A program made the translations under genes and the position numbers. The notes below the pieces were generated by a model that was not told the DNA's origin, made no database searches, and saw only the letters and a list, made by a program, of their open reading frames with translations. This document shows, one piece after another, positions 1 through 64,000 of a stretch of DNA of 64,000 nucleotides. Source of the stretch: Lamprocystis purpurea DSM 4197. GTDB lineage: Bacteria; Pseudomonadota; Gammaproteobacteria; Chromatiales; Chromatiaceae. Location: NCBI RefSeq assembly GCF_000379525.1, contig NZ_KB902493.1, positions 204-64,203 of the forward strand, given 5' to 3'. The number at the start of each line of letters is the position of its first letter. The stretch's first letter is position 1.

Positions 1-79
1 GATGGGTTGGGTGTCGCAACCTTCAGCCTACCACTCTTGCGGGTTGGCCCCTATTATTTTCAGTCTGTTAGACTAAATT

Positions 80-3000
80 AGTGCCATTCCCGTCTGGCCC
101 AGCACCTTTTTTGCGGACCGAGCGCGGCGGGTCGAAGCGAGCCTGATCGACTGGGGCCGTGAGATCTATCGCGCCGCGCTGCCCCCCGAGCACACGGCCG
201 ATGTCCTGAACGCCTGGTCCGCCGCCGATCCCCATGCCGGGCGGCGCTTCTCAGTCCATCTGGACCCAAAGGAGCGGGGGCGTCCCGCCCCCGAGGACGC
301 CGGGGCGGGACGCCCCGGCTCCTTGCTCGCGCTCCCCTGGGAACTGCTGCACGACGGCCAAGGATTCCTGTTCCAGGGCGCCCGCCCCACCCGGGTCCGC
401 CGCCGCCTGCCCGGCGGCCAACCGCCGAACCCGGAGACCCGCGACACCACACCCATCCGCCTCCTGCTGATCGTCGCCCGGCCGGAGGACGACGCCTGCG
501 GCTATATCGACCACCGCGCGAGCAGCCTGCCGCTGGTCGAGACCATGGAAGACCTGGGCGGTCTGGTCGATCTGCGCCTCCTGGAGCCGCCGACCTTCCC
601 GGCGCTGAGCACGGAGCTCAAACGCGCCTACGATGCGGGCACCCCCTACCATGTCGTCCATTTCAACGGCCACGGGATCTACGACCGCCGACTGGGCCTG
701 GGCGGACTCTGCTTCGAGGACCCGCGCGACCGCGACCGCCCGGATGGGCGCCGGCATCTGCTGGTCTATACCGACACCCTGGGCCCGATGCTGCGCGACT
801 ACCGCATCCCGGCTCGGCGCGCTGACCGCGCCGCCCGACACCGGCTTCGTCTGGCGCGGCCGGGATCTCTTGGCTCTGGAGCGGATGCTCCGCCCGCGGG
901 CCGTCGGCGCGCCCAAGCTGTAGCGCTCGGCGCTGATCCGCGGTCAGGGCGGCGAGGGCAAGACCGCCCTGGCCGGCGAGCTCGCCCGCTGGCTGGTGCG
1001 CTCCGGCCAGCTCCGCCGCGGCGCCTTCGTTTCGGTCGAGACCCACAGCCATGCCGCCGCCGTGCTCGACACACTCGGCCGCCAACTGGCCGGCAAGACC
1101 TATTCGGTCGCCGCGCTGACCGGACCCGACGGCGATCTGGAGCAAGCCATCCTGCCCATCGAGCGGGCGCTGGCCGAGCAGCCGACGCTGCTGGTGATCG
1201 ACAACCTGGAGAGCGTGCTGCCGCCGCCCTATCTGGCGCAGGAGACCCCGCAGGCGCTGCGCGACGACGCCCTGGAGGCGCTGGCGGCCATCCTCGCGCT
1301 CTGCGACCGGCTGCTGGCGGTCGGCGACACCCGGCTGATCTTCACCAGCCGCGAGGCCCTGCCCGCGCCTTTCACGGCCGAGCGGCGCTGCCGGGAGCTC
1401 GAACGGCTCGCGCCCGAGGACGCGGTGCGGCTGGTTGAGCGCGCGCTGGAGGGTGCCCGCGACCACCGCCCTGGCACCGCGGACGACGCGACCCGCGAGG
1501 CGATCGACGCCCTGGTCGAGGCGGTCCACGGACATGCCCGCACGCTCGCCCTGCTGGCACCGTCACTGCGCGACCTCGGGGTCGAGCGCACCCGCGCGCG
1601 GCTAGCCGACCTGATGGCCGAGATGGACCGCCGCTTCCCCGGCAGCCGCGAGCGCTCGGTCTTCGCCAGCGTCGCCTTGTCGCTGGAGCGGCTGGCGCCG
1701 GCCAATCGGGAGCCGGCGGCGGTGCTCGGGGTCTTTCATGGCGGGGTCGATCTGGACCTGCTGCGAGCCATGACCGGCTGGGAGCAGGCCGACTGCCAGG
1801 CGCTCGCCGAGGATCTGATCCGCACCGGGCTCGCCACCGCCGATCCCTACAACCATCTGACCCTGAACCCGGCGCTTTGCCCCTATCTGCGCGGGCGGCT
1901 GGAGCCGGACGCGCTGGATGCCCTGACCGGGCGCTGGGTGGAGTCGATGGGGCAGTATGTCGCGTTTCTGGAACAGCAGCGCAGCCGGCAGACCGAGATC
2001 GCCGCGACCCTGACGGTGTTGGGGCTCCCCAATCTGCTCGCGCTGCTCGATCGGGTGCAGGGCGCCGGGGAGGCGGAGGTGACCATCGGCATCACCACGT
2101 CCCTGTATCAACTGCTGCAAATGCTCGGCCGGCCGCGGCTCCTCGCGCGGGTCGGGCAGGTGCGCGATACCGCGGTCCAGTCGCTCGCGCGTCAGCCGGG
2201 CGACGGCTGGACCCATGCCCGGTTCGAGGCCGAGCGGACCCGCATTGAGCAGCAAGCGTCCGGTGGACGGCTGCGCGAGGCGTTCGCCGGGGCCGAGGCC
2301 CTGCTGCGGCACGCGCGGGCGGCGGACGAGTCGGCCTATCCGGGTGCCGATTACGACTTGGCGGGGGCTTGCTGGCTGCTGGCCCGGGTGCTCAAGACCG
2401 CCGGCGGGTCCGAGCGGGCACTGCCGCTGCTGGATGAGGCGCGGCAGCGGTTTGAGACCGTCGAGCGGGACAAGCCGGGTTGCGGGGCCGAGCGGATGAC
2501 GTCCGTCTGCCTCGGCGAACGGGGCGGCTGTCTTCGGGACCTGGGCCGGCTCGACGCGTCGGCGGCGGCCTACGCGGAGGCCATCGCCCTCGACGAGCGT
2601 CGCGGCGACGCGCGACAGGCTGCGGTCGGTAAGAGCCAGCTCGGCACGGTCCGGTTGCAGCAGCGCCGCTACCCGGAGGCGTTGGCGGCCTACGCCGAGG
2701 CCCGCGAGCGCTTCGCCCGGTTGGACGAGCCGGGAACCGTCGCCGGGATCTGGCATCAGACCGGCATGGCCTATCAGGATTCGGGCAACCCGGAAGCGGC
2801 CGAGGATGCCTGCCGGCGAGCACTGGCGATTTGGGTACGGCTCGGCAATACCGCCGGGCAGGCGGGCACGCTGAATCAACTGGGCAATCTGTACGATGAT
2901 GTCCTGAACCGCCCCGAGGACGCGGCGGCCCTCTACCGGCAGTCCGCGAACCTCTATGGCGGGATCGGCGATACGGCGAGCGAGGGACTCGCCCGAAACA

Positions 3001-3479
3001 ATCTCGCGGAAACCCTGCGCCGACTGCGGCGCCTCGACGAGGCGCGCCGGGAGATCCAGCGGGCGATCGAATGCAAAGCCCAGTGCGGCCATGCTGCCAA
3101 GCCCTGGACGACCTGGAACCTCCTCGCCGCCATCGAAACCGACGCCGGGAACCCCGAGTCCGCCGCCGCGGCCAGGTCCAAGGCGCTCGCCGTTTATCTC
3201 GACTACCGCCGCGCCGGCGGCGAGAACCACTTTACCGACGGCCGCCTCGCACTCGCCGTCGCCGAGCGGCTGCGCGCCAGCGACCCGGCCCAGGCCCGCG
3301 CACTGCTCGCGCAGCTTGCCCAGGACCCGAACCTGTCGGAGCAGCTCCGCCCCTTCCTCCAGTCGCTCGACGCACTCTGCACCGGCAGCCGCGACCCCGC
3401 CCTCGCCCAGACCCCGGGGCTCCACTACACCATGTCCGCCGAAATCCTGCTCCTGATCGAGACCCTGCCGCCGCCCTGA
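80..3479 (+). pseudogene. decayed CHAT-protease / NTPase / TPR protein
   Basis: Remnant of a large multidomain signalling protein of the CHAT-STAND-TPR type. In one frame (about 80-815) it encodes a CHAT-like domain with ALPWELLHDG and the His-containing YHVVHFNGHGIYD. The homology then jumps to another frame, which carries DTGFVWRGRDLLALERM, an in-frame TAG at 921-923, the P-loop GQGGEGKT (about 957-980), the Walker-B-like LLVIDNLES, and a long C-terminal TPR-like region ending at 3479. The stretch that should hold the CHAT catalytic Cys is missing at the frame change. The frame has a stop at 74-76 and no start codon after it, so the N-terminus is lost too. An ATG at 996 could still express the NTPase/TPR half without its P-loop. 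Inference: non-functional as a CHAT protease. Confidence 0.8.
277..316. repeat. perfect inverted repeat inside the CHAT remnant
   Basis: Two 15-base arms (277-291 and 302-316, ggggcgtcccgcccc and its exact complement) separated by 10 bases. It adds an in-frame Gly/Arg/Pro/Ala-rich linker just before the conserved LALPWELLHDG motif. It looks like a REP-type palindrome inserted in coding sequence. Confidence 0.7.
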
Positions 3480-3522
3480 CCCTCTTCCCGCTCCCAGGCT
3501 CCAGAGACTGGGCACGCATTCC

Positions 3523-3720
3523 ATGTCGGTTGGGCTGAGGAACGAAGCCCAACAGTTCATCAACGTCGCCGTCGCCGAAAAGGCCGCGGCCCTGCGCACC
3601 GAGGCGTACGTCCGCGCGCGTGCGCAACGGGCGGATCTGGCCGAATTCGACCGTATCCTGGCGAAGGCGGGAAGTGAGGAGCCGCGTGCCGGGGATGAAC
3701 TGCCCGCCGGCCCGCCCGGT
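3523..3720 (+). pseudogene. remnant of an RHH/HicB-like antitoxin
   Basis: The encoded segment QQFINVAVAEKAAALRTEAY, followed by an Arg-rich AEFDRILAKAG tail, resembles the C-terminal half of small ribbon-helix-helix/HicB-type antitoxins, where a typical sequence runs SINQFI..AVAEK.SAL.TE.Y. The N-terminal DNA-binding half is replaced right after Met-Ser-Val by a short palindrome (3529-3553). The frame then runs through repeat sequence with no natural end. No partner toxin is adjacent. Calling it an antitoxin remnant is inference from residue pattern only. Confidence 0.45.
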
Positions 3721-3752
3721 CGATCGTCTCGACCTCCAGTGTTCTCGCCTTC

Positions 3753-3834
3753 GGACGTGATAACCGGACGTAGGGGCGGGTTTCAAACCCGCCCCTACAC
3801 GAAGATCTGTCTGGAAATCAGGTGCGAACGCTAT
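3753..3834. repeat. dispersed palindromic repeat, copy 1
   Basis: Core palindrome at 3770-3798 with 14-base arms (gtaggggcgggttt / aaacccgcccctac). The flanks, including atctgtctgg and aggtgcgaacgctat, recur in reverse orientation at about 55945-56025. This fills most of the 3.7-4.0 kb interval, which otherwise holds no convincing gene. Confidence 0.75.
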
Positions 3835-4010
3835 CGGTTGGAAGGCACCTGGTCCGCGCCCAGTCTGTCGCGACCCGATACGCCGATCGTGATTGGTCTG
3901 CTGCCGGGCGGCGTCGTCACCAATTTGCGAGATCCAATCGCGGCCGGAGGCCGCTCCCACAGGATCCCGGTCGGACTTTCACGGTCAGCCTCGACCTCAG
4001 GCCCGGCGGC

Positions 4011-4544
4011 TCATGGCGCGTCCTGCTCCTCATCCGACGCCGCGTCCGCCGGGGCGGCGAGGCGCCGCGTCAGGTCGGGCGGCGTGTAACCGAGACACTC
4101 ACCGAGCACCGCCCGGCTGTGCGCGGCAAGGAACCCGGGCGACAGACGCCGCTCGGCGAACAGCAGGTTCTCATGCGCCGCGTGGTCCAGATAGAGCAGA
4201 TCCGCCGGCGCGGGTGCGAAGGGACGGCGGCTGACGCGGGCGATCCGCCCCAGGTTCACCCCGCGCCCGTCGTCGAGCAGGAGCAGATGCGGGGCAAGCC
4301 CGCGGCTCGGGTCGGGACGTGGATAATCGATGACCCCGAGCAGTTCGAAGGGCGTGCCGCTCATGTGCACGCCGAGCGTGATGGCGCTCTCGATCAGTTC
4401 CACCAGGTAAATGGTCTCGCCGATGGCGGCACGCAGACGCTCGACCTGGCGGTGATAATCGGCGGACGGCCAGACGCCCTCGCCGAGCAGGTCGGCAGCG
4501 GTCGGATCGGGCGGAGGATCGGCGGCGCGCGATGGGTCTGTCAT
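4011..4544 (-). CDS. uncharacterised protein, third gene of PHP-ATPase/AlbA_2 operon
   Basis: A 177-residue soluble protein of unrecognised family. It is rich in Leu, Ala and Pro, has a central part with DYHRQVERLRAAIGETIYLV and LLLLDDGRGVNLGRIARVS, and ends in an acidic ASDEEQDAP tail. No signal peptide, membrane segment or catalytic signature is visible. Its ATG overlaps the stop of the upstream AlbA_2 gene by four bases (4541-4544), so the two are translationally coupled. The context suggests an accessory or effector partner of that system, but nothing in the protein itself indicates a function. Confidence 0.7.
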   Translation of the reverse strand: MTDPSRAADPPPDPTAADLLGEGVWPSADYHRQVERLRAAIGETIYLVELIESAITLGVHMSGTPFELLGVIDYPRPDPSRGLAPHLLLLDDGRGVNLGRIARVSRRPFAPAPADLLYLDHAAHENLLFAERRLSPGFLAAHSRAVLGECLGYTPPDLTRRLAAPADAASDEEQDAP

Positions 4545-5773
4545 GCTCTATAGGTCCTCATGCTGTGGTCCGTGGTCGGGGTGACCGCCTCCGGCGGGGT
4601 CCGCCACAGCGTTACCCTGACCCAGCGTTCTTCGCGGTCCTGCTCCAGGTGAGGGGCGGTCCCGTTGAATTGCCGCATCGCCCGGGTCATCCGCGGATAG
4701 CCGCTGCCGCGCTGCTCCATCAGCCCGAGATCGAACAGGAAGCTCGCCATCGACTCATTGCGGGAGCGTGGCGTGCCGCCGGCGAGTACCGATTCGGGCC
4801 GCTTGTGGTTCGGCAAGGCGCCGGGGCTGGTGATGACGATCCGGTCGTCAAAGACCTCAACCAGTATCCGCGAACCGAGAATTGCGTAGTCCCGATGCGC
4901 CACGGCGTTGACGACACATTCCCGGAAGGCGGGCAGCGGTACCGGCCACAGATCCGCACGCTGCATCCCGGCATAGCGCTCATGGCGCCCCAGGACTTTG
5001 AGCCAAGCCTCGGCGTGTGCGACCTGCTCCTCCAAGCGGCCGCGTCCCTCGCCGGCGAGCATGACCTTGTCTCCCCGATCAATGCCGGCGTAAGCGACTA
5101 AATCGATCCAGAGGTTCCGCGTCGGGGGGGACTGCTGAGGAGCCTTGCCAAAGCACATCAACCCGAACAGGGTCGCCCGTAAATCGCCGTTGAAGTCGCG
5201 GTCAAGGATCTCCCGGTTGAACAGGTCCACCTCCAACGGTAGGTGCTCTCCATCCAGGTCTACACCCCGGCGCCGCATGTAAGCCCGGAATGCCCCGGCG
5301 TCGATCGCATCGGCGCCGGTGCCCGGGACGACGCGCTCCTCGGTGAAGACCAGGCCGAAAGTGTTGTATAGCTCCTGTAACTCGGTCGCTGAGGGTTCGC
5401 GATTGCCGCGGTTCCCGCGAACGAGCACGCGGCCCTTGTGCCGGAGCGGCTCAGGGCCACGGACGCGCGCGACCTCGATCCAGTGGACCCATCCGCTTGG
5501 GTCCTGGTGATATCCCAAGCGGGCCTGAATCGGGGCGTTGAACGTGTTGTGCAGTGCATTGCTGAGACGCTCCTGCACCTCCTTCGGGTCCATGGGCACA
5601 CCGTCGATCGCCCGGTCGTCGGTGACGCCGAGGATGACGAGCCCGCCTTCCGTATTGGCAAAGGCACAAACCGCCTCCTGCCAATCCTTGTCGCCGAAGG
5701 AGCGAAAGCGTCCCAACTCGGTTTGGGCGTTTTCACCAACCTGGATTCTCTGAAGCACGTCGATCCAGTCCAC
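4541..5773 (-). CDS. AlbA_2 (Schlafen-like) domain and HATPase-like protein
   Basis: 410 residues. The N-terminal AlbA_2/Schlafen-AlbA-like domain (about 15-150) shows the family pattern FANTEGGLVILGVTDD, followed by a Gly/Arg-rich VRGNRGNREPSA segment. The C-terminal part (about 285-390) carries the RecG-like/HATPase_c_4 signature FRECVVNAVAHRDY and DDRIVITSPGALP, then MEQRGSGYPRM. Proteins of this build are usually named putative transcriptional regulators or ATP-dependent helicases, but AlbA_2 domains also occur in nucleases and defence loci. The gene starts 9 bases after the PHP-ATPase gene and overlaps the next gene by 4 bases, so the three form one operon. Confidence 0.85.
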   Translation of the reverse strand: MDWIDVLQRIQVGENAQTELGRFRSFGDKDWQEAVCAFANTEGGLVILGVTDDRAIDGVPMDPKEVQERLSNALHNTFNAPIQARLGYHQDPSGWVHWIEVARVRGPEPLRHKGRVLVRGNRGNREPSATELQELYNTFGLVFTEERVVPGTGADAIDAGAFRAYMRRRGVDLDGEHLPLEVDLFNREILDRDFNGDLRATLFGLMCFGKAPQQSPPTRNLWIDLVAYAGIDRGDKVMLAGEGRGRLEEQVAHAEAWLKVLGRHERYAGMQRADLWPVPLPAFRECVVNAVAHRDYAILGSRILVEVFDDRIVITSPGALPNHKRPESVLAGGTPRSRNESMASFLFDLGLMEQRGSGYPRMTRAMRQFNGTAPHLEQDREERWVRVTLWRTPPEAVTPTTDHSMRTYRA

Positions 5774-5782
5774 GAGAGCCTC

Positions 5783-8557
5783 CTAATAGCCGTACTTCTT
5801 GCGGCGCAGACGGAACGCCGCGGCGCCGCCATCCAGCGTCCGGACGATGGCATTCCGGATCGCGTCATCCTCAATGGCACCGGCCGCGTCCACCCGGCCA
5901 TGTTCCGCATCCGCTTCCAGGGCGATGACCTGATCCGCGTCGCCATTGACCACCAGGTTCGCGTTGTGCGTGGCAAAGACGACCTGTCGCTTGCCTTTGA
6001 GTCGGTGCAGCGCCGGGATGATGGTCTCGTTAAGAAAGCGGTTATCCAACTCATCCTCGGGTTGGTCGACGAACAGCGGCGTGGGATCATCGCTCTCCAG
6101 GATCAGCGAGAGCAGCACCGCAACCCGGCGCCCGCCGGACAGGACGCTCAGGTCTTTCGGCTCACTGTCCTCTACCCAGCGGATGCGATAGCGGTCAGGG
6201 CATCGCAATGCCCAAACCTCCAATTGGCGCGCCCAGGGGGCGATCTGCTCGAAGAAGGATGCCGCGACGGCGTCGGACATCCCGAGCGCCTTGACCTGGG
6301 TCTGCGCTGTCGCCGGGTCCGGCGTGGTGAAGGCTTCAATGACGGCGCGCAGCGTCGTCGGCGTGGTCGACCGCGCTCCACCGCTGTTCCACCAACGGGT
6401 GATCCCCTGATTGCGCAATCCAAGCACCCAGGACTCCAGCGGGCCGCGCCTCCCCTCCGGATCGACGGCCACCAGCACCCGGCCCGCGAATCTGGCCTCC
6501 ACCTCGCCGCAAACCTGGGTGATGGCAGCGCGATGGGCGGTAACCAGTGCATCCCGCTCGGCCAGGTCGGCGTCGAATCCATCCAGTGCCTTCTTGAGTT
6601 CCTCCTGTTTTCCTTGGAGCGCGGCCAGAAAGCTGTCGTAGTGCTGAGCGGTCTTGGCATAGGCATCGAACTGGTTCAGATCGTTGGCGCTACGCCCGGC
6701 CGCGACCAAGGCGGCCTGAACCTGTGCGGTCAACAGTGCCAGGCGATTGTTTGCCGCGGTCGCGGTCGCGTCGGCAATCGCACCAATCGCCTCCAAGGAT
6801 GCCAAGACCGCCGCTGCCTGGGTCTTGGCCCTGTTCAACAGCGAGGCCGCGTCGGCTGTGTTCTCCGGCACCGGTGGGGAAAGGCAGGCGGTGAGCTCCG
6901 GGCTGTTGAACACCGGCAGGCGCAGCGCATCGATCGCCTCCGCCAGCTCACGGGCGCGCTCGGCCTGGTCGCGCAGGTCAGACGCGAAGGTTCTTGCCCG
7001 TGCCGCATCGTGCTGAGCGGACGGCAAGGCCGCGGTGCCGGCTTGCGTGAACTGCTTCATCGCCTCGCGGGCGTCGGCGGTGCGCCGGCACTCCTGTTCG
7101 GCCGCGGCGACCTGCTCCTGGAGACGGGTCAGCCGCGGGACCGCGTCGGCAAGGTGCCGATCCAGTTCCCGGAGTTGATCGCGCTCCGCCAGCAGCACCG
7201 CGCCGCGCCCTGGGACGAGATGGAACAGCAGATGCTCGATACCGTCGTCGTCGTTGACCAGGGACTTGAGCTCGCCCTGCGAGAAAAAGCGGGGGGCGAA
7301 CCGCTCCTCGACCGGCCGTGCGAGATCACCGGCCGGACTCTCCAGTGCGACCCGGGTCCCTCCCGACAAAAAGCGTTCCCGCGCCCGCGCCAACGCGTCC
7401 CGCCCGAGCGTAGTGGTTCCGTCCGGCATCGCCTGCTCGCCGCCGCAGGTCAGCCGCAATCCGTCGAGCAGGGTCGACTTGCCGGTCATGCTGCCGCCGA
7501 TGATGCAGGTGAGATCAGGGCTCAATCGGAACGTCTGGTCGCGCAGAAAGGAGGTGCCGCCCGTTACGCGAATCTCGCGAATCCAGGGCCTGGCGTCAGG
7601 CCCCTGGGGTAAGGGCACCGGCAGATTGGGGTCCAGGACGAACTGGCCGGCCGCGTCCCTCACGTACGGAACACGCAGCCTGGAGTCCCGCCCCAGAAAG
7701 GCTTGGCGCAGGGCCTCCAGGCTCGGACTGGCGAGCTTAAGGAGCACAAAGCGGTGGCCGAGCGCCCGTTCGGTGGGCGCCGTGCCGGGGTCGGCCAGTT
7801 TTATGGCATCGCTGGTATGGTAGAGGGCAATACGTGTCTTCTCGAAAGCGTACCGCAGCTTGCGGCTTTCGGTCAGGTCTTCGTCGAGCGTCTTGTCACG
7901 CCGCAACTCGGCGGCATGAATGCGGCCTCCAGCGAGATCCGCGATGTAGTGGTCGGGGCGTGACAACAGTCCGTTCTCGCGGAGCGGATGCGCGGCAATG
8001 ACAATGTAGTTGCGCTTGCCGACCGCCTTTGGCGCATCCAACTCCTTGAAGGCATCGGCGGGGCGCTTCTGCACCAGGTTTAGTCTCGTGTGTTCGTAGG
8101 CGGGGCGCGCGCCCATGATCCCATTAAACGCATCGAGGTAGCGGCGCTTCCCCACGGTGGGGTCGAAGAGAAAAAGCAGATGGATACCCTTAATTCCGTC
8201 GGCAAAATTCGGTTCAAAGCCCGGATAGACCGCGTAGATCAGGTCTCGATAGGAACGCCCGGTGGAAACCTGGCGCTCATTCTGCCAAGTCTCGACGATG
8301 GTCCAGGCAGCGGACACACCGTGATCGATGCACGCCGCATGGGGAGTGAGCCCCAAGACCTCGATTTCCTGCTCGACCGCGGAATCCAGGAACCGCTCCG
8401 CGTAGGCGCGCAGCACGGTGGGGTCATCGCGCTCGCCCTCAATGCCCCACGGCAACGCAACGGTGGGATCGTCCAAGGTATGCAGGTGCAGGTCCGCCCG
8501 GAACCAGCGGGTTCCGGGAACTTCGTCGTGCCAGCGTTCCTTCGGTTCGCGTGTCAT
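5783..8557 (-). CDS. TrlF-type PHP-domain / SMC-like ATPase
   Basis: 924 residues from the ATG at 8557, chosen because the PHP domain begins there; an in-frame extension to 8662 is possible. The N-terminal PHP-type metal-dependent hydrolase domain has FRADLHLHT (20-27), HAACIDHG (about 73-80) and AAHPLRENG (about 188-196). An ABC/SMC-like ATPase follows: Walker A IIGGSMTGKST (about 352-362), a coiled-coil-forming Glu/Ala/Arg-rich middle (about 470-690), then the signature LSGGRR, Walker B LFVDQPEDELDN and H-loop FATHNANLV near the C-terminus. This matches the family named TrlF AAA-like ATPase. It resembles RecN/RloC-like sensor ATPases joined to a phosphoesterase, so a nucleic-acid-directed or defence role is plausible but not shown. 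Confidence 0.87.
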   Translation of the reverse strand: MTREPKERWHDEVPGTRWFRADLHLHTLDDPTVALPWGIEGERDDPTVLRAYAERFLDSAVEQEIEVLGLTPHAACIDHGVSAAWTIVETWQNERQVSTGRSYRDLIYAVYPGFEPNFADGIKGIHLLFLFDPTVGKRRYLDAFNGIMGARPAYEHTRLNLVQKRPADAFKELDAPKAVGKRNYIVIAAHPLRENGLLSRPDHYIADLAGGRIHAAELRRDKTLDEDLTESRKLRYAFEKTRIALYHTSDAIKLADPGTAPTERALGHRFVLLKLASPSLEALRQAFLGRDSRLRVPYVRDAAGQFVLDPNLPVPLPQGPDARPWIREIRVTGGTSFLRDQTFRLSPDLTCIIGGSMTGKSTLLDGLRLTCGGEQAMPDGTTTLGRDALARARERFLSGGTRVALESPAGDLARPVEERFAPRFFSQGELKSLVNDDDGIEHLLFHLVPGRGAVLLAERDQLRELDRHLADAVPRLTRLQEQVAAAEQECRRTADAREAMKQFTQAGTAALPSAQHDAARARTFASDLRDQAERARELAEAIDALRLPVFNSPELTACLSPPVPENTADAASLLNRAKTQAAAVLASLEAIGAIADATATAANNRLALLTAQVQAALVAAGRSANDLNQFDAYAKTAQHYDSFLAALQGKQEELKKALDGFDADLAERDALVTAHRAAITQVCGEVEARFAGRVLVAVDPEGRRGPLESWVLGLRNQGITRWWNSGGARSTTPTTLRAVIEAFTTPDPATAQTQVKALGMSDAVAASFFEQIAPWARQLEVWALRCPDRYRIRWVEDSEPKDLSVLSGGRRVAVLLSLILESDDPTPLFVDQPEDELDNRFLNETIIPALHRLKGKRQVVFATHNANLVVNGDADQVIALEADAEHGRVDAAGAIEDDAIRNAIVRTLDGGAAAFRLRRKKYGY

Positions 8558-8823
8558 GGTTATTTCGGGCGCTCTTTGGGTTACGACTTCGAGTGCGGTT
8601 CGTTGGCCAAGATACACACCGGGGCCGGCTGCCTCAATGCGGGTCTTGACCGCGCACCGCAAACGCTCAGGGCCTCAGGCGTCGTCAACGGTCGGCTATG
8701 ACCCATGGGCCGGGGCTGCCGCCCCGATGCGCCTACCCGCGAGCAGCCCTTCTCTCTATACTGATCGCATGGACCCATCCGCTCAACCCGTGGGTTGAAT
8801 CACCGTCCGCCGCAACCGACACC

Positions 8824-9525
8824 ATGACCCATCCCCCCGCACCCACGCCGGGTCCCAAACAGGCCCTCTTCGCACAGCTTGCCATCATCGCCCGCGCCCT
8901 GGGCAGCGGCGCGCGGCTGGAGTTGCTGGATTACCTCGCCCAGGGCGAGCGCAGCGTCGAGGACCTGGCGCGGGTGACGGGGCTCAGCGTCGCCAACACC
9001 TCCAAGCACCTGCAACAGCTCAAGGCCGCCGGACTGGCGCAGGCGCGCCGCGACGGCAAGCACGTCCGCTACGCACTGGCCGACGATCAGGTGCTGGACG
9101 CGGTCGCCGCCCTGCGGGGGCTCGCCGAAACCCGCAGCCGCGCGGTCGCGGACCTGCTCGCCAGCTATCTCAAGGAACGCGACGCGCTGGAGCCGGTCCC
9201 GGCGGCGGATTTGCTGGAGCGGGTGCGCGACGGCCTGGCGACGGTGATCGATGTGCGCCCCGCCGAGGAGTATGCCCAGGGTCACATCGCCGGCGCACTC
9301 AATGTGCCCCTCGATCAGCTCCAGGAGCGGCTGCGCGGTCTCCCGCGCGAGCGCGAGATCGTCGCCTATTGCCGGGGTCCCTGGTGCGTGCTGTCGTTCG
9401 AAGCGGTCGCCCGCCTGCGCGCGGCCGGATTCACCGCTCGTCGCCTGGCGGACGGGCTGCCGGAGTGGCGTCAGGCGGGGCTGCCGACCCGGGTCGGGGA
9501 GACCGCAGGCACGCGGCTATTCTGA
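8824..9525 (+). CDS. ArsR-family regulator fused to a rhodanese domain
   Basis: 233 residues. The N-terminal winged helix-turn-helix of ArsR type (about 15-100) has LELLDYLAQGERSVEDLA and LSVANTSKHLQQLKAAGL. The C-terminal rhodanese domain (about 120-225) has VIDVRPAEEYAQGHI and the active-site loop YCRGPWC with catalytic Cys near residue 183. ArsR-rhodanese fusions usually sense sulfane-sulfur or thiol chemistry and repress sulfur or stress genes; which genes this one controls is not visible. The start is the internal ATG at 8824 because the family N-terminus falls there; the frame extends to 8698 without homology. rsmE follows 19 bases downstream on the same strand. Confidence 0.9.
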   Translation: MTHPPAPTPGPKQALFAQLAIIARALGSGARLELLDYLAQGERSVEDLARVTGLSVANTSKHLQQLKAAGLAQARRDGKHVRYALADDQVLDAVAALRGLAETRSRAVADLLASYLKERDALEPVPAADLLERVRDGLATVIDVRPAEEYAQGHIAGALNVPLDQLQERLRGLPREREIVAYCRGPWCVLSFEAVARLRAAGFTARRLADGLPEWRQAGLPTRVGETAGTRLF

Positions 9526-9544
9526 TTCACCGACCACGAACCCC

Positions 9545-10276
9545 ATGCGCCTGCCCCGTGTCTACCTGGACCACCCGCTGGATCCCGGCTCCGAACTCAG
9601 TCTCCCGGACGGACCCGCGCGCCACCTGACCGCGGTGCTGCGCCTGGGCCCCGGCGACGCGCTCCTGTGCTTCAACGGCGACGGCCGCGACCGTGCCGCC
9701 CGCATCGCGGCCATGGGGCGCCGGGGGGTGACCCTGGCGATCGGCGCGGCCGGCGATCCGGAACCGCTTCCCGTCCTGGAGATCCGGCTGGCCCTGGGGA
9801 TCTCGCGCGGCGAACGCATGGATTTCGCCATCCAGAAAGCCGTGGAACTGGGTGTCCTCGGCATCCAGCCGCTGTTCACCGAGCGCAGCATGGTGCAACT
9901 GCGCGACGCGCGACTGGATCGCCGGCTGGAGCATTGGCAGGGCATCCTGATCGGCGCCTGTGAACAGTCCGGACGGCGGCGGCTGCCCGTCCTGGAGCCC
10001 GCCCGGCTGTTCGCGGACTGGCTCGCCATGCCCCTTCAGGGTGTGTTGCTGCTCGACCCCCAGGCACCGCGGTCACTGGCACAATGGGAGGCCCCGACCG
10101 GCCCAGTCACCCTCCTGGTTGGACCCGAGGGGGGCTTGAGTGCGGCCGAACGCGCGCGGGCGGCAGCCCAGGGCATCGAGGGCGTCCGCCTTGGCCCCCG
10201 CATCCTGCGCGCCGAGACCGCGCCGCTGGCGGCCATCGCGGTGCTGCAGGCGTTGTGGGGGGACTTGCGGGACTGA
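9545..10276 (+). CDS. rsmE: 16S rRNA (uracil-1498-N3)-methyltransferase
   Basis: 243 residues, the usual RsmE length. It uses S-adenosylmethionine to methylate U1498 of 16S rRNA in the 30S subunit. The SPOUT fold is recognisable by the N-terminal PUA-like part (RHLTAVLRLGPGD), the central KAVELGVLGIQPLFTERS, and the C-terminal knot motifs LLVGPEGGLSAAE and LGPRILRAETAPLAA. The start is the ATG at 9545, where the family N-terminus MRLPRVYLD begins. It lies just downstream of the ArsR-rhodanese gene and may be cotranscribed with it. Confidence 0.95.
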   Translation: MRLPRVYLDHPLDPGSELSLPDGPARHLTAVLRLGPGDALLCFNGDGRDRAARIAAMGRRGVTLAIGAAGDPEPLPVLEIRLALGISRGERMDFAIQKAVELGVLGIQPLFTERSMVQLRDARLDRRLEHWQGILIGACEQSGRRRLPVLEPARLFADWLAMPLQGVLLLDPQAPRSLAQWEAPTGPVTLLVGPEGGLSAAERARAAAQGIEGVRLGPRILRAETAPLAAIAVLQALWGDLRD

Positions 10277-10664
10277 TGGGCCGACAACGCGCGCATCGGC
10301 GTCTGACGCGATATCCCGATGTAGGGGCGGACACCAACCCAATCGTTGTCGTTGTCGTAATCGGAGCGATTCAAATTGGACATGAACAGCCCGATGCCGA
10401 TCGGATTACAGGCCTGCTTGGGTTCCCTAAGAGCGTGCGACGACGGCAGAACTCAGATAAGACGGCGCCTTGTTTCAGATTCCCCTTACAGCGGCGACCC
10501 GGCTGCTGACTACACTGACTTGCGAACGGACCGGTACCCAGCAGTTGCGGATGATTGTGCGCGGGGTAGTCGATACGCGCTGATCCTCACCACCTCGGCT
10601 GGTCGCGTTCCGACCGTTCCAAGACTGTCAGAATCTGATAACGACTGGTAGGGGGATATCCATC
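10277..10664. other. intergenic region, no gene recognised
   Basis: 388 bases between rsmE and the GH13 gene. It contains a partial copy of the dispersed repeat (gatgtaggggcgg at about 10319) and a run of gttgtcgttgtcg. The bases just before 10665 (tagggggatatccatc) supply a Shine-Dalgarno-like GGGGG for the next gene. No credible open frame or clear promoter was seen. Confidence 0.5.
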
Positions 10665-12497
10665 ATGTACGAGAAATTTGGCGCTGTCGTGCAAGGCTCG
10701 CGGGTCGAGTTCAAGCTGTTCTTACCGGATAATACGCGAGACCCCAGTCAATACGTCCGCGGCGGCTCGCCCCGCATCCGCCAGATCCACGTGCGCGGCG
10801 ACTTCCAGGGTGCTGCCGGCAGCCAGAACTGGCAATTCGATGACCGGTTCAAGATGCAGCGTGTCGAGCATCCCAACGGCTGGCTGTACCAACTCGCGAT
10901 GACGCAGGATCTTGCGGAAGGATATTACCAGTACAAGTACTTCGTCGAATTCGAGAACGGCACCCAGCGCTGGGTTTCCGACCCCATTTCGAAATACGGC
11001 GGCAGCGATGAGTCCGAGAACTCGGCCTTCGTCATCGGCGGCAGCGAGAGCGTCGTCGCGCCGATCGCTCGCCGCCTGCCACCGCGCGACCTCGTCATCT
11101 ACGAGACGCATCTCGACGATTTCACAGCGGAGTTTCGCGGCAACCGGGCGCCGGTCGACGCCTTCCGCGACCGTTTGGATTATCTTCAGGAACTGGGCGT
11201 GAACGCGGTCGAGTTCATGCCGTGGACAGCGTGGCCAGGGAGCGGATTCAGCTGGGGTTACGATCCGGTCTCCTTCTTCTCAGTCGAGCACCGCTACGTG
11301 AACGATCCGGCTAACCCGGCGAACAAGCTGTACAAGCTGATGGAGCTGTTCAACGACCTGCATCGACGCGGCATGCACGTGATCATGGATGGCGTCTTCA
11401 ACCATGTGCGGGGCGGCCAGGACCCCAATCTGGGTTTCCCCTATCTCTGGCTTTATCAGGTACCATCCGAATCTCCTTTCATTGGCAACTTCGGCGGCGG
11501 CGGTTACTTCGATGAGTTCGATTATCAGAATAATTGCGTCGCGGAGTTCATCCGCGACGTTTGCATCTATTGGCTTGACCGCTTCCAAGTCGACGGCATC
11601 CGCTTCGACTATACCCTCGGATTTTTCCGCCGTGGCGATAACGGGGTCGGCATCGGTAAACTGATCGGCGATCTCAACAGCCATCTCGCCGCTGCCGGTC
11701 GGTCGAACACCGCCCTGTTCATCGAGCACCTGACCGACAACAGGTTCGAGGCGATCGACGACACCAATGACGTCGGCGCCACCGGATGCTGGTTCGATCC
11801 CTTCATGTTCAAGCACTTCGAGTATGGCCGCAATGGCAACATCGATCCCGATCTACTGCGCATCCTCAATGCCAACCTGGATTTCGCGCCCGGCAAAGGA
11901 CCCGTGACCTATATCCAGAATCACGATCATTCGTCGATCGTACATGAAGTCGGCGGGCGCGGCCGCTGGTTCAAAACCCAACCGGCAGCGATTGCGCTAC
12001 TCACTTCACCGGGAGCGGTGATGCTTCATAACGGCCAAGAGTTCGGTCAGGTAGAGTCCTTGCCGGGGAGCGGTGACGGTCGGGTAGTTCCGCGTCCGCT
12101 GCGCTGGCAAAGCGACAGCCCGTTCGGCAACGACGGCATCGGCAAGGGCCTGTTCGGGCTGTACCGGCAGTTGATCAGTATCCGCAACCGCCATCCGTCC
12201 CTACGCTCGCCTAACTTCTTCCCCTGGCCGACCAACCATCCCGAAGGTTATGGCGCCTTTCCCGATCAGGACGTGGTGGTCTATCACCGCTGGGGGCCGG
12301 CCGAAGGCGGCGGCTTTGAGCGCTTCATCATCGTCATCAACTACTCGGACTACGACCAGCGGATCGACCTGCCCTTCGCAACCAACGGCCGCTGGGAAGA
12401 CCTGTTGAACGGCGGCTTTGTCCTGGTCGACAACCAGAAGCTTTTCAATCAACGGATCAACTCCAACTGGGGGCGGATCTACCACCAAAGGGCCTAG
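10665..12497 (+). CDS. alpha-amylase family glycoside hydrolase (GH13)
   Basis: 610 residues. An N-terminal CBM48/E-set-like domain (about 1-125, ending GGSDESENSAFVIGG) precedes a GH13 TIM barrel. All four conserved regions are visible: DGVFNH (region I), GIRFDYTL with the nucleophile Asp (region II), LFIEHLTD with the acid/base Glu (region III) and YIQNHDHS (region IV). A C-terminal beta domain with a QRIDLPFATNGRWEDLL stretch follows. There is no signal peptide, so it likely acts in the cytoplasm on glycogen-like or malto-oligosaccharide substrates. The build resembles branching enzymes and malto-oligosyltrehalose trehalohydrolases, but exact specificity cannot be assigned. It is convergent with dctM across a 52-base gap. 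Confidence 0.9.
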   Translation: MYEKFGAVVQGSRVEFKLFLPDNTRDPSQYVRGGSPRIRQIHVRGDFQGAAGSQNWQFDDRFKMQRVEHPNGWLYQLAMTQDLAEGYYQYKYFVEFENGTQRWVSDPISKYGGSDESENSAFVIGGSESVVAPIARRLPPRDLVIYETHLDDFTAEFRGNRAPVDAFRDRLDYLQELGVNAVEFMPWTAWPGSGFSWGYDPVSFFSVEHRYVNDPANPANKLYKLMELFNDLHRRGMHVIMDGVFNHVRGGQDPNLGFPYLWLYQVPSESPFIGNFGGGGYFDEFDYQNNCVAEFIRDVCIYWLDRFQVDGIRFDYTLGFFRRGDNGVGIGKLIGDLNSHLAAAGRSNTALFIEHLTDNRFEAIDDTNDVGATGCWFDPFMFKHFEYGRNGNIDPDLLRILNANLDFAPGKGPVTYIQNHDHSSIVHEVGGRGRWFKTQPAAIALLTSPGAVMLHNGQEFGQVESLPGSGDGRVVPRPLRWQSDSPFGNDGIGKGLFGLYRQLISIRNRHPSLRSPNFFPWPTNHPEGYGAFPDQDVVVYHRWGPAEGGGFERFIIVINYSDYDQRIDLPFATNGRWEDLLNGGFVLVDNQKLFNQRINSNWGRIYHQRA

Positions 12498-12549
12498 CCC
12501 AGCCGGGTCCAGCCGGGTGCGGATGCTTCTTTCTCGTCCGCTCCGCGGC

Positions 12550-13833
12550 TCACAACATTCCCAAAGTCCGCGGCAGCCAGAGTGACAGACTCGGCCAATA
12601 GGTGATGAGCATCAGGAAGATCAGCATGGTGAACAGCCAGGGGAAGCAGGCGATGGTGGTCTCGGTCATGCCCATCCGCGAGATGCCGCTCGCCACATAA
12701 AGATTGAGGCCTACCGGCGGAGTGATCATGCCGATCTCCATGTTCACCACGACCATCACGCCGAAATGGATGGGGTCGATCCCCAATGCCATGGCCACCG
12801 GAAAGAGCACCGGCGCGGTGATCAGGATGATGGAGGTCGGCTCCATGATATTGCCGGCCAGAAGCAGCAGGACGTTGACCGCCAACAGGAAACCGATCGG
12901 CCCAAGCCCGGAGTCCACCAACCATTGGGCGAGTTCCTGGGGGATGTTCTCGTAGGTCAGGAGATAGGAAAACAGGACGGCATTGGTGATGATGTAAAGC
13001 AGCATCGCCGACATGTTGGCCGAGTCCAGCAGCACCCTGGGCACCCGCTTGAGCGGCATGTCCTTGTAGACGAAAACGGCAATCACGAAGGCATAGACGG
13101 CGCTCACTGCCGCGGCCTCGGTGGGTGTGAAGGCACCGCTATAGATGCCGCCCATCACCAGCACGATGAGCAGCAGCCCCCAGACCGATTTGCGGAAGGC
13201 GCGCCAACGGGTTCCCCAGTCGGCCCGCTTGAGACGCGGATAATTGTTACGGCGGGCAATCCACCAGGTGGTGACGCCGAGCATGAGCGCCAGCACGAAA
13301 CCGGGGACGATTCCGGCGATGAAGAGTGCCCCGACCGAACTGTTGGTGGAGACCGCGTACATCACCATGACGATCGATGGTGGGATCAGGATGCCCAGCC
13401 CCCCGGCGGAAGCAATGGTGCCGACGCCAAAGCGCATGGGAAAGCCCTGCTTCACCATGGCCGGAATCAATATGGACCCGATCGCTGCGACCGTGGCCGG
13501 CGAGGACCCGGAGACCGCGGCGAACAGCGCGCAGGCAAAGACCGCCGAGAGTCCGAGTCCGCCATGGTAGTGACCCACCATGCTGGAAGCGAAATTGATC
13601 ATGCGCCTGGCCACGCCCCCGTGAGTCAGGAAATTCCCGGCCAGAATGAAGAACGGGATCGCCATGATCTCGAATTTTTCGATGCCGGTGAAGAGTTTGA
13701 GCCCCACCGACTCGATCGGGACCGAGGTCATGGTAAAGAGATAGGTCAGCACGGTAAGACCCAGCGCGATAGACACCGGCATGCCGGTCAGCATCATGCC
13801 AAGCAGAAGACCGAAGATGATCAGTGCGGTCAT
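12550..13833 (-). CDS. dctM: TRAP transporter large permease (DctM)
   Basis: 427 residues with about twelve hydrophobic segments, the usual DctM length. Typical family motifs are MPVSIALGL, AIPFFILAGNFLTHGG, SGSSPATVAAIGS, ASAGGLGILIPPSI and MEIGMITPPVGLNLY. It forms the Na+-driven channel of a TRAP carrier in the inner membrane, working with the DctQ subunit and the periplasmic DctP receptor. Its ATG overlaps the dctQ stop by four bases (13830-13833). The substrate is probably a C4-dicarboxylate or related acid, by family only. Confidence 0.93.
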   Translation of the reverse strand: MTALIIFGLLLGMMLTGMPVSIALGLTVLTYLFTMTSVPIESVGLKLFTGIEKFEIMAIPFFILAGNFLTHGGVARRMINFASSMVGHYHGGLGLSAVFACALFAAVSGSSPATVAAIGSILIPAMVKQGFPMRFGVGTIASAGGLGILIPPSIVMVMYAVSTNSSVGALFIAGIVPGFVLALMLGVTTWWIARRNNYPRLKRADWGTRWRAFRKSVWGLLLIVLVMGGIYSGAFTPTEAAAVSAVYAFVIAVFVYKDMPLKRVPRVLLDSANMSAMLLYIITNAVLFSYLLTYENIPQELAQWLVDSGLGPIGFLLAVNVLLLLAGNIMEPTSIILITAPVLFPVAMALGIDPIHFGVMVVVNMEIGMITPPVGLNLYVASGISRMGMTETTIACFPWLFTMLIFLMLITYWPSLSLWLPRTLGML

Positions 13834-14558
13834 GACCGATCCTCCCCGCCCTTGCGCGGGCCGCCCTCATCCGGCTCATGCGTGCCGCCGGGTGGATGAT
13901 GCTCCAAGTGCCCGCCGTGCATGTGTTCACGCTCTTCGGCAAGGGTAATGGCCTCGCCGAGGTAGACCGGCTCCTGGCGGCCGGCTGCCTGAGCCTGTTC
14001 CACTTCCTCCTCCAGCCCCTCGACATAGGCGTGCTCATGGCGCGGCAGTTCACCGGTCCGGAAGAAGGACCAAGCCACCTCCAGGAAGCGGAAACACATG
14101 AGATAGGAACCCAAGGGAATCGCCAGATAAACGATCCACACCGGCAGTTCCAGGTCCGGGGAGGTGGCATCGGTATGGGACAGATGCCAGACGAAGTTGA
14201 CCCCGAAACTGCCCACCAAACCGGTAAACAAGGCCCCGGCCAGGAGCCCGAACAGGACGAATTTGGAACGCAGTCCTTCGTGCAGATTGTTGATGAGCAC
14301 ATCCACGCCAACGTGAATGCCGGTGCGCACCCCGTAGGCCGCCCCGAACTTGGCCATCCACACGAACATGTAGATGCACAGTTCCTGGGCCCAGCTCAGG
14401 TTGATGCGGAAGAGCCAGTCATAGACGGCATCCCAGCCCCATGCGTTCGACAAATCCATGCTGTAGCGGTGCAGCACCGCGGTAAAGATGAGCAGTGTCG
14501 CGGCGCCGATGAGCAAGGTGATCAGCCACTCTTCCAAGTGGTCCAGGATTCTGAGCAT
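13830..14558 (-). CDS. dctQ: TRAP transporter small permease (DctQ)
   Basis: 242 residues from the ATG at 14558; an in-frame ATG at 14624 adds 22 unsupported residues. Four hydrophobic helices fit DctQ, with the family pattern WAQELCIYMFVWMAKFGAAY and RTGIHVGVDVLI. The protein is longer than usual, with a charged His/Glu-rich C-terminal tail (from about residue 170, including HMHGGHLEHHPPGGTHEPDE) that could bind metal or be a disordered extension. It is coupled to dctM by a 4-base overlap. It is separated from dctP by the 81-bp repeat array, an unusual interruption of a TRAP operon. Confidence 0.9.
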   Translation of the reverse strand: MLRILDHLEEWLITLLIGAATLLIFTAVLHRYSMDLSNAWGWDAVYDWLFRINLSWAQELCIYMFVWMAKFGAAYGVRTGIHVGVDVLINNLHEGLRSKFVLFGLLAGALFTGLVGSFGVNFVWHLSHTDATSPDLELPVWIVYLAIPLGSYLMCFRFLEVAWSFFRTGELPRHEHAYVEGLEEEVEQAQAAGRQEPVYLGEAITLAEEREHMHGGHLEHHPPGGTHEPDEGGPRKGGEDRS

Positions 14559-14663
14559 GGTGTCCCCCGAGTGGTCGGCCACTGTGGTGGATCCGGCGCG
14601 CGCTGACCAACGGTCGATCAGCACCGGGATGCGCGCCGACCTTGGTCATCAACCCGGCCGCTT

Positions 14664-15066
14664 CGCCCTCTGAGCGAGGGTTGGTCCGCACAGCGGACCC
14701 TACGATCGCGATCTTACGTAGGGTCCGCTGCGCGGACCGAGCCTCGCCCTCTGAGCGAGGGTTGGTCCGCACAGCGGACCCTACGATCGCGATCTTACGT
14801 AGGGTCCGCTGCGCGGACCGAGCTTCGCCCTCTGAGCGAGGGTTGGTCCGCACAGCGGACCCTACGATCGCGATCTTACGTAGGGTCCGCTGCGCGGACC
14901 GAGCCTCGCCCACTGAGCGAGGGTTGGTCCGCACAGCGGACCCTACGATCGCGATCTTACGTAGGGTCCGCTGCGCGGACCGAGCTTCGCCCTCTGAGCG
15001 AGGGTTGGTCCGCACAGCGGACCCTACGATCGCGGTTTTACGTAGTCCGCTGCGCGGACCGAGCAC
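14664..15066. repeat. five tandem copies of an 81-bp hairpin repeat
   Basis: Near-identical units begin at about 14664, 14745, 14826, 14907 and 14988, with a period of exactly 81 bases. The last unit has a short deletion near 15043. Each unit contains a long inverted repeat: ggtccgcacagcggaccc ... gggtccgctgcgcggacc around a central tacgatcgcgatcttacgta. Because 81 is a multiple of three, both strands carry long open frames here, but these are repeat artefacts. The array lies between dctP and dctQ and could act as a transcriptional or RNA-stability barrier. Confidence 0.93.
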
Positions 15067-15146
15067 CTCCGGCCGGAATGCTGGTCAAGGCCCGCGCGCC
15101 TGACCCACCCTCACGCAAGACGCTTAGGCGATTGACGGAAATCGCC

Positions 15147-16151
15147 TTAGAGTTTGCTGATATCGCTGCCGGTCGCCTGATAGATCGACTGGATCAGGTC
15201 TTTGCCCACGCGGTCCGCCATCTGCTGGTGCACCGGGGCCAACCGCTTCTTCCACTCCGTTTTCTGCTCAGGCGTGAGTTCGATGATCGCGCTCTTGCCG
15301 CTGGCCTTCACCTTGGCGAGTGCGTCGATGTTCTCCTGTTTCGCAATCTCGTTGGCATAGACGGTCGCCTCCGCCATCGCCTCATCCAGCGCCTCACGTA
15401 TATCCGCGGGCAGACCATCCCAGAAGGCTTTATTGACGATGACCGCATAGCCGAGGTAGCCGTGATCCGAATTGGTGACGAACTGCTGGACCTCGAACAT
15501 TTTTTGCGTATAGAGGTTGGACGGCGGGTTCTCGGTTCCGTCCACCACGCCGGTCTGGAGTGCCTGATAGACCTCGGAGAAGGCCATCACCTGCGGATTG
15601 GCACCTAAGGCGCGCATCTGGGCATCCAGCACCTTGGAGGACTGGATACGCATCTTGAGTCCACGGAAGTCCTTGGGGTCCTTGAGCGGCTTGTTGGCGC
15701 TCATCACCTTGAAGCCGTTATCCCAGAAGGCCAGGCCCAACACCCCCTTGTCGGCCAGCTTGCCGAGCAGGTCCTTGCCGATCGGACCCTCGGTCACCTG
15801 ATGCAACTGATCGTAGCCGTCGAAGATATAGGGCAGGTCGAAGACCTCGAACTCTTTGAGACCCAAGGGGCCGAACTTGGCCAGTGATGGCGCCAACATC
15901 TGCACCGCACCCAGTTGCAGGGCCTCCATCTCCTCCTTGTCCTTGTACAGCGTGCTGTTGGGGTAAACGGTCACCTCCACCCGGCCCTTGGTCTTCTCCT
16001 TGGCGAGCTGGGCAAAACGTTCGGCACCTTTGCCTTTCGGGGTATCGGCAGCCACCACGTGGCTGAACTTGATGGCGATGGGCTCCTCGGCCTGAACGGC
16101 CAGGACACCGAGCAGCAACAGGATTCCAAACAGCAGCGAAGCGGATTTCAT
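15147..16151 (-). CDS. dctP: TRAP transporter substrate-binding protein (DctP)
   Basis: 334 residues with an N-terminal Sec signal peptide (MKSASLLFGILLLLGVLAVQA, cleavage near residue 21). Family signatures are IKFSHVVAADTPKGKGAERF, VEVTVYPNSTLYKDKEEMEA, LKMRIQSSKVLDAQMRALGA with the conserved substrate-carboxylate Arg, and VDGTENPPSNLY. The protein captures the substrate in the periplasm and delivers it to DctQM. The start is the ATG at 16151; an ATG three codons upstream (16160) is possible. It is the first TRAP gene in transcription order, with the repeat array between it and dctQ. Confidence 0.94.
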   Translation of the reverse strand: MKSASLLFGILLLLGVLAVQAEEPIAIKFSHVVAADTPKGKGAERFAQLAKEKTKGRVEVTVYPNSTLYKDKEEMEALQLGAVQMLAPSLAKFGPLGLKEFEVFDLPYIFDGYDQLHQVTEGPIGKDLLGKLADKGVLGLAFWDNGFKVMSANKPLKDPKDFRGLKMRIQSSKVLDAQMRALGANPQVMAFSEVYQALQTGVVDGTENPPSNLYTQKMFEVQQFVTNSDHGYLGYAVIVNKAFWDGLPADIREALDEAMAEATVYANEIAKQENIDALAKVKASGKSAIIELTPEQKTEWKKRLAPVHQQMADRVGKDLIQSIYQATGSDISKL

Positions 16152-16348
16152 GGCGGGCACTCTCCGTCGGTCGGTGGTCGGTCACGCGTCAGATCGCGCC
16201 GGGCTTGGCGGTCGACGGAGTTTGAACCAGACGCCCCCACTTGACCAGTATCCCGGAGACGGGTGCGTGGAAAATACCGAAATCCTGGCCCGCGCGGACA
16301 GCCGATTTCCTCACGCGCACCAGACCATGCCGAGCGCCAACCAACGAA

Positions 16349-16693
16349 TCAGGTCGCGCGCCGAGTGCCGGTCACACGCTTGGGATTCTGCTCCTCTTCC
16401 TGAACCGCCTGGTAGGCATCATTGACCCGATCACGCAGTTCCTTGCCGGGCTTGAAGTGAGGAACATGTTTGCCGGCCAGCGCGACTGAATCGCCGGTCT
16501 TGGGGTTGCGTCCAATGCGCGGCGGACGGTAATGCAGTGAAAAGCTGCCAAATCCGCGAATTTCGATGCGCTCGCCCGTGGCCAGGGCGCCGCTCATCCG
16601 GTCGATGACCCTGCGTACCGCTTCCTCCACGTCCTTATAGGGAAGATGGTCCTGCGCGGCGGCCAGAACGTCGATCAACTCCGATTTCGTCAT
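16349..16693 (-). CDS. ihfB: integration host factor subunit beta
   Basis: 114 residues of the HU/IHF family, beginning [20 protein letters not shown]. The beta-arm region is [19 protein letters not shown] with the conserved Arg-Asn-Pro that intercalates DNA, then [17 protein letters not shown]. It pairs with IhfA to bend DNA sequence-specifically in the nucleoid. The C-terminal tail after residue 95 is somewhat longer and more charged than in E. coli. It follows rpsA as in many gammaproteobacteria, 78 bases downstream. Confidence 0.95.
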
Positions 16694-16718
16694 TGCCTTG
16701 ATTCCTGAGAGGGATTGG

Positions 16719-16743
16719 AGCGGGGGGCCGCACGGCCCCCCGA
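16719..16743 (-). other. GC-rich hairpin between rpsA and ihfB
   Basis: The near-perfect inverted repeat ggggggccgcacggcccccc lies in the 78-base rpsA-ihfB gap, without a U-tract. It could be a processing or partial attenuation site that tunes ihfB expression relative to rpsA. Confidence 0.5.
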
Positions 16744-16771
16744 CAATGGCTTAGAACCCCAGATGCGACGG

Positions 16772-18451
16772 TCAGTCGCGCTGCGCCTCTTCCATCTGCT
16801 CTCTGATCAGATCGCCCAAGGTGGTCGCGCCGCCGGTGGTTTCACGGGAATAGCCCTTGATCGCCGCCTGCTCCTCATCCTGATCCTTCGCCTTGATGGA
16901 CAGTGAGATGGTGCGGTTCTTGCGGTCCACGCCCAGGAACTTGGCCTCGACTTCCTCGCCGAGTTTGAGCACGGCGCGCGCATCCTCGACGCGATCACGG
17001 GAGATCTCCGAGGCGCGCAGGTAGCCCTCCACGCCGTCGCCCAAAGCGATGGTGGCGCCCTTGGCGTCGATCTCGGTGATGGTCCCGTTCACGAAACTGC
17101 CCTTTTCATGCAGTGCCACGAAGCTGGAGAAGGGATCGCGATCGAGCTGTTTCACACCCAGCGAGATACGCTCCCGCTCCGGGTCCACGGACAACACCAC
17201 GGTCTCCAGCTCGTCGCCCTTCTTGTAGCGGCGCAGCGCCTGCTCGCCGGGCTCATCCCAGGAGATGTCCGACAGATGGACCAGGCCGTCGATCCCGCCG
17301 TCCAGGCCGATGAAGATGCCGAAGTCGGTGATCGACTTGATCTTCCCGGAGACGTGATCGCCCTTCTTGTGGGTGACGCCGAACTCGTCCCAGGGGTTCA
17401 TGGCACACTGCTTGATGCCGAGCGAGATGCGACGCCGCTCCTCGTCGATGTCCAGCACCATGACCTCCACCTCGTCGCCCAGATTGACGACCTTGCTGGG
17501 GTGGATGTTCTTGTTGGTCCAGTCCATCTCGGAGACGTGCACCAGGCCCTCGACGCCTTCCTCGATCTCCACGAAACAGCCGTAATCGGCAATGTTGGTG
17601 ACCTTACCGAAGACCCGGGTGCTCTCGGGATAGCGGCGCGAGATATTGACCCACGGGTCCTCGCCCATCTGCTTCAGACCCAGGGAGACACGTTGGCGGT
17701 CGCGGTCGAACTTGAGGACCTTGACCTGAATCTCCTGGCCGATTTCAACCACCTCATTGGGGTGCTTGACGCGACGCCAGGCCATGTCGGTGATGTGCAG
17801 CAGGCCGTCGATGCCGCCCAGGTCCAGGAAGGCGCCGTAGTCGGTCAGGTTCTTGACCACGCCGGTGACTTCCATGCCCTCTTCCAGGTTCTTCAGGAGT
17901 TGGTCACGCTCGGCGCTGTACTCTTCCTCGACGACAGCGCGGCGGGAGACCACCACGTTGTTGCGCTTGCGGTCGAGCTTGATGACCTTGAACTCTTGCT
18001 CCTTGCCTTCCAGATACGCAGTGTCGCGGACCGGACGCACGTCGACCAGCGAGCCGGGGAGGAAGGCGCGCACGGTTCCCAGTTCGACCGTGAAGCCGCC
18101 CTTGACCTTGCCGTTGATCAGTCCCTTGACCGTATCGCCCGCCTCGAAGGCCTTCTCCAGGAAGTCCCAGGCAGCGAAGCGCTTGGCCTTTTCACGCGAC
18201 AGACGGGTCACGCCGAAGCCGTCCTCGACGGCGTCCAGTGCCACCAGCACCTCGTCGCCGACGGCGACTTCAAGCTGGCCGTCGGGACCCAGGAACTGGC
18301 TCTTGGGGATGACGCCCTCGGACTTGAGCCCGGCGTTGATCACCACGCTGTCGTTGGTGATCTCCATCACGATGCCGGTGACGATGGCACCCGGCTGGAG
18401 TTGGGTCGTGGCGAGACTTTGTTCGAATAGATCAGCAAAACTTTCGGTCAT
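16772..18451 (-). CDS. rpsA: 30S ribosomal protein S1
   Basis: 559 residues, matching E. coli S1 (557). Six S1 OB-fold repeats are visible. The first two are ribosome-binding types; later ones carry the repeated pattern [40 protein letters not shown] and [21 protein letters not shown]1 binds mRNA leaders on the 30S subunit and helps unfold and start translation of weak-SD messages. The start is the ATG at 18451 ([16 protein letters not shown]), the family N-terminus; the upstream extension is non-homologous. It lies in the aroA-cmk-rpsA-ihfB order. Confidence 0.97.
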
Positions 18452-18514
18452 GGGAACCTGTATACCTGGAGAGGCACGCTGTCCCGCTCCTTCCGGTGCG
18501 GGGGGGAAGTGGGT

Positions 18515-18546
18515 AAAACACAAGGCCGGCACCTGCTGTGCCGGCC
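18515..18546 (-). terminator. putative rho-independent terminator between cmk and rpsA
   Basis: Read on the minus strand, a 9-bp GC stem (ggccggcac ... gtgccggcc, 18524-18546) is followed by ttgtgtttt. It would end or attenuate aroA-cmk transcription before rpsA, which implies rpsA has its own promoter in the 18.46-18.51 kb gap. Confidence 0.6.
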
Positions 18547-18613
18547 GTTCCGGTGGTGTCCCGGCGCAAGCCGGGACGCCGCGAGCATGCGGCCGAGCGA
18601 CTCGGCTGCATCC

Positions 18614-19282
18614 TCAGGGGACCTGATCCGGGAAGACGCGCCTCACCTCTTCAAGGATCAGTTCGAAAACATCATTGATGGACAGGGCGGTGGAATCGAC
18701 CATCAGCGCCCCCGCCGCTGGTCGCAAGGGCGCGACCGGGCGATTGCGATCACGTGTATCCCGTTCGCGGATGTCCACCGCAAGGTCGGCAAGGTTAGCA
18801 CTCAATCCTTTGCCTATCAACTGTTTATATCGGCGCGCGGCGCGCTCGTCGGCACTGGCATCAAGAAACACCTTCAGTGGCGCCTGCGGGAACACCACGG
18901 TCCCCATGTCACGCCCGTCCGCCACCAATCCGGGGCCGCGTGCTTGGCGCCGCTGCCAGTCGAGCAAGGCCGCACGCACGGCCGGGTGCGCGGCCACCCG
19001 CGAGGCCGCCATACCGGCGGTTTCGGTGCGGATCGCATCACCCAGGTCCTCGCCGTTGAGCAGGACCCGCCCGTCCACGAAGGTCACGCCAAGCTGCGCG
19101 GCCAGCTCAGCCAGGGCCGCCGCATCCTCCAGGTCGATTGCGCGTCGACCGGCGGCCAGACCCAACACCCGATAGAGCGCCCCACTGTCCAGGCAATGCC
19201 AGCCCAGATGGTGCGCCAGGCGCACGGCCAGGGTGCCCTTGCCGGTTCCGGAGGGGCCATCGATGGTGATGATCGGCGTCAT
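18614..19282 (-). CDS. cmk: cytidylate kinase
   Basis: 222 residues. It phosphorylates CMP/dCMP with ATP in the cytoplasm. The P-loop DGPSGTGKGT is at about residues 8-17; LDSGALYR and the DGRDMGTVVFP motif are typical of Cmk, as is the C-terminal VDSTALSINDV. The start is the ATG at 19282, which overlaps the aroA stop (19279-19281) and places the P-loop properly; an upstream in-frame extension to 19303 is unlikely. Translationally coupled to aroA. Confidence 0.96.
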   Translation of the reverse strand: MTPIITIDGPSGTGKGTLAVRLAHHLGWHCLDSGALYRVLGLAAGRRAIDLEDAAALAELAAQLGVTFVDGRVLLNGEDLGDAIRTETAGMAASRVAAHPAVRAALLDWQRRQARGPGLVADGRDMGTVVFPQAPLKVFLDASADERAARRYKQLIGKGLSANLADLAVDIRERDTRDRNRPVAPLRPAAGALMVDSTALSINDVFELILEEVRRVFPDQVP

Positions 19283-20628
19283 ACGCAACACCCGCCGGCG
19301 CACTCCTCGATATCGAGCCCGACCGCTGCCGCCAGCCCGGCAAACCCCGGAAACGAGGTCTCCACGTTGGCGCAGTCGCGGACCTCGAGCGGACCGGCCG
19401 CACGCAGTCCGGCGATGGCAAAGGCCATGGCGATGCGGTGATCGGCGTGCGCCTCAACGGTCCCGGCGCCGATCCGGCCGCCGACGATGCGGATGCCGTC
19501 CGGACGCGGCTCCACCGCGATGCCCAGCCGGGTCAGACCGTCCGCCATCACCGCGATGCGGTCGCTTTCCTTGACCCGCAGTTCCTCAGCCCCGGTCAGG
19601 ATGGTCTCGCCTTGGGCACAGGCCGCGGCGATGAACAGGGCGGGAAACTCGTCGATGGCATAAGGCACTTGATCCACCGGGATGCGGATGCCGTGCAACG
19701 GCGCCGCGCGCACCCGCAGGTCCGCCACCGGCTCGCCGCCGACCGTGCGCGGGTCCAGCAACTCGATATCGGCACCCATGGCGCGCAGAATCGTGATCAC
19801 GCCAATGCGGGTCGGATTGACGCCAACCCCCGTCAGCAGCAAGTCCGAGCCGGGCGCGATGCTGGCGCCCACCAGAAAGAAGGCGGCCGACGAGATGTCC
19901 GCCGGGATCTGGAGCCGGCAGCCGGTGAGTCGGCCGCCGCCGGTAAGACACACCCGCGCGCCGCTGCGCCGGACACTGTAGCCGAAACCGCTCAGCATCC
20001 GTTCCGTGTGGTCGCGGGTCGGGGCCGGCTCGCTCACGCAGGTCTCGCCCTGCGCGTAGAGCCCGGCCAGGAGCAGACTGGACTTGACTTGCGCACTCGC
20101 CACCGGCATCGGATAGGTGATCCCGTGCAACCGCGGGACTGGCGTGATCGTCAGCGGCGCGGTGCCGTCAGGCGTTCCGACGATCTTCGCCCCCATCAAC
20201 CCCAAGGGATCAGTCACTCGACGCATCGGCCGGCGCGACAGCGACGCATCACCGCCCAGCACCGTGGTGAACGCCTGTCCGGCCAGGAGTCCCGCCAACA
20301 AGCGCATGGAGGTCCCCGAATTACCCATGTCCAAAGGCGCGTCCGGCGCCGCCAGGCCGTGCAGGCCCACCCCCCGCACCCGCACCCGACCGGCATCCGG
20401 CCCCTCGATGGTCACCCCCATGCGCCGGAAGGCGGTCAAGGTGGCGAGCGCATCGGCGCCTTCCAGGAAACCGTCGATGCAGGTCTCACCGTCCGCGATG
20501 GCGGCAAGCATGATCGACCGATGGGAGATCGACTTGTCGCCCGGTACTTGCAGGCGCCCGCTCAGGCCTTTCCCAGTCGCGCCGGGCGTGACCAGAAAGC
20601 GTCGATCGGTCTGAGTATCCACAGGCAC
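19279..20628 (-). CDS. aroA: 3-phosphoshikimate 1-carboxyvinyltransferase (EPSP synthase)
   Basis: About 449 residues. It transfers enolpyruvyl from PEP to shikimate-3-phosphate in the shikimate pathway. Motifs seen are LQVPGDKSISHRSIMLAAIA, LDMGNSGTSMRL, GDASLSRRPM, and ELRVKESDRIAVMADGL near the C-terminus. The N-terminus is uncertain: GTG codons at 20628 and 20622 fit the family best, while an ATG at 20700 would add 24 unsupported residues. The protein ends in an unusual Cys-rich tail (EECAGGCCV). It is the first gene of the aroA-cmk run. Confidence 0.94.
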   Translation of the reverse strand: MPVDTQTDRRFLVTPGATGKGLSGRLQVPGDKSISHRSIMLAAIADGETCIDGFLEGADALATLTAFRRMGVTIEGPDAGRVRVRGVGLHGLAAPDAPLDMGNSGTSMRLLAGLLAGQAFTTVLGGDASLSRRPMRRVTDPLGLMGAKIVGTPDGTAPLTITPVPRLHGITYPMPVASAQVKSSLLLAGLYAQGETCVSEPAPTRDHTERMLSGFGYSVRRSGARVCLTGGGRLTGCRLQIPADISSAAFFLVGASIAPGSDLLLTGVGVNPTRIGVITILRAMGADIELLDPRTVGGEPVADLRVRAAPLHGIRIPVDQVPYAIDEFPALFIAAACAQGETILTGAEELRVKESDRIAVMADGLTRLGIAVEPRPDGIRIVGGRIGAGTVEAHADHRIAMAFAIAGLRAAGPLEVRDCANVETSFPGFAGLAAAVGLDIEECAGGCCV

Positions 20629-20762
20629 TCCGCTGCCGCCGCGGTGGGCGTCGAGGAAAAGCGGGGGATGATAGACCGGTAACAACGAGGGGTAAACCAC
20701 TGTCGACAGAGTCAGGCACCTTGGCGACTCCCCGCCGCGGCCGCCATGTGGCGTTGTTGCGG

Positions 20763-21485
20763 TCAGCGCCTGGCCTTGCGCCGGGAAACGACACTACCGG
20801 CGAGACCGATGCCGAGGAGAGCTAAGGTTACCGGCGCGGGGACAAGGCCGGTGATCAAAATGTTGTCGATACCGACCGCCGAAGAGTTGAGTGCGTTATC
20901 TTCGCGGAGCCTGAAGCGAATCTGATCGGCGCCGGCCGTGAGCAGATCGCTGAGCGCCGTTCCGGTCAGCGTCAGGCTGAACGTGCCACGCGTCGTGCTG
21001 ACGACGCCTGATCGATTCGGTGTCAGGGACGTAGCCGAGCCCTGCAAGTAATCGTAAACAGTCGACCCGGCCAAGAACTCGACACTGAACAGATCTGAAC
21101 TGGGATTGCTGGGGTTATTGGTATCGAACACCCAGTTGTAACCGATCGTCAGCGAGGTCAGGTCGCTCGGGAGGTTCAGCGCGAAGCTGACAGTCGAGGT
21201 ACCGGCGTTCGATTGGCTGATATTCCCCTCGAAGTCTCCGACCATCATGAAGCTGCTGCTGAAGAACCGATCGAATGTCGCTAACCCGGAAGCCCCGTTG
21301 CTGGCGTCCGTGGATGGGCGAATGTTGACCCAGGTGTTGAACGCGGGCGTGCTGATTGCCGAGGCACCCATGAGCCCGTCTTCGAAATCCCTGGTGAGAA
21401 TGTCGACGACCGACGCGCCTGCCGATATTGGTGGCCCCATGAGGAGACTGAGGGCGATCACCGAGGTCTTACCGTTCGCCTTCAT
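20763..21485 (-). CDS. PEP-CTERM sorted exoprotein
   Basis: 240 residues. An N-terminal signal peptide (to about residue 24, SAGAS) leads into a beta-rich, Ser/Thr/Asn-rich body. The C-terminus is VPAPVTLALLGIGLAGSVVS followed by RRKARR, which is the PEP-CTERM arrangement: a short motif (VPAP replacing VPEP), a hydrophobic helix and a basic tail, recognised by the exosortase/archaeosortase-like EpsH system. Such proteins usually reach the cell surface or extracellular matrix. No exosortase gene lies in this window. The body has no recognised enzyme motif. Confidence 0.85.
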   Translation of the reverse strand: MKANGKTSVIALSLLMGPPISAGASVVDILTRDFEDGLMGASAISTPAFNTWVNIRPSTDASNGASGLATFDRFFSSSFMMVGDFEGNISQSNAGTSTVSFALNLPSDLTSLTIGYNWVFDTNNPSNPSSDLFSVEFLAGSTVYDYLQGSATSLTPNRSGVVSTTRGTFSLTLTGTALSDLLTAGADQIRFRLREDNALNSSAVGIDNILITGLVPAPVTLALLGIGLAGSVVSRRKARR

Positions 21486-21916
21486 CCGGGCCGTCCTGTG
21501 TCCAATGCTGGGGGTTTACATAGCGCGCGTTGATACGCCTACAAGTCTAGTTTCTTGAACCGGATTTGCCAAGCGCGACAGGGACCGAGAATGTACCGAC
21601 TGACGCAACCAGCCGGTGACACGAGGTTCCGGCAATCGGAGCCACAAACCAGCCGCCGTGTCGCATTCCATCGTCCTGCGCCGCGACGCGGCCACTGAGT
21701 ACCAACGTCAGCGACGCCGACGCGCTGGCGCTGACTCCTGCGATCGGCTGCTGTCGCTTAGGCTTTCCCTTGTCTGGACGATGAATTATTCTGCGCCCCG
21801 GCCCAAACCTCCGCGGAGACAGGCCCGCAACCCGGCAAGCTGGATAGTTGGGTCGCTCGCGGCACGCACCGCGATCACCTCGTCCGATCACAACCGTCGA
21901 GAAGGCAGAAGATGTT

Positions 21917-22519
21917 ATGTTCAACAAACTCGCTGAAAGTCTAAAACCGTCGCAGAGTCACAGCCTCGCCAACGCGTTCCGGCGTCTCGGCTGGACCGGC
22001 TTCTGGGTTCAGGTCGTCATGGGCGCCCTCCCAGTTATCCTGATGTTCTACACCTTCGTGTTCAGCCGGTCGCTGACCGGACCGCGGGCCGGGCTCGCGC
22101 TCGTCGAATACCTGACGATGATCAGCTTCCTGATTCTGGTGTTCACCATCGTCTGGTTTTATCGTTACACCCGCCTGGCCCCACGCATCGCGGACGCGAG
22201 CACCCGCCCCTCACAGAGCGCGCTGACGGCAACCGCCTGGACCGGGGTGGTTGCCAGCGTCCTGGGCATCCTGTTCTCGATGACGGTGATGCTGCTCGAA
22301 GTCGGCCATCTCCTGTTCTACTTCCTGTCCGCACCGCAAGCCGGCGTGCCGGTGGTGCAGGCGCAGATGGCGGGCGCGGTCGGCGCCAGTTGGGTGTCGG
22401 CGGTCGACATCATGAGCCTGATGTCGCTTATCCTGCTGCTGGGCGCCGAGGTGGCGGTGCTGATTTTCGGTCTCTGGCTGGTGTTCCGGACGACGCAGAC
22501 CTCCGCCGAGTTCGCCTGA
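21917..22519 (+). CDS. DUF3611-like integral membrane protein
   Basis: 200 residues with four or five hydrophobic helices (about 24-48, 65-85, 108-140, 160-190). The N-terminus is MFNKLAESLKPSQSHSLANA, followed by FRRLGWTGFWVQVVMGALP, which resembles the DUF3611 family found in cyanobacteria and some proteobacteria. Function unknown. The start is the ATG at 21917, preceded by an AG-rich stretch (agaaggcagaag). The family call rests on the N-terminal pattern and topology only. Confidence 0.7.
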   Translation: MFNKLAESLKPSQSHSLANAFRRLGWTGFWVQVVMGALPVILMFYTFVFSRSLTGPRAGLALVEYLTMISFLILVFTIVWFYRYTRLAPRIADASTRPSQSALTATAWTGVVASVLGILFSMTVMLLEVGHLLFYFLSAPQAGVPVVQAQMAGAVGASWVSAVDIMSLMSLILLLGAEVAVLIFGLWLVFRTTQTSAEFA

Positions 22520-22666
22520 GCAACTTCCCGCCCCCGGCGGGAACACCGGACGGCCCGCGGCGACCGCGATCGTCCGGCAAGTTCAATCCATGGCTCCGCT
22601 ATTCGCCCCCAGCCGCGTGCTTGAGACGAAGCGGGGCCATTTCCGTGTTTCACACCGCGGGTTCCG

Positions 22667-24280
22667 GTGCGCCGGACCCGCGTGGGAGAGTATCGCGTGC
22701 CGGCATCCAATCAAAGTCGCTTCAGACGCTATCTGACCCGCGGACTGATCGCGCTGGCGGTGGTCGCGGCAAGCCTGCTCGGGCTGCGGACCTATGTCGC
22801 ACTGAACGGGCCGCCGCTGGAACCCTGGCACACCTTCGTGCCGGATGAACTCACCGTGGACGAATTGGATGCCGCGAACTGGGATCAGTATGTTCAGGCC
22901 GAAAACGCAATCTTCGAGCGCATGCGGGTCGAGGTGACCCAGCAACTGGACCCGGAGGACCGCGTCCCCTACAACCGCTACTTTGAGGGCAGCCCGGTCT
23001 ACCCGGCGAACCTGTTCGAAGACTGGAACCACTCCTACCTGCTGGAGCCCGCGGGCAAGCCCAGCGGCGCCGTGGTCATGCTGCACGGCCTGACCGACTC
23101 ACCCTACAGCCTGCGGCACATCGCACGGCGCTATCGCGAGCACGGCTTCCTGGTCATCGGCATTCGCCTGCCGGCCCATGGGACAGTCCCCGCGGCCTTG
23201 ACCGCGGTGGAGTGGGAAGACTGGATGGCGGCGACCCGGTTGGCCGTGCGCGCGGCCCGACAGCGCAGCGATCCCGCGGACCCGCTGCACCTGGTCGGGT
23301 ACTCCAACGGCGGGGCCCTGGCCGTCAAGTATGCACTCGATGCCATCGAGGACACGCAACTGGCACGGCCGGATCGACTGATCCTGATCTCGCCGATGAT
23401 CGGCATCACCCGCTTCGCCGGCATGGCCGGGCTCGCCGCGCTGCCGGCGCTCTTGCCCGCGTTTGAAAAGGCTGCCTGGCTGGGCCTGTTGCCCGAATTC
23501 AACCCATTCAAGTACAACTCTTTTCCGGTCAACGGCGCGGTCCAGTCCCATCGCCTGACCGAGGCCCTGCGGCGGCAGACGCAACGCCTGGCCGCCGCCG
23601 ACCGCCTGACCGGGCTGGCGCCGATCCTGACCTTCCAATCGGTGCTGGACTTCACCGTCAGCACGCCCGCGATCATTTCCGGGCTCTTTGCCCATTTGCC
23701 CGAGAACGGCAGTGAACTGGTGCTGTTCGACGTGAATCGGACGCTCAAATTCGGTCCGCTGATGCGTCCGGCCACCACGGCGGCGATCGATCGCCTGCTG
23801 CCGACCCTGCCGCAGCGCTACCGGATCACCATCATCGCCAATGCCGACACCGATGACGCGGACACCGTGGCCCGTACTATCGCCCCCGGCGAGACCACCG
23901 CGCAGACCCGGCTGCTCGGGATTCCCTACCCCATCCAGATTTTCTCACTCTCCCACGTCGCCATCCCCTTTCCGCTGGACGATTCACTCTACGGCCTGGA
24001 GCCGAATCCGAACGAATTCTTCGGTGCCCATCTCGGCGCCATCGCCGCCCGCGGGGAACGCGGCGCCTTGATCGTCAATCTGGATTCCTTATTCCGGATC
24101 GCCAGCAACCCCTTCTTTCCGTACCTGCTCGCCGAGATCGAGGAAGCGATTGCGGACCCGGCGCCGGCGATGCCGGCGCAGAGCTCGGCGGTCTTTGCCA
24201 AGCCGGATGTGCCGCCGCCCGCCGACCCACTGCCGGACGACTATCAGGAACTCTTCCTGCAGCCCGCCGAGGACCCATGA
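22667..24280 (+). CDS. membrane-anchored alpha/beta hydrolase (lysophospholipase-like)
   Basis: 537 residues. An N-terminal hydrophobic helix (about 25-43) probably anchors the protein with its catalytic domain in the periplasm. The alpha/beta-hydrolase core shows the oxyanion region VVMLHGLTDSPYS, a lid-side GIRLPAHGTVP and the nucleophile elbow LVGYSNGGALA (GxSxG). The catalytic acid and a late His (near SLSHVAIPFP) are plausible. The C-terminal tail is Pro-rich. Probably a serine esterase or lipase; substrate unknown. It stands alone, about 150 bases after the DUF3611 gene and convergent with argG. Confidence 0.85.
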   Translation: MRRTRVGEYRVPASNQSRFRRYLTRGLIALAVVAASLLGLRTYVALNGPPLEPWHTFVPDELTVDELDAANWDQYVQAENAIFERMRVEVTQQLDPEDRVPYNRYFEGSPVYPANLFEDWNHSYLLEPAGKPSGAVVMLHGLTDSPYSLRHIARRYREHGFLVIGIRLPAHGTVPAALTAVEWEDWMAATRLAVRAARQRSDPADPLHLVGYSNGGALAVKYALDAIEDTQLARPDRLILISPMIGITRFAGMAGLAALPALLPAFEKAAWLGLLPEFNPFKYNSFPVNGAVQSHRLTEALRRQTQRLAAADRLTGLAPILTFQSVLDFTVSTPAIISGLFAHLPENGSELVLFDVNRTLKFGPLMRPATTAAIDRLLPTLPQRYRITIIANADTDDADTVARTIAPGETTAQTRLLGIPYPIQIFSLSHVAIPFPLDDSLYGLEPNPNEFFGAHLGAIAARGERGALIVNLDSLFRIASNPFFPYLLAEIEEAIADPAPAMPAQSSAVFAKPDVPPPADPLPDDYQELFLQPAEDP

Positions 24281-24295
24281 CACCGGAACGCGCGA

Positions 24296-25519
24296 TCAGA
24301 CGCCCCGCTTACGCCCGGCCACGCGCAGCCGCAGTGCATTGAGCCGGATGAACCCGGTCGCATCGCTTTGATCGTAAGCCCCGGCATCCTCCTCGAAGGT
24401 GGCAATGGAGGCATCGAACAGGCTGTCGGTGGCGGAGCGGCGGCCGACCACCATGACGTTGCCCTTGTAGAGTTTCAGGCGGACGTCCCCGTTGACAACG
24501 CTTTGGGTCTGATCGATGGCCGCCTGCATCATCAGCCGTTCCGGACTGAACCAGAAGCCGTTATAGACCAGGCTGGCGTAACGGGGCATCAACTCGTCTT
24601 TCAGATGCGCCGCCTCCCGATCCAGGGTCAATGACTCCATGGCACGATGCGCCTTGAGCAGGATGGTGCCGCCGGGGGTCTCGTAGCAACCGCGGGACTT
24701 CATGCCGACAAAGCGGTTCTCAACGATATCGTCGCGGCCGACGCCGTTCTCGCCGCCGATGCGGTTGAGCTCGGCCAATAACGTGGCCGGGGTCATCGCC
24801 TGGCCGTCCACCGCCACGCAATCGCCCCCCGCGAAGGTCAGCGTGATCTCGCGCGGACTGTTGGGGGCGTCCTCGGGAGCCAGGGTCCAACGCCACATCG
24901 GCTTGCCGGGTTCGACCCAGGGGTCTTCCAGGTCATAGCCCTCGTAGGAGATGTGCAGCAGATTGGCGTCCATCGAGTAGGGCGACTTGGTGCCGTCGCG
25001 CTTCATCTCGACCGGGATTTGGTGTTCCTCGGCATAGGCGAGGAGCTTCTCGCGTGAGAGCAGGTCCCACTCCCGCCAGGGAGCGATGATCTGGATATCG
25101 GGCTTGAGCGCATACGCGGTCAGTTCGAAACGCACCTGATCATTGCCTTTGCCGGTCGCCCCGTGGGAAATGGCGTCGGCCCCGGTCGCGATGGCAATCT
25201 CCACCAACCGCTTGGCGATCAGCGGGCGGGCAATCGAGGTGCCGAGCTTGTACTCGCCCTCGTAGAGTGCGTTGGCGCGCAGCATGGGAAACACGAAGTC
25301 GCCGACGAACTCCTCGCGCAGATCGTCGATATGGATCTCCCGGACCCCGGCGGCCGTCGCCTTGGCGCGCGCCGGCTCCAGCTCCTCCCCCTGGCCGATA
25401 TCCGCGGTGAAAGTCACTACCTCGCAGCCGTAATTCTCTTGCAGCCACCGCAGGATAACCGAGGTATCCAACCCCCCGGAATACGCCAGCACCACCTTGT
25501 TGATCTTACCCTTAGCCAT
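24296..25519 (-). CDS. argG: argininosuccinate synthase
   Basis: 407 residues, the normal type-I ArgG length. It condenses citrulline and aspartate with ATP, the penultimate step of arginine synthesis. The N-terminal ATP-binding motif is [18 protein letters not shown]; other family stretches are [14 protein letters not shown] and [16 protein letters not shown]. The start is the ATG at 25519 ([16 protein letters not shown]); seven extra codons upstream are not conserved. Monocistronic as far as can be seen. Confidence 0.97.
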
Positions 25520-25672
25520 CGACGCGACCTCTCGAACCACGCAAAGACGCGCATTATAGACCCCACTTAGCCGGCCAGGTTAAGATCGCGAAAGGTGCTC
25601 CCGGATGGCGCGTGGCGGCAGCCGGGGTCTGATGCGATGTTACACGTTTCGATAGATCCCTGAGCGGTTACC

Positions 25673-25897
25673 ATGAACCAAATCACTGTATCCATATTTG
25701 ACCTTAGTCCATCCGAGAAGCTCCAATTAGTGGAGGATCTCTGGGACGATCTCGCTGCCACGCCAGCGGACATTCCCATACCGGACTGGCAAATAGAAGA
25801 GCTGGATCGACGGAAGGCCAATTTGACGAGCAATCCGGCATCGGGGCTTTCTTGGGACGAGGTGAAGCGGCGGGTCCGCGGGCATCATGGCCGCTGA
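25673..25897 (+). CDS. addiction-module antitoxin
   Basis: 74 residues: IFDLSPSEKLQLVEDLWDDL at the N-terminus and LSWDEVKRRV at the C-terminus are the pattern of the short addiction-module component family that pairs with ParE/RelE-like toxins. It probably wraps the toxin and neutralises it. The toxin start overlaps its end (25887-25897), so the two are coupled. Confidence 0.88.
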   Translation: MNQITVSIFDLSPSEKLQLVEDLWDDLAATPADIPIPDWQIEELDRRKANLTSNPASGLSWDEVKRRVRGHHGR

Positions 25898-26186
25898 ACT
25901 CGTTATCGCGCCGGAGGTCGCACAAGACATCGCCGAGGCATACGGATGGTACGAGGGGCGGCGATGCGGCCTGGGCGAGGAGTTTCTAAGCTGTGTCGAT
26001 GCCCGCATTCAAGCGATTTGTCGCATGCCTGAGATCAATGCGAGAGTCCACAAGGAATACCGCCGCGCGTTGGTACGGCGGTTTCCGTATGCGGTGTTCT
26101 ACGAGTATGTCGCCGATACGGTCACCGTCTTCTGCATTTTCCACACTGCGCGTAGCCCGGAGAAATGGCGCCGGCGCCTACCGTGA
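25887..26186 (+). CDS. RelE/ParE-superfamily toxin
   Basis: 99 residues. The pattern is APEVAQDIAEAYGWYE, EEFLSCVDARIQAICRMPE, then RRALVRRFPYAVFYEY and VTVFCIFHTARSPEKW, which fits ParE/RelE-fold toxins (gyrase poison or ribosome-dependent RNase; not distinguishable here). It overlaps the antitoxin by 11 bases and ends in GTGA, overlapping the next small gene. Confidence 0.9.
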   Translation: MAAELVIAPEVAQDIAEAYGWYEGRRCGLGEEFLSCVDARIQAICRMPEINARVHKEYRRALVRRFPYAVFYEYVADTVTVFCIFHTARSPEKWRRRLP

Positions 26187-26371
26187 GCAAATTGAGTGAA
26201 TCATCGGCGGACACGATTATTTCCGACCTGCACCAGATTCGCGAGGAAATCGTGGACTCCTTCGGCGGGGACCTGCGACGATTAACGGGCGACGCGCGGC
26301 GCCGTCAGGAAGCGTCCGGCGAATGTGGAAACGGTCTTCGCCCCCGAACTGCCCGGTCTGGACCGCGCTGA
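26183..26371 (+). pseudogene. truncated small TA-associated gene
   Basis: It starts with a GTG overlapping the toxin stop (GTGA). The first 40 or so residues (SKLSESSADTIISDLHQIRE, then EIVDSFGGDLRRLTGDARRR) look like a small, common TA-neighbour protein. Near 26318 the frame runs into an out-of-frame fragment of the AAA-ATPase gene, so the native C-terminus is gone. Confidence 0.5.
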
Positions 26372-26689
26372 GATCCGCCGCTGGTACAACGGCTACAACT
26401 GGACCGGCGAGGCGGTCTACAACCCCTTCGACGTGCTGTTGCTTTTCCAGAAGCGCGAATTCCGCACCTGGTGGTTCGAAACCGGCACCCCGACCTTTCT
26501 CATCGACCAGCTCACCGAGCGCGGCTTCTTCACCCCGCGGCTCGCCGGTCTGCGGGCCGACTTCGGCCTTCGACGTTGACCACCTGGCCCCCGAGGCCCT
26601 GCTGTGGCAGACCGGCTATCTCACTGATCGGCATAGAGTTTAGCCAGGCACAGCGGACCCTGGTCGGGTTCGAGGTGGAGACCGTCTGA
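26322..26689 (+). pseudogene. fragment of AAA-ATPase/PD-(D/E)XK gene (duplicate of 27459-29006)
   Basis: It matches the intact gene from METVFAPELPGLDRAEIRRW onward. A deletion of about 11 bases near 26563 shifts the frame, and a second deletion of roughly 480 bases near 26624 joins LWQTGYLT to IGIEFSQAQRTLVGFEVE. The 5' half is absent. The homology continues about 130 bases past the stop, into the operator-like palindrome. Confidence 0.9.
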
Positions 26690-26794
26690 CCGGAATGGGT
26701 TCCCCCATCCGGTCCGCGTTAGCTCGCCGCGTAGGCGAGTCACAGGGAGCGGGCTAGGGGCGATCAGGTATCCCATCTTCCCTAAATCAGTTTT

Positions 26795-26817
26795 AATCGC
26801 TATGATTAATAGTGATT
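26795..26817 (+). promoter_or_regulatory. operator-like palindrome upstream of RHH antitoxin
   Basis: aatcgctat-gatta-atagtgatt: 9-base arms with one mismatch and a 5-base spacer, ending 21 bases before the antitoxin ATG. RHH antitoxins commonly repress their own operon through such sites. A near-identical site recurs at 29113-29135 after the intact AAA gene. Confidence 0.65.
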
Positions 26818-26838
26818 AAGAAAGTAGGAGACAAGACC

Positions 26839-27108
26839 ATGGCACAGACAGATACCAAAGTGTTTACCGCACACGTACCCCTTGCGTTGGCGGACAAGGT
26901 CGATCGGTTGGCGGTCCGTCTCGACCGTTCCCGCGGGTGGATCGTCAAGCAAGCGTTGGCGGCCTGGATCGACCAGGAAGACGAGCGCAGCCGTTTGACG
27001 CACGAAGCCTTAGCCGATGTGGACGCCGGGCACGTCATCGACCACCAGGCCGTGCAAGCCTGGGCCGATAGCCTCAGCACGGCCGAGCCGTTGCCGGTAC
27101 CTCGTTGA
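26839..27108 (+). CDS. CopG-type ribbon-helix-helix antitoxin
   Basis: 89 residues from the ATG at 26839. The N-terminal RHH segment is KVFTAHVPLALADKVDRLAV with SRGWIVKQALAAWIDQEDER; the C-terminal tail (VIDHQAVQAWADSLSTAEP) is the usual toxin-binding part. The start follows a palindromic operator-like site. The stop overlaps the toxin ATG (TGATG). Confidence 0.9.
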   Translation: MAQTDTKVFTAHVPLALADKVDRLAVRLDRSRGWIVKQALAAWIDQEDERSRLTHEALADVDAGHVIDHQAVQAWADSLSTAEPLPVPR

Positions 27109-27383
27109 TGAGACTGACGTGGACGAGCAAGGCACTCTCGGACTTGACGCGGCTGCACGAGTTCCTTGCGCTGGTGAACAAGCCGGCCGCAGCACGCACG
27201 GTGCAGAAACTCACCGCCGCGGCGTCCGGACTGACGCCGAATCCGCGAATCGGTGAAAAACTGGAAGAGTTCGAGCCACGCGATGTCCGCCGGATGATCG
27301 TTGGGCACTACGAGATACGCTACGAAATTCGGGACGGTACAATCGCTGTGCTGCGGTTGTGGCACACCCGCGAGGATCGGTAG
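27108..27383 (+). CDS. RelE/ParE-family toxin
   Basis: 91 residues: LTWTSKALSDLTRLHEFL, then RIGEKLEEFEPRDVRRMIVG and HYEIRYEIRDGTIAVLRLWH with final THREDR-like HTREDR. This is the typical ParE/RelE plasmid-stabilisation pattern. Its ATG overlaps the antitoxin stop by one base. Intact by length. Confidence 0.92.
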   Translation: MRLTWTSKALSDLTRLHEFLALVNKPAAARTVQKLTAAASGLTPNPRIGEKLEEFEPRDVRRMIVGHYEIRYEIRDGTIAVLRLWHTREDR

Positions 27384-27458
27384 CGAACCCTGCCATCCTT
27401 GTGCTACCGCCGATCCCGCGGTCGATCGCCTCCTTGTTCCGACATGCCGAGAGCCACT

Positions 27459-29006
27459 ATGCATCGCCGCAGACTGCCGATCGGAATCCAGACCTTCGCC
27501 AAGATCCGCGAGGACGATCATTATTATGTGGACAAGACCGGCTTCATCCGGCAATTGACCGACCAGGGCAGCCACTATTTCCTCTCCCGCCCGCGGCGCT
27601 TCGGCAAGTCGCTCCTGCTCGATACCCTGGGGGAACTTTTTTCCGGCAACGAGCCCTTGTTCCGGGGGCTCGCGATTCATCCGCACTGGGACTGGGGCAC
27701 GCGCTTTCCGGTCATCCGCTTCAGCTTCGGGGGTGGGATGGTGCGGGATGCGGAGGACCTGGACCGGCGGATCCTGGACCTTCTACACCGCAACCAGCGG
27801 GCGCTCGGACTGACCTGCCGCGACACCGCGGACGCCGTCTCCTGTTTCGCGGAACTGCTCGAAGGGGCCCATGCCGCCACCGGCCAACGGGTCGTGGTCC
27901 TGGTGGACGAATACGACAAGCCGATCCTGGACCACCTGACGGACCCCGCGACCGCGCGGACCATGCGCGACGGGCTGCGCAATCTGTACTCGGTCATTAA
28001 GGACAACGACGCGCACATCCGTTTCGTCTTCCTCACCGGGGTGAGCAAATTCAGCAAGGTCAGCATCTTCTCGGGGCTGAACAACCTGCGCGACATCACC
28101 GTGTCCGCGGACTATTCGGCCCTCTGCGGCTATACGGAGACCGATGTGGAAACGGTCTTTGCCCCCGAACTGCCCGGTCTGGACCGCGCTGAGATCCGCC
28201 GCTGGTATAACGGCTACAACTGGATGGGGGAGGCGGTCTATAACCCGTTCGACCTGCTGCTGCTCTTCCAGGAGCGGGAATTCCGCACCTGGTGGTTCGA
28301 GACCGGCACCCCGACCTTTCTCGTTGACCAACTGACCGAGCGCGGCTTCTACACCCCCCGACTCGCCGGCCTGCGGGCCGACGAGGCCCTGCTCTCGGCC
28401 TTCGACGTGGACCGCCTGGCCCCCGAGGCCCTCTTGTGGCAGACCGGCTATCTCACCTTCACGGGTTCCCGGCGGATCGGCGCCCGGCTGGAATACACCC
28501 TGGGTTATCCGAACCTGGAGGTGGAGATGGCGCTCAACGACAGCCTGGCCAAGGCCTTCGTCAGCCAGCCGGGGCAAGCCAGCGAACTGGCCAGCGGACT
28601 CTACGACGTGCTGGTCGCGGGGGATTTCGCCCCCCTGCGCACGCACCTCACCAGCCTGTTCGCGGCGATCCCTCATCAGTGGCACGATGGCCATCCGCTC
28701 GCCCGCTACGAGGGCTTCTATGCCAGCGTCTTCTACAGCCATCTGGCGGCCTTGGGGCTGGATCTGCGGGCGGAGGACGCCACCAGCCTGGGCCGGATCG
28801 ACCTGACGCTCAAGTTCAACGCCCAGGTCTGGCTGTTCGAGTTCAAGGTGGTGGAACAGGCGCCCGCCGGCCGGGCCTTGCAGCAGCTCAAGGACCGGCG
28901 CTATGCCGATAAATACCGCGCCTTGGGCCAGCCGATTCATCTGATCGGCATCGAGTTCAGCCAGGAGCAGCGGACCCTGGTCGGGTTCGAGGTGGAGACT
29001 ACCTGA
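27459..29006 (+). CDS. AAA-ATPase-like / PD-(D/E)XK nuclease-like protein
   Basis: 515 residues of the AAA-ATPase_like plus DUF1703-type family. It begins LPIGIQTFAKIREDDHYYVD, with P-loop region RPRRFGKS (about 44-51) and Walker-B-like VVLVDEYDKPI. The C-terminal PD-(D/E)XK-like domain has GRIDLTLKFN and LFEFKV, then a conserved HLIGIEFS end. The family is very abundant in Bacteroidetes and some sulfur bacteria, often multicopy; its role is unproven and mobile-element or defence functions are suspected. The start is the ATG at 27459, where the family begins; an ATG at 27444 is also possible. A decayed duplicate lies just upstream. Confidence 0.9.
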   Translation: MHRRRLPIGIQTFAKIREDDHYYVDKTGFIRQLTDQGSHYFLSRPRRFGKSLLLDTLGELFSGNEPLFRGLAIHPHWDWGTRFPVIRFSFGGGMVRDAEDLDRRILDLLHRNQRALGLTCRDTADAVSCFAELLEGAHAATGQRVVVLVDEYDKPILDHLTDPATARTMRDGLRNLYSVIKDNDAHIRFVFLTGVSKFSKVSIFSGLNNLRDITVSADYSALCGYTETDVETVFAPELPGLDRAEIRRWYNGYNWMGEAVYNPFDLLLLFQEREFRTWWFETGTPTFLVDQLTERGFYTPRLAGLRADEALLSAFDVDRLAPEALLWQTGYLTFTGSRRIGARLEYTLGYPNLEVEMALNDSLAKAFVSQPGQASELASGLYDVLVAGDFAPLRTHLTSLFAAIPHQWHDGHPLARYEGFYASVFYSHLAALGLDLRAEDATSLGRIDLTLKFNAQVWLFEFKVVEQAPAGRALQQLKDRRYADKYRALGQPIHLIGIEFSQEQRTLVGFEVETT

Positions 29007-29112
29007 CCGGGATGGGTTCCCCCATCAGGTCCGCGTCAGCTCGCCGCACAGGCGAGTCACAGGGAGCGGGACCAGGGCCGGTCAGGTATGCCATCTTGCC
29101 GAAATCGCTTTA

Positions 29113-29135
29113 AATCACTATGACAAAAAGTGATT
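29113..29135 (+). promoter_or_regulatory. second copy of the TA-type palindrome, no TA genes after it
   Basis: aatcactat-gacaa-aaagtgatt: the same arm and spacer layout as at 26795-26817, at the equivalent distance after the AAA-ATPase gene. The antitoxin/toxin genes that should follow are missing. Confidence 0.6.
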
Positions 29136-29139
29136 TTTC

Positions 29140-29434
29140 ATGTTTTCCTTTTGGATGATAGTTGGAACGACAGCGTTCGTTACCAGCTTGATGAATTTCA
29201 TCGCGCCCATCCGCTCTCGCATCGGTCGGTTTGAGTCTGATCGTCGGGTTGTGTCTCGAGCGTTTTGGCTGGAACAGCAGGATCGTCCAATGGAGCCTGC
29301 GCCTGTGCTTCCTGGGTCTGCCTATCCATGTGCTGCTCTATTTCGTTCTGAGCCAGCAAATCCCCGGCTTGCCGCCTTTCTTATTTTCGATCCATCTCTG
29401 GCGCGGGGCGATGCCTCAGGCTTGCGCCGGTTGA
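29140..29434 (+). pseudogene. possible frameshifted small membrane protein
   Basis: One frame begins MFSFWMIVGTTAFVTSLMNF at 29140. Near 29220 the hydrophobic character moves to another frame: SLIVGLCLERFGWNSRIVQW and then LCFLGLPIHVLLYFVLSQQI. Together they look like a broken membrane protein. No family was recognised and the call is weak. Confidence 0.25.
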
Positions 29435-29971
29435 CTGACCTTTCAACCCGTCGTTACTTCCTGCCGCCAACATCGAGGTCGCGCTGACCCGCTCAGTCTC
29501 GTACTGAAACCGATCGCGGCGCTTCTGGGCCGCCTGGATGCTTGCGAGATCCATGATCCACCAAAGCGACCAGGCGATGATCATACCGAGTATGGCAAGG
29601 AACGCGGCAACGGCGAGGGCTTTCCATCGCACTCGGAGTCCGCGCCAAAAACGACGTATGGCGCTCACAGGCTCGATCAGCACCACCGTCACAGGACGCC
29701 CTAAGGCTTGTGCCAGGGCGCCAACGATTTCAAGCGCAGCCTCGGGCGATAAAGAGAATTCATCGGTCAACACCTTCACCGCCTGCCGCTGACTTGGCTC
29801 GCCACCATCGCGGAGAAGCCGGCCGGCCACTCCTGAACGCCAGGCGGTCGTTAACAAAATCCGCTCCCGTTCCGCCCAGCCAGCGGCACGATCGAACAGT
29901 CGCTCCCGCTCGCGCAGGAGATCGCTGCCATGGGCTTGTAGCAATGCCGTGAGCGACTTCGCCAGACTCAT
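29381..29971 (-). CDS. small membrane protein sharing the FGE-protein N-terminal domain
   Basis: 196 residues. Residues 1-95 (SLTALLQAHGSDLLRERERL ... AALEIVGALAQALGRPV) align by eye with residues 1-95 of the FGE-like protein upstream (LLRERERL versus VLRERWRL; SLSPEAALEIVGAL versus GLRADAALAIVEAF). A transmembrane helix follows (about 115-138, ALAVAAFLAILGMIIAWSLW), then a short, variable tail. It is the last gene of the minus-strand run, 28 bases after the FGE-like gene. Inference: the shared domain is an adaptor that docks membrane effectors to the system. No enzymatic motif seen. Confidence 0.75.
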   Translation of the reverse strand: MSLAKSLTALLQAHGSDLLRERERLFDRAAGWAERERILLTTAWRSGVAGRLLRDGGEPSQRQAVKVLTDEFSLSPEAALEIVGALAQALGRPVTVVLIEPVSAIRRFWRGLRVRWKALAVAAFLAILGMIIAWSLWWIMDLASIQAAQKRRDRFQYETERVSATSMLAAGSNDGLKGQSTGASLRHRPAPEMDRK

Positions 29972-29999
29972 CCTCTAAACTCCGGAATGCAACTAATTG

Positions 30000-31337
30000 T
30001 CAGTTCCGAGCGAGTCGGAAGCCAAGAGAGCCATAGTGGAATAGGACAATAATATCCTCCGGATAGCCCCATTGTCGGCTGGTCGAGCGTAACGGATTGT
30101 AAATGCCCTCGTCACGGACCGCTATGCCATCGCTCCAGGAACCTCCGCGCGTCACACGCCAGGCATTGGCTTGGGTAGCGCATCGTGCTTCCCTGCCATT
30201 GTAGATGCGCGCGTAGTTGGAGCAGGTCCATTCCGCAACATTGCCGGTCATATCGTAGAGCCCCCAGGAATTAGCCTGCCGCAGGCCGACGGGGTGCGTA
30301 CGGCCGTCCGAATTACCTTCATACCAGGCTACCGCCGCGAGATCGTTCGAACCACAGTAAAGCTGAGTCGTGCCGGCCCGGCAAGCATATTCCCACTCCG
30401 CCTCCGTGGGCAGACGGTATTGCTGTCCAGTCATGGCATTGAGTCGAACAATAAAAGCCTGCACCTCGACAAAGCTGACCCCTTCCACCGGACAATTGAG
30501 TCCGCACTCCGCAAAGTGTGAGGGATTCGCTTGCATTACCGCCTGCCACTGCGCCTGCGTGACCTCGAACCGAGCAAGTTTGAAGGGCTTGACACAAACA
30601 CGATGCGGCTTTTCGTTTTCGGCATAGACCCATTGCCTTGCGGCAGTTCCCATCTGAAAGCAGCCGCCCGCGATCTCGGTCATGGCAGGCAGTGACAGCG
30701 TGTGCTTCGGATCAGGATCCTCTTTCGTTTCATCCGAGCCGCCAGCATCATTGAGCAGGACTGGTGGCACGATCCCGGAAGAGGCATTGGTCGAATCGAT
30801 TTCGATCGGCGGCGGCTCGGTTCCAGTGCGTGCGTCGATGTTTGGCCCCGCGATCTCTACTTGCAGGGTATTGCGCATGGCCTCGGCTTCGGCCATCCGC
30901 TGCGAGAACTCCATCTGCATCCGCTCGATATCGGCCTGCAAATCCCTTAACCGCTGCGATTGCCAGCCAGTCGGAGGATTGACAAACACCAAGGCCAGAC
31001 TGGGCAAGGCAAGCAGGGTGGCACCAGCCAGCACCTTTAACCTCCACCAAAGCCGACGATTGACATGATCGCAATCCCCGAAGGCTTCGACAATGGCCAG
31101 TGCGGCATCGGCTCGAAGACCGATGTCCTGGAGTCGCCGCCACACCTGTACTCGTTTGAACCATCCGGGATGGTTCAACAAGGTATCCACCACGCCGGCA
31201 TCGAAGGCCGCTTCGACCAGTCTGGCCTCCCGGCAATGCCCCCGATCCAAGAGCAAACCGACCAGCCGCCAGCGCTCGCGCAGTACACCGGGGCCACAGC
31301 GGGAAACCAACTCTCTGAAAAGATCGCGGAGTATCAT
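30000..31337 (-). CDS. membrane-anchored formylglycine-generating-like (FGE/SUMF1) protein
   Basis: 445 residues from the ATG at 31337; the frame upstream of it lacks homology. The N-terminal adaptor-like domain (1-95) is shared with the next gene. A hydrophobic helix (about 102-122) is followed by a coiled-coil-like stretch with LRDLQADIERMQMEFSQRMA. The C-terminal FGE-sulfatase domain (about 225-445) has CFQMGT, FEVTQAQWQAVM, RLPTEAEWEYACRAGT, GLYDMTGNVAEWT, RVTRGGSW and a final GFRLAR. Family members oxidise Cys to formylglycine or use the fold non-catalytically. Position in a kinase/phosphatase/vWA cluster points to an effector or sensor role. Confidence 0.9.
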   Translation of the reverse strand: MILRDLFRELVSRCGPGVLRERWRLVGLLLDRGHCREARLVEAAFDAGVVDTLLNHPGWFKRVQVWRRLQDIGLRADAALAIVEAFGDCDHVNRRLWWRLKVLAGATLLALPSLALVFVNPPTGWQSQRLRDLQADIERMQMEFSQRMAEAEAMRNTLQVEIAGPNIDARTGTEPPPIEIDSTNASSGIVPPVLLNDAGGSDETKEDPDPKHTLSLPAMTEIAGGCFQMGTAARQWVYAENEKPHRVCVKPFKLARFEVTQAQWQAVMQANPSHFAECGLNCPVEGVSFVEVQAFIVRLNAMTGQQYRLPTEAEWEYACRAGTTQLYCGSNDLAAVAWYEGNSDGRTHPVGLRQANSWGLYDMTGNVAEWTCSNYARIYNGREARCATQANAWRVTRGGSWSDGIAVRDEGIYNPLRSTSRQWGYPEDIIVLFHYGSLGFRLARN

Positions 31338-31377
31338 CCTCTCTGGCCTTCCATCATCTCGTAGCGCCCAGGAACGA

Positions 31378-32715
31378 TCAGACCTGCCGAACGCGCACCA
31401 CCCTCGGGCCAACGTGCAATTCAACGCCCGGGATCAATGCCCTCGCCTGGTCAGGCTCCAGTTCGAGAAGCTGGCCATTCGAGGTCCGATAACCCCAGGT
31501 CGCCGCACTGCGATTGCGCACGATCAACTGACCGGGCTCTTTCGGGTGCGGTTCCTGGATCGCCAGCGGTTCCGTGGACGCCACATTGAAACTCGCGGTA
31601 TCGAGATGATGGCGACGCAGGATAGCCCCTGGATACGCCAATAAGATGGTCTGGCCGGAGTGACCCAGATCCGTCTCCAGACACAAACGCAATGGGATGA
31701 CTCGCTCGCACCGCCAGCACTTGAGAGGCTTTGACTCGCCATCCCAGAGATTGACCGCCCCGCAGGCGCAGGTGGGTGCGTTCGCTTCCAGTTCCAGGAA
31801 CAGCCGCCGCCAGTCGCTCAGGCGCTTGCGTTTGGCCGGCTGATGTATTCCGTCGATGAAGGTATGATTAAACATAGCCTTCAGACGCGGGGCGCACAGA
31901 CGCCTCCAGCGCGCGACGTGCAGTGCCAATTCCGGGATCCCGACAGCCGAATTCACAGGATTAGTGGGATGGAACACGAAGACTGGTTCCTGGGCAAAGT
32001 ATTTTTTCTTGGCTGGAATATCCCAAGAATAGAGCTGGAGCGTCTCCTTGCCTTCCATCGGATGCTCCCACATCCACAGATAATAGAGCAGGATCGCGAC
32101 CGAATAGAGGTCGGACTCGGCATTCGGAATGGCCTGACCCAAGGCGATCTCCGGCGCCATGAATTCCCAGACGCCGCGGACTTGGGCTGGGGCATGATTG
32201 ACAATCACATTGTCATTGTCGGAAATAACAATCTCGCCCTGCTTGGGGTCAATCCGGATGTTGCCCTGATTGATATCACAGTAGGCGAGACCCGCCGCGT
32301 GCAGACTCTCCAAGGCAGTGGCCAGGCGGTAGCTGACCCGGCACAACACCGGTAAGGCCGGTTGTGCCGGACCGCGCCCGTTGCTGATCTGGTTGATCGT
32401 GACGAAGCGCTGCGTATCGATCAACGGCATGAGATAGCCGGTCCCCTCCGGTGAGTCGATGGAAGACAGCGCCTCCAACGGCCAGATAAAGTGAATTCCG
32501 GGATCGTCGATAAGCGGCGGTCCCCGATGCACCAAGGTGTCAATTTGCTGCCGTTGACGCTCCAGACGCGGACTGGGCTTGCACCACTTCGCCGCGAACG
32601 GTGTTTTGCTGTCCGCGTCCGTGACCAGATAGACAACGCCCTCACCGCCGCGGCCAAGTTCTCTTTCGATCCGATACCGCTTACCGGTGTCCGCGCCTAA
32701 AAAATGTTCAATCAT
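31378..32715 (-). CDS. Ser/Thr protein kinase with zinc ribbon and FHA-like C-terminus
   Basis: 445 residues. Kinase domain (about 12-300): G-loop GRGGEGVVY (21-29), Lys43 in AAKWCK, catalytic loop YCDINQGNI (Asp kept, HRD changed to YCD), metal motif SDND in place of DFG, and MAPE. A zinc ribbon follows (CACGAVNLW ... CWRCE), then a beta-rich C-terminal part (GQLIVRNRSAATWGYRTSNG, then LLELEPDQA) that resembles an FHA-like fold. The start at 32715 overlaps the PP2C stop by 8 bases. This kinase type with SDND is common beside TerY-like vWA and PP2C genes. It likely phosphorylates partners in this cluster. Confidence 0.9.
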   Translation of the reverse strand: MIEHFLGADTGKRYRIERELGRGGEGVVYLVTDADSKTPFAAKWCKPSPRLERQRQQIDTLVHRGPPLIDDPGIHFIWPLEALSSIDSPEGTGYLMPLIDTQRFVTINQISNGRGPAQPALPVLCRVSYRLATALESLHAAGLAYCDINQGNIRIDPKQGEIVISDNDNVIVNHAPAQVRGVWEFMAPEIALGQAIPNAESDLYSVAILLYYLWMWEHPMEGKETLQLYSWDIPAKKKYFAQEPVFVFHPTNPVNSAVGIPELALHVARWRRLCAPRLKAMFNHTFIDGIHQPAKRKRLSDWRRLFLELEANAPTCACGAVNLWDGESKPLKCWRCERVIPLRLCLETDLGHSGQTILLAYPGAILRRHHLDTASFNVASTEPLAIQEPHPKEPGQLIVRNRSAATWGYRTSNGQLLELEPDQARALIPGVELHVGPRVVRVRQV

Positions 32716-33628
32716 GGGAGACTCCCGAGTCGGATGGGCCTGAAGAGACCGGAGCGGCGCTTGCCGCCGGTTCGTGCGGCAGGAACCAGAATGCGGTCGC
32801 AATGTCATCGCCGACCCCCTCGGTGGTGAGCCGTTCGAGAAATGCCGGCAGTTGCTCCGCCAACCATGGATATCCCTTGATCTCGGCCGCGCGTTGTATC
32901 GACTGCAGGGTTGCGAGCGGATCGGCGAGCGAATCGGCAAAGCCATCCGTCGCCGCGGCGACCAGGCGCACCTGATCGAGCGGTAATATCTTGTACCTCC
33001 AGCGCGCCGCCGCATTGGTTGAGGCTAAACTATCCGTAGTCAGACCCAGATGATTGGCCCCATTCTCGCCGTCCTCTAGGATATCGACTGCCAGCGTTGC
33101 CCTCCCGGTATCCGTGACCACATCGATCGCGCTGTCGCCGATCGCGCCGGCGAAGAGTTGGCCGTTGAACGCAAGCGCCAGCGCAACCGTCGTACCGTAG
33201 GCTTTGGATGCTTCCACGATTTCATCCTTATCTTCCAGTGGCGAGCCTCGCAGGTGGTCGCAGACAATCTGAAACCATAACTGCCTTAATCGTCGGGGTA
33301 GACCCCAAGCGAACTCATGTGAGACGCCACTGAGCCAATCCGAGGGGGACGCTTCGAGGCATTCGACCGCATAAATGATCCAGCGGCTCGCCAGATCGGC
33401 AACGGCACGAATGGCGAAATGCGCGCCAAGATGACTGCGCGGACAACCGTTCGCGCCGTGACCGTCGGCCACCGCGAGCAGGACGTAAGGATAACCCTTG
33501 TACGAGTGCAGCCCGGCGAGGCAGGCATCCTGGCAGGGCTGTCCCCGGTCCCGGTGATTGGCCCCGCGAATCCCTCCGGCCAGTAACACGCCGCCGTCTG
33601 CCGTGCCGATGCAAGTCCAATCACGCAT
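32708..33628 (-). CDS. PP2C-family Ser/Thr phosphatase
   Basis: 306 residues. Metal-binding motifs of the PPM/PP2C family are present: VADGHG (about 53-58), IGDSAI, ATDGF and GVGDDIATAFWF near the C-terminus. Mn/Mg-dependent phosphatase, expected to reverse phosphorylation by the adjacent kinase. It begins 12 bases after the vWA gene and overlaps the kinase gene by 8 bases, so the three are a tightly coupled signalling unit. Confidence 0.92.
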   Translation of the reverse strand: MRDWTCIGTADGGVLLAGGIRGANHRDRGQPCQDACLAGLHSYKGYPYVLLAVADGHGANGCPRSHLGAHFAIRAVADLASRWIIYAVECLEASPSDWLSGVSHEFAWGLPRRLRQLWFQIVCDHLRGSPLEDKDEIVEASKAYGTTVALALAFNGQLFAGAIGDSAIDVVTDTGRATLAVDILEDGENGANHLGLTTDSLASTNAAARWRYKILPLDQVRLVAAATDGFADSLADPLATLQSIQRAAEIKGYPWLAEQLPAFLERLTTEGVGDDIATAFWFLPHEPAASAAPVSSGPSDSGVSHD

Positions 33629-33640
33629 GGCGGTACTCCT

Positions 33641-34426
33641 CTAAAAGACCTCGTTGGGATCGAGTCCGCCGAGTGGCCCCGCTCCCGGTTCGGGTACTTT
33701 CAGCGCGTCCACATCGATTTGCACCGGCATCGCCCGCGGGTCGTTCAGATCGGACTTGGATGCGGCCGAAGCGGAAGCGGCCAGGGTACTGACCACCCGT
33801 ATATGTTGGACCAAGCGGCCCACATCGGGGGCCGGCAGGGTCTCCAATCCGGCCTCCTGCCGCAAATAGGGAGAGATGAACCGATCGAGCTGCGCCTTGT
33901 TGTAATCCCGATCCGGCCCGACGCCGATGCTGATCCGCACGGCCTTCGTTCCCCAAGGCAATTTATCCAAGGCCGCTATCGCGTTGTCATAGCGACTTTC
34001 CGGATCGGTGCAGTAACCGTCCGACAAAAGAATCGCGACTGGCGGGACATTGCGCCGGCCGATCTTTTCCAGCGCCAGTTCCTCGCACAGGAGTTCGATC
34101 GCCTGCGCGGTGGAGGTACTCGAGCCTGTCGCCACCAGATCAGACCACTGAAAGTCCCTCACCGGTTTTGGGGCGGGGCCGACGCACCAGTTGGCCTTCT
34201 CGCCAAACGTGATCGCGCGCATGAGGATATTGACACGCTCCCCGTCCTCGACCTGGCGGATCTCGGGCAGGACGTTTTTGATCGCATAATTGACGGCCTG
34301 GATGCGTTGCTCCTTCATCGAGAGCGACACATCGACGAGCCAGAAGAAGTGCAGACTGCGGCGTACCGTCTGGCCGGTAATGCCGTCCGCGTCGATCTTG
34401 AGACTTTCGGATATCGTTGTATTCAT
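33641..34426 (-). CDS. TerY-like von Willebrand factor A domain protein
   Basis: 261 residues from the ATG at 34426. MIDAS motif residues are intact: DVSLS (32-36, DxSxS), the Thr/Ser-rich TGSSTSTAQAI, and LLSDGYCTD. TerY-like vWA proteins organise phosphorylation-controlled stress or conflict systems and pair with MoxR ATPases. The C-terminal extension after about residue 205 is Ala/Ser-rich and Asp/Pro-rich, which suggests a flexible interaction tail. A 260-base gap separates it from the upstream gene, so it may have its own promoter; a shared 12-base motif lies at 34549-34560. Confidence 0.9.
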   Translation of the reverse strand: MNTTISESLKIDADGITGQTVRRSLHFFWLVDVSLSMKEQRIQAVNYAIKNVLPEIRQVEDGERVNILMRAITFGEKANWCVGPAPKPVRDFQWSDLVATGSSTSTAQAIELLCEELALEKIGRRNVPPVAILLSDGYCTDPESRYDNAIAALDKLPWGTKAVRISIGVGPDRDYNKAQLDRFISPYLRQEAGLETLPAPDVGRLVQHIRVVSTLAASASAASKSDLNDPRAMPVQIDVDALKVPEPGAGPLGGLDPNEVF

Positions 34427-34686
34427 TTGGTTTTCCCTTGTCGTTGGTACGGCCTCGGTCAAGCGTAAGGACAGGTCCGTAAACGGCCCCCCTTCTGAGG
34501 AACACCAGCCGCTCATCGAGCGACTGTTTGTGTCCCATGTCTCTGAGGTAGTGGGCTGGACGTTGAACCGGGGGGATCGAACCGGGACAGGCGAGCCAGT
34601 CGAGGCGTAAGCAACGAAGGGAAAAGCCGGGTCAGCATGACATGACACGCATCCCTCGGCCCCGTGAGTCGGGGCGGTGGGACGGG

Positions 34687-35448
34687 TCAGGTCTCCTGGG
34701 AGTCAGCAGGAAACGGCAAGAGTCGGTAGACGATTTCGTACTGCTGATCGGCCGTCAGGTCGTGTGGCACCGGTACCGGCTTGCCACCCGCGACCACTTC
34801 GGGTAACAGCAGAGCAACCCCGCCAGGGACGCTGATGATGACTTCGAGTGTCCGCCCGCGGTACTCGAGGGGCGGCTCGGAAAGCGATAATTGAAGTTGG
34901 CCCTCCTGACGACAGATTACGAATTCAAGCCCACCCTCTTGACTGCGAACGATGAAGTTGGGCCCTCCGTCATCCCTCTGGGGCGCCGAACCGCTGGCGA
35001 GACGCGCGCCGCGCCAGTTTCGTCGTGGTTCTCGTCCCGCTGGCGCAACAGTGGTCTTACCGGCAATTGCTGACGCCGCCATGGTCCGCCTGTAAGTGCG
35101 TGTCCGGTAGGTCCCAAATGGCAACGAAATCATTGCCTGACCGCGCCGGTCCAGGGCGGGGGCCAGCCCGGCAAGTCCCGGTTCCGTCAAGCGGAGGAGA
35201 CCTGGTCGGAGCCGAGTCCAGTCGACGGCCAGATTGCCCACTGCGACACAGGAAAGAAAGAGATCGACCTGAGCGTCCGACGCGGTGTCGGTGGGAACAG
35301 ACAACAGACTCACCTGCGTGTAGTCGCCGTTTCGCACGTCGACACTGTCCGGTTCAACCGTCAGGACATTCAGGAATGTTTCGGCCTCGGCGAAGGCGCA
35401 ATCGGCTAGCGAGATAGCGGTTCCAAAAGTATTCATAGCATTTGTCAA
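34687..35448 (-). CDS. uncharacterised cluster protein
   Basis: 253 residues, not recognised. Start at 35448 or the ATG at 35436. The N-terminus is acidic (FAEAETFLNVLTVEPDSVDV); the middle is basic, with an Arg-rich segment around residues 115-155; the C-terminal half is beta-rich and Pro/Gly-rich, with RTLEVIISVPGGVALLLPEV. No signal peptide or membrane helix. It lies 6 bases after the zinc-cluster gene, so probably cotranscribed with it. Function unknown. Confidence 0.65.
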   Translation of the reverse strand: MTNAMNTFGTAISLADCAFAEAETFLNVLTVEPDSVDVRNGDYTQVSLLSVPTDTASDAQVDLFLSCVAVGNLAVDWTRLRPGLLRLTEPGLAGLAPALDRRGQAMISLPFGTYRTRTYRRTMAASAIAGKTTVAPAGREPRRNWRGARLASGSAPQRDDGGPNFIVRSQEGGLEFVICRQEGQLQLSLSEPPLEYRGRTLEVIISVPGGVALLLPEVVAGGKPVPVPHDLTADQQYEIVYRLLPFPADSQET

Positions 35449-35454
35449 TTCGGG

Positions 35455-37296
35455 CTAATCGGTGCAAGACGGCTCGTCTTCGGCTTCGCCAAGTAAGTTC
35501 TCCGGGGATTGAGAGGTAGATCCGTCGCCCTCATCCCGTTCGTACTCCCAATCATTCCCCTCATCTCCACCCTCATCGAGACTTGTTGGATCGAAGGCGT
35601 CTTTCTCTTGCGCAAGAGAAGCAGATTGTTCTGCTTTGCTCCTATCATCGTCATCGGTACCTATTTTTCGCGTATCGAGAGAGAGGATGTCTCCAGATAC
35701 TGGCACATCGACCCAGGTCGGTTGCCGAGGCAGATAGATTGGATTTTCTCGGCATTGTGGACACCAGATGAATCGATCCAAGTGAACGCTCTGCCGCCAC
35801 TCGTCAATGGTTCTCGCCACTCGCCATCGATGGGCATCGCACTCATCGCTGCTTTTTGGGTTGTGTCCTGCTTTCTCTCTGGCTTGCTTCCACTGTTGTT
35901 CAATCAGGTTTCGCTCTTCTTCAGTCAGCCTGTTGCCCACCCGAGTTGCATTGTTCAGGTTCATTGCTTCCTTCAGAACCTGTTCAGTCAATTCGTACAT
36001 CGTTTCACAATTCGGACAAACGCATCGCTCTTCAGCCTGAAACCAAGGGCGTTGATCACCATCGATGCCGATCAGCGGTTCCGTTTTTCGAGGGGTCCAG
36101 TCTGGCAGCTCATGCCCCTCACTGCAGCGCCTTGTCCCTGGAAAACTCCAGACTTTCTCTTTGCATGTTGGACATTGTCGAAATTCGACCTCGAATACAC
36201 GCAGGCGCTTTCCATGATCCGTTGAGTCGCCCTCAAAGCCTTCGCTTATCAGGACCGCCGCCAACATGCCGCCGACGAATTCGTTCGTTTTCAGTGTCAT
36301 CCAAGGTGACTTGCCCGCTACCGCCCGTTCGACAAAACCCGAGAGCGACAGCACGCGCGGGTCCCAGGAGCAAAGTCGGTGTAGATGTATGCAATTTTTC
36401 ATCCCGCAGGTGCATGTCCAGGCCTCGATGTCGGCAGGACCGCGACTCTCGCACTGCTGTTCGCGGGCCAACTTAAAAAACTTGGGCGTGCGGGGTGCGG
36501 TGGGTGAATCGACGCGCACGGCACACTCGGTCGCTTGAATCACCAAACGACCCCCGCGGGGCCATGCCATGGTCGCTGCGCCTGTCGACTTGGTGAGGGC
36601 CAGTTTTTCAGGCTTCATGAGCTCGAGTACCTGACACGCCCCCGGAGGAATTCGAAAGCCGTTGTTGTCGATTTGCAGCACTTGGTCATGAGACAGGAGC
36701 GATGGCACACCGATGCAGATGGTCTCTACGTTATTGAGATCCTTAACCAAGACCGGGCGCGTCAATGCGGCGACGATGCGTTGGGCATCCTGGAAGGACA
36801 GATGTGAAAGGTGGCCATCTTTAGGATAGCGCCCCCAGTGGCCTCTCCCGTAGCGATGTACGCGCTGACAATGCGCCGCGACCAATCGCAGCAGCGCGTA
36901 TTGGGCGCCATTCCAGATACCAGGCCCACTTCTCTGTTTCCGGATTTCATCGTTGCGCTGCCAGCCGACGCCAAAGGCGACTACGAGTTCCACCAGGCGC
37001 CCGTCATCGGGTAACTTCTGCCTTGGTATTAGACTGCCCAGTTCCTGGAAAACGGCGAGTGCAGGCGCAGGTCCGCGTTGCTCCCCATAGACCCAAGACA
37101 TGGCGGTGGCGATCTTGATGTCGATTGGGGACGGTTCAGGCCGACGCCCGAGAGCCTGCGTAGCGGCAGCAACCAGGCGCGCGAATGCCGCCGGGTCTAC
37201 TGCGGTGCCCCCACGCGCACCGAAAACCGGAGTCTTTTGAGTCTTCTCGCAGTTACGAACGGCAGTATCGATCGCGGCGAATTGCTCTTCGTTCAT
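35455..37296 (-). CDS. large zinc-cluster protein of the vWA/MoxR locus
   Basis: 613 residues from the ATG at 37296, preceded by a strong ggggaaa Shine-Dalgarno; the frame is open to 37662 but that extension lies in intergenic-looking sequence. At least four Cys/His clusters are visible: WTCTCGMKNCIHLHRLC, FRQCPTCKEKVW with RCSEGHELP, RCVCPNCETMYE, and WCPQCRENPI. The C-terminal 80 residues are strongly acidic (DDDDRSKAEQ, DEGGDEGNDWEYERDEGDG). The N-terminal 300 residues resemble nothing recognised. Zinc ribbons suggest nucleic-acid or protein binding. First gene of the minus-strand run. Confidence 0.75.
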   Translation of the reverse strand: MNEEQFAAIDTAVRNCEKTQKTPVFGARGGTAVDPAAFARLVAAATQALGRRPEPSPIDIKIATAMSWVYGEQRGPAPALAVFQELGSLIPRQKLPDDGRLVELVVAFGVGWQRNDEIRKQRSGPGIWNGAQYALLRLVAAHCQRVHRYGRGHWGRYPKDGHLSHLSFQDAQRIVAALTRPVLVKDLNNVETICIGVPSLLSHDQVLQIDNNGFRIPPGACQVLELMKPEKLALTKSTGAATMAWPRGGRLVIQATECAVRVDSPTAPRTPKFFKLAREQQCESRGPADIEAWTCTCGMKNCIHLHRLCSWDPRVLSLSGFVERAVAGKSPWMTLKTNEFVGGMLAAVLISEGFEGDSTDHGKRLRVFEVEFRQCPTCKEKVWSFPGTRRCSEGHELPDWTPRKTEPLIGIDGDQRPWFQAEERCVCPNCETMYELTEQVLKEAMNLNNATRVGNRLTEEERNLIEQQWKQAREKAGHNPKSSDECDAHRWRVARTIDEWRQSVHLDRFIWCPQCRENPIYLPRQPTWVDVPVSGDILSLDTRKIGTDDDDRSKAEQSASLAQEKDAFDPTSLDEGGDEGNDWEYERDEGDGSTSQSPENLLGEAEDEPSCTD

Positions 37297-37884
37297 CGGC
37301 TGATTTCCCCATAAAGCCGATGCCAGTATAGCCCAGGACCTAAGGCGCTGCCGAAGCGAGCGGTTTCCCTCAGCCAAGCCTGCTCTGGCAGCAACGCTAC
37401 TCGCAAGACGGATCGCTCCCTCGCCCCACACGACGAGGACACCGGAAGGCCGGGCAGACCCTCCGCACCGGCGCGGAAGGGGGCCACGACCTGGAAGCGT
37501 GACCGGTAAGGGGCGAGCGTTCAGTTGCTCAGCGCGCTCCGCCAGCCCGAACCTGTTTGCATGCCTAGGGTGATCGATCAGTCGCTTCATCATGTATTTA
37601 TAGTGGGCTGGAGTTCCGGCCTCCAGCACACTAGAGACTACGAAGAGAGCACCCGTCGTCACTCGCGGAATCTTGAGGCGGCAATTTTATACAGGGTTAA
37701 TGGCACCTGCCTTAGCAAGGTCGACAAGGCATCCAAGCATCAGGATCCTTTAACGTTGCCATTGGCACCAAAACAGTGCTGATTTCAGCCCTCTACTGAA
37801 CGTTTCGAGAGGTCCTGCCAATTCCGGTTATGAGGCGCGGCATAGCGGCTTGAACCTGTTTATAGCGATGTCGAGGGGGGGGGG
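37297..37884. other. divergent intergenic region of the vWA/MoxR locus
   Basis: 588 bases between the divergent zinc-cluster and PPDK-N-like genes. It contains one of three tagtgggctgga motifs (37601-37612) beside an imperfect palindrome (ctggagttccggcctccag). A gagggggggggatg stretch at the end is the ribosome-binding site of the next gene. No convincing coding sequence was found, although the minus strand is open by chance over part of it. Confidence 0.5.
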
Positions 37885-38643
37885 ATGAAACACGTCTTTT
37901 TTTATAGCGCGAACAGTGCTTTGGTGGGTCTGCGCGCGGCGGCTCTGGGCCGGCTGGCAATGTTGCCGGGAGTTCGCGTTCCCCCGTATTTTTGTGTCCT
38001 GGCCCAAGAGGGGCCTGGCGAATCTGTTGCAGAGATCGCCGCTGGCTATCGGATGCTAGGCCGTTGTTGCGGGGAAGCAGACCCCTTGGTCAGTGTCCGC
38101 TTGGCCAAGGTGGGTATTACCAAAGGCCGTGCGCCATTGATCAAGGTCCGCGGTCTCACCGCATTGTTTGAGGCGATCGGTCGCCTACAGAAGTCAGCGT
38201 CTTGGGACGAAGGGGACAACCGCGCGGCAGCCCCCGTGTTCGGCGCGTGCTTCCCCGTGGGGGTACCCGTGATCGTCCAGGGAACGGTGGACGAGCCGGT
38301 CGCTTTTGGCATTGTCTCCACCGCACCGCGAGCCGCAATCGCGATCTATGCCGTTCCTTCTCTGCGTCTTCCTGGACTAGGCGCCGCGACCGCTTGGGTT
38401 TTCGACCTGACCACTTGCACCCTCGATCAGCAGCGCGGCGATCGCTGCGGGCGGGCGCCTCTGGACGCCGATTTGATTCTCGAGCTGGTCATGCAGGTGC
38501 GGTGTATCGGCGGACAGTTCGCGGACCGCTGGAACATCCAGGTCTTGGAACTGGAGTTTACTGTGGATCGCCGCGGGGCGATCTTCTACACGCATGTGCG
38601 CCCGGAAGCGACCGGCCACTCGAATCGGGCTTCCGCTGGTTGA
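37885..38643 (+). CDS. degenerate PPDK-N-like (PEP synthase N-terminal-like) protein
   Basis: 252 residues, strong ribosome-binding site directly upstream. The order of motifs follows the nucleotide-binding domain of pyruvate phosphate dikinase/PEP synthase: VGLRAAALGRLAML with VRVPPYFCVL (like the usual ..GK.ANL..L..PVPPGF), DPLVSVRLAK (like SVRSS), VPVIVQGTVDEPVAFGIVST (like the VQ.MV...SGV..T motif), and a C-terminal FADRWNIQVLELEFTVDRRG then FYTHVRP (like Q.IEWA.D..G.LY.LQ.RP). It is shorter than the real domain (about 330 residues) and key residues are changed. No swivelling His or C-terminal barrel follows. Inference: a divergent ATP-grasp-like sensor or effector. Confidence 0.5.
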   Translation: MKHVFFYSANSALVGLRAAALGRLAMLPGVRVPPYFCVLAQEGPGESVAEIAAGYRMLGRCCGEADPLVSVRLAKVGITKGRAPLIKVRGLTALFEAIGRLQKSASWDEGDNRAAAPVFGACFPVGVPVIVQGTVDEPVAFGIVSTAPRAAIAIYAVPSLRLPGLGAATAWVFDLTTCTLDQQRGDRCGRAPLDADLILELVMQVRCIGGQFADRWNIQVLELEFTVDRRGAIFYTHVRPEATGHSNRASAG

Positions 38644-38696
38644 CATTCTGTGCGACGATCCTCTCCCACTCCAGACAGCCTGCGAGGAGGGGCGTG

Positions 38697-40073
38697 GTGT
38701 TTGAAAGGCAAAAGTCCAGGCGTTCCGCAGCGACTCCTGCCCGCGGGGAAGGCTTCCCACCATCCCCGCCGGCATCCGAGACCGGCAAAGCGCAGTTCTC
38801 CGATCCCCCGCGGACATTCTCTGGCGACGCCAGGGCGAAGCCGCGGAGACCAACGGTTAAGGGTGGGGTCGTCCGCTTGGTTCCCGATCCTAACGATCTT
38901 AGGAATGGCGGTACGGCTTTTTTTGTCAGCCCCGATTCGGCGTTGACCGCTTTCCATAACATCGAGCATCTGGTCGACAACAACGTCTGGACAGTCGACT
39001 GGTTCGATGAAGATGAGTCGCGATTCACGTTCGAGATCCTTGATCTGCTACCGCGTCGGCTGCTTGAACTGTATGACATCGCGCCGTTACGTATCATCGA
39101 TATCGAGAGCGTTAAAGGAATCGATTTTCTGACACCCGCGCGTTTCGATCCATGCACTCAGAGGAATCAAAAGGCGCAACAGTATTTTGCATCTCGATCG
39201 GTCATCATTCGCGGTTTCCCCAATACGCAGGACGGCTACAGAAATAAAATAGAAATCCACGGTCAGCTCGCCGCGGACCAGGCCATACAGGACATCAGGC
39301 TGTCGCGGCAGGAAGACGGTCAGCGCGTCGAGCTCGTATTTTCAACAAACAGCGTTCGCGATCTTCCAGGCTTGAGCGGCGCACCGATCATCGATCAAGC
39401 AACCGGTTGGGTGATCGGCGTTCTGCAAAGCTACATCTCACACCCACCCGCTGATCAAAAGGAGCAGCAACCGGGCGTTGTGTTGATGTCGGTATATGGC
39501 GCCCCGCTCGGTCTTCTTGCAGAGAGGATGCCGGAATTTGCCACGTCATGCGAAATTTTACCGCCGGAGCCGGAGCCGGAGCCGGAGCCGCCCAAATTCA
39601 AATTCTGTGCGCGGCATCGGCATTCTTGTATCCTGGCGGTGGCGCTTACGATGCTCGTGCCCTTCTTGCTATTCTTGCCATGGGAACAGTCGGAGCCTCC
39701 GCCTCCCTGCAAGCCAGTTATCGAAATTGCACAACCGAAGAATGGAGAGCTGACGGGGTCAGTCGTCGGTTGTGACAATCCCTCAGAGTTTGTCTTGGTC
39801 GTCTTCATTCGTGTCAACGGGCAATGGTGGGTCAAACCGACTGCCGCGGAGCGGGTGATCGAACCGGCTTCGGATGGGCAATGGAGAACCCATATCGTCA
39901 CCGGCGGGCTCGATGAGCAGGCAACGGCAATCAAGGTTTATCTGTTACCCCGTGACCGCGGGCTGGCGTGGGCACAGGAGCCGATCGCGGATTGGCAAAA
40001 AGGCTGGGACGAGATCCCCGCCAGCTTCTCCGCAAACGCGCTGGTCAACAAGATACTGACGATCGGGCCTTGA
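38697..40073 (+). CDS. membrane-anchored trypsin-like serine protease
   Basis: 458 residues from a GTG at 38697 (GTG also at 38694), behind a strong gaggagggg site. The protease domain (about 60-270) has a full triad pattern: TAFHNIEH (His about 87), LYDIAPL (Asp about 127) and LPGLSGAPIID (Ser about 227), the last replacing GNSGGP. A Pro-Glu repeat (PEPEPEPEPP) leads to a transmembrane helix (about 309-328), then an Ig-like C-terminal region with FVLVVFIRVNGQWWVKP. The order puts the protease in the cytosol and the Ig-like part outside, by charge rule. Partner of the PPDK-N-like gene 53 bases upstream. Trypsin-like modules recur in VMAP-type conflict systems. Confidence 0.8.
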   Translation: MFERQKSRRSAATPARGEGFPPSPPASETGKAQFSDPPRTFSGDARAKPRRPTVKGGVVRLVPDPNDLRNGGTAFFVSPDSALTAFHNIEHLVDNNVWTVDWFDEDESRFTFEILDLLPRRLLELYDIAPLRIIDIESVKGIDFLTPARFDPCTQRNQKAQQYFASRSVIIRGFPNTQDGYRNKIEIHGQLAADQAIQDIRLSRQEDGQRVELVFSTNSVRDLPGLSGAPIIDQATGWVIGVLQSYISHPPADQKEQQPGVVLMSVYGAPLGLLAERMPEFATSCEILPPEPEPEPEPPKFKFCARHRHSCILAVALTMLVPFLLFLPWEQSEPPPPCKPVIEIAQPKNGELTGSVVGCDNPSEFVLVVFIRVNGQWWVKPTAAERVIEPASDGQWRTHIVTGGLDEQATAIKVYLLPRDRGLAWAQEPIADWQKGWDEIPASFSANALVNKILTIGP

Positions 40074-40093
40074 TCGTCATCCCGGCCAGCGGA

Positions 40094-40152
40094 GTGCGTA
40101 GTCAGGGCTTCCAGCCCTGACGGTGTCAGGCCAGGATGGCCTGACTACGCAC
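40094..40152. repeat. palindromic repeat after the protease gene
   Basis: Outer arms gtgcgtagtcagg / cctgactacgcac enclose two smaller GC-rich hairpins (cagggcttccagccctg; caggccaggatggcctg). It may act as a bidirectional transcription or mRNA-stability element between convergent genes. The rest of 40153-40339 shows nothing else. Confidence 0.7.
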
Positions 40153-40339
40153 CCGGCGAGCCCAAGTGGCCGGAATCTTGATCAAGGCCGACGGTCGAGC
40201 AGCGGCGGTAAACAGGGGCTCCCCCTCCAGGCAGGAGGGGGGCGATGGTGCGGACCAACGGCCGACCTGGAAACAGCCCAACCCGTAACGCCGAAGCAAA
40301 CGGGGCGGAGACGATACCCCGTCTAACGGTCAGATGGCG

Positions 40340-41092
40340 CTATAAAGGCACGAAGCGAAAACCCTGAACGACGATCTCCGCCGCCCGCCCGTCGCTAGGC
40401 GCCTCGCCATTAATCAGCCAGAGATTGATGCGGGCAACCTCCCCTCCCGGCGTCGGTACCCAGTGCGTAAAGGTGTGGGTGTGGACGATCTGGCCCTGGT
40501 CACCCAGCGCTTTGGACAGACAGGTGACCCGCCCCGGCTCCCAGCGAAAGCGATGAAGCGAACCCTCAAGGCCGGCCGGTAAGTCGAACCGCTCGATATT
40601 CCCTTCTGCTTGATATGGTTGCACTACATACTGCGCGTTACGGTTTGACGGGTCTCCAAACCTGGAGATTTCAATGTCGATCTCACGGTGATGCTGTTCC
40701 GGTGCATCGTCCCAGGTAAAGAGACCCAGAACGATGTTCCGGTCCAGGCGATCAGCGCCCAGCGTCCATTCGTAGGCGCCATACCCCAGGCTCTCATCGA
40801 GCGCCACCTCGGCCGTTCGCCAACGCCCGTCCGGGTCCGGACGGATGCGTAGGTGAAGGTTCCCCTTGGGGTCGACCCACACGCTATCCTGACCGTCGGC
40901 AAACACGTTGGGGCCTGGACCAACTGGCGTCTCGCTGGATTTCACGCGCCAACGATAACCGCTGAAATCGATCGACCGATTCCACTCCTCTGCTGCTGCC
41001 ACCGTTCCCGTCGCCCCCACGCTGGCGGCCAGCGCGAGGAGCAGCCAAAACGGCAGGCTGACGTGACTCGGCAGTTTGGCTCGGGCCTTCAT
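40340..41092 (-). CDS. secreted GH16-like beta-glucanase
   Basis: 250 residues with an N-terminal signal peptide (hydrophobic LPFWLLLALAASVGATG, cleavage near AAA-EE, about residue 35). The fold signature HHREIDIEISRFGD contains the GH16 catalytic pattern E-[ILV]-D-[IVAF]-E, and the flanks LGYGAYEWTLG and NIVLGLFTWDDA are typical of this family. GH16 enzymes cut beta-1,3 or beta-1,3-1,4 glucans in the periplasm or outside. The start overlaps the stop of the small secreted gene (TGATG at 41092-41094). Why a glucanase sits inside a signalling/conflict cluster is unclear. Confidence 0.82.
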   Translation of the reverse strand: MKARAKLPSHVSLPFWLLLALAASVGATGTVAAAEEWNRSIDFSGYRWRVKSSETPVGPGPNVFADGQDSVWVDPKGNLHLRIRPDPDGRWRTAEVALDESLGYGAYEWTLGADRLDRNIVLGLFTWDDAPEQHHREIDIEISRFGDPSNRNAQYVVQPYQAEGNIERFDLPAGLEGSLHRFRWEPGRVTCLSKALGDQGQIVHTHTFTHWVPTPGGEVARINLWLINGEAPSDGRAAEIVVQGFRFVPL

Positions 41093-41508
41093 CAGCGTCC
41101 TCCGCACTGAACCATATCCATCGCCACGATGTCCCCCCCCACCTTTGGAAGCTTGGGGGCGAAGGCCGTCGCCGGCGGCTGATACCCATGGCGGACGAGC
41201 ATTGCAACGTAGTTTGCGCCAAGGTGGCTGAAGTTCCGCCAGCTCCCGTCCGGCGCAATGGCCGTAAATGGCGAGGCCACGAACGGCTGAACGTAGGCAG
41301 TCTGTTCTGCGATGGCCCAGAGCACGATACGGTCGCCTGACTCGGCCCCCGCGGAGGTCCCGGAGATCGGCGCGGTCTGGCTCGCTCCGCCCCCGCAGGG
41401 CGGCGCCTCCGTAATGGTCACCGTGGCAGCCGCCGCTTCGCCGCTCCCTAGTACGAGAGAAAGCGTTGCCAAACCGGCCAGCAGCGATTGAAGAGCAGTG
41501 TTTTTCAT
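41092..41508 (-). CDS. small secreted protein coupled to the GH16 gene
   Basis: 138 residues from the ATG at 41508. The signal peptide is KNTALQSLLAGLATLSLVLG with a cleavage-like AAA-T near residue 28. The mature part has FVASPFTAIAPDGSWRNFSH and LGANYVAMLVRHGYQPPATA, and two Cys. The W-R/F and Gly pattern recalls the extracytoplasmic C-terminal part of the nearby trypsin-like protein (DGQWRTHIVTGG), so both may be beta-sandwich domains. No catalytic motif; function unknown. Confidence 0.7.
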   Translation of the reverse strand: MKNTALQSLLAGLATLSLVLGSGEAAAATVTITEAPPCGGGASQTAPISGTSAGAESGDRIVLWAIAEQTAYVQPFVASPFTAIAPDGSWRNFSHLGANYVAMLVRHGYQPPATAFAPKLPKVGGDIVAMDMVQCGGR

Positions 41509-41807
41509 GACGTTTACCTTGCAAATTCTTGCATGTGGTTGGGAGGACTGGCTCCACTCCGCGGGTTTGATACCCGGAGCCGGGACCATTCGGCGCGATT
41601 GCTTCGTGCCTGCCCTGATTTAGTGGGCTGGAGTTTGTAGCCGTATTGCTCCTGCGGTTCTGAGACGGCAATGAGCTCCAGGTCACTACTCATAAAACAA
41701 GGCAGCGGCCCGATGCCAAATCGCGAGAAAAATGGCCACGTCGAACCAGCGCACTATTTTTCAGGCGACATGCAGAACCGACCCGGGTCTAAGTCAGGAG
41801 ATCGCCC

Positions 41808-42683
41808 ATGAGTATGACCACCCAAATTCTCGGATCGAAAGAGGTCGCTTTGAGTCCGCCCTACATCCCCGGCGACGGGCACGGCGAAGCCCTGGTGGGG
41901 CGTGACAGGGAGTGTCGCACGGTGCTTGCCGCCTGGCTGGTGCAGCCGGGCTTTGTTCCCATGGCGCCGCTGCTGGTTGGCGAGCCGGGGGTCGGCAAGA
42001 ACCGCATCGTCTACGAGCTTGCCCGAATCACTGGCCGAGCACTCTACATCCTCCAGGGGCATGAGGACGTCACCGCCGACGACCTCGCCTGCGGGGTGCG
42101 GTTCTCCGACGACCCGCAGCGCAAGATGGATTACGTGCTCTCGCCGCTGGCGACCGCGATGCTGACGGGCGGTATCGCCTTTCTCGACGAGATCGGGAAG
42201 CTGCGCGCCCGCGCTTTGGCCCCGCTCGCCCCCGTGCTCGATGACCGGCGCTATCTCGACTCTACCTTGCTGGGGGAGCGCATTCAGGCGAAGCCCGGAT
42301 TCCGACTGATCGCCGCCACCAATTCAGTTGACCTGGCCGCGGAAGCTTTGCCTGACTTCGCGCGCTCCCGGCTCCGGCCAGTGTTGCGTATAGGCAACCC
42401 GCCACGCGCAGAGATCGGCCGGATCGTTGAGGACCGCTGCCGCCGCCTCGGCTCCGATGGGGGTGGTCTGATGAAGGCGTTCTGGGGGCTCTGGGACCGT
42501 CATTATGGCGAGCGTTTACCCTCCCCGCGGGACACCCTTTACACGTTCGCCTTGGCCATGAGCCTCGCCGACCATGAGGCTGGGATCACCGAGCCGGGTT
42601 CGATGGCCCGCCCAGTCAAGGTCCATAAGCGTCATGTCGAACAGGCCTTCGGGCAACTCTTCACGCCGGGGGGTGCGCAATGA
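41808..42683 (+). CDS. MoxR-family AAA+ ATPase
   Basis: 291 residues. It shows Walker A GEPGVGKN (58-65), where the usual Thr/Ser after Lys is Asn; Walker B GGIAFLDEI (about 121-129); sensor-1 ATNSV; and the arginine-finger region PDFARSRLRPVLRIGNPP. MoxR ATPases usually team with vWA proteins as chaperone-like remodelling machines. The substitution at the Mg-coordinating Thr may slow ATP hydrolysis. Its stop overlaps the next gene by 4 bases (ATGA at 42680-42683). The start is the ATG at 41808 behind a caggag site. Confidence 0.9.
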   Translation: MSMTTQILGSKEVALSPPYIPGDGHGEALVGRDRECRTVLAAWLVQPGFVPMAPLLVGEPGVGKNRIVYELARITGRALYILQGHEDVTADDLACGVRFSDDPQRKMDYVLSPLATAMLTGGIAFLDEIGKLRARALAPLAPVLDDRRYLDSTLLGERIQAKPGFRLIAATNSVDLAAEALPDFARSRLRPVLRIGNPPRAEIGRIVEDRCRRLGSDGGGLMKAFWGLWDRHYGERLPSPRDTLYTFALAMSLADHEAGITEPGSMARPVKVHKRHVEQAFGQLFTPGGAQ

Positions 42684-44995
42684 GCCCTGTCGCCATCGAG
42701 CTCAAGGTCGGCCGCGGAACCCTGGTCGCAGTCCCTGCGGTACATTTCCGGTTGCCCTTCGCGGCGGCCGTGAATGCCCTGTGCGGCGACCCGGCCACGC
42801 GCCCGGACGCCATCGCGGTGGAACTCGGGCCGGAAGCGGCGACCGCCGCCAGCGCCTGGCTTCAGGACCTGGGAATGGGACCCGATCGCCGGCGGCAGCT
42901 GCCCTGTCTGCTTGGCCTGGCGCGGTCAAACCGGCTGCTGCACCCCCGGGTACGCGAGCGTGCCATGGCCTTGCAGCGCGAGCATGGGTGCGGTCTGGAG
43001 GGGCTCCCAGCCGAGTTGCTGGAGCGCGAACTCGGTTTCCGTGGACAGCGGGTCCTGCCCCTGTCGCCGACGGATTCGATCATCGAGGCGGTCCGCTGCG
43101 CCACCGAACTCGGAGTGCAGATCTATGGGGTTGATCTGGAAGAATCGGCAGAGGATGGCGCCGCATCCCCGGTCATCGGCGAAGACCCCTGGCTGGCCAT
43201 CGGTGACCTGCAAGGCTACGTCGAGCGCAATGCCCGCCGCACCCTCGCCCATCATGACCCGCTGATCGACGGACGCCGGGAGCAAGTGATGGCCGCAAGG
43301 TTGAAGGCGATCCTGGCCGTCAACGACCGGGTGCTCTTGACCTGTGGGCTTGGGCATTGGAGCCGTCTCGCCGGGCTGCTGGCGGACCCCAGCGTGCGGC
43401 CGGCGACGGCCGAGCTGGCCCCTGCCAGCCCGCCGGCTGGGAAGGATTGCCAATGGCAACGGTTTGCGATGCACCCCAGCCTTGCCGTGCCGTTCCTGGA
43501 ATTGCCGCACGTGACCTTGCTCTGGGAGCTCGTCCGGAGCCACCCGCACCTGGGCGGGGCCTCGTCGGTGCCGTCCGCACGATGGCCATTGACGCAGTTC
43601 GCCCAAGTCCTGCAACGGACGTGCAACCGCCATTTTGCGGGGACGGCCCCCGCCCACGAGGTGCGGATCCGCTCTCAAGACTGGGTCGATCTGGACCGCT
43701 TCTTCCAGTTACTCGCGGGCGAGTTGGCCTTGGAACTCCGGATCGCGCCGCACCTGGGGCTGATCTTGGCTTGTGCCGAGGCGACCCTGTCGAAGGAGTT
43801 TCAGACGCTTCTCACCGAGGAGCTCATGCGCTTTCCATGGGCACGTCCGAACCCGGCGAAGGGTATCGGGTCCTTGGTCGCGACGCAGGACGGTAGGGTC
43901 GGATGGCTCAGCGGTGCCCGGTCGCTGCCGTCGGTGGTCCAAGGCGGGGGACCCCTGCTGGCGGAGCCGCAGCTGCGGCACTGGACCTGGCCCTTGCCGC
44001 CGGCCGACGGCCAGTCGCCAGACCAGCAACCGACGGAGCCTCGTTCGGGAGTTTTCACCTGGCGCCCCTGGGAACGCCTGGCGACGGCCCTGAGCGCCCA
44101 GGCCAGCGGCCTGGTCGAACGACGGGGGCGCGTTCCCGACTCCGCCCCATTTGCGGGTCAGTGGCTGGAGGGACCGGATGTCCGGCGGACGGTACGTGCC
44201 CACGCCCGCGGGGACGAGCAGATCTTCGTGCGCGATGGCCGCCCGGCGCAGACAAAGGTACCCCAGGCACTGATCGACGCCTTCCCGGTCGTCTGGATTT
44301 TTGACCCGAATAAGAGACCAAGCAACCGGTTCGATATCCTGCGCACGCACGTCCCGTGGCTGCAAGCGGCGGCGAGCGATCCCGCCGCCCTGGGGCGGCT
44401 GATCGCGGCGGACGAGGACGGCGAGGACATGGTTGACTTGGTGGTCTGTCGCTCACGCAAAGTGACCGAGTTCGGCGCCGGAATCGCGACGTATCGGACT
44501 CACGGTTGGATTCTCTTTCGCCCCCAATGCCCGTCCCTGCGCCAGGCAGCGGACTACATGGTACGGACCCGCATGCCGGTGCGGCCGACCTATTCGATCA
44601 CCCTCGCGGGCGAACTTCCGCCCGAGGTGTCGCGGGCGCTGGATCTCGACGGGGGGCCGGGGGCTGACCAATCGGCCTGGCAGGACGTCCTGGTGCGATT
44701 GGCCCTGGCCTTCGGCGGGCCTCGCGTTACGGTGGTGGCCCCCGAGGGACTGGTCCTCTCGCCCTGGGTCCAGGCGCAGGCGCAGCGCCATGGCCAGATG
44801 ATCGGGCGTGTGCCGCTGAGCGCCTTCCAGCCCGAGCAGGTGGCGCGTTGCCGCACCATTCAGATGGTCCCGGCCGAGGTGCAGGGCGCGGAAGCGCACC
44901 TGGTCTATCGGGGCCATCCAGAACGGATACTGGGGGAATCGGAGGATCGGTTCCGCGAACTGGTACCCGAACACTGGCGGCCCTTTCTCTGGTAA
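42680..44995 (+). CDS. large MoxR-coupled protein with TraB/EreA-like N-terminal domain
   Basis: 771 residues. The N-terminal 245 follow the TraB/ChaN/EreA-like layout: LVAVPAVHFR (16-24, like ..GT.HV), PDAIAVELGP (42-51, like PD.VAVEL), EAVRCATELGVQIYGVDLEE (137-155) and VLLTCGLGHWSRL (217-229, like VV.GAGH). The remaining 500 residues are unrecognised; the pieces WRPWERLATALSAQA, VVWIFDPNKRPSNRFDIL and VDLVVCRSRKVTEFGAGIAT recur as conserved-looking blocks. It takes the place of the VMAP protein of ternary vWA-MoxR systems (large third subunit directly after MoxR), but the N-terminal domain is unlike classical VMAPs as far as I know. Coupled to MoxR by a 4-base overlap. Confidence 0.7.
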   Translation: MSPVAIELKVGRGTLVAVPAVHFRLPFAAAVNALCGDPATRPDAIAVELGPEAATAASAWLQDLGMGPDRRRQLPCLLGLARSNRLLHPRVRERAMALQREHGCGLEGLPAELLERELGFRGQRVLPLSPTDSIIEAVRCATELGVQIYGVDLEESAEDGAASPVIGEDPWLAIGDLQGYVERNARRTLAHHDPLIDGRREQVMAARLKAILAVNDRVLLTCGLGHWSRLAGLLADPSVRPATAELAPASPPAGKDCQWQRFAMHPSLAVPFLELPHVTLLWELVRSHPHLGGASSVPSARWPLTQFAQVLQRTCNRHFAGTAPAHEVRIRSQDWVDLDRFFQLLAGELALELRIAPHLGLILACAEATLSKEFQTLLTEELMRFPWARPNPAKGIGSLVATQDGRVGWLSGARSLPSVVQGGGPLLAEPQLRHWTWPLPPADGQSPDQQPTEPRSGVFTWRPWERLATALSAQASGLVERRGRVPDSAPFAGQWLEGPDVRRTVRAHARGDEQIFVRDGRPAQTKVPQALIDAFPVVWIFDPNKRPSNRFDILRTHVPWLQAAASDPAALGRLIAADEDGEDMVDLVVCRSRKVTEFGAGIATYRTHGWILFRPQCPSLRQAADYMVRTRMPVRPTYSITLAGELPPEVSRALDLDGGPGADQSAWQDVLVRLALAFGGPRVTVVAPEGLVLSPWVQAQAQRHGQMIGRVPLSAFQPEQVARCRTIQMVPAEVQGAEAHLVYRGHPERILGESEDRFRELVPEHWRPFLW

Positions 44996-45027
44996 CACGC
45001 ACATCAACCATTCAGAGGGATTCAATC

Positions 45028-45972
45028 ATGCTGTCGAGTCCGTTTGCGTTCGACTACTGCTCGCAGGACAGCAGTTCGCTGCTGTTCGACGACGCGCCGC
45101 TGGAATCGATCCTCTACGGTGCGCCGGGCGAACCGACGTCCGCCGACCTCTTCGGCCCGGCGCGGCCCATCCTGACCGCCATCGGGGAGGCCATGGCGGC
45201 GCGCGGGGAGGAAGAGGCCTTGGGGCAGATGCGCCGCATCTATGACGAGGGATTCGCGGTGCCGACTGCCTCGGCCGTCCAGTTCGTGGCGATCATCGGT
45301 CACTTCATACCGGCCTGTGCCTGGCCCATCCTCCCACCGCAGCCGGCCTTTCCCTTCGATACCATCCTGCATCCCCTGTGCGAGCGGGCGATGACCGACG
45401 GGCACTCCGCGTTGGCCGATGCCGCCGGCAGCCTCGTCGCGCGTTACTATGAGGGCAGTCAACGCTTCGCCGACGCACGTACCGTGCTGACAGCCTTGCT
45501 CGCTGCGGCGCAGAGCGTCGGTGATCGTCTGGGGGAAGCCCAGCATGCCAACAACCTGGCGTATGAGTTCTTGCTGGAAGGGCAATGGTCCCGGGCGGAG
45601 GAATTATGCGTGATCGCCGCTGCCTTGTTTACAAAAGAAGGTGCGATGAGTCGGGCTAACAATGCCCAGGCCAATGGGCTGACGGCGCGTTTCGGCCGTC
45701 TCGGGCTGCCCGCGGCCCAGGCGCTTGCAGCGGAGATTGAAGAGGTGTTGCAGTGCTACGCGTCGCAATCCGATCCCCGACGCCGTAAGCCGCTGGTCTT
45801 GCTGGCCCGCCTCGCCGCGGATCAGCGGGATTTCGGGCGGGCGATGGCGCTGATGGCGGCAGCGGTCGAAGCCAGCGAGGGAATTCCCACGCACCACCGA
45901 GCGGCTGATGAAGCCGAGTTGCAGCAGCTTCGGCGGCGCGCCGCACGTCAGCGAGGCGATCGGGGTCAATGA
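45028..45972 (+). CDS. TPR-like helical repeat protein
   Basis: 314 residues from the ATG at 45028 (32 bases after the previous stop, aga-gg upstream). The second half has tandem helical repeats like TPRs: FADARTVLTALLAAAQSVGD, RLGEAQHANNLAYEFLLEGQ and WSRAEELCVIAAALFTKEGA. The first 100 residues resemble nothing recognised. No signal peptide or membrane segment. Third gene of the MoxR operon, so likely a scaffold or adaptor of that machine. Confidence 0.75.
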   Translation: MLSSPFAFDYCSQDSSSLLFDDAPLESILYGAPGEPTSADLFGPARPILTAIGEAMAARGEEEALGQMRRIYDEGFAVPTASAVQFVAIIGHFIPACAWPILPPQPAFPFDTILHPLCERAMTDGHSALADAAGSLVARYYEGSQRFADARTVLTALLAAAQSVGDRLGEAQHANNLAYEFLLEGQWSRAEELCVIAAALFTKEGAMSRANNAQANGLTARFGRLGLPAAQALAAEIEEVLQCYASQSDPRRRKPLVLLARLAADQRDFGRAMALMAAAVEASEGIPTHHRAADEAELQQLRRRAARQRGDRGQ

Positions 45973-46076
45973 TCCCGCAACGCTTGAGCATCAGTTTTTC
46001 ACGGTCAGCCGCGACCCCTGTTTTCTTGCGGCCGGAAAGACGATCAAAGCCCCGCCGAAGGATCAGCGCCGGGCAC

Positions 46077-49000
46077 TCACCCCGTCGCCGTCCGAATCCA
46101 CTCCACCCGCTTGAACATGACTCCGTAGTACACCACCGGGATGACCACCAGGGTCAGCACGGTGGAGACGAAGAGTCCGAACAGCAGCGACACCGCCAGC
46201 CCCGAAAAGATCGGGTCGTCGAGGATGAAGACCGCGCCGGCCATGGCGGCGACCGCGGTCAGGACGATCGGCTTGGCGCGCACCACGGCGGAGTTGATGA
46301 CGGCCTCGGCGAACGGCCGACCCTCGCGCACCTGCTGGTTGATGAAGTCCACCAGCAGGATGGAGTTGCGCACGATGATGCCGGCCAGCGCGATCATACC
46401 GATCATGGAAGTGGCGGTAAACTTGGCACCCAGGAGCGCATGACCAGGCAGAATGCCGATGATGGTCAATGGAATGGGCGCCATGATGATCAGCGGGACC
46501 AGATAACTGCGAAACTGCGCCACCACCAGCAGATAGATGAGGATCAGACCCACGCCGTAGGCGATTCCCATATCGCGGAAGGTCTCATAGGTGACCTGCC
46601 ATTCACCATCCCATTTGATGCTGTATTCATAGGGATTGCCGGGCTGCTGGGTGTACCACTGCGGCAAGTTCAACTGGTCGGTGAGCGTGGCCGCGATCAC
46701 GAACAGACCATAGAGCGGGCTGTCGGTGGGGCCGGCCATGTCGCCGGTGACATAGACCACCGGCAGCAGGTCCTTGTGGTAGATGCTGGGCGCGCGGGAG
46801 GTCTCCACCAGGCTGACGATCTCAGACAGCGGCACCAGCGCGCCGCTCTGCGAGCGCACCCGCAGGGCCAGCACCTGATCCACGTCAGCCTTGTCGGCCT
46901 CGGCGTACTCCACCCGAATGGGCACGGCATATTTGACGTTGGCCCCATGCAGGAAGCTCATATCCTCGCCCTTGAGGACGGTGGAGAGCGCTTGCGCGAC
47001 ACTGGCCTGGGTGACACCCAGGCGCGCCGCCTTGGCGCGGTCGATCTCCACCACGAGCTTCCTGGCCGGATGCTCCACCGAGTCGTCCACATCGACGATA
47101 TCGGCGGTCGACGCGAAGGCCGCCCGCACCTGACGCGCCTGCGCGATCTGACCCGCGTAGTCGAGCCCGTAGACTTCCGCGACCAGCGGTGAGAGCACCG
47201 GCGGTCCCGGCGGGATTTCGACGAGTTTGGCATTGCCGCCGTGACGCAGGGCGATCGTTTGCAGCGGGTCACGCAACCCCAGCGTGATCGCATGACTCTG
47301 CTCGTCGCGGTGATGCTTGTCCACCAGATTGACCTGGAGGTCGCCCAGATGCGCGCCCTCACGCAAATAGTATTGGCGCACCAGACCGTTGAAGTTGATG
47401 GGCGCGGCGGTGCCGGCATAGGCCTGATAGTCGGTGACCTCGGGAACCGTGGCCAGGTATTCGCCCATCTCGTCGAGCACCCGCGCGGTCTGCTCCAGAC
47501 TGGTCCCCTCCGGCATGTCCAGGACCACCTGGAACTCGCTCTTGTTGTCGAAGGGCAACATCTTGAGGATCACCGCCCGGTTGACCACGAGCAGCAGGGA
47601 TCCGCCGATCAACAGCAGGATGCCGAGCAGCAGCAGCCAGCGATTGACGTGGCCCCGGCGGCCGGCGAGGAAGGGGCCGATGACGGTCCCGAACAGGCGC
47701 GCCAGCAGGCCGCCGTCGGTGCCGTGCCCATGATCAGGCAACCGGCCCGCGGCCAGCGCCTGGTCATGGCGCCGGCCGAGCATGAAGTTGGTCATCCAGG
47801 GTGTGAAGATGAAGGCGACGGCGAGCGAGATCAGCATGCCCATGGACGCGTTGATGGGAATCGGCGACATATAGGGCCCCATCAGGCCGCTGACGAACGC
47901 CATCGGCAGCAGAGCCGCGATGACCGTGAAGGTGGCCAGGATCGTCGGCCCGCCCACCTCGTCGACCGCCCGCGGCATCAGGTCCAGGAGTCGGGACCGC
48001 GATATGACCATATGCCGGTGGATGTTTTCCACCACCACGATGGCATCGTCCACCAGGATGCCGATCGAGAAGATCAGCGCAAAGAGCGAGACGCGATTGA
48101 GCGTGAAACCCCAGGCCCAGGAAGCGAACAGCGTCAGCGCCAGAGTGACGATCACCGCGGCGCCGACGATGATCGACTCGCGCCAGCCCACCGCCAGCCA
48201 CACCAGCAGAATGACGGAAACGGTCGCGAACGCGAGTTTAGTGATGAGTTTCTTGGCCTTGGCGTCGGCGGTGGCGCCATAGTTGCGGGTCACCGTGACC
48301 TCGACGTCCGCGGGGATGAAGGTGCCGTGCAGTTGCTCCAGGCGATCGATGACGCGCTGGGCGACATCCACCGCGTTCACCCCCTCCTGTTTGGCCACCG
48401 CGATGGTCACTGCCGGGGTGGTGCCTTTGAGATCCAGTCCGACATGGTGCGCACCGGGACCGGCACCCAGCCAGGCATAGCTCTCCGGCTGCTCGGGGCC
48501 GCGCTCGATGGTTGCCACGTCGCGCAGATAGACCGGGCGTCCGACGTGCAGACCCACCACCAGGTCGCCGATCTCCTCGGGACTCGACAGGAAGGCCCCG
48601 GCCTGAATCAGTATTTCCTGGTTGTCGGCGGTGATCGTCAGGTTGTCGGCATTGAGATTGCCGGCCTGCAGCGCGCGGCGCAGGTCGGTGAGGTCGACGC
48701 CGTAGCCGGCCAACGCCTGCGGCTGCAACAGCACCCGCACCAGTTGCCGCGGCACCCCCAGGGTGTAAACATCGCGCGTACCGGGGACGCGTTTGATCTC
48801 CTGCTCGATGGCATGGGCGACCTGACCCAGCTCGAAGGCGCCTTTACCGTTGTCCGCGCCTGAGCCCTTGGACCACAAGGTGGCGGTAATGATGGGTACA
48901 TCGTCGATGCCCTTGGGCTTGACGATCGGCATCCCGACGCCCAGGTTTGCCGGCAGCCAGTCCTGATTGCTCTGCACTTTGCTGAACAGACGCACGATCG

Positions 49001-49340
49001 CATCGGTGTTGTCCTCGCCTACCTTGAACTGGACGGTGACCACGGCCATCCCCGGACGGGAGACCGAGTAAACGTGCTCGATGCCCTTGATCTCGGAGAG
49101 CACCTGCTCGGCGGGTCCGGCCACCAGATGCTCGATCTCGCTCGCCGAGGCCCCGGGAAAGGGGATGAAAACATCGGCGAAAGTGACATTGATCTGCGGC
49201 TCTTCCTCGCGCGGCGTGACCAGCACGGCGAAGAGCCCCAGCAAGAGCCCCACCAGGGCCAGCAGCGGGGTAATTTCTGTCGCCTGAAAGCGCGCGGCGA
49301 TCCGCCCGGCGAGGCCCAGTCCGACAGCCTCGTTAGTCAT
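46077..49340 (-). CDS. RND efflux transporter permease (HME/CzcA-like)
   Basis: 1087 residues with twelve expected transmembrane helices and two large periplasmic loops. Typical RND patterns: VFIPFPGASASEIEHLV, PGMAVVTVQFKVGEDNTDAI, SIGILVDDAIVVVENIHRH with the proton-relay Asp pair and GIIVRNSILLVDFINQQVRE. It exchanges protons for toxic compounds or metals; the substrate is not decidable from sequence. The start is the ATG at 49340, which overlaps the adaptor stop by 8 bases. No outer-membrane partner is adjacent. Confidence 0.93.
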   Translation of the reverse strand: MTNEAVGLGLAGRIAARFQATEITPLLALVGLLLGLFAVLVTPREEEPQINVTFADVFIPFPGASASEIEHLVAGPAEQVLSEIKGIEHVYSVSRPGMAVVTVQFKVGEDNTDAIVRLFSKVQSNQDWLPANLGVGMPIVKPKGIDDVPIITATLWSKGSGADNGKGAFELGQVAHAIEQEIKRVPGTRDVYTLGVPRQLVRVLLQPQALAGYGVDLTDLRRALQAGNLNADNLTITADNQEILIQAGAFLSSPEEIGDLVVGLHVGRPVYLRDVATIERGPEQPESYAWLGAGPGAHHVGLDLKGTTPAVTIAVAKQEGVNAVDVAQRVIDRLEQLHGTFIPADVEVTVTRNYGATADAKAKKLITKLAFATVSVILLVWLAVGWRESIIVGAAVIVTLALTLFASWAWGFTLNRVSLFALIFSIGILVDDAIVVVENIHRHMVISRSRLLDLMPRAVDEVGGPTILATFTVIAALLPMAFVSGLMGPYMSPIPINASMGMLISLAVAFIFTPWMTNFMLGRRHDQALAAGRLPDHGHGTDGGLLARLFGTVIGPFLAGRRGHVNRWLLLLGILLLIGGSLLLVVNRAVILKMLPFDNKSEFQVVLDMPEGTSLEQTARVLDEMGEYLATVPEVTDYQAYAGTAAPINFNGLVRQYYLREGAHLGDLQVNLVDKHHRDEQSHAITLGLRDPLQTIALRHGGNAKLVEIPPGPPVLSPLVAEVYGLDYAGQIAQARQVRAAFASTADIVDVDDSVEHPARKLVVEIDRAKAARLGVTQASVAQALSTVLKGEDMSFLHGANVKYAVPIRVEYAEADKADVDQVLALRVRSQSGALVPLSEIVSLVETSRAPSIYHKDLLPVVYVTGDMAGPTDSPLYGLFVIAATLTDQLNLPQWYTQQPGNPYEYSIKWDGEWQVTYETFRDMGIAYGVGLILIYLLVVAQFRSYLVPLIIMAPIPLTIIGILPGHALLGAKFTATSMIGMIALAGIIVRNSILLVDFINQQVREGRPFAEAVINSAVVRAKPIVLTAVAAMAGAVFILDDPIFSGLAVSLLFGLFVSTVLTLVVIPVVYYGVMFKRVEWIRTATG

Positions 49341-50460
49341 GCGCAACGCTCCCGTCTTTGGCGTGCCGCTGCGCGCCCTGGGACTTCAGCACCACCCCAG
49401 CCGCGATCGGGTCCAGGGCAACCAGTTCGCCCTCGCCGAGACCCGACAGCACCACATAGGCATCCTCCAGGGTGCGGCCGAGACGCACCTGCCGGAAATG
49501 CACATGGTCATCGGCCATGTAGACGTAGACCCCGGTGACCTCGGAGCGATGCACCACGGCCGCCTTGGGCACCGTGAGTTCAGCCCGCTCGCCGACCACG
49601 AAGCCGGTCTTCACCATCATGCCGGGAAAAAGCGCCGGGGTCTCCCGGGGCAGTTCGATCCGCACCTTGAAGGTGTTGGACTCCAGATCGGCAAAGGGAA
49701 AAATAGTGATGGCCCGGGTCTCGATCAGTTGACCGTCGGGGAGATAGACCCGCGCCGCTCCGCCCGCGCGCACCGCCGGGATCACGCTCTGCGGGACGTC
49801 CACGATCACCCGCAGCTCATCGGTCGAGATGCCGCTCATGACCGGCGAGCCGGGACTGGCGATCTCACCGACCTCCATATGGCGGTGGGTGACGATGCCG
49901 GAGTACGGGGCTCGCACCTCGGTGTATTTCAACTGCTCCTCGGCCTGCTCCAGACGGGCGTTCGCCGCCTCCAGGGCGGCCCGCGCGCTGGCCAGATCGG
50001 CGGTCGCCTTGTCCATGGCCGAGTCGGACACGTTCTTCTTCTGATAGAGCCCCGCGACCCGCGTATGCTCGTCGCGCGCCTGCTGCATCTGGGCGGCCGC
50101 GGCCTTGGCGTCGGCCGCGGCTTGGGCGACCCGGGTGCGGTGTTCGGTATCCTTGATGCGGGCGATCACCGCGTCCTTCTGCACGACGTCATCCACGTCA
50201 TAGAAGATTTCCTGCACCTGCCCCTGCGTCTGAGCCGCGACCGTGGTGCGATTCACCGCCTCCACCACGCCGTCCAGTCGGTATTCGCGGGGGACGGTGC
50301 GCCGCTCGGCGGCGGCGGTCGCCAGACCGGCCTGATCCTGGGCGGTCGTCCGAACGGACTCCCGATCTTGGTCCGACTGGACCGCCGGGGCCGGGTCCGC
50401 CGCCCAGGCAGCGAGTGAGAACAATGCGGTCAGGGCAGCCGCGGGATGGATCAGACGCAT
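49333..50460 (-). CDS. RND efflux periplasmic adaptor
   Basis: 375 residues with an N-terminal signal peptide (MRLIHPAAALTALFSLAAWA, cleavage about 21). The HlyD/AcrA-like pattern has a lipoyl/barrel-sandwich part (VEAVNRTTVAAQTQGQVQEI), a long helical hairpin (about 105-175, Ala/Gln-rich) and beta-barrel segments with YTEVRAPYSGIVTHRHMEVG. It links the RND pump to an outer-membrane channel. First gene of the two-gene operon. A palindromic operator-like sequence lies 17 bases upstream of the ATG. Confidence 0.92.
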   Translation of the reverse strand: MRLIHPAAALTALFSLAAWAADPAPAVQSDQDRESVRTTAQDQAGLATAAAERRTVPREYRLDGVVEAVNRTTVAAQTQGQVQEIFYDVDDVVQKDAVIARIKDTEHRTRVAQAAADAKAAAAQMQQARDEHTRVAGLYQKKNVSDSAMDKATADLASARAALEAANARLEQAEEQLKYTEVRAPYSGIVTHRHMEVGEIASPGSPVMSGISTDELRVIVDVPQSVIPAVRAGGAARVYLPDGQLIETRAITIFPFADLESNTFKVRIELPRETPALFPGMMVKTGFVVGERAELTVPKAAVVHRSEVTGVYVYMADDHVHFRQVRLGRTLEDAYVVLSGLGEGELVALDPIAAGVVLKSQGAQRHAKDGSVAHD

Positions 50461-50476
50461 GGTGATTGCACCAAGA

Positions 50477-50498
50477 AATATTAGATAACACTAATATT
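50477..50498 (-). promoter_or_regulatory. ArsR-type operator-like palindrome
   Basis: aatatta-gataacac-taatatt: perfect 7-base arms in an AT-rich island within GC-rich DNA, directly upstream of the adaptor start. ArsR/SmtB-type repressors bind comparable AT-rich inverted repeats. A repressor binding here would block transcription or translation of the efflux operon. No regulator gene is adjacent. Confidence 0.65.
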
Positions 50499-50612
50499 AT
50501 ATGATTTTATTGCCAGTTCAAGTGAACTGATCGTTCCGGGGGCAACGCGGAGGCCGGACCCTCGGCCCGCGCGTCGCAACGCCGCAGCGAGTGCGAGTCG
50601 TCGCGACCGCGC

Positions 50613-51092
50613 TCAACCGCGCGGCGCCGAGTCCGCCCGCCGCTGCGAACCGCGGGCCAGATGCTCTTGATAGTAATCCACATAATCCCGGTCCTCGGCC
50701 ATCACGTGGTTGAAGAACCAGCGCTTGAAATCCTGCATGGTCTCGGCGCCGAGGCACTGACCGGGCGTCTCGGCCAGGGTACGGCGCAAGTCGACAAACT
50801 CGGCAAGTTGCAACTCGTGCTCACAACGGTGGGCATCATAGCCAGGGAAGCGGATACCCCGCAAAAACGACTCCTCGGCGACGAAATGGCGGCGCGTGAG
50901 CGTAATCAGCGCGTCCAAGGTCACGAGGACCCCGCCGTTCGCGGCGCCCGGGTAGGGAGGCAGAACACCCTGAACCGCGCGCTCGTTGACCGCGACCAGT
51001 TGGTTCAGTAAGGCGCCGAGTTCCCGGTGATCACCATCGATCCAGTCGACGCCGGTCCGCCACTCATCGCGCCAGGTCAGAAAATCGGCCAT
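50613..51092 (-). CDS. bacteriohemerythrin
   Basis: 159 residues. The four-helix di-iron binding pattern is intact: WIDGDHRELGALLN (first His), HFVAEESFLRG (His and Glu), HRCEHELQLAEF (two His) and FFNHVMAEDRDYVDYY (His and Asp). Such single-domain hemerythrins bind O2 for storage, sensing or delivery in microaerobic bacteria. It stands alone; the upstream gene is the divergent DUF29 remnant. Confidence 0.92.
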   Translation of the reverse strand: MADFLTWRDEWRTGVDWIDGDHRELGALLNQLVAVNERAVQGVLPPYPGAANGGVLVTLDALITLTRRHFVAEESFLRGIRFPGYDAHRCEHELQLAEFVDLRRTLAETPGQCLGAETMQDFKRWFFNHVMAEDRDYVDYYQEHLARGSQRRADSAPRG

Positions 51093-51231
51093 GGATTGCC
51101 CCTCGATTGGTCATAGAAAAACGTCGACCGCGGGCATCTGGTCGATCAGCGATAGACGCGGCGGCCGTCGTTGCCTCAGAGTCTAGACGAGAAGCGCCGG
51201 CGATTGTTCCGCGATAGCGTCAGCGACCGAC

Positions 51232-51515
51232 CTGCAAAAACAATCAAGCGCGCTCGTCCTGCTGAAATGGAAATACCAGCCGGAACGCCGAGGTGCCGGC
51301 TGGGACAAGACCATCAAGGCCCAGCGCCAGGAACTCGCCTACGCCCTGGACGAGTCGCCCAGCCTGCGGGGCAAGCTGACAGAGTTACACGTTTGATTGA
51401 TCTCTTATGGACCACGGGGGTCGTGGTCGCGGAAACCGGCCTCGATTGCTTTCCGGATGAGTGTATCTGGTCGGTCGCCGGTGAGATCCTGAACCCGCTT
51501 TGGTTACCCGATTGA
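51232..51515 (+). pseudogene. frameshifted DUF29-family remnant
   Basis: Frame one (51232-51396) gives LKWKYQPERRGAGWDKTIKA then QRQELAYALDESPSLRGKL, the central DUF29 pattern. A second frame (about 51400-51515) gives VAETGLDCFPDECIWSVAGE, ending ILNPLWLPD, which matches the DUF29 C-terminus. A stop at 51394-51396 separates them. The N-terminal half is absent. DUF29 proteins are small, multicopy and often mobile in cyanobacteria and sulfur bacteria. Confidence 0.75.
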
Positions 51516-51520
51516 AATTC

Positions 51521-51603
51521 CGTAGGTTGGGGTGACGAAGGAACCCCAACAACAACCATCGGTAGCCGGCCGTGTTGGGGTTCGTCCCTCACCCCAACCT
51601 ACG
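51521..51603. repeat. REP-like inverted repeat
   Basis: Long inverted repeat with arms cgtaggttggggtgacgaag / cgtccctcaccccaacctac (imperfect) about a central spacer. The short palindrome at 3529-3553 inside the antitoxin remnant has the same gttgggg/c...cccaac core, so both belong to one repeat family. Confidence 0.75.
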
Positions 51604-51608
51604 AGAGC

Positions 51609-51866
51609 TCAACCTGCCGCGCGCAGTTCCTCGCGGATAACCTGGCGCAGGGTGTCGACGAGATCGCTGCCCTCCCGGCGCCGTATGTGCTCGCGCAGAG
51701 CGGTGTTGATCATGGCCTGGTAGTCGCCTCCGCCCGCGTCATTCACCTGACGGCGGAACCAGTCGATCACCTCGTCGTCGAGGCGAACGCTGATGGGGGT
51801 CTGACCGGATGCCGGCGGGGCGATCGATCCACGCTTGCCGACACTGAAGTCATAGGTCTTGGTCAT
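51609..51866 (-). CDS. brnA: BrnA-family antitoxin
   Basis: 85 residues: KTYDFSVGKRGSIAPPASGQ, TPISVRLDDEVIDWFRRQ and YQAMINTALREHIRR fit the RHH-type BrnA antitoxin, which represses its own operon as a complex with BrnT. It follows brnT by 3 bases, the standard order. Because brnT is reduced to 32 residues (next feature), this antitoxin is effectively an orphan. Confidence 0.88.
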   Translation of the reverse strand: MTKTYDFSVGKRGSIAPPASGQTPISVRLDDEVIDWFRRQVNDAGGGDYQAMINTALREHIRRREGSDLVDTLRQVIREELRAAG

Positions 51867-51869
51867 GGC

Positions 51870-51968
51870 TCAGGTCCCGTACTGTTTCCGCTCGGTGGCG
51901 TCCGCAAGCTCGATGCCGTGCTTGCGGCGGTTAGTGCGTTGTTTGTCCAAGTCCCACTCGAAATTCAT
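51870..51968 (-). pseudogene. brnT: internally deleted brnT toxin gene
   Basis: 32 codons. The N-terminus MNFEWDLDKQRTNRRKHGIE matches BrnT (MKFEWDPAK...N..KHGV). This is joined directly to TERKQYG, matching the BrnT C-terminus (..T.RER.QYE). The catalytic middle (about 50 residues) is missing. Upstream, from 51969 to 52334, no gene was recognised. Confidence 0.8.
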
Positions 51969-52334
51969 GACGAACAGAAGCTTGGGCTCAGTCGCCCGAA
52001 ACGTCAAGATGGACTTGGCGAGGTTTGTCCGGCACGCAATGCTGATTCAGATTCGCGTCTCGATCGGTGGGGCAAAGGCGGCGTGAGCTGATCCCCGGGC
52101 GGCGATCCGGCCGGGGGCCGGGCCTGTGGTACGGGTCAGATCAGGGTCGGCGGCGCTACGCTCGTCGCTTCGACGCCCGGCCGCGTGATCACCCGTTTTT
52201 TTCAGGATGCGCCCGCCGCGGCGGATTCGCGTTAGCATTGCGTCGGTCTGGGCCAGTATCGGTCAGCCAGCCCCTTCACCAGCACCCCAGGTCCCCGGCC
52301 ACCCCGGGGTCCCGGCACACGCGGAGCCTCAGCC
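51969..52334. other. intergenic region, no gene recognised
   Basis: 366 bases between brnT and the aas-like gene. It includes the brnT-brnA promoter region, a GC-rich palindrome around 52105-52125 (gatccggccgggggccgggc), and the leader of the next gene. Nothing else is supported. Confidence 0.4.
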
Positions 52335-55300
52335 ATGAACCGGTTGTTTCGCATCGGGGGCTTCCTGCCCTTCATCGGGATGATGTTCCTCAATGCCTTC
52401 GTGGACCTGGGGCACAAGATCGTCATCCAGAACACGCTGTTTAAGACTTATGACGGTGACGCGCAGATTCTGCTGACCGCCATCGTCAATGCTCTGATCC
52501 TGCTGCCTTTTGTCTTGCTGTTCTCACCCTCGGGTTTTCTCGCGGACCGCTTCCCCAAGGCGCGGGTGATGCGCTTCTCGGCCTGGGCCGCGGTGGTCAT
52601 CACGCTGGCCATCACAGCCTTCTATTACCTGGGCTGGTTCTGGCCGGCCTTCGGGATGACCTTCCTGCTGGCCGTGCAGAGTGCCATCTACTCACCGGCG
52701 AAATATGGCTATATCAAGGAACTGGTGGGCAAGGAGGCGCTGGCGGCGGCCAACGGCTGGGTGCAGGCGACGACCACCACCGCGATCCTGGCCGGGATCT
52801 TCTTTTTCTCGATCCTGTTCGAAGGCCGGCTCGCGGGCCACAGCTACGCCACCCCCGGCGAGGTCATGCATCTGGTGGCCCCGGCCGGCTGGCTGCTGGT
52901 GCTCGGCTCACTGATCGAGGTGAGTCTCTCCTATCGGCTGCCGCAGACCGTGACGGGCGCGGCGATGTCGTTCGACTGGAGCAAGTACGGCAGCGGGCGC
53001 TACCTCAAAGACAACCTGCACGCCGCCTGGGACAACCGGGTCATCTGGCTGTCCATCATCGGGCTCGCCGTCTTCTGGTCCATCTCGCAGGTGATCCTGG
53101 CGGTGTTCCCGGCCTTCGCCAAGGAGACCCTGGGCGAAACCAACACGGTGGTGATCCAGGGTCTGCTGGCCTGTTCGGGGCTTGGCATCATCCTCGGTTC
53201 GGTGATCGCCGGCCGGGTCTCGCGCGACCATGTCGAGACCGCCCTGGTGCCGATCGGCGCGCTCGGGATCGCCATCGCCCTGTTCGTCTTGCCGGGGCTG
53301 CAGTCCATCTGGGCGCACGCGCTCAACTTCGTGCTGCTGGGCGTGCTCGCCGGGTTTTTCCTGGTCCCACTCAACGCCCTGATCCAGTTCAATGCCGGCG
53401 AGCAGGGGCTGGGCCGGGTGCTGGCCGCGAGCAATTTCATCCAGAATATCTGGATGCTGGTGTTCCTGGGGCTGACGGTGGCCGCCGCCCGCGCCGAGTT
53501 GGGCGGGCTGAGCCTGATGCTGGCGCTGGCGGTGGTGGCCCTGATCGGCGCCATCTATACCGTCTACCAGCTCCCGCAGTCGTTGGTGCGCTTCATGATC
53601 GCGCGCGCCATGGCCACCCGTTACCGACTCAAGGTCATCGGGCTCGATCATCTTCCGGCGCAGGGCGGGGTCCTGCTGCTCGGCAATCACATCAGTTGGG
53701 TGGATTGGGCCATGGTGCAGATGGCGAGCCCGCGCCCGGTGCGGTTCGTGATGGAACGGGAGATTTACGAACGCTGGTATCTGAAGCACTTCCTGAATTT
53801 CTTCGGCGTCGTGCCGATCTCGCGCGGCAGCAGCCGCCACGCCATCCAGGCCGTCACCGCGCTGCTCGACCAGGGCGAGGTCGTCTGTATCTTCCCGGAG
53901 GGGACCATCAGCAAGAACGGTCAGCTCTCCGAATTCAAGCGCGGGTTCGAGCTGGCGGCCAGCCAGGTCAATCCGGCGCGCGGGCCCGTGCTCATCGTCC
54001 CCTTCTATATGCGCGGTCTCTGGGGCAGTTGGTTCTCCTACGCCAGCGCCAAGCTCAGAGAGGGTCGGCGCGAGGGGCGGGTGCGGGACGTGGTGGTCGC
54101 TTTCGGTGCCCCACTGCCGCTGGCGTCGGGTGCCGAACGGGTGAAGCAGGCGGTGTTCGAACTGTCGGTCAGTTCCTGGCAGATCTATGTCGCCGGTCTA
54201 CCCAGCCTGCCGGCGGCCTGGCTCGCCGCCGCCAAACGCGACCTCGGCCGGGTCACGGTGATCGACGCGTCCGGCGCCACCCTCACCAATCGTCGGCTCA
54301 TCACCGCGGTCCTGCTGTTCGCCGGCCGGATACGCCGGCTGGCCCCGGAACCCGCCATCGGCATCCTGCTCCCGGCCAGCGCCGCCAGCGCCATCGCCAA
54401 CCTGGCCGCGCTGCTCGCCGGCAAGCAGGTGGTGAACCTCAACTACACGGCCAGCCCGGAGGCGCTGCGCGCCGCCGTCGACGCCGCCGGACTGCGGCAC
54501 GTGATCACCGCGGACCTCTTTCTCAAACGGCTCGCCGGGCGCGGTATCGATCTCGGGAGCGCCTTTGCCGAGGTCACTCTGCATCCGATGGAAGACCTGC
54601 GCGCCCGGATCGGCAAGCTTAAGTCCCTGGCGATGCTGATGCTGGCCATCCTGTTGCCCGCGCGACTGCTGCTGCTCCTGTTCGGGCAGCGCGTCACTGC
54701 CAAGACCAGCCCGGATGCAACCGCCGCGATCCTCTTCTCCAGCGGCAGCGAAGGCGCGCCCAAGGGCATCGAGCTGACCCACCGCAACATCATGGCGAAT
54801 CTGCGGCAGATCGCGGACGTGCTCAATACGCAGACCAATGACGTGATCCTGGCCAATCTGCCGCCCTTCCACGCCTTCGGGCTCACGGTTACCACCTTCC
54901 TGCCGCTGGTGGAGGGCATCCCGATGGTCTGTCACCCGGACCCCACCGATGCCGCCGGCACCGCCAAGGCCATCGCCCGCTACCGCGCGACCGTGCTGTG
55001 CAGCACCTCGACCTTCCTGCGGCTCTACACCCGCAACAAGAAGGTCCATCCATTGATGCTGGAGTCGCTGCGGGTGGTGGTGGCCGGCGCCGAGCGCCTC
55101 GCCCCGGACGTGCGCGACGCCTTCCTGCTCAAGTTCCAGCGCCCAATCTACGAGGGCTACGGGGCCACCGAGACCACGCCGGTGGCGAGCGTGAACGTGC
55201 CGGACACCCTGGACATCGAGAACTGGAAGGTCCAGTCCGGTTCCCGGCCCGGCACCGTGGGCATGCCCCTGCCCGGCACCAGTTTCCGGGTGGTGGACCC

Positions 55301-55805
55301 GGAGCGCCTCGCCACCCTGCAGCCGGGCGAGGACGGGCTGATCCTGATCGGCGGAGTCCAGGTGATGAAAGGCTACCTCAAAGACCCCGAGAAGACCGCC
55401 GCGGCGGTCGTCGTGCTGGACGGGATGCGCTGGTACAAAACCGGCGACAAAGGGCACCTGGACACGGACGGCTTTCTCACCATCGTCGACCGCTACTCAC
55501 GCTTCGCCAAGCTGGGCGGCGAGATGATCAGCCTGGGCGCGGTGGAGGAGCAGGTGCGGCGGGTCCTGGCGCAGCCGGAACTGGAGTTGGCGGCCGTCAA
55601 TCTGCCGGACGAGAAGAAAGGCGAACGCATTCTGCTCCTGGTCGCGGCGGACCTCGACCCCGAGGCCGTGCGCCGCGCCCTGCTCGCGGCCGGGGTGAAC
55701 CCCTTGAGCATCCCGACGGAGATCCGGCGGGTCGATGCCATTCCCAAGCTCGGCAGCGGCAAGACCGACTTCGGCGGGGTGCGGCGTCTCGCCCTGGCGG
55801 CCTGA
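52335..55805 (+). CDS. aas: fused LplT-Aas: lysophospholipid flippase / acyltransferase / acyl-ACP synthetase
   Basis: 1156 residues, a three-part fusion. (1) An MFS transporter domain with about twelve helices (1-410), LplT-like. (2) A PlsC-type acyltransferase (about 425-640) with NHISWVD (HX4D) and FPEGTISKNG. (3) An AMP-binding acyl-acyl-carrier-protein synthetase (about 645-1156) with FSSGSEGAPKGIELTH, YGATETTP and a C-terminal GSGKTDF. In E. coli LplT and Aas are separate proteins that re-acylate 2-acyl-GPE at the inner membrane; here all steps sit in one chain, a form known in many proteobacteria. Monocistronic. Confidence 0.93.
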   Translation: MNRLFRIGGFLPFIGMMFLNAFVDLGHKIVIQNTLFKTYDGDAQILLTAIVNALILLPFVLLFSPSGFLADRFPKARVMRFSAWAAVVITLAITAFYYLGWFWPAFGMTFLLAVQSAIYSPAKYGYIKELVGKEALAAANGWVQATTTTAILAGIFFFSILFEGRLAGHSYATPGEVMHLVAPAGWLLVLGSLIEVSLSYRLPQTVTGAAMSFDWSKYGSGRYLKDNLHAAWDNRVIWLSIIGLAVFWSISQVILAVFPAFAKETLGETNTVVIQGLLACSGLGIILGSVIAGRVSRDHVETALVPIGALGIAIALFVLPGLQSIWAHALNFVLLGVLAGFFLVPLNALIQFNAGEQGLGRVLAASNFIQNIWMLVFLGLTVAAARAELGGLSLMLALAVVALIGAIYTVYQLPQSLVRFMIARAMATRYRLKVIGLDHLPAQGGVLLLGNHISWVDWAMVQMASPRPVRFVMEREIYERWYLKHFLNFFGVVPISRGSSRHAIQAVTALLDQGEVVCIFPEGTISKNGQLSEFKRGFELAASQVNPARGPVLIVPFYMRGLWGSWFSYASAKLREGRREGRVRDVVVAFGAPLPLASGAERVKQAVFELSVSSWQIYVAGLPSLPAAWLAAAKRDLGRVTVIDASGATLTNRRLITAVLLFAGRIRRLAPEPAIGILLPASAASAIANLAALLAGKQVVNLNYTASPEALRAAVDAAGLRHVITADLFLKRLAGRGIDLGSAFAEVTLHPMEDLRARIGKLKSLAMLMLAILLPARLLLLLFGQRVTAKTSPDATAAILFSSGSEGAPKGIELTHRNIMANLRQIADVLNTQTNDVILANLPPFHAFGLTVTTFLPLVEGIPMVCHPDPTDAAGTAKAIARYRATVLCSTSTFLRLYTRNKKVHPLMLESLRVVVAGAERLAPDVRDAFLLKFQRPIYEGYGATETTPVASVNVPDTLDIENWKVQSGSRPGTVGMPLPGTSFRVVDPERLATLQPGEDGLILIGGVQVMKGYLKDPEKTAAAVVVLDGMRWYKTGDKGHLDTDGFLTIVDRYSRFAKLGGEMISLGAVEEQVRRVLAQPELELAAVNLPDEKKGERILLLVAADLDPEAVRRALLAAGVNPLSIPTEIRRVDAIPKLGSGKTDFGGVRRLALAA

Positions 55806-55944
55806 AGCGCCAGGCTGAATGCTGACGGCCGAGCGCTGAGCGTGCTGTTCAGGTCGTCGGTCCGCACAGCGGACCCTACGGATCACCACCGTCCCGTCGG
55901 GTCCGCTGTCGACCACAACGCTGATCAAGACCCCGACGCCCGCG

Positions 55945-56025
55945 ATATAGCGTTCGCACCTGATATCCAGACAGACCTTCATGTAGGGGCGGGTTTGAAA
56001 CCCGCCCCTACGTCCGGCTATCAGG
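55945..56025. repeat. dispersed palindromic repeat, copy 2 (reverse)
   Basis: Core palindrome 55983-56011 (gtaggggcgggttt / aaacccgcccctac). The flanks atagcgttcgcacctgat and ccagacagacctt are the reverse complement of the flanks at 3799-3834. Confidence 0.75.
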
Positions 56026-56208
56026 TCCGCAGGCTATATCCAGCCTCAACTAAGGAGTCGCTGCCAGTGTTATGGAATTCATTCCATACCAAGCCCCCAC
56101 CAATTTCCCGATCACGCCCCCTGGCGTGCGCCGTGAGACTTCGAATCCATTCCGCCAAGCGACTGTTTTCATGAGTGACCAGGGTCATTCATCGGCAGCA
56201 ACAAAACC

Positions 56209-56224
56209 TGGCACAGCCGATGCA
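56209..56224 (+). promoter_or_regulatory. sigma-54-like promoter candidate upstream of gvpA
   Basis: TGGCACAGCCGATGCA: GG and GC are separated by exactly 10 bases, as in -24/-12 promoters (consensus TGGCAC-N5-TTGCA; one mismatch in the -12 box). It lies about 195 bases upstream of the gvpA start. Single-site match, so chance is possible. Confidence 0.4.
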
Positions 56225-56419
56225 TTAATAACGACAAGCGACCACGCCGGCAGGATGCCAAACCCAAGAGCCTTCAGACCAGTCAGCAGTATCGGCGGGC
56301 CAGTCGTCTCAACGAGCGAGGTTCGGTGCGAATGGAAGCGCGTAGTACCGCCGGACCCGTCCAGGTCGCTAACAGCGCACGTCTAGTGCAATTTTTTCGA
56401 CGTTCAGAGGTTTACGAAA

Positions 56420-56638
56420 ATGGCAAAAGTCGCCAACTCTACTGATTCCTCCAGCCTGGCCGAAGTTGTTGACCGCATCCTCGACAAAGGCATCGTGATT
56501 GATGCGTGGTTGAAGGTCTCCCTGGTCGGTATCGAGCTGCTCGCCGTTGAAGCCCGTGTGGTCATCGCGTCGGTTGAGACCTACCTGAAGTATGCCGAGG
56601 CCATCGGCCTCACCGCTCCTGCAGCCGCTCCGGCCTGA
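56420..56638 (+). CDS. gvpA: gas vesicle structural protein GvpA
   Basis: 72 residues, the usual GvpA length. The core [20 protein letters not shown] and [20 protein letters not shown] is the highly conserved rib-forming amphipathic hairpin that polymerises into the gas-vesicle shell. Only the N-terminal ([15 protein letters not shown]) and C-terminal Ala/Pro tails differ. First gene of the gvp locus, followed by a stable hairpin and the GvpC-like gene. Gas vesicles give buoyancy to planktonic cells. Confidence 0.98.
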
Positions 56639-56660
56639 TCGAGCGTCTCGCGCCTTGGAG

Positions 56661-56700
56661 GTGTCGCTCCGATGCGTTAAGCATCGATTCCGAGCGACAC
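56661..56700 (+). other. hairpin in the gvpA-gvpC intergenic region
   Basis: Outer arms gtgtcgctc / gagcgacac (9 bp) and inner arms cgatgc / gcatcg (6 bp) around gttaa. No U-tract. It could stabilise the gvpA transcript or cause partial termination, giving much more GvpA than GvpC. Confidence 0.65.
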
Positions 56701-56805
56701 TTCCCACCGGGTCAGGTGGCAAACCGCGCCGAACCCGGTAATTGGGCCGCGCGGGGACCCGCCTGCTCCGGGGTCGATTCCGCAAAGTGATAACAGGAGC
56801 AGATA

Positions 56806-57537
56806 ATGGGCCGTTTTACCGAAGATATGGGGCGGCTGCGCGACGAGATCCAATCCGATCGCATCGCCCGCCAAACCCTGATTGCCGATACCCGCCAGGA
56901 AGTCAACGACGCCGCGCACGCCTTCATCAGTAACCTGAAGAATAGCGTCGAGTCACTCCAGGCCAACTTCCGCGATGAACACGCGGACATGGCCGAGGCC
57001 GCGCGGTCTGACCGCAACGCCTTCCTCGCCCGCCTCGGCGGTGCCGTCGCCGATATCCGCGTCGCGGCCGCCAGCCGTCAAGCGGCCGTCCGGGACATGC
57101 TCGCCGAAACCGCCGCGACCTCGCGCGCCGACCGGGAGCAAGCCGCCGCCGCGATCCGCGATGACGTCGCCCACATGCAGGAGAGTTTCCGGCAAGCCCG
57201 CGGTGTCATGGCGATGGACGTCAAGGCCGCCGGCCAGTCCTTCGTCTCCGAGATCGTGCACGCCGTGGCCGACATCCAGCACCAGACGCAGCAGTTGGTC
57301 GGCGACTTCGCCGGCGAGCGTAGCGCTGCCCGTCAAGCCTGGCGCGGCGCACCCGCGAAACCGGCGGCCGCGCCGGCACCCGCTGTCAGCCCGAAGGCCG
57401 CGGCCAAGCCCGCACCCAAGGCCCAGCACAAGGCCGCTGCCCCCAAGGAAGCCATGCCGAAACCGGTGGAGCCGGTGGTTGTCAACGATCCGCCGCCGCC
57501 ACGGAATGCGGCAGATGAGTTCACTCCCGATCTATAG
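56806..57537 (+). CDS. gvpC: GvpC-like gas vesicle outer protein
   Basis: 243 residues, nearly all alpha-helical, with about three to four degenerate 33-residue repeats of the form FI..L..SVE.LQ..FR: FISNLKNSVESLQANFRDEH, FLARLGGAVADIRVAA, AAAIRDDVAHMQESFRQA and FVSEIVHAVADIQHQTQQ. This is the layout of GvpC, which binds the outer surface of the GvpA ribs and stiffens the vesicle. The C-terminal 70 residues are Ala/Pro/Lys-rich and probably disordered. Downstream of gvpA, upstream of gvpJ. The call rests on repeat pattern and context. Confidence 0.8.
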   Translation: MGRFTEDMGRLRDEIQSDRIARQTLIADTRQEVNDAAHAFISNLKNSVESLQANFRDEHADMAEAARSDRNAFLARLGGAVADIRVAAASRQAAVRDMLAETAATSRADREQAAAAIRDDVAHMQESFRQARGVMAMDVKAAGQSFVSEIVHAVADIQHQTQQLVGDFAGERSAARQAWRGAPAKPAAAPAPAVSPKAAAKPAPKAQHKAAAPKEAMPKPVEPVVVNDPPPPRNAADEFTPDL

Positions 57538-57760
57538 TGGGTGATCGCTAGCGACGGATCACGGCGCCGGCTCTCAGGGTCCGGGCACTGGCTGCGCCCC
57601 GCGCGCACCCCAGACGTTGTCCGGACCCGCGGCGGCGGCGCCGCCCTCCGGAGGTCCAGGGAGAGGGCCCCCGGCCTCGGCACAGTGAGGACCAACGGCG
57701 ACTCGGCATCCAACCATTGCACGGATCCGGACGCGCGGCACCCCGTGCGCCCATTTGTTC

Positions 57761-57787
57761 CTCTGTGATCTCTGTGTCCTCTGTGGT
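57761..57787. repeat. 9-base tandem repeat
   Basis: Three near-copies of ctctgtgat / ctctgtgtc / ctctgtggt in the leader of the gvpJ-like gene. Similar ctctgtg tracts occur in intergenic regions of several bacteria and are sometimes mistaken for coding sequence. The rest of 57538-57817 shows no gene. Confidence 0.6.
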
Positions 57788-57817
57788 GGAAAATTCCGGG
57801 CTAAGAAGCACACGATC

Positions 57818-58165
57818 ATGTCTATTCAACGCGCCACCCTCACGCACTCCACCAACAGCACCAGCGTCGCCGATCTGCTGGAGCGGGTCCTCGACAAAGG
57901 CATCGTCATCGCCGGCGACATCCGTATCAAGCTCGTCGACATCGAGTTGCTCACCATTCAATTGCGCTTGGTGGTGTGCTCGGTGGACAAAGCCCGCGAG
58001 ATGGGGATCGACTGGTGGTCCGATAACGCCATGTTCACGGGGTCGGCAGCACCCGCGCAGGCCCCGCAGCTGCTCACCGATGCTCAGCCGCTCAGCATCG
58101 AGGACCGCCTGACCCGCATCGAGTCTTTGTTGATCAAGCACGAGGCTGTCGCGCAATCACGCTAG
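57818..58165 (+). CDS. gvpJ: gas vesicle protein of the GvpJ type
   Basis: 115 residues. The GvpA-like core (VADLLERVLDKGIVIAGDIR, IKLVDIELLTIQLRLVVCSV) is followed by DKAREMGIDWW, the signature of GvpJ/GvpM rather than GvpA. The tail (about 70-115) carries a short coiled-coil-like IEDRLTRIESLLIKHEA. GvpJ is a minor shell protein thought to start or cap the vesicle. Start at the ATG 57818. No gvpN, F, G, L or K gene follows in the window. Confidence 0.9.
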   Translation: MSIQRATLTHSTNSTSVADLLERVLDKGIVIAGDIRIKLVDIELLTIQLRLVVCSVDKAREMGIDWWSDNAMFTGSAAPAQAPQLLTDAQPLSIEDRLTRIESLLIKHEAVAQSR

Positions 58166-58264
58166 CCGGGCGGCGCTGTCATCGCAGCAGTTCCGCATTT
58201 GGAATTGCTGCACAATAAGCTTCTGCTGAACCGATTACTCGCTCTCTACGGGAGACTGCTTGGC

Positions 58265-59455
58265 ATGCGCTGGACATTGATCGCCCTGATCGCCCTGATC
58301 GCACTCGTCCCTCTGGCCGGCTGCGACAAGCCGGCGCCGAAGCCGCAGGAACGCCCGCCGGCACCGGTCACGGTGCAGCGCATCGTCCCCCGCGACGTCC
58401 CCGTCACCTTCGAATACGTGGGTCAAACGGAGAGCACCCGGCAGGTGCAGATCCGGGCGCGCGTCGATGGCTTCCTGAACCAGCGCGTCTATACCGAGGG
58501 CAGCCTGGTCAAGGCCGGAGACGTGATGTTCCAGCAGGATCCAAAGCCCTTTCAGGCTTCTTTGGACGCGGCCAAAGGCGCACTCGGCCAGCAATTGGCG
58601 CGCCTGCAAACAGCCAACGACAACCTCGCCCGGGTCCGGCCCCTTACGGCGCAGAAAGCCCTGAGCCAGAAAGACCTGGATGATGCCACCGGTCAGCAGC
58701 AGGCGGCGGCGGCCTCAGTCGAGACGGCGCGGGCCGATGTGCGGCAGGCCGAACTCAATCTGGGCTACACCACCATTACCACCCCGGTGACCGGCCTGTC
58801 GAGCTATGCGCAGGTTCAGGACGGGTCCTACATCGCGTCGGCCAACAGCCTGCTGACCTACGTGGCGCAGGTCGACACCCTCTGGGTCAATTTCAGCGTG
58901 TCCGAAAACGACATGCTCCAGTTTCGCGATGAGCAGGCGAGCGGCCGGCTGCGCGTGCCGGAGCAGGACGGCTATGTAATCGAGGTCGTGTTGTCGGACG
59001 GATCCGTCTTCCCGCAGCAAGGCCGCATCACCTTCACCAATGCCGATTACAACGTGCAGACCGGCACCTTTCTGTTGCGCGCCACGGTGCCGAATCCGGA
59101 TGCCACCCTGCGGCCGGGGCAGTTCGTCCGGGTGCGGATCGAGGGCGCGGTTCGCCCGAACGCGATCCTCATCCCGCAGGAGGCTGTCTTGCAGGGCGCC
59201 AAGGGGCATTTCGTGATCGTGCTCGACCAGGAGAACAAGGCGCAGGTCCGCCCGGTGCAGGTCGGTCCCTGGCAGGGGAACAATTGGTTCATCGACAGTG
59301 GACTGGCGGCGGGCGATAGCGTGGTGGTCGACGGGGTAGCCAAAATCGTACCGGGAGCAAAGGTGAAGATCGTGTCGGAGACCACGCCGGACGCCGGACC
59401 GACGCCTGCCGCGCCGCACCGGCCCATCGGTGTGATCAGCGACCAGAAGAAGTAG
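58265..59455 (+). CDS. acrA: RND efflux periplasmic adaptor lipoprotein (AcrA-like)
   Basis: 396 residues from the ATG at 58265; upstream in-frame codons to 58199 are not conserved. A lipobox VPLAGC gives lipid attachment at Cys19-20. Membrane-fusion motifs: RIVPRDVPVTFEYVGQTEST, VQIRARVDGFLNQRVYTEGS, a long hairpin (about 100-165) and LGYTTITTPVTGLSS. It joins the AcrB-like pump to the outer-membrane channel. Start of a three-gene operon; the pump follows 13 bases later. Confidence 0.93.
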   Translation: MRWTLIALIALIALVPLAGCDKPAPKPQERPPAPVTVQRIVPRDVPVTFEYVGQTESTRQVQIRARVDGFLNQRVYTEGSLVKAGDVMFQQDPKPFQASLDAAKGALGQQLARLQTANDNLARVRPLTAQKALSQKDLDDATGQQQAAAASVETARADVRQAELNLGYTTITTPVTGLSSYAQVQDGSYIASANSLLTYVAQVDTLWVNFSVSENDMLQFRDEQASGRLRVPEQDGYVIEVVLSDGSVFPQQGRITFTNADYNVQTGTFLLRATVPNPDATLRPGQFVRVRIEGAVRPNAILIPQEAVLQGAKGHFVIVLDQENKAQVRPVQVGPWQGNNWFIDSGLAAGDSVVVDGVAKIVPGAKVKIVSETTPDAGPTPAAPHRPIGVISDQKK

Positions 59456-59468
59456 CCCGGAGCCGCCC

Positions 59469-62400
59469 ATGTTCTCGCACTTCTTCATCGACCGACCCAT
59501 CTTCTCGGCGGTGATCGCCCTGATCATCACCATCGCGGGCCTGGTAGCGATGGTGCAGTTGCCGATCGCCCAATATCCGCAGATCACCCCGATCCAAATC
59601 CAGGTGACCGCCAACTATCCGGGAGCCAATGGCACCCTGGTGGCTCAGAACGTCGGCGCGCCCATCGAGCAGCAGGTGAACGGCGCCAACAACATGATCT
59701 ACATGTCGTCCACCAGTTCATCGACCGGCAACTATACGCTGACGGTCTATTTCACCATCGATACGGACCCCGAACTGGCCCAGGTCGACGTGCAGAACCG
59801 GGTGAGCCAGGCGATGGCCCAGTTGCCGCAGTCGGTCCAGGCCGAGGGTGTCGACGTCCAGCAGAAGACCTCGACCTTCCTGATGGTGCTGGCGCTCTTC
59901 TCTCCCGACGGCAGTCTCGACGCGGACAAGATTTCCAACTACGCCAACGTCCAGGTGCTGAGCACCATCAACCGGATCAATGGCGCCAATCAGGCTTCGA
60001 TCTTCGGTGTTCCTGAATACGCCATGCGCATCTGGCTGAAACCGGACCGGATGGCTCAACTCGGCATCACCGCGAATGAGATCGCCGATGTCGTGAAACA
60101 GCAGAACCAGCAGTTCGCGGTCGGCCGCATCGGGGATACACCCACCCCCTATCCGGTGCCCCAGACCTTTCCGGTCACCACCGGCACCATTACCGAAGCC
60201 GTGCAGTTCGACAACATGATCCTGCGCGCCCAGAACCAGGACGCTGCCCTGGTGCGCGTCAAGGACGTGGGTTACGCCCAGCTCGGCGCGCAGAGCTACA
60301 TCCTGAATACCGAGTATGAGGGCAAGTCCGCGACCCTGATCGCGATCTATCAGCAGCCGGGCGCCAATGCACTCCAGGTCTCCAAGGACGTGCGAACCAC
60401 CCTGGCGGAACTGTCCAAGAGCTTTCCCCAGGGCCTCGATTACGCCGTTGCACTGGACACGACCAAGTTTGTACAGGCCTCCATCGACGAGGTCGTCAAG
60501 ACTTTCTTCGAGGCCGTCGCCCTCGTGGTGCTGGTGGTCTTCATCTTCCTGCACAGCCTGCGGCTCACCATCATTCCGACCCTGGCCGTGCCGGTGTCGA
60601 TCCTGGGCGCGCTGATCGGCATGCTGCTCATCGGCTTCTCGATCAATATGCTGACCCTGTTCGGCATGATCCTGGCCATCGGCCTGGTGGTGGATGACGC
60701 CATCGTGGTGGTCGAAAACACCGAGCGCAACATGGTCCAGTTCGGCCTGACACCCAATGCCGCCGCCAAGCGGGCCATGGACGAGGTCAGCGGACCCGTG
60801 ATCGCGGTGGTGCTGGTATTGAACGCCGTCTTCGTGCCGGTCGCCTTCCTCGGCGGTATCACCGGCGCACTCTACAAACAATTCGCGGTCACCATCGCCA
60901 TCTCCGTGGTGTTCTCCGGCATCATCGCGCTGACCCTCTCGCCCGCCCTGGCGGCACTGCTCGTCAAGGCCAAGCAGGGCGAGCAGAAAGGCTTCTTCAA
61001 ATGGTTCGATGACGGTTTCGACCGGTTGACCGGCGGCTATGTCGGCGGCGTCAAATGGATCATGCACCACTGGGTGCTGGGAATGCTGGTCTTCGGGCTT
61101 GTCGTCGCCGCAACGGTCTGGTTGTTCCGCACCCTGCCCACCTCGTTCGTACCGCAGGAGGACCAGGGCTATATCTTTGTACCCTATTTCCTCCCGGACT
61201 CCGCCAGCCTGAGCCGGACCAGTGCGGTCGGCACCCAGGCGGCAGCCGTGATGCGCGCTCATCCGGCCGTGGACAACGTCTCCCAGGTGGACGGCTACAG
61301 TTTGATCGACTCCCAGATGCAGACCAACTTCGGCGTGCTGTTCGTCGCACTGAAGGACTATGAGGAACGCCAATCGCCCGCGCTGTCAGCCGGCGCCGTG
61401 ATCGCCGACGGCATGCGCGGCTTCTACCCCATCCAGGGCGGCTTGGTGATCCCAGTCAACCCGCCTGCCATCCCCGGGCTCGGCGTCACCGCGGGCTTCC
61501 AGATTTGGATCGAACAGCAAGGCTCAGGAACCTTCGGACAACTGTCCGATCTGGTCGATGAAATCATCGCCAAAGCCAAGACCCGGCCGGAATTGACGGG
61601 AATCAATACGACGGTTCGCGCCAACGGTCAACAGTTGCTGGCCGACGTGGATCGGGAAAAGGCTGAAGTCCTGGGTGTCCCCATTCAGGATGTCTATGAC
61701 ACCTTGCAGACCATGTTCGGCTCACTCTACGTCAGCCAGTTCCCCAAGGATTCGCGTCTCTATCAGGTGGTCCTGCAGGCTGAGCCGAGCTATCGCATGA
61801 GCCCGGAGGATATCGGCAAGTTCTATGTCAAGAACAAGGAGGGCAAGATGATCCCCCTCTCGGCGCTGGTCACCACCAGTTACGTGATCGGCCCGAGCAT
61901 GGTGACCCGCTTCAACAACTATCCGGCCATTGCCATCAACGGCGGCCCGGCCGCCGGGGTCTCCTCCGGCGCTGCCCTGGCGGCCATGGCCGAAGTGGTC
62001 GGCGAGGTGCTGCCCGCGGGCTACGGCTACGAGTGGGCGGGTGAGGCGCGCGAAGAAGTCAGCTCCGGTTCGACGTCGGCCATCGCCTTCGTCTTTGGTC
62101 TGATCTTCGTCTTCCTGATCCTCTCCGCCCAGTACGAGAGCTGGTCGCTGCCGGTCGGGGTCATGATGGCCGTGCCCTTCGCGATCCTGGGCGCCCTGGT
62201 CGCCATCGCCCTGCGTGGTCAGGACAACGATCTCTACTTCCAGATCGGACTGTTGACCCTGGTCGGACTGGCGGCCAAGAACGCCATCCTGATCGTCGAA
62301 TTCGCGGTGGAACTGAACCGCAAGGAGGGCAAATCCTTCTTCGACGCGGCGGCCGAGGCGGCGCGGCTGCGGTTGCGGCCCATCATCATGACCTCCTTCG

Positions 62401-62678
62401 CCTTCGTGCTCGGCACCCTGCCGCTCGCCATCGCCACCGGAGCCTCGGCCAACAGCCGTCACTCCATCGGCACCGGCGTTATCGGCGGCACCCTGGCCGC
62501 CACCCTGATCGCCATCTTCTTCATCCCGATGTTCTACTGGCTGCTGTCGACCGCCAGCGGCCGGCTGTTCGGCAGCGCGAAGGGCGGCGCGCCGGCGGCG
62601 CCGGACGCGGATCGGCTGATCGAGGGCGGCGGGGCACCCGTCACCCAGACACCTCAGGCGCGGCGCGAGGATGTCTGA
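59469..62678 (+). CDS. acrB: RND multidrug efflux pump (AcrB-like, HAE1)
   Basis: 1069 residues. It begins FSHFFIDRPIFSAVIALIIT, the standard HAE1 start. VVDDAIVVVENTERNM (proton-relay Asp pair), VFVPVAFLGGITGALYKQFA and GLAAKNAILIVEFAVELNRK are conserved RND motifs. It is a trimeric H+ antiporter of the inner membrane that takes hydrophobic drugs and bile-salt-like compounds from the periplasm. Downstream gene starts overlap its stop. Full length. Confidence 0.96.
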   Translation: MFSHFFIDRPIFSAVIALIITIAGLVAMVQLPIAQYPQITPIQIQVTANYPGANGTLVAQNVGAPIEQQVNGANNMIYMSSTSSSTGNYTLTVYFTIDTDPELAQVDVQNRVSQAMAQLPQSVQAEGVDVQQKTSTFLMVLALFSPDGSLDADKISNYANVQVLSTINRINGANQASIFGVPEYAMRIWLKPDRMAQLGITANEIADVVKQQNQQFAVGRIGDTPTPYPVPQTFPVTTGTITEAVQFDNMILRAQNQDAALVRVKDVGYAQLGAQSYILNTEYEGKSATLIAIYQQPGANALQVSKDVRTTLAELSKSFPQGLDYAVALDTTKFVQASIDEVVKTFFEAVALVVLVVFIFLHSLRLTIIPTLAVPVSILGALIGMLLIGFSINMLTLFGMILAIGLVVDDAIVVVENTERNMVQFGLTPNAAAKRAMDEVSGPVIAVVLVLNAVFVPVAFLGGITGALYKQFAVTIAISVVFSGIIALTLSPALAALLVKAKQGEQKGFFKWFDDGFDRLTGGYVGGVKWIMHHWVLGMLVFGLVVAATVWLFRTLPTSFVPQEDQGYIFVPYFLPDSASLSRTSAVGTQAAAVMRAHPAVDNVSQVDGYSLIDSQMQTNFGVLFVALKDYEERQSPALSAGAVIADGMRGFYPIQGGLVIPVNPPAIPGLGVTAGFQIWIEQQGSGTFGQLSDLVDEIIAKAKTRPELTGINTTVRANGQQLLADVDREKAEVLGVPIQDVYDTLQTMFGSLYVSQFPKDSRLYQVVLQAEPSYRMSPEDIGKFYVKNKEGKMIPLSALVTTSYVIGPSMVTRFNNYPAIAINGGPAAGVSSGAALAAMAEVVGEVLPAGYGYEWAGEAREEVSSGSTSAIAFVFGLIFVFLILSAQYESWSLPVGVMMAVPFAILGALVAIALRGQDNDLYFQIGLLTLVGLAAKNAILIVEFAVELNRKEGKSFFDAAAEAARLRLRPIIMTSFAFVLGTLPLAIATGASANSRHSIGTGVIGGTLAATLIAIFFIPMFYWLLSTASGRLFGSAKGGAPAAPDADRLIEGGGAPVTQTPQARREDV

Positions 62679-62679
62679 C

Positions 62680-64000
62680 ATGCGCCGCCTGATCGTCTGT
62701 GTCATCGCGGCCTTGGTCGCTGGCCTGATCGCCGGCTGCATGGTCGGACCCGACTATACCCGCCCGCTGGTCGATACCCCGGACGCCTATCGCTTCGCGT
62801 TCAGCGACGCCCAGGACACGGCCAACACCCGCTGGTGGCGCCAGTTCCGTGACCCGGTGCTGGATGATCTGATCCTCATCGCCCTCGCCAACAACTGGAG
62901 CGCCAAGATCGCCGCGGCCAACGTCGAGGCCGCCGCCGCCGTGCTGACCCAGGCGCGGGCGCCGCTGTTCCCCCAGGTGAATTACAGCGGTGAAGGGGTA
63001 CGGGAGCGAGTCTCCGAGGCGACCGCCACCCCGGTCCCGAGCGGGATCGCCAACCCGCAGAACAACTTTACCGTGCTGGCCGGAGCCTCCTGGGAAATCG
63101 ACCTGTGGGGCCGCATCCGCCGCCAGACCGAGGCCGCGCGCGCCGATCTGCTCGCGACCGAGGAAGCACGGCGCGGCGTCATCCTGTCGCTGGTCGGCAC
63201 CCTGGCGAGCAGCTATATCCAATTGCTTGGGCTGGACGAGCAATTGGCTACCGCGAAACGGACCCAGGCCGCCTATGCGGAGTCGCTGCGCCTGTTCGAA
63301 CTCCAGTTCAAGTACGGCCAGGTCTCGGAAATGGAGGTGGCCCAGGCCAGGTCCCAATACGAGACCGCCAGCGCGCAAATCCCGGTCATCGAACAGCAGA
63401 TCGCGCAACTCGAAAACGGCATCTCGATCCTGCTCGGACGCAATCCTGGACCCATCCAACGCGGTCTGACGGTCGCGACCATGGGCCGGCCCGCGGTGCC
63501 GTCCGGAGTCCCGTCCCAACTCCTGGAGCGACGCCCGGACATCCTCCAGGCCGAGCAACAACTGATCGCCGCCAATGCTCAGATCGGGGCGGCCAAGGCC
63601 CTGTATTTTCCAAGCATCTCGCTCACCGCGGCGCTGGGCGGGTCCAGTTCGGAGCTGTCCGATCTGTTCAGCGGCCCGGCCAATACCTGGAATTTCGCAG
63701 GCTCAGTGATCGGCCCCCTCTTCACCGCCGGATCGGTCAGCGGCCAGGTAGCCCAGGCCCAAGCCCAGCAACGGGCGGCGACTGAGAACTACCAACAAGT
63801 CATCCAAAGCGCCTTCGCCGATGTCTCCAATGCGCTGATCGCCCGCCAGAAGCTCGGCGAGCAGGTCGGAGCGCAAACGCGATTGGTGCAGGCCCTGCGC
63901 GACTACTCGCGGCTCGCCCGAATCCAGTTCGACGGCGGCTATGTCCCTTACTCCACCGTGCTCCAGGCCGAGCAGCAACTTTTTCCCGCGGAACTGAATC
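62680..64000 (+). CDS. outer-membrane efflux lipoprotein (NodT/TolC family), 3' end beyond window
   Basis: About 440 residues visible, open to the window edge. A signal peptide with lipobox (LVAGLIAGC, lipid Cys at about 20) is followed by the family pattern MVGPDYTRPLVDTPDAYR and WWRQFRDPVLDDLI, NFTVLAGASWEIDLWGRIRR, LLERRPDILQAEQQLIAANA and YFPSISLTAALGG. It is the outer-membrane channel of the AcrAB-type pump. Start chosen at the ATG 62680 because gagg lies 9 bases upstream; an ATG at 62671 overlaps the pump stop. Confidence 0.93.
   Translation, partial: MRRLIVCVIAALVAGLIAGCMVGPDYTRPLVDTPDAYRFAFSDAQDTANTRWWRQFRDPVLDDLILIALANNWSAKIAAANVEAAAAVLTQARAPLFPQVNYSGEGVRERVSEATATPVPSGIANPQNNFTVLAGASWEIDLWGRIRRQTEAARADLLATEEARRGVILSLVGTLASSYIQLLGLDEQLATAKRTQAAYAESLRLFELQFKYGQVSEMEVAQARSQYETASAQIPVIEQQIAQLENGISILLGRNPGPIQRGLTVATMGRPAVPSGVPSQLLERRPDILQAEQQLIAANAQIGAAKALYFPSISLTAALGGSSSELSDLFSGPANTWNFAGSVIGPLFTAGSVSGQVAQAQAQQRAATENYQQVIQSAFADVSNALIARQKLGEQVGAQTRLVQALRDYSRLARIQFDGGYVPYSTVLQAEQQLFPAELN

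Follow-up and report, generated by a model that had tools for sequence, protein, structure and literature searches.

The dctP and dctQ genes of a TRAP transporter operon in Lamprocystis purpurea DSM 4197 are separated by a tandem array of hairpin repeats, which raises the question of what these repeats are, how they came to lie there and what they might do to the operon. All coordinates refer to the window, the whole stretch of 64,000 nucleotides that was analysed. The operon lies on the minus strand: dctP, for the solute-binding protein, occupies 15147-16160 (PF03480, E 2.6e-110; TIGR00787, E 1.4e-99), dctQ, for the small permease subunit, 13830-14558 (PF04290, E 1.9e-23), and dctM, for the large permease subunit, 12550-13833 (PF06808, E 9.4e-134). 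The dctQ start, an ATG at 14558 after CGGGGGACACC, was assigned by inspecting the sequence and comparing it with relatives. This start leaves 588 bp between dctP and dctQ, where 72 related operons have a median distance of 87.5 bp. Immediately past the dctP stop an inverted repeat, GGCGATT-N6-AATCGCC, was read directly in the sequence (15127-15146, minus strand). Both of its arms were present in the relative G004 and the 3' arm was absent in G006/L060; the minimum free energy fold of the gap did not choose this repeat as a structure.

The initial annotation had placed five near-identical 81-bp hairpin units between the two genes, and their presence was borne out by tandem repeat finding, by a unit search and by folding. 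Tandem Repeats Finder (TRF) reported an array at 14663-15064 with a period of 81, 5.0 copies and 97% matches. Searching the assembly with a single unit gave five units that tile 14660-15062 on the minus strand. Counted from the dctP side, unit 2 (14903-14983; 98% to the query unit), unit 3 (14822-14902; 100%), unit 4 (14741-14821; 99%) and unit 5 (14660-14740; 100%, next to dctQ) are 81 bp long and differ from one another at 0-2 positions. The dctP-proximal unit 1 (14984-15062) is 79 bp long and degenerate, with a changed centre and two bases missing from one stem.

Each unit is composed of two inverted, GTAG-footed REPs, which form a REPIN of approx. 59 bp, and 22 bp of local flank. In unit 5 the REPIN portion is 14682-14740 and the flank 14660-14681. 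The REP core reads GTAG + GGTCCGC-NNN-GCGGACC, a short palindrome with a GTAG foot, and within one unit the pair is exemplified by 14683-14738, with a minus-strand REP at 14683-14703, a plus-strand REP at 14718-14738 and the GTAG feet facing inward. The palindrome core was matched 19 times in the window, where 0.20 matches were expected. Along 14660-15062 the unit ends alternate between GAAGC and GAGGC, the like pairs being units 2-3 and 4-5. This alternation is a hint that a 162-bp double unit was copied in the most recent round of amplification.

Two other identities were rejected. A CRISPR array was ruled out, as the entire 81-bp unit recurs at 97% and no unlike spacers are present. A coding repeat was rejected as well. 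Because the 81-bp period is divisible by 3, open reading frames run through the array on either strand; the one on the minus strand does not share the dctQ frame, and no marks of a gene were seen. The frame-neutral length, to which significance had earlier been attached, carries no weight, since the array lies downstream of the dctP stop (15147) and upstream of any possible dctQ start. An Rfam scan of the window at the gathering score returned 0 matches.

The REP is not private to this operon. Allowing up to 2 mismatches, the core was found 124 times in forward and 121 times in reverse orientation (245 in all) in the 6.9-Mb genome, against 1 + 2 = 3 matches for a reversed control pattern. With up to 1 mismatch all 8 genomes of the genus were positive, with 33 to 459 matches each, as were 5 of 47 relatives outside the genus, just one of which had more than 4 matches. 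The genome holds 38 exact inverted REP pairs, 4 within the array and 34 elsewhere. In a placement screen that covered 44 elements, including two that belonged to the array, rough gene calls assigned the 42 non-array elements to co-directional (13), convergent (7) and divergent (2) intergenic settings or to the inside of a called ORF (4), and left 16 unplaced. A further degenerate unit had been proposed at 55856-55918. What lies there (55857-55913, with a REP at 55859-55879) is indeed a decayed inverted pair, a solitary REPIN of the genome's common type, but it lacks the 22-bp array spacer. Close by, at 55983-56011, we observed a GTAG-footed palindrome of a different sequence class, GTAGGGGCGGGTTTGAAACCCGCCCCTAC; its pattern was present in 7 of 236 loci, some of them overlapping, and it probably represents a second REP-like family.

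A candidate source of the family's mobility was found in a REP-associated tyrosine transposase (RAYT) gene on contig C69. The 193-aa product, one of several Y1_Tnp matches, matched NF047646 above the cut-off (E 5.8e-50) and fell slightly under the cut-off for Pfam Y1_Tnp. The HLH stretch and the Y-containing YIHYNP/YLHYNP stretch, both RAYT motifs, were conserved in four clade members. Array-type REPs adjoined the RAYT gene at 5/5 loci of this clade (66-100% identity) and at 0/25 other RAYT-like loci (at most 53% identity), 7 of them from genomes of the genus in which these REPs occur. At four of the five clade loci the REPs flank both sides of the gene; the fifth, L178, is incomplete in sequence and only one side is visible. 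One clade member, L180, contains an internal stop. A RAYT of the matching clade was not found in the assemblies of G005 and G006, despite their 300 and 129 REP matches, respectively. Judged by this adjacency, the REP family is tied to one RAYT clade. Just past the RAYT gene on C69 (L045, 1647-3200, genome G000) REP clusters recur with 114-bp spacing; the surrounding genes resemble, by a motif seen by eye, those for formylglycine-generating (sulfatase-modifying) enzymes. Another RAYT-like gene of this genome (L171, C142; 51% identity) has two internal stops and no array-type REPs nearby, and by these features it is probably a decayed RAYT of a different clade.

The history of the array can be read from its spacer and from the same junction in relatives. 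Copies of the unit outside the array mostly covered query positions 1-61, a few extended to 66-76 and one, on the opposite strand, to 81. A 20-base spacer pattern, allowing up to 3 mismatches, matched the five array copies and one further site with 3 mismatches in the genome, where a control pattern gave 5 matches. As the outside copies mostly stop near position 61 and the spacer is confined to the array, the unit consists of a REPIN plus local flank. In G006, identical in sequence here to L060 from an uncultured Lamprocystis MAG, the dctP-dctQ gap holds one unit, equal to ours at 78/81 positions and with a right flank identical to that of the array. G004 has one REP plus a remnant at this junction. 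In G001 the two genes are 52 bp apart, with an 8-bp stem between them and no REP, and L062 shows this same gap. The copy-number variation for which the initial annotation had suggested a check therefore shows up among related genomes. Array-type REPs were not found at the dctP-dctQ junctions of G003, G005 and G007 (dctP 66-70% identity), and G002 gave no dctQ on the sequence piece examined. In L233, L234 and L235 (from G005, G007 and G003, respectively) the gap is filled by unrelated long inverted repeats, TAAACCGCGTC ... GACGCGGTTTA and similar, the second of which finishes next to or across the dctQ start. The second DctQ family match of our genome (C161, L230) was without a REP.

Since the spacer occurs only in the array and a relative carries one unit at the same junction, we concluded that the array expanded locally from one REPIN; on this comparison it arose, most simply, from a single copy. 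Several independent insertions were ruled out, because the 22 bp of the unit are found nowhere else in the genome. The initial annotation had not recognised the unit as a REPIN spread through the genome, associated with a transposase family of its own, joined to a local flank and amplified from one copy. It is nearly certain that the array is a tandem of five copies of one REPIN, the presumed non-autonomous passenger of the RAYT clade of the genus, which entered before the split from G006 and was then amplified in place.

At the RNA level the array is strongly structured. The RNA of the whole dctP-dctQ gap folded at -371 kcal/mol (z = -21.9), and 0/100 shuffled sequences were equally stable. 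As dctP-sense RNA each intact unit gave -59 to -63 kcal/mol in a hairpin of approx. 22 pairs, and the degenerate unit 1 gave -47 kcal/mol, so that long-stem hairpins do separate dctP from dctQM, as had been proposed. Between 14400 and 15300 neither a terminator-like site (a GC-rich stem followed by a T run; 0 found) nor a sigma-70-type promoter-like site was found. The array thus places strong hairpins lacking a terminator U-tract between a binding-protein gene and its permease genes. It was ruled out as an intrinsic terminator for want of a U-tract, which favours a decay barrier over intrinsic termination.

We then asked how such junctions look in related operons, taking the 80 best among 584 dctP relatives. 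Of these, five that lacked a dctQ or had a non-collinear one were removed, as were three with a gap below 30 bp; the remaining 72 operons exclude the window itself and include L060, which is positive via its REPIN. The annotation's premise that dctP and dctQ are normally tightly coupled proved wrong for this sample, since the gap had an interquartile range of 66-119 bp around its median, and over half of the operons carry a strong hairpin. Perfect stems of at least 7 bp were present in 38/72 gaps, where shuffling predicts 4.8, compared with 4/72 in equal-length stretches upstream of dctP and 4/72 in stretches inside dctQ. The median folding z was -2.67 for the gaps, -0.32 upstream of dctP and -0.90 inside dctQ. 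Among dctQ-dctM gaps of at least 30 bp, 1/9 contained such a stem.

Grouping by string similarity with a permissive rule merged the 38 junction hairpins into just 13 clusters. As this rule is loose for GC-rich strings, dctP identity was used for thinning. With dctP below 90% identity junction stems numbered 31/57 against 3, and below 80% 9/18 against 1/18 (p 0.008); below 75% the excess was weaker, with 6/13 against 1/13 (p 0.06). The stem was followed by at least four T in 13/38 cases, so that part of the junction hairpins may be attenuators. No literature on TRAP junction hairpins was recognised by title or abstract in a search of mainly open-access papers.

What, then, would the array do? 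We propose that a dctPQM transcript is made across it and that every unit folds into its hairpin. The dctQM part would be cut, and the hairpins would then stall 3'-to-5' exonucleases, so that dctP mRNA would outlast dctQM mRNA and the binding protein would be produced in excess. The pattern is that of the structure between malE and malF in E. coli, a REP; stabilisation by REP sequences was reportedly described by Newbury in 1987. In E. coli a structure before malF protects malE, and it is the binding-protein gene that is stabilised in malEFG as well as in four further ABC operons (PMC5927463). By this analogy the lowering of dctQM relative to dctP that the initial annotation had suggested would be in the expected direction. 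A decay barrier of the malE-malF type, raising dctP mRNA over dctQM, is the likeliest role, with about an even chance of being correct. For the explanation as a whole, identity and function together, we estimate a probability of roughly 55%; it is the best of those considered.

The placement may instead be chance, since REPINs sit at many other loci. The main rival, which we hold to be possible and clearly less probable, is that a selfish or neutral REPIN landed in a tolerant gap and was expanded via slippage or recombination, invisible to selection. It is consistent with the 34 exact pairs elsewhere in the genome, with a placement of the 42 non-array elements that, by rough gene calls, looks like ordinary extragenic spread, and with the varying copy number among relatives. 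Tandem REPIN clusters that include flanks are, moreover, the commonest higher-order form in the genome of Pseudomonas fluorescens SBW25 (PMC3116915). However, a tendency to strong hairpins at this junction is also seen in related operons that lack the REP, and a structure at that place therefore looks useful in its own right.

Instead of protecting dctP mRNA, the array could lower dctQM if transcription ended within the long untranslated gap through Rho or through pausing. Transcription attenuation by BIMEs, reportedly described by Espeli in 2001, counts for this reading, as does the length of the gap relative to the 72 related operons. Stem-loops after binding-protein genes in Clostridia act as weak internal terminators that set ABC importer ratios (PMC9045158). 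The lack of any stem with a T run around the array speaks against attenuation, and we consider it unlikely here. By analogy with BIME-2 of E. coli, at which gyrase reportedly cleaves, the array could act at the DNA level by binding gyrase or IHF or by relieving supercoiling. The hairpin trend at operon junctions points to RNA instead, and such a role seems very improbable. More speculatively, and with considerable doubt, the junction behind a leading dctP may be a general site for a stabilising or attenuating hairpin that is kept by position and not by sequence. In this genus the REPIN would then have taken over the site, and its copy number (0, part, 1 or 5) would be an evolvable dial for the subunit ratio.

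Both the kind of repeat that forms the array and the kind of place it occupies are already known. The REPINs of SBW25 are likewise inverted REP doublets that form a hairpin, some of them adjoining a RAYT gene (PMC3116915). They belong to another organism, and the likeness is one of description and not of letter-by-letter REP sequence; what differs is that the array here lies within a TRAP operon and can be set against a relative that has one copy at this junction. GTAG-tagged REP families share the GTAG foot, a 7-bp stem, a 3-base loop, dimers joined tail-to-tail with GTAG inside and tandem reiteration with flanking DNA, again compared by description and not by consensus (PMC3733652). In the main text of that paper the strings "chromati" and "allochromatium" did not occur. 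REP_Sm of Stenotrophomonas maltophilia likewise has a perfect short palindrome with a 3-nt interruption and GTAG directly before it, a likeness of description and not of letter-by-letter sequence (PMC8266576). The organisation as REPIN plus flank in tandem is thus already known for Pseudomonas and other REPs (PMC3116915, PMC3733652). Modestly new are the matched RAYT-REP pair in the genus, the range of copy numbers found at one junction among relatives, and the excess of dctP-dctQ hairpins. REPIN biology is hereby extended to a genus of purple sulfur bacteria (Chromatiaceae) with a matched transposase clade, and the natural copy-number series lends itself readily to testing whether the ratio of transporter subunits is tuned by tandem REPINs. 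At malE-malF, too, a strong hairpin separates a leading binding-protein gene from the permease genes of its importer; that system is an ABC transporter for which the effect was measured (PMC5927463), whereas for the array in this TRAP operon we infer it. Given the excess of hairpins between dctP and dctQ, TRAP importers may meet the need for excess binding protein in the way that ABC importers do.
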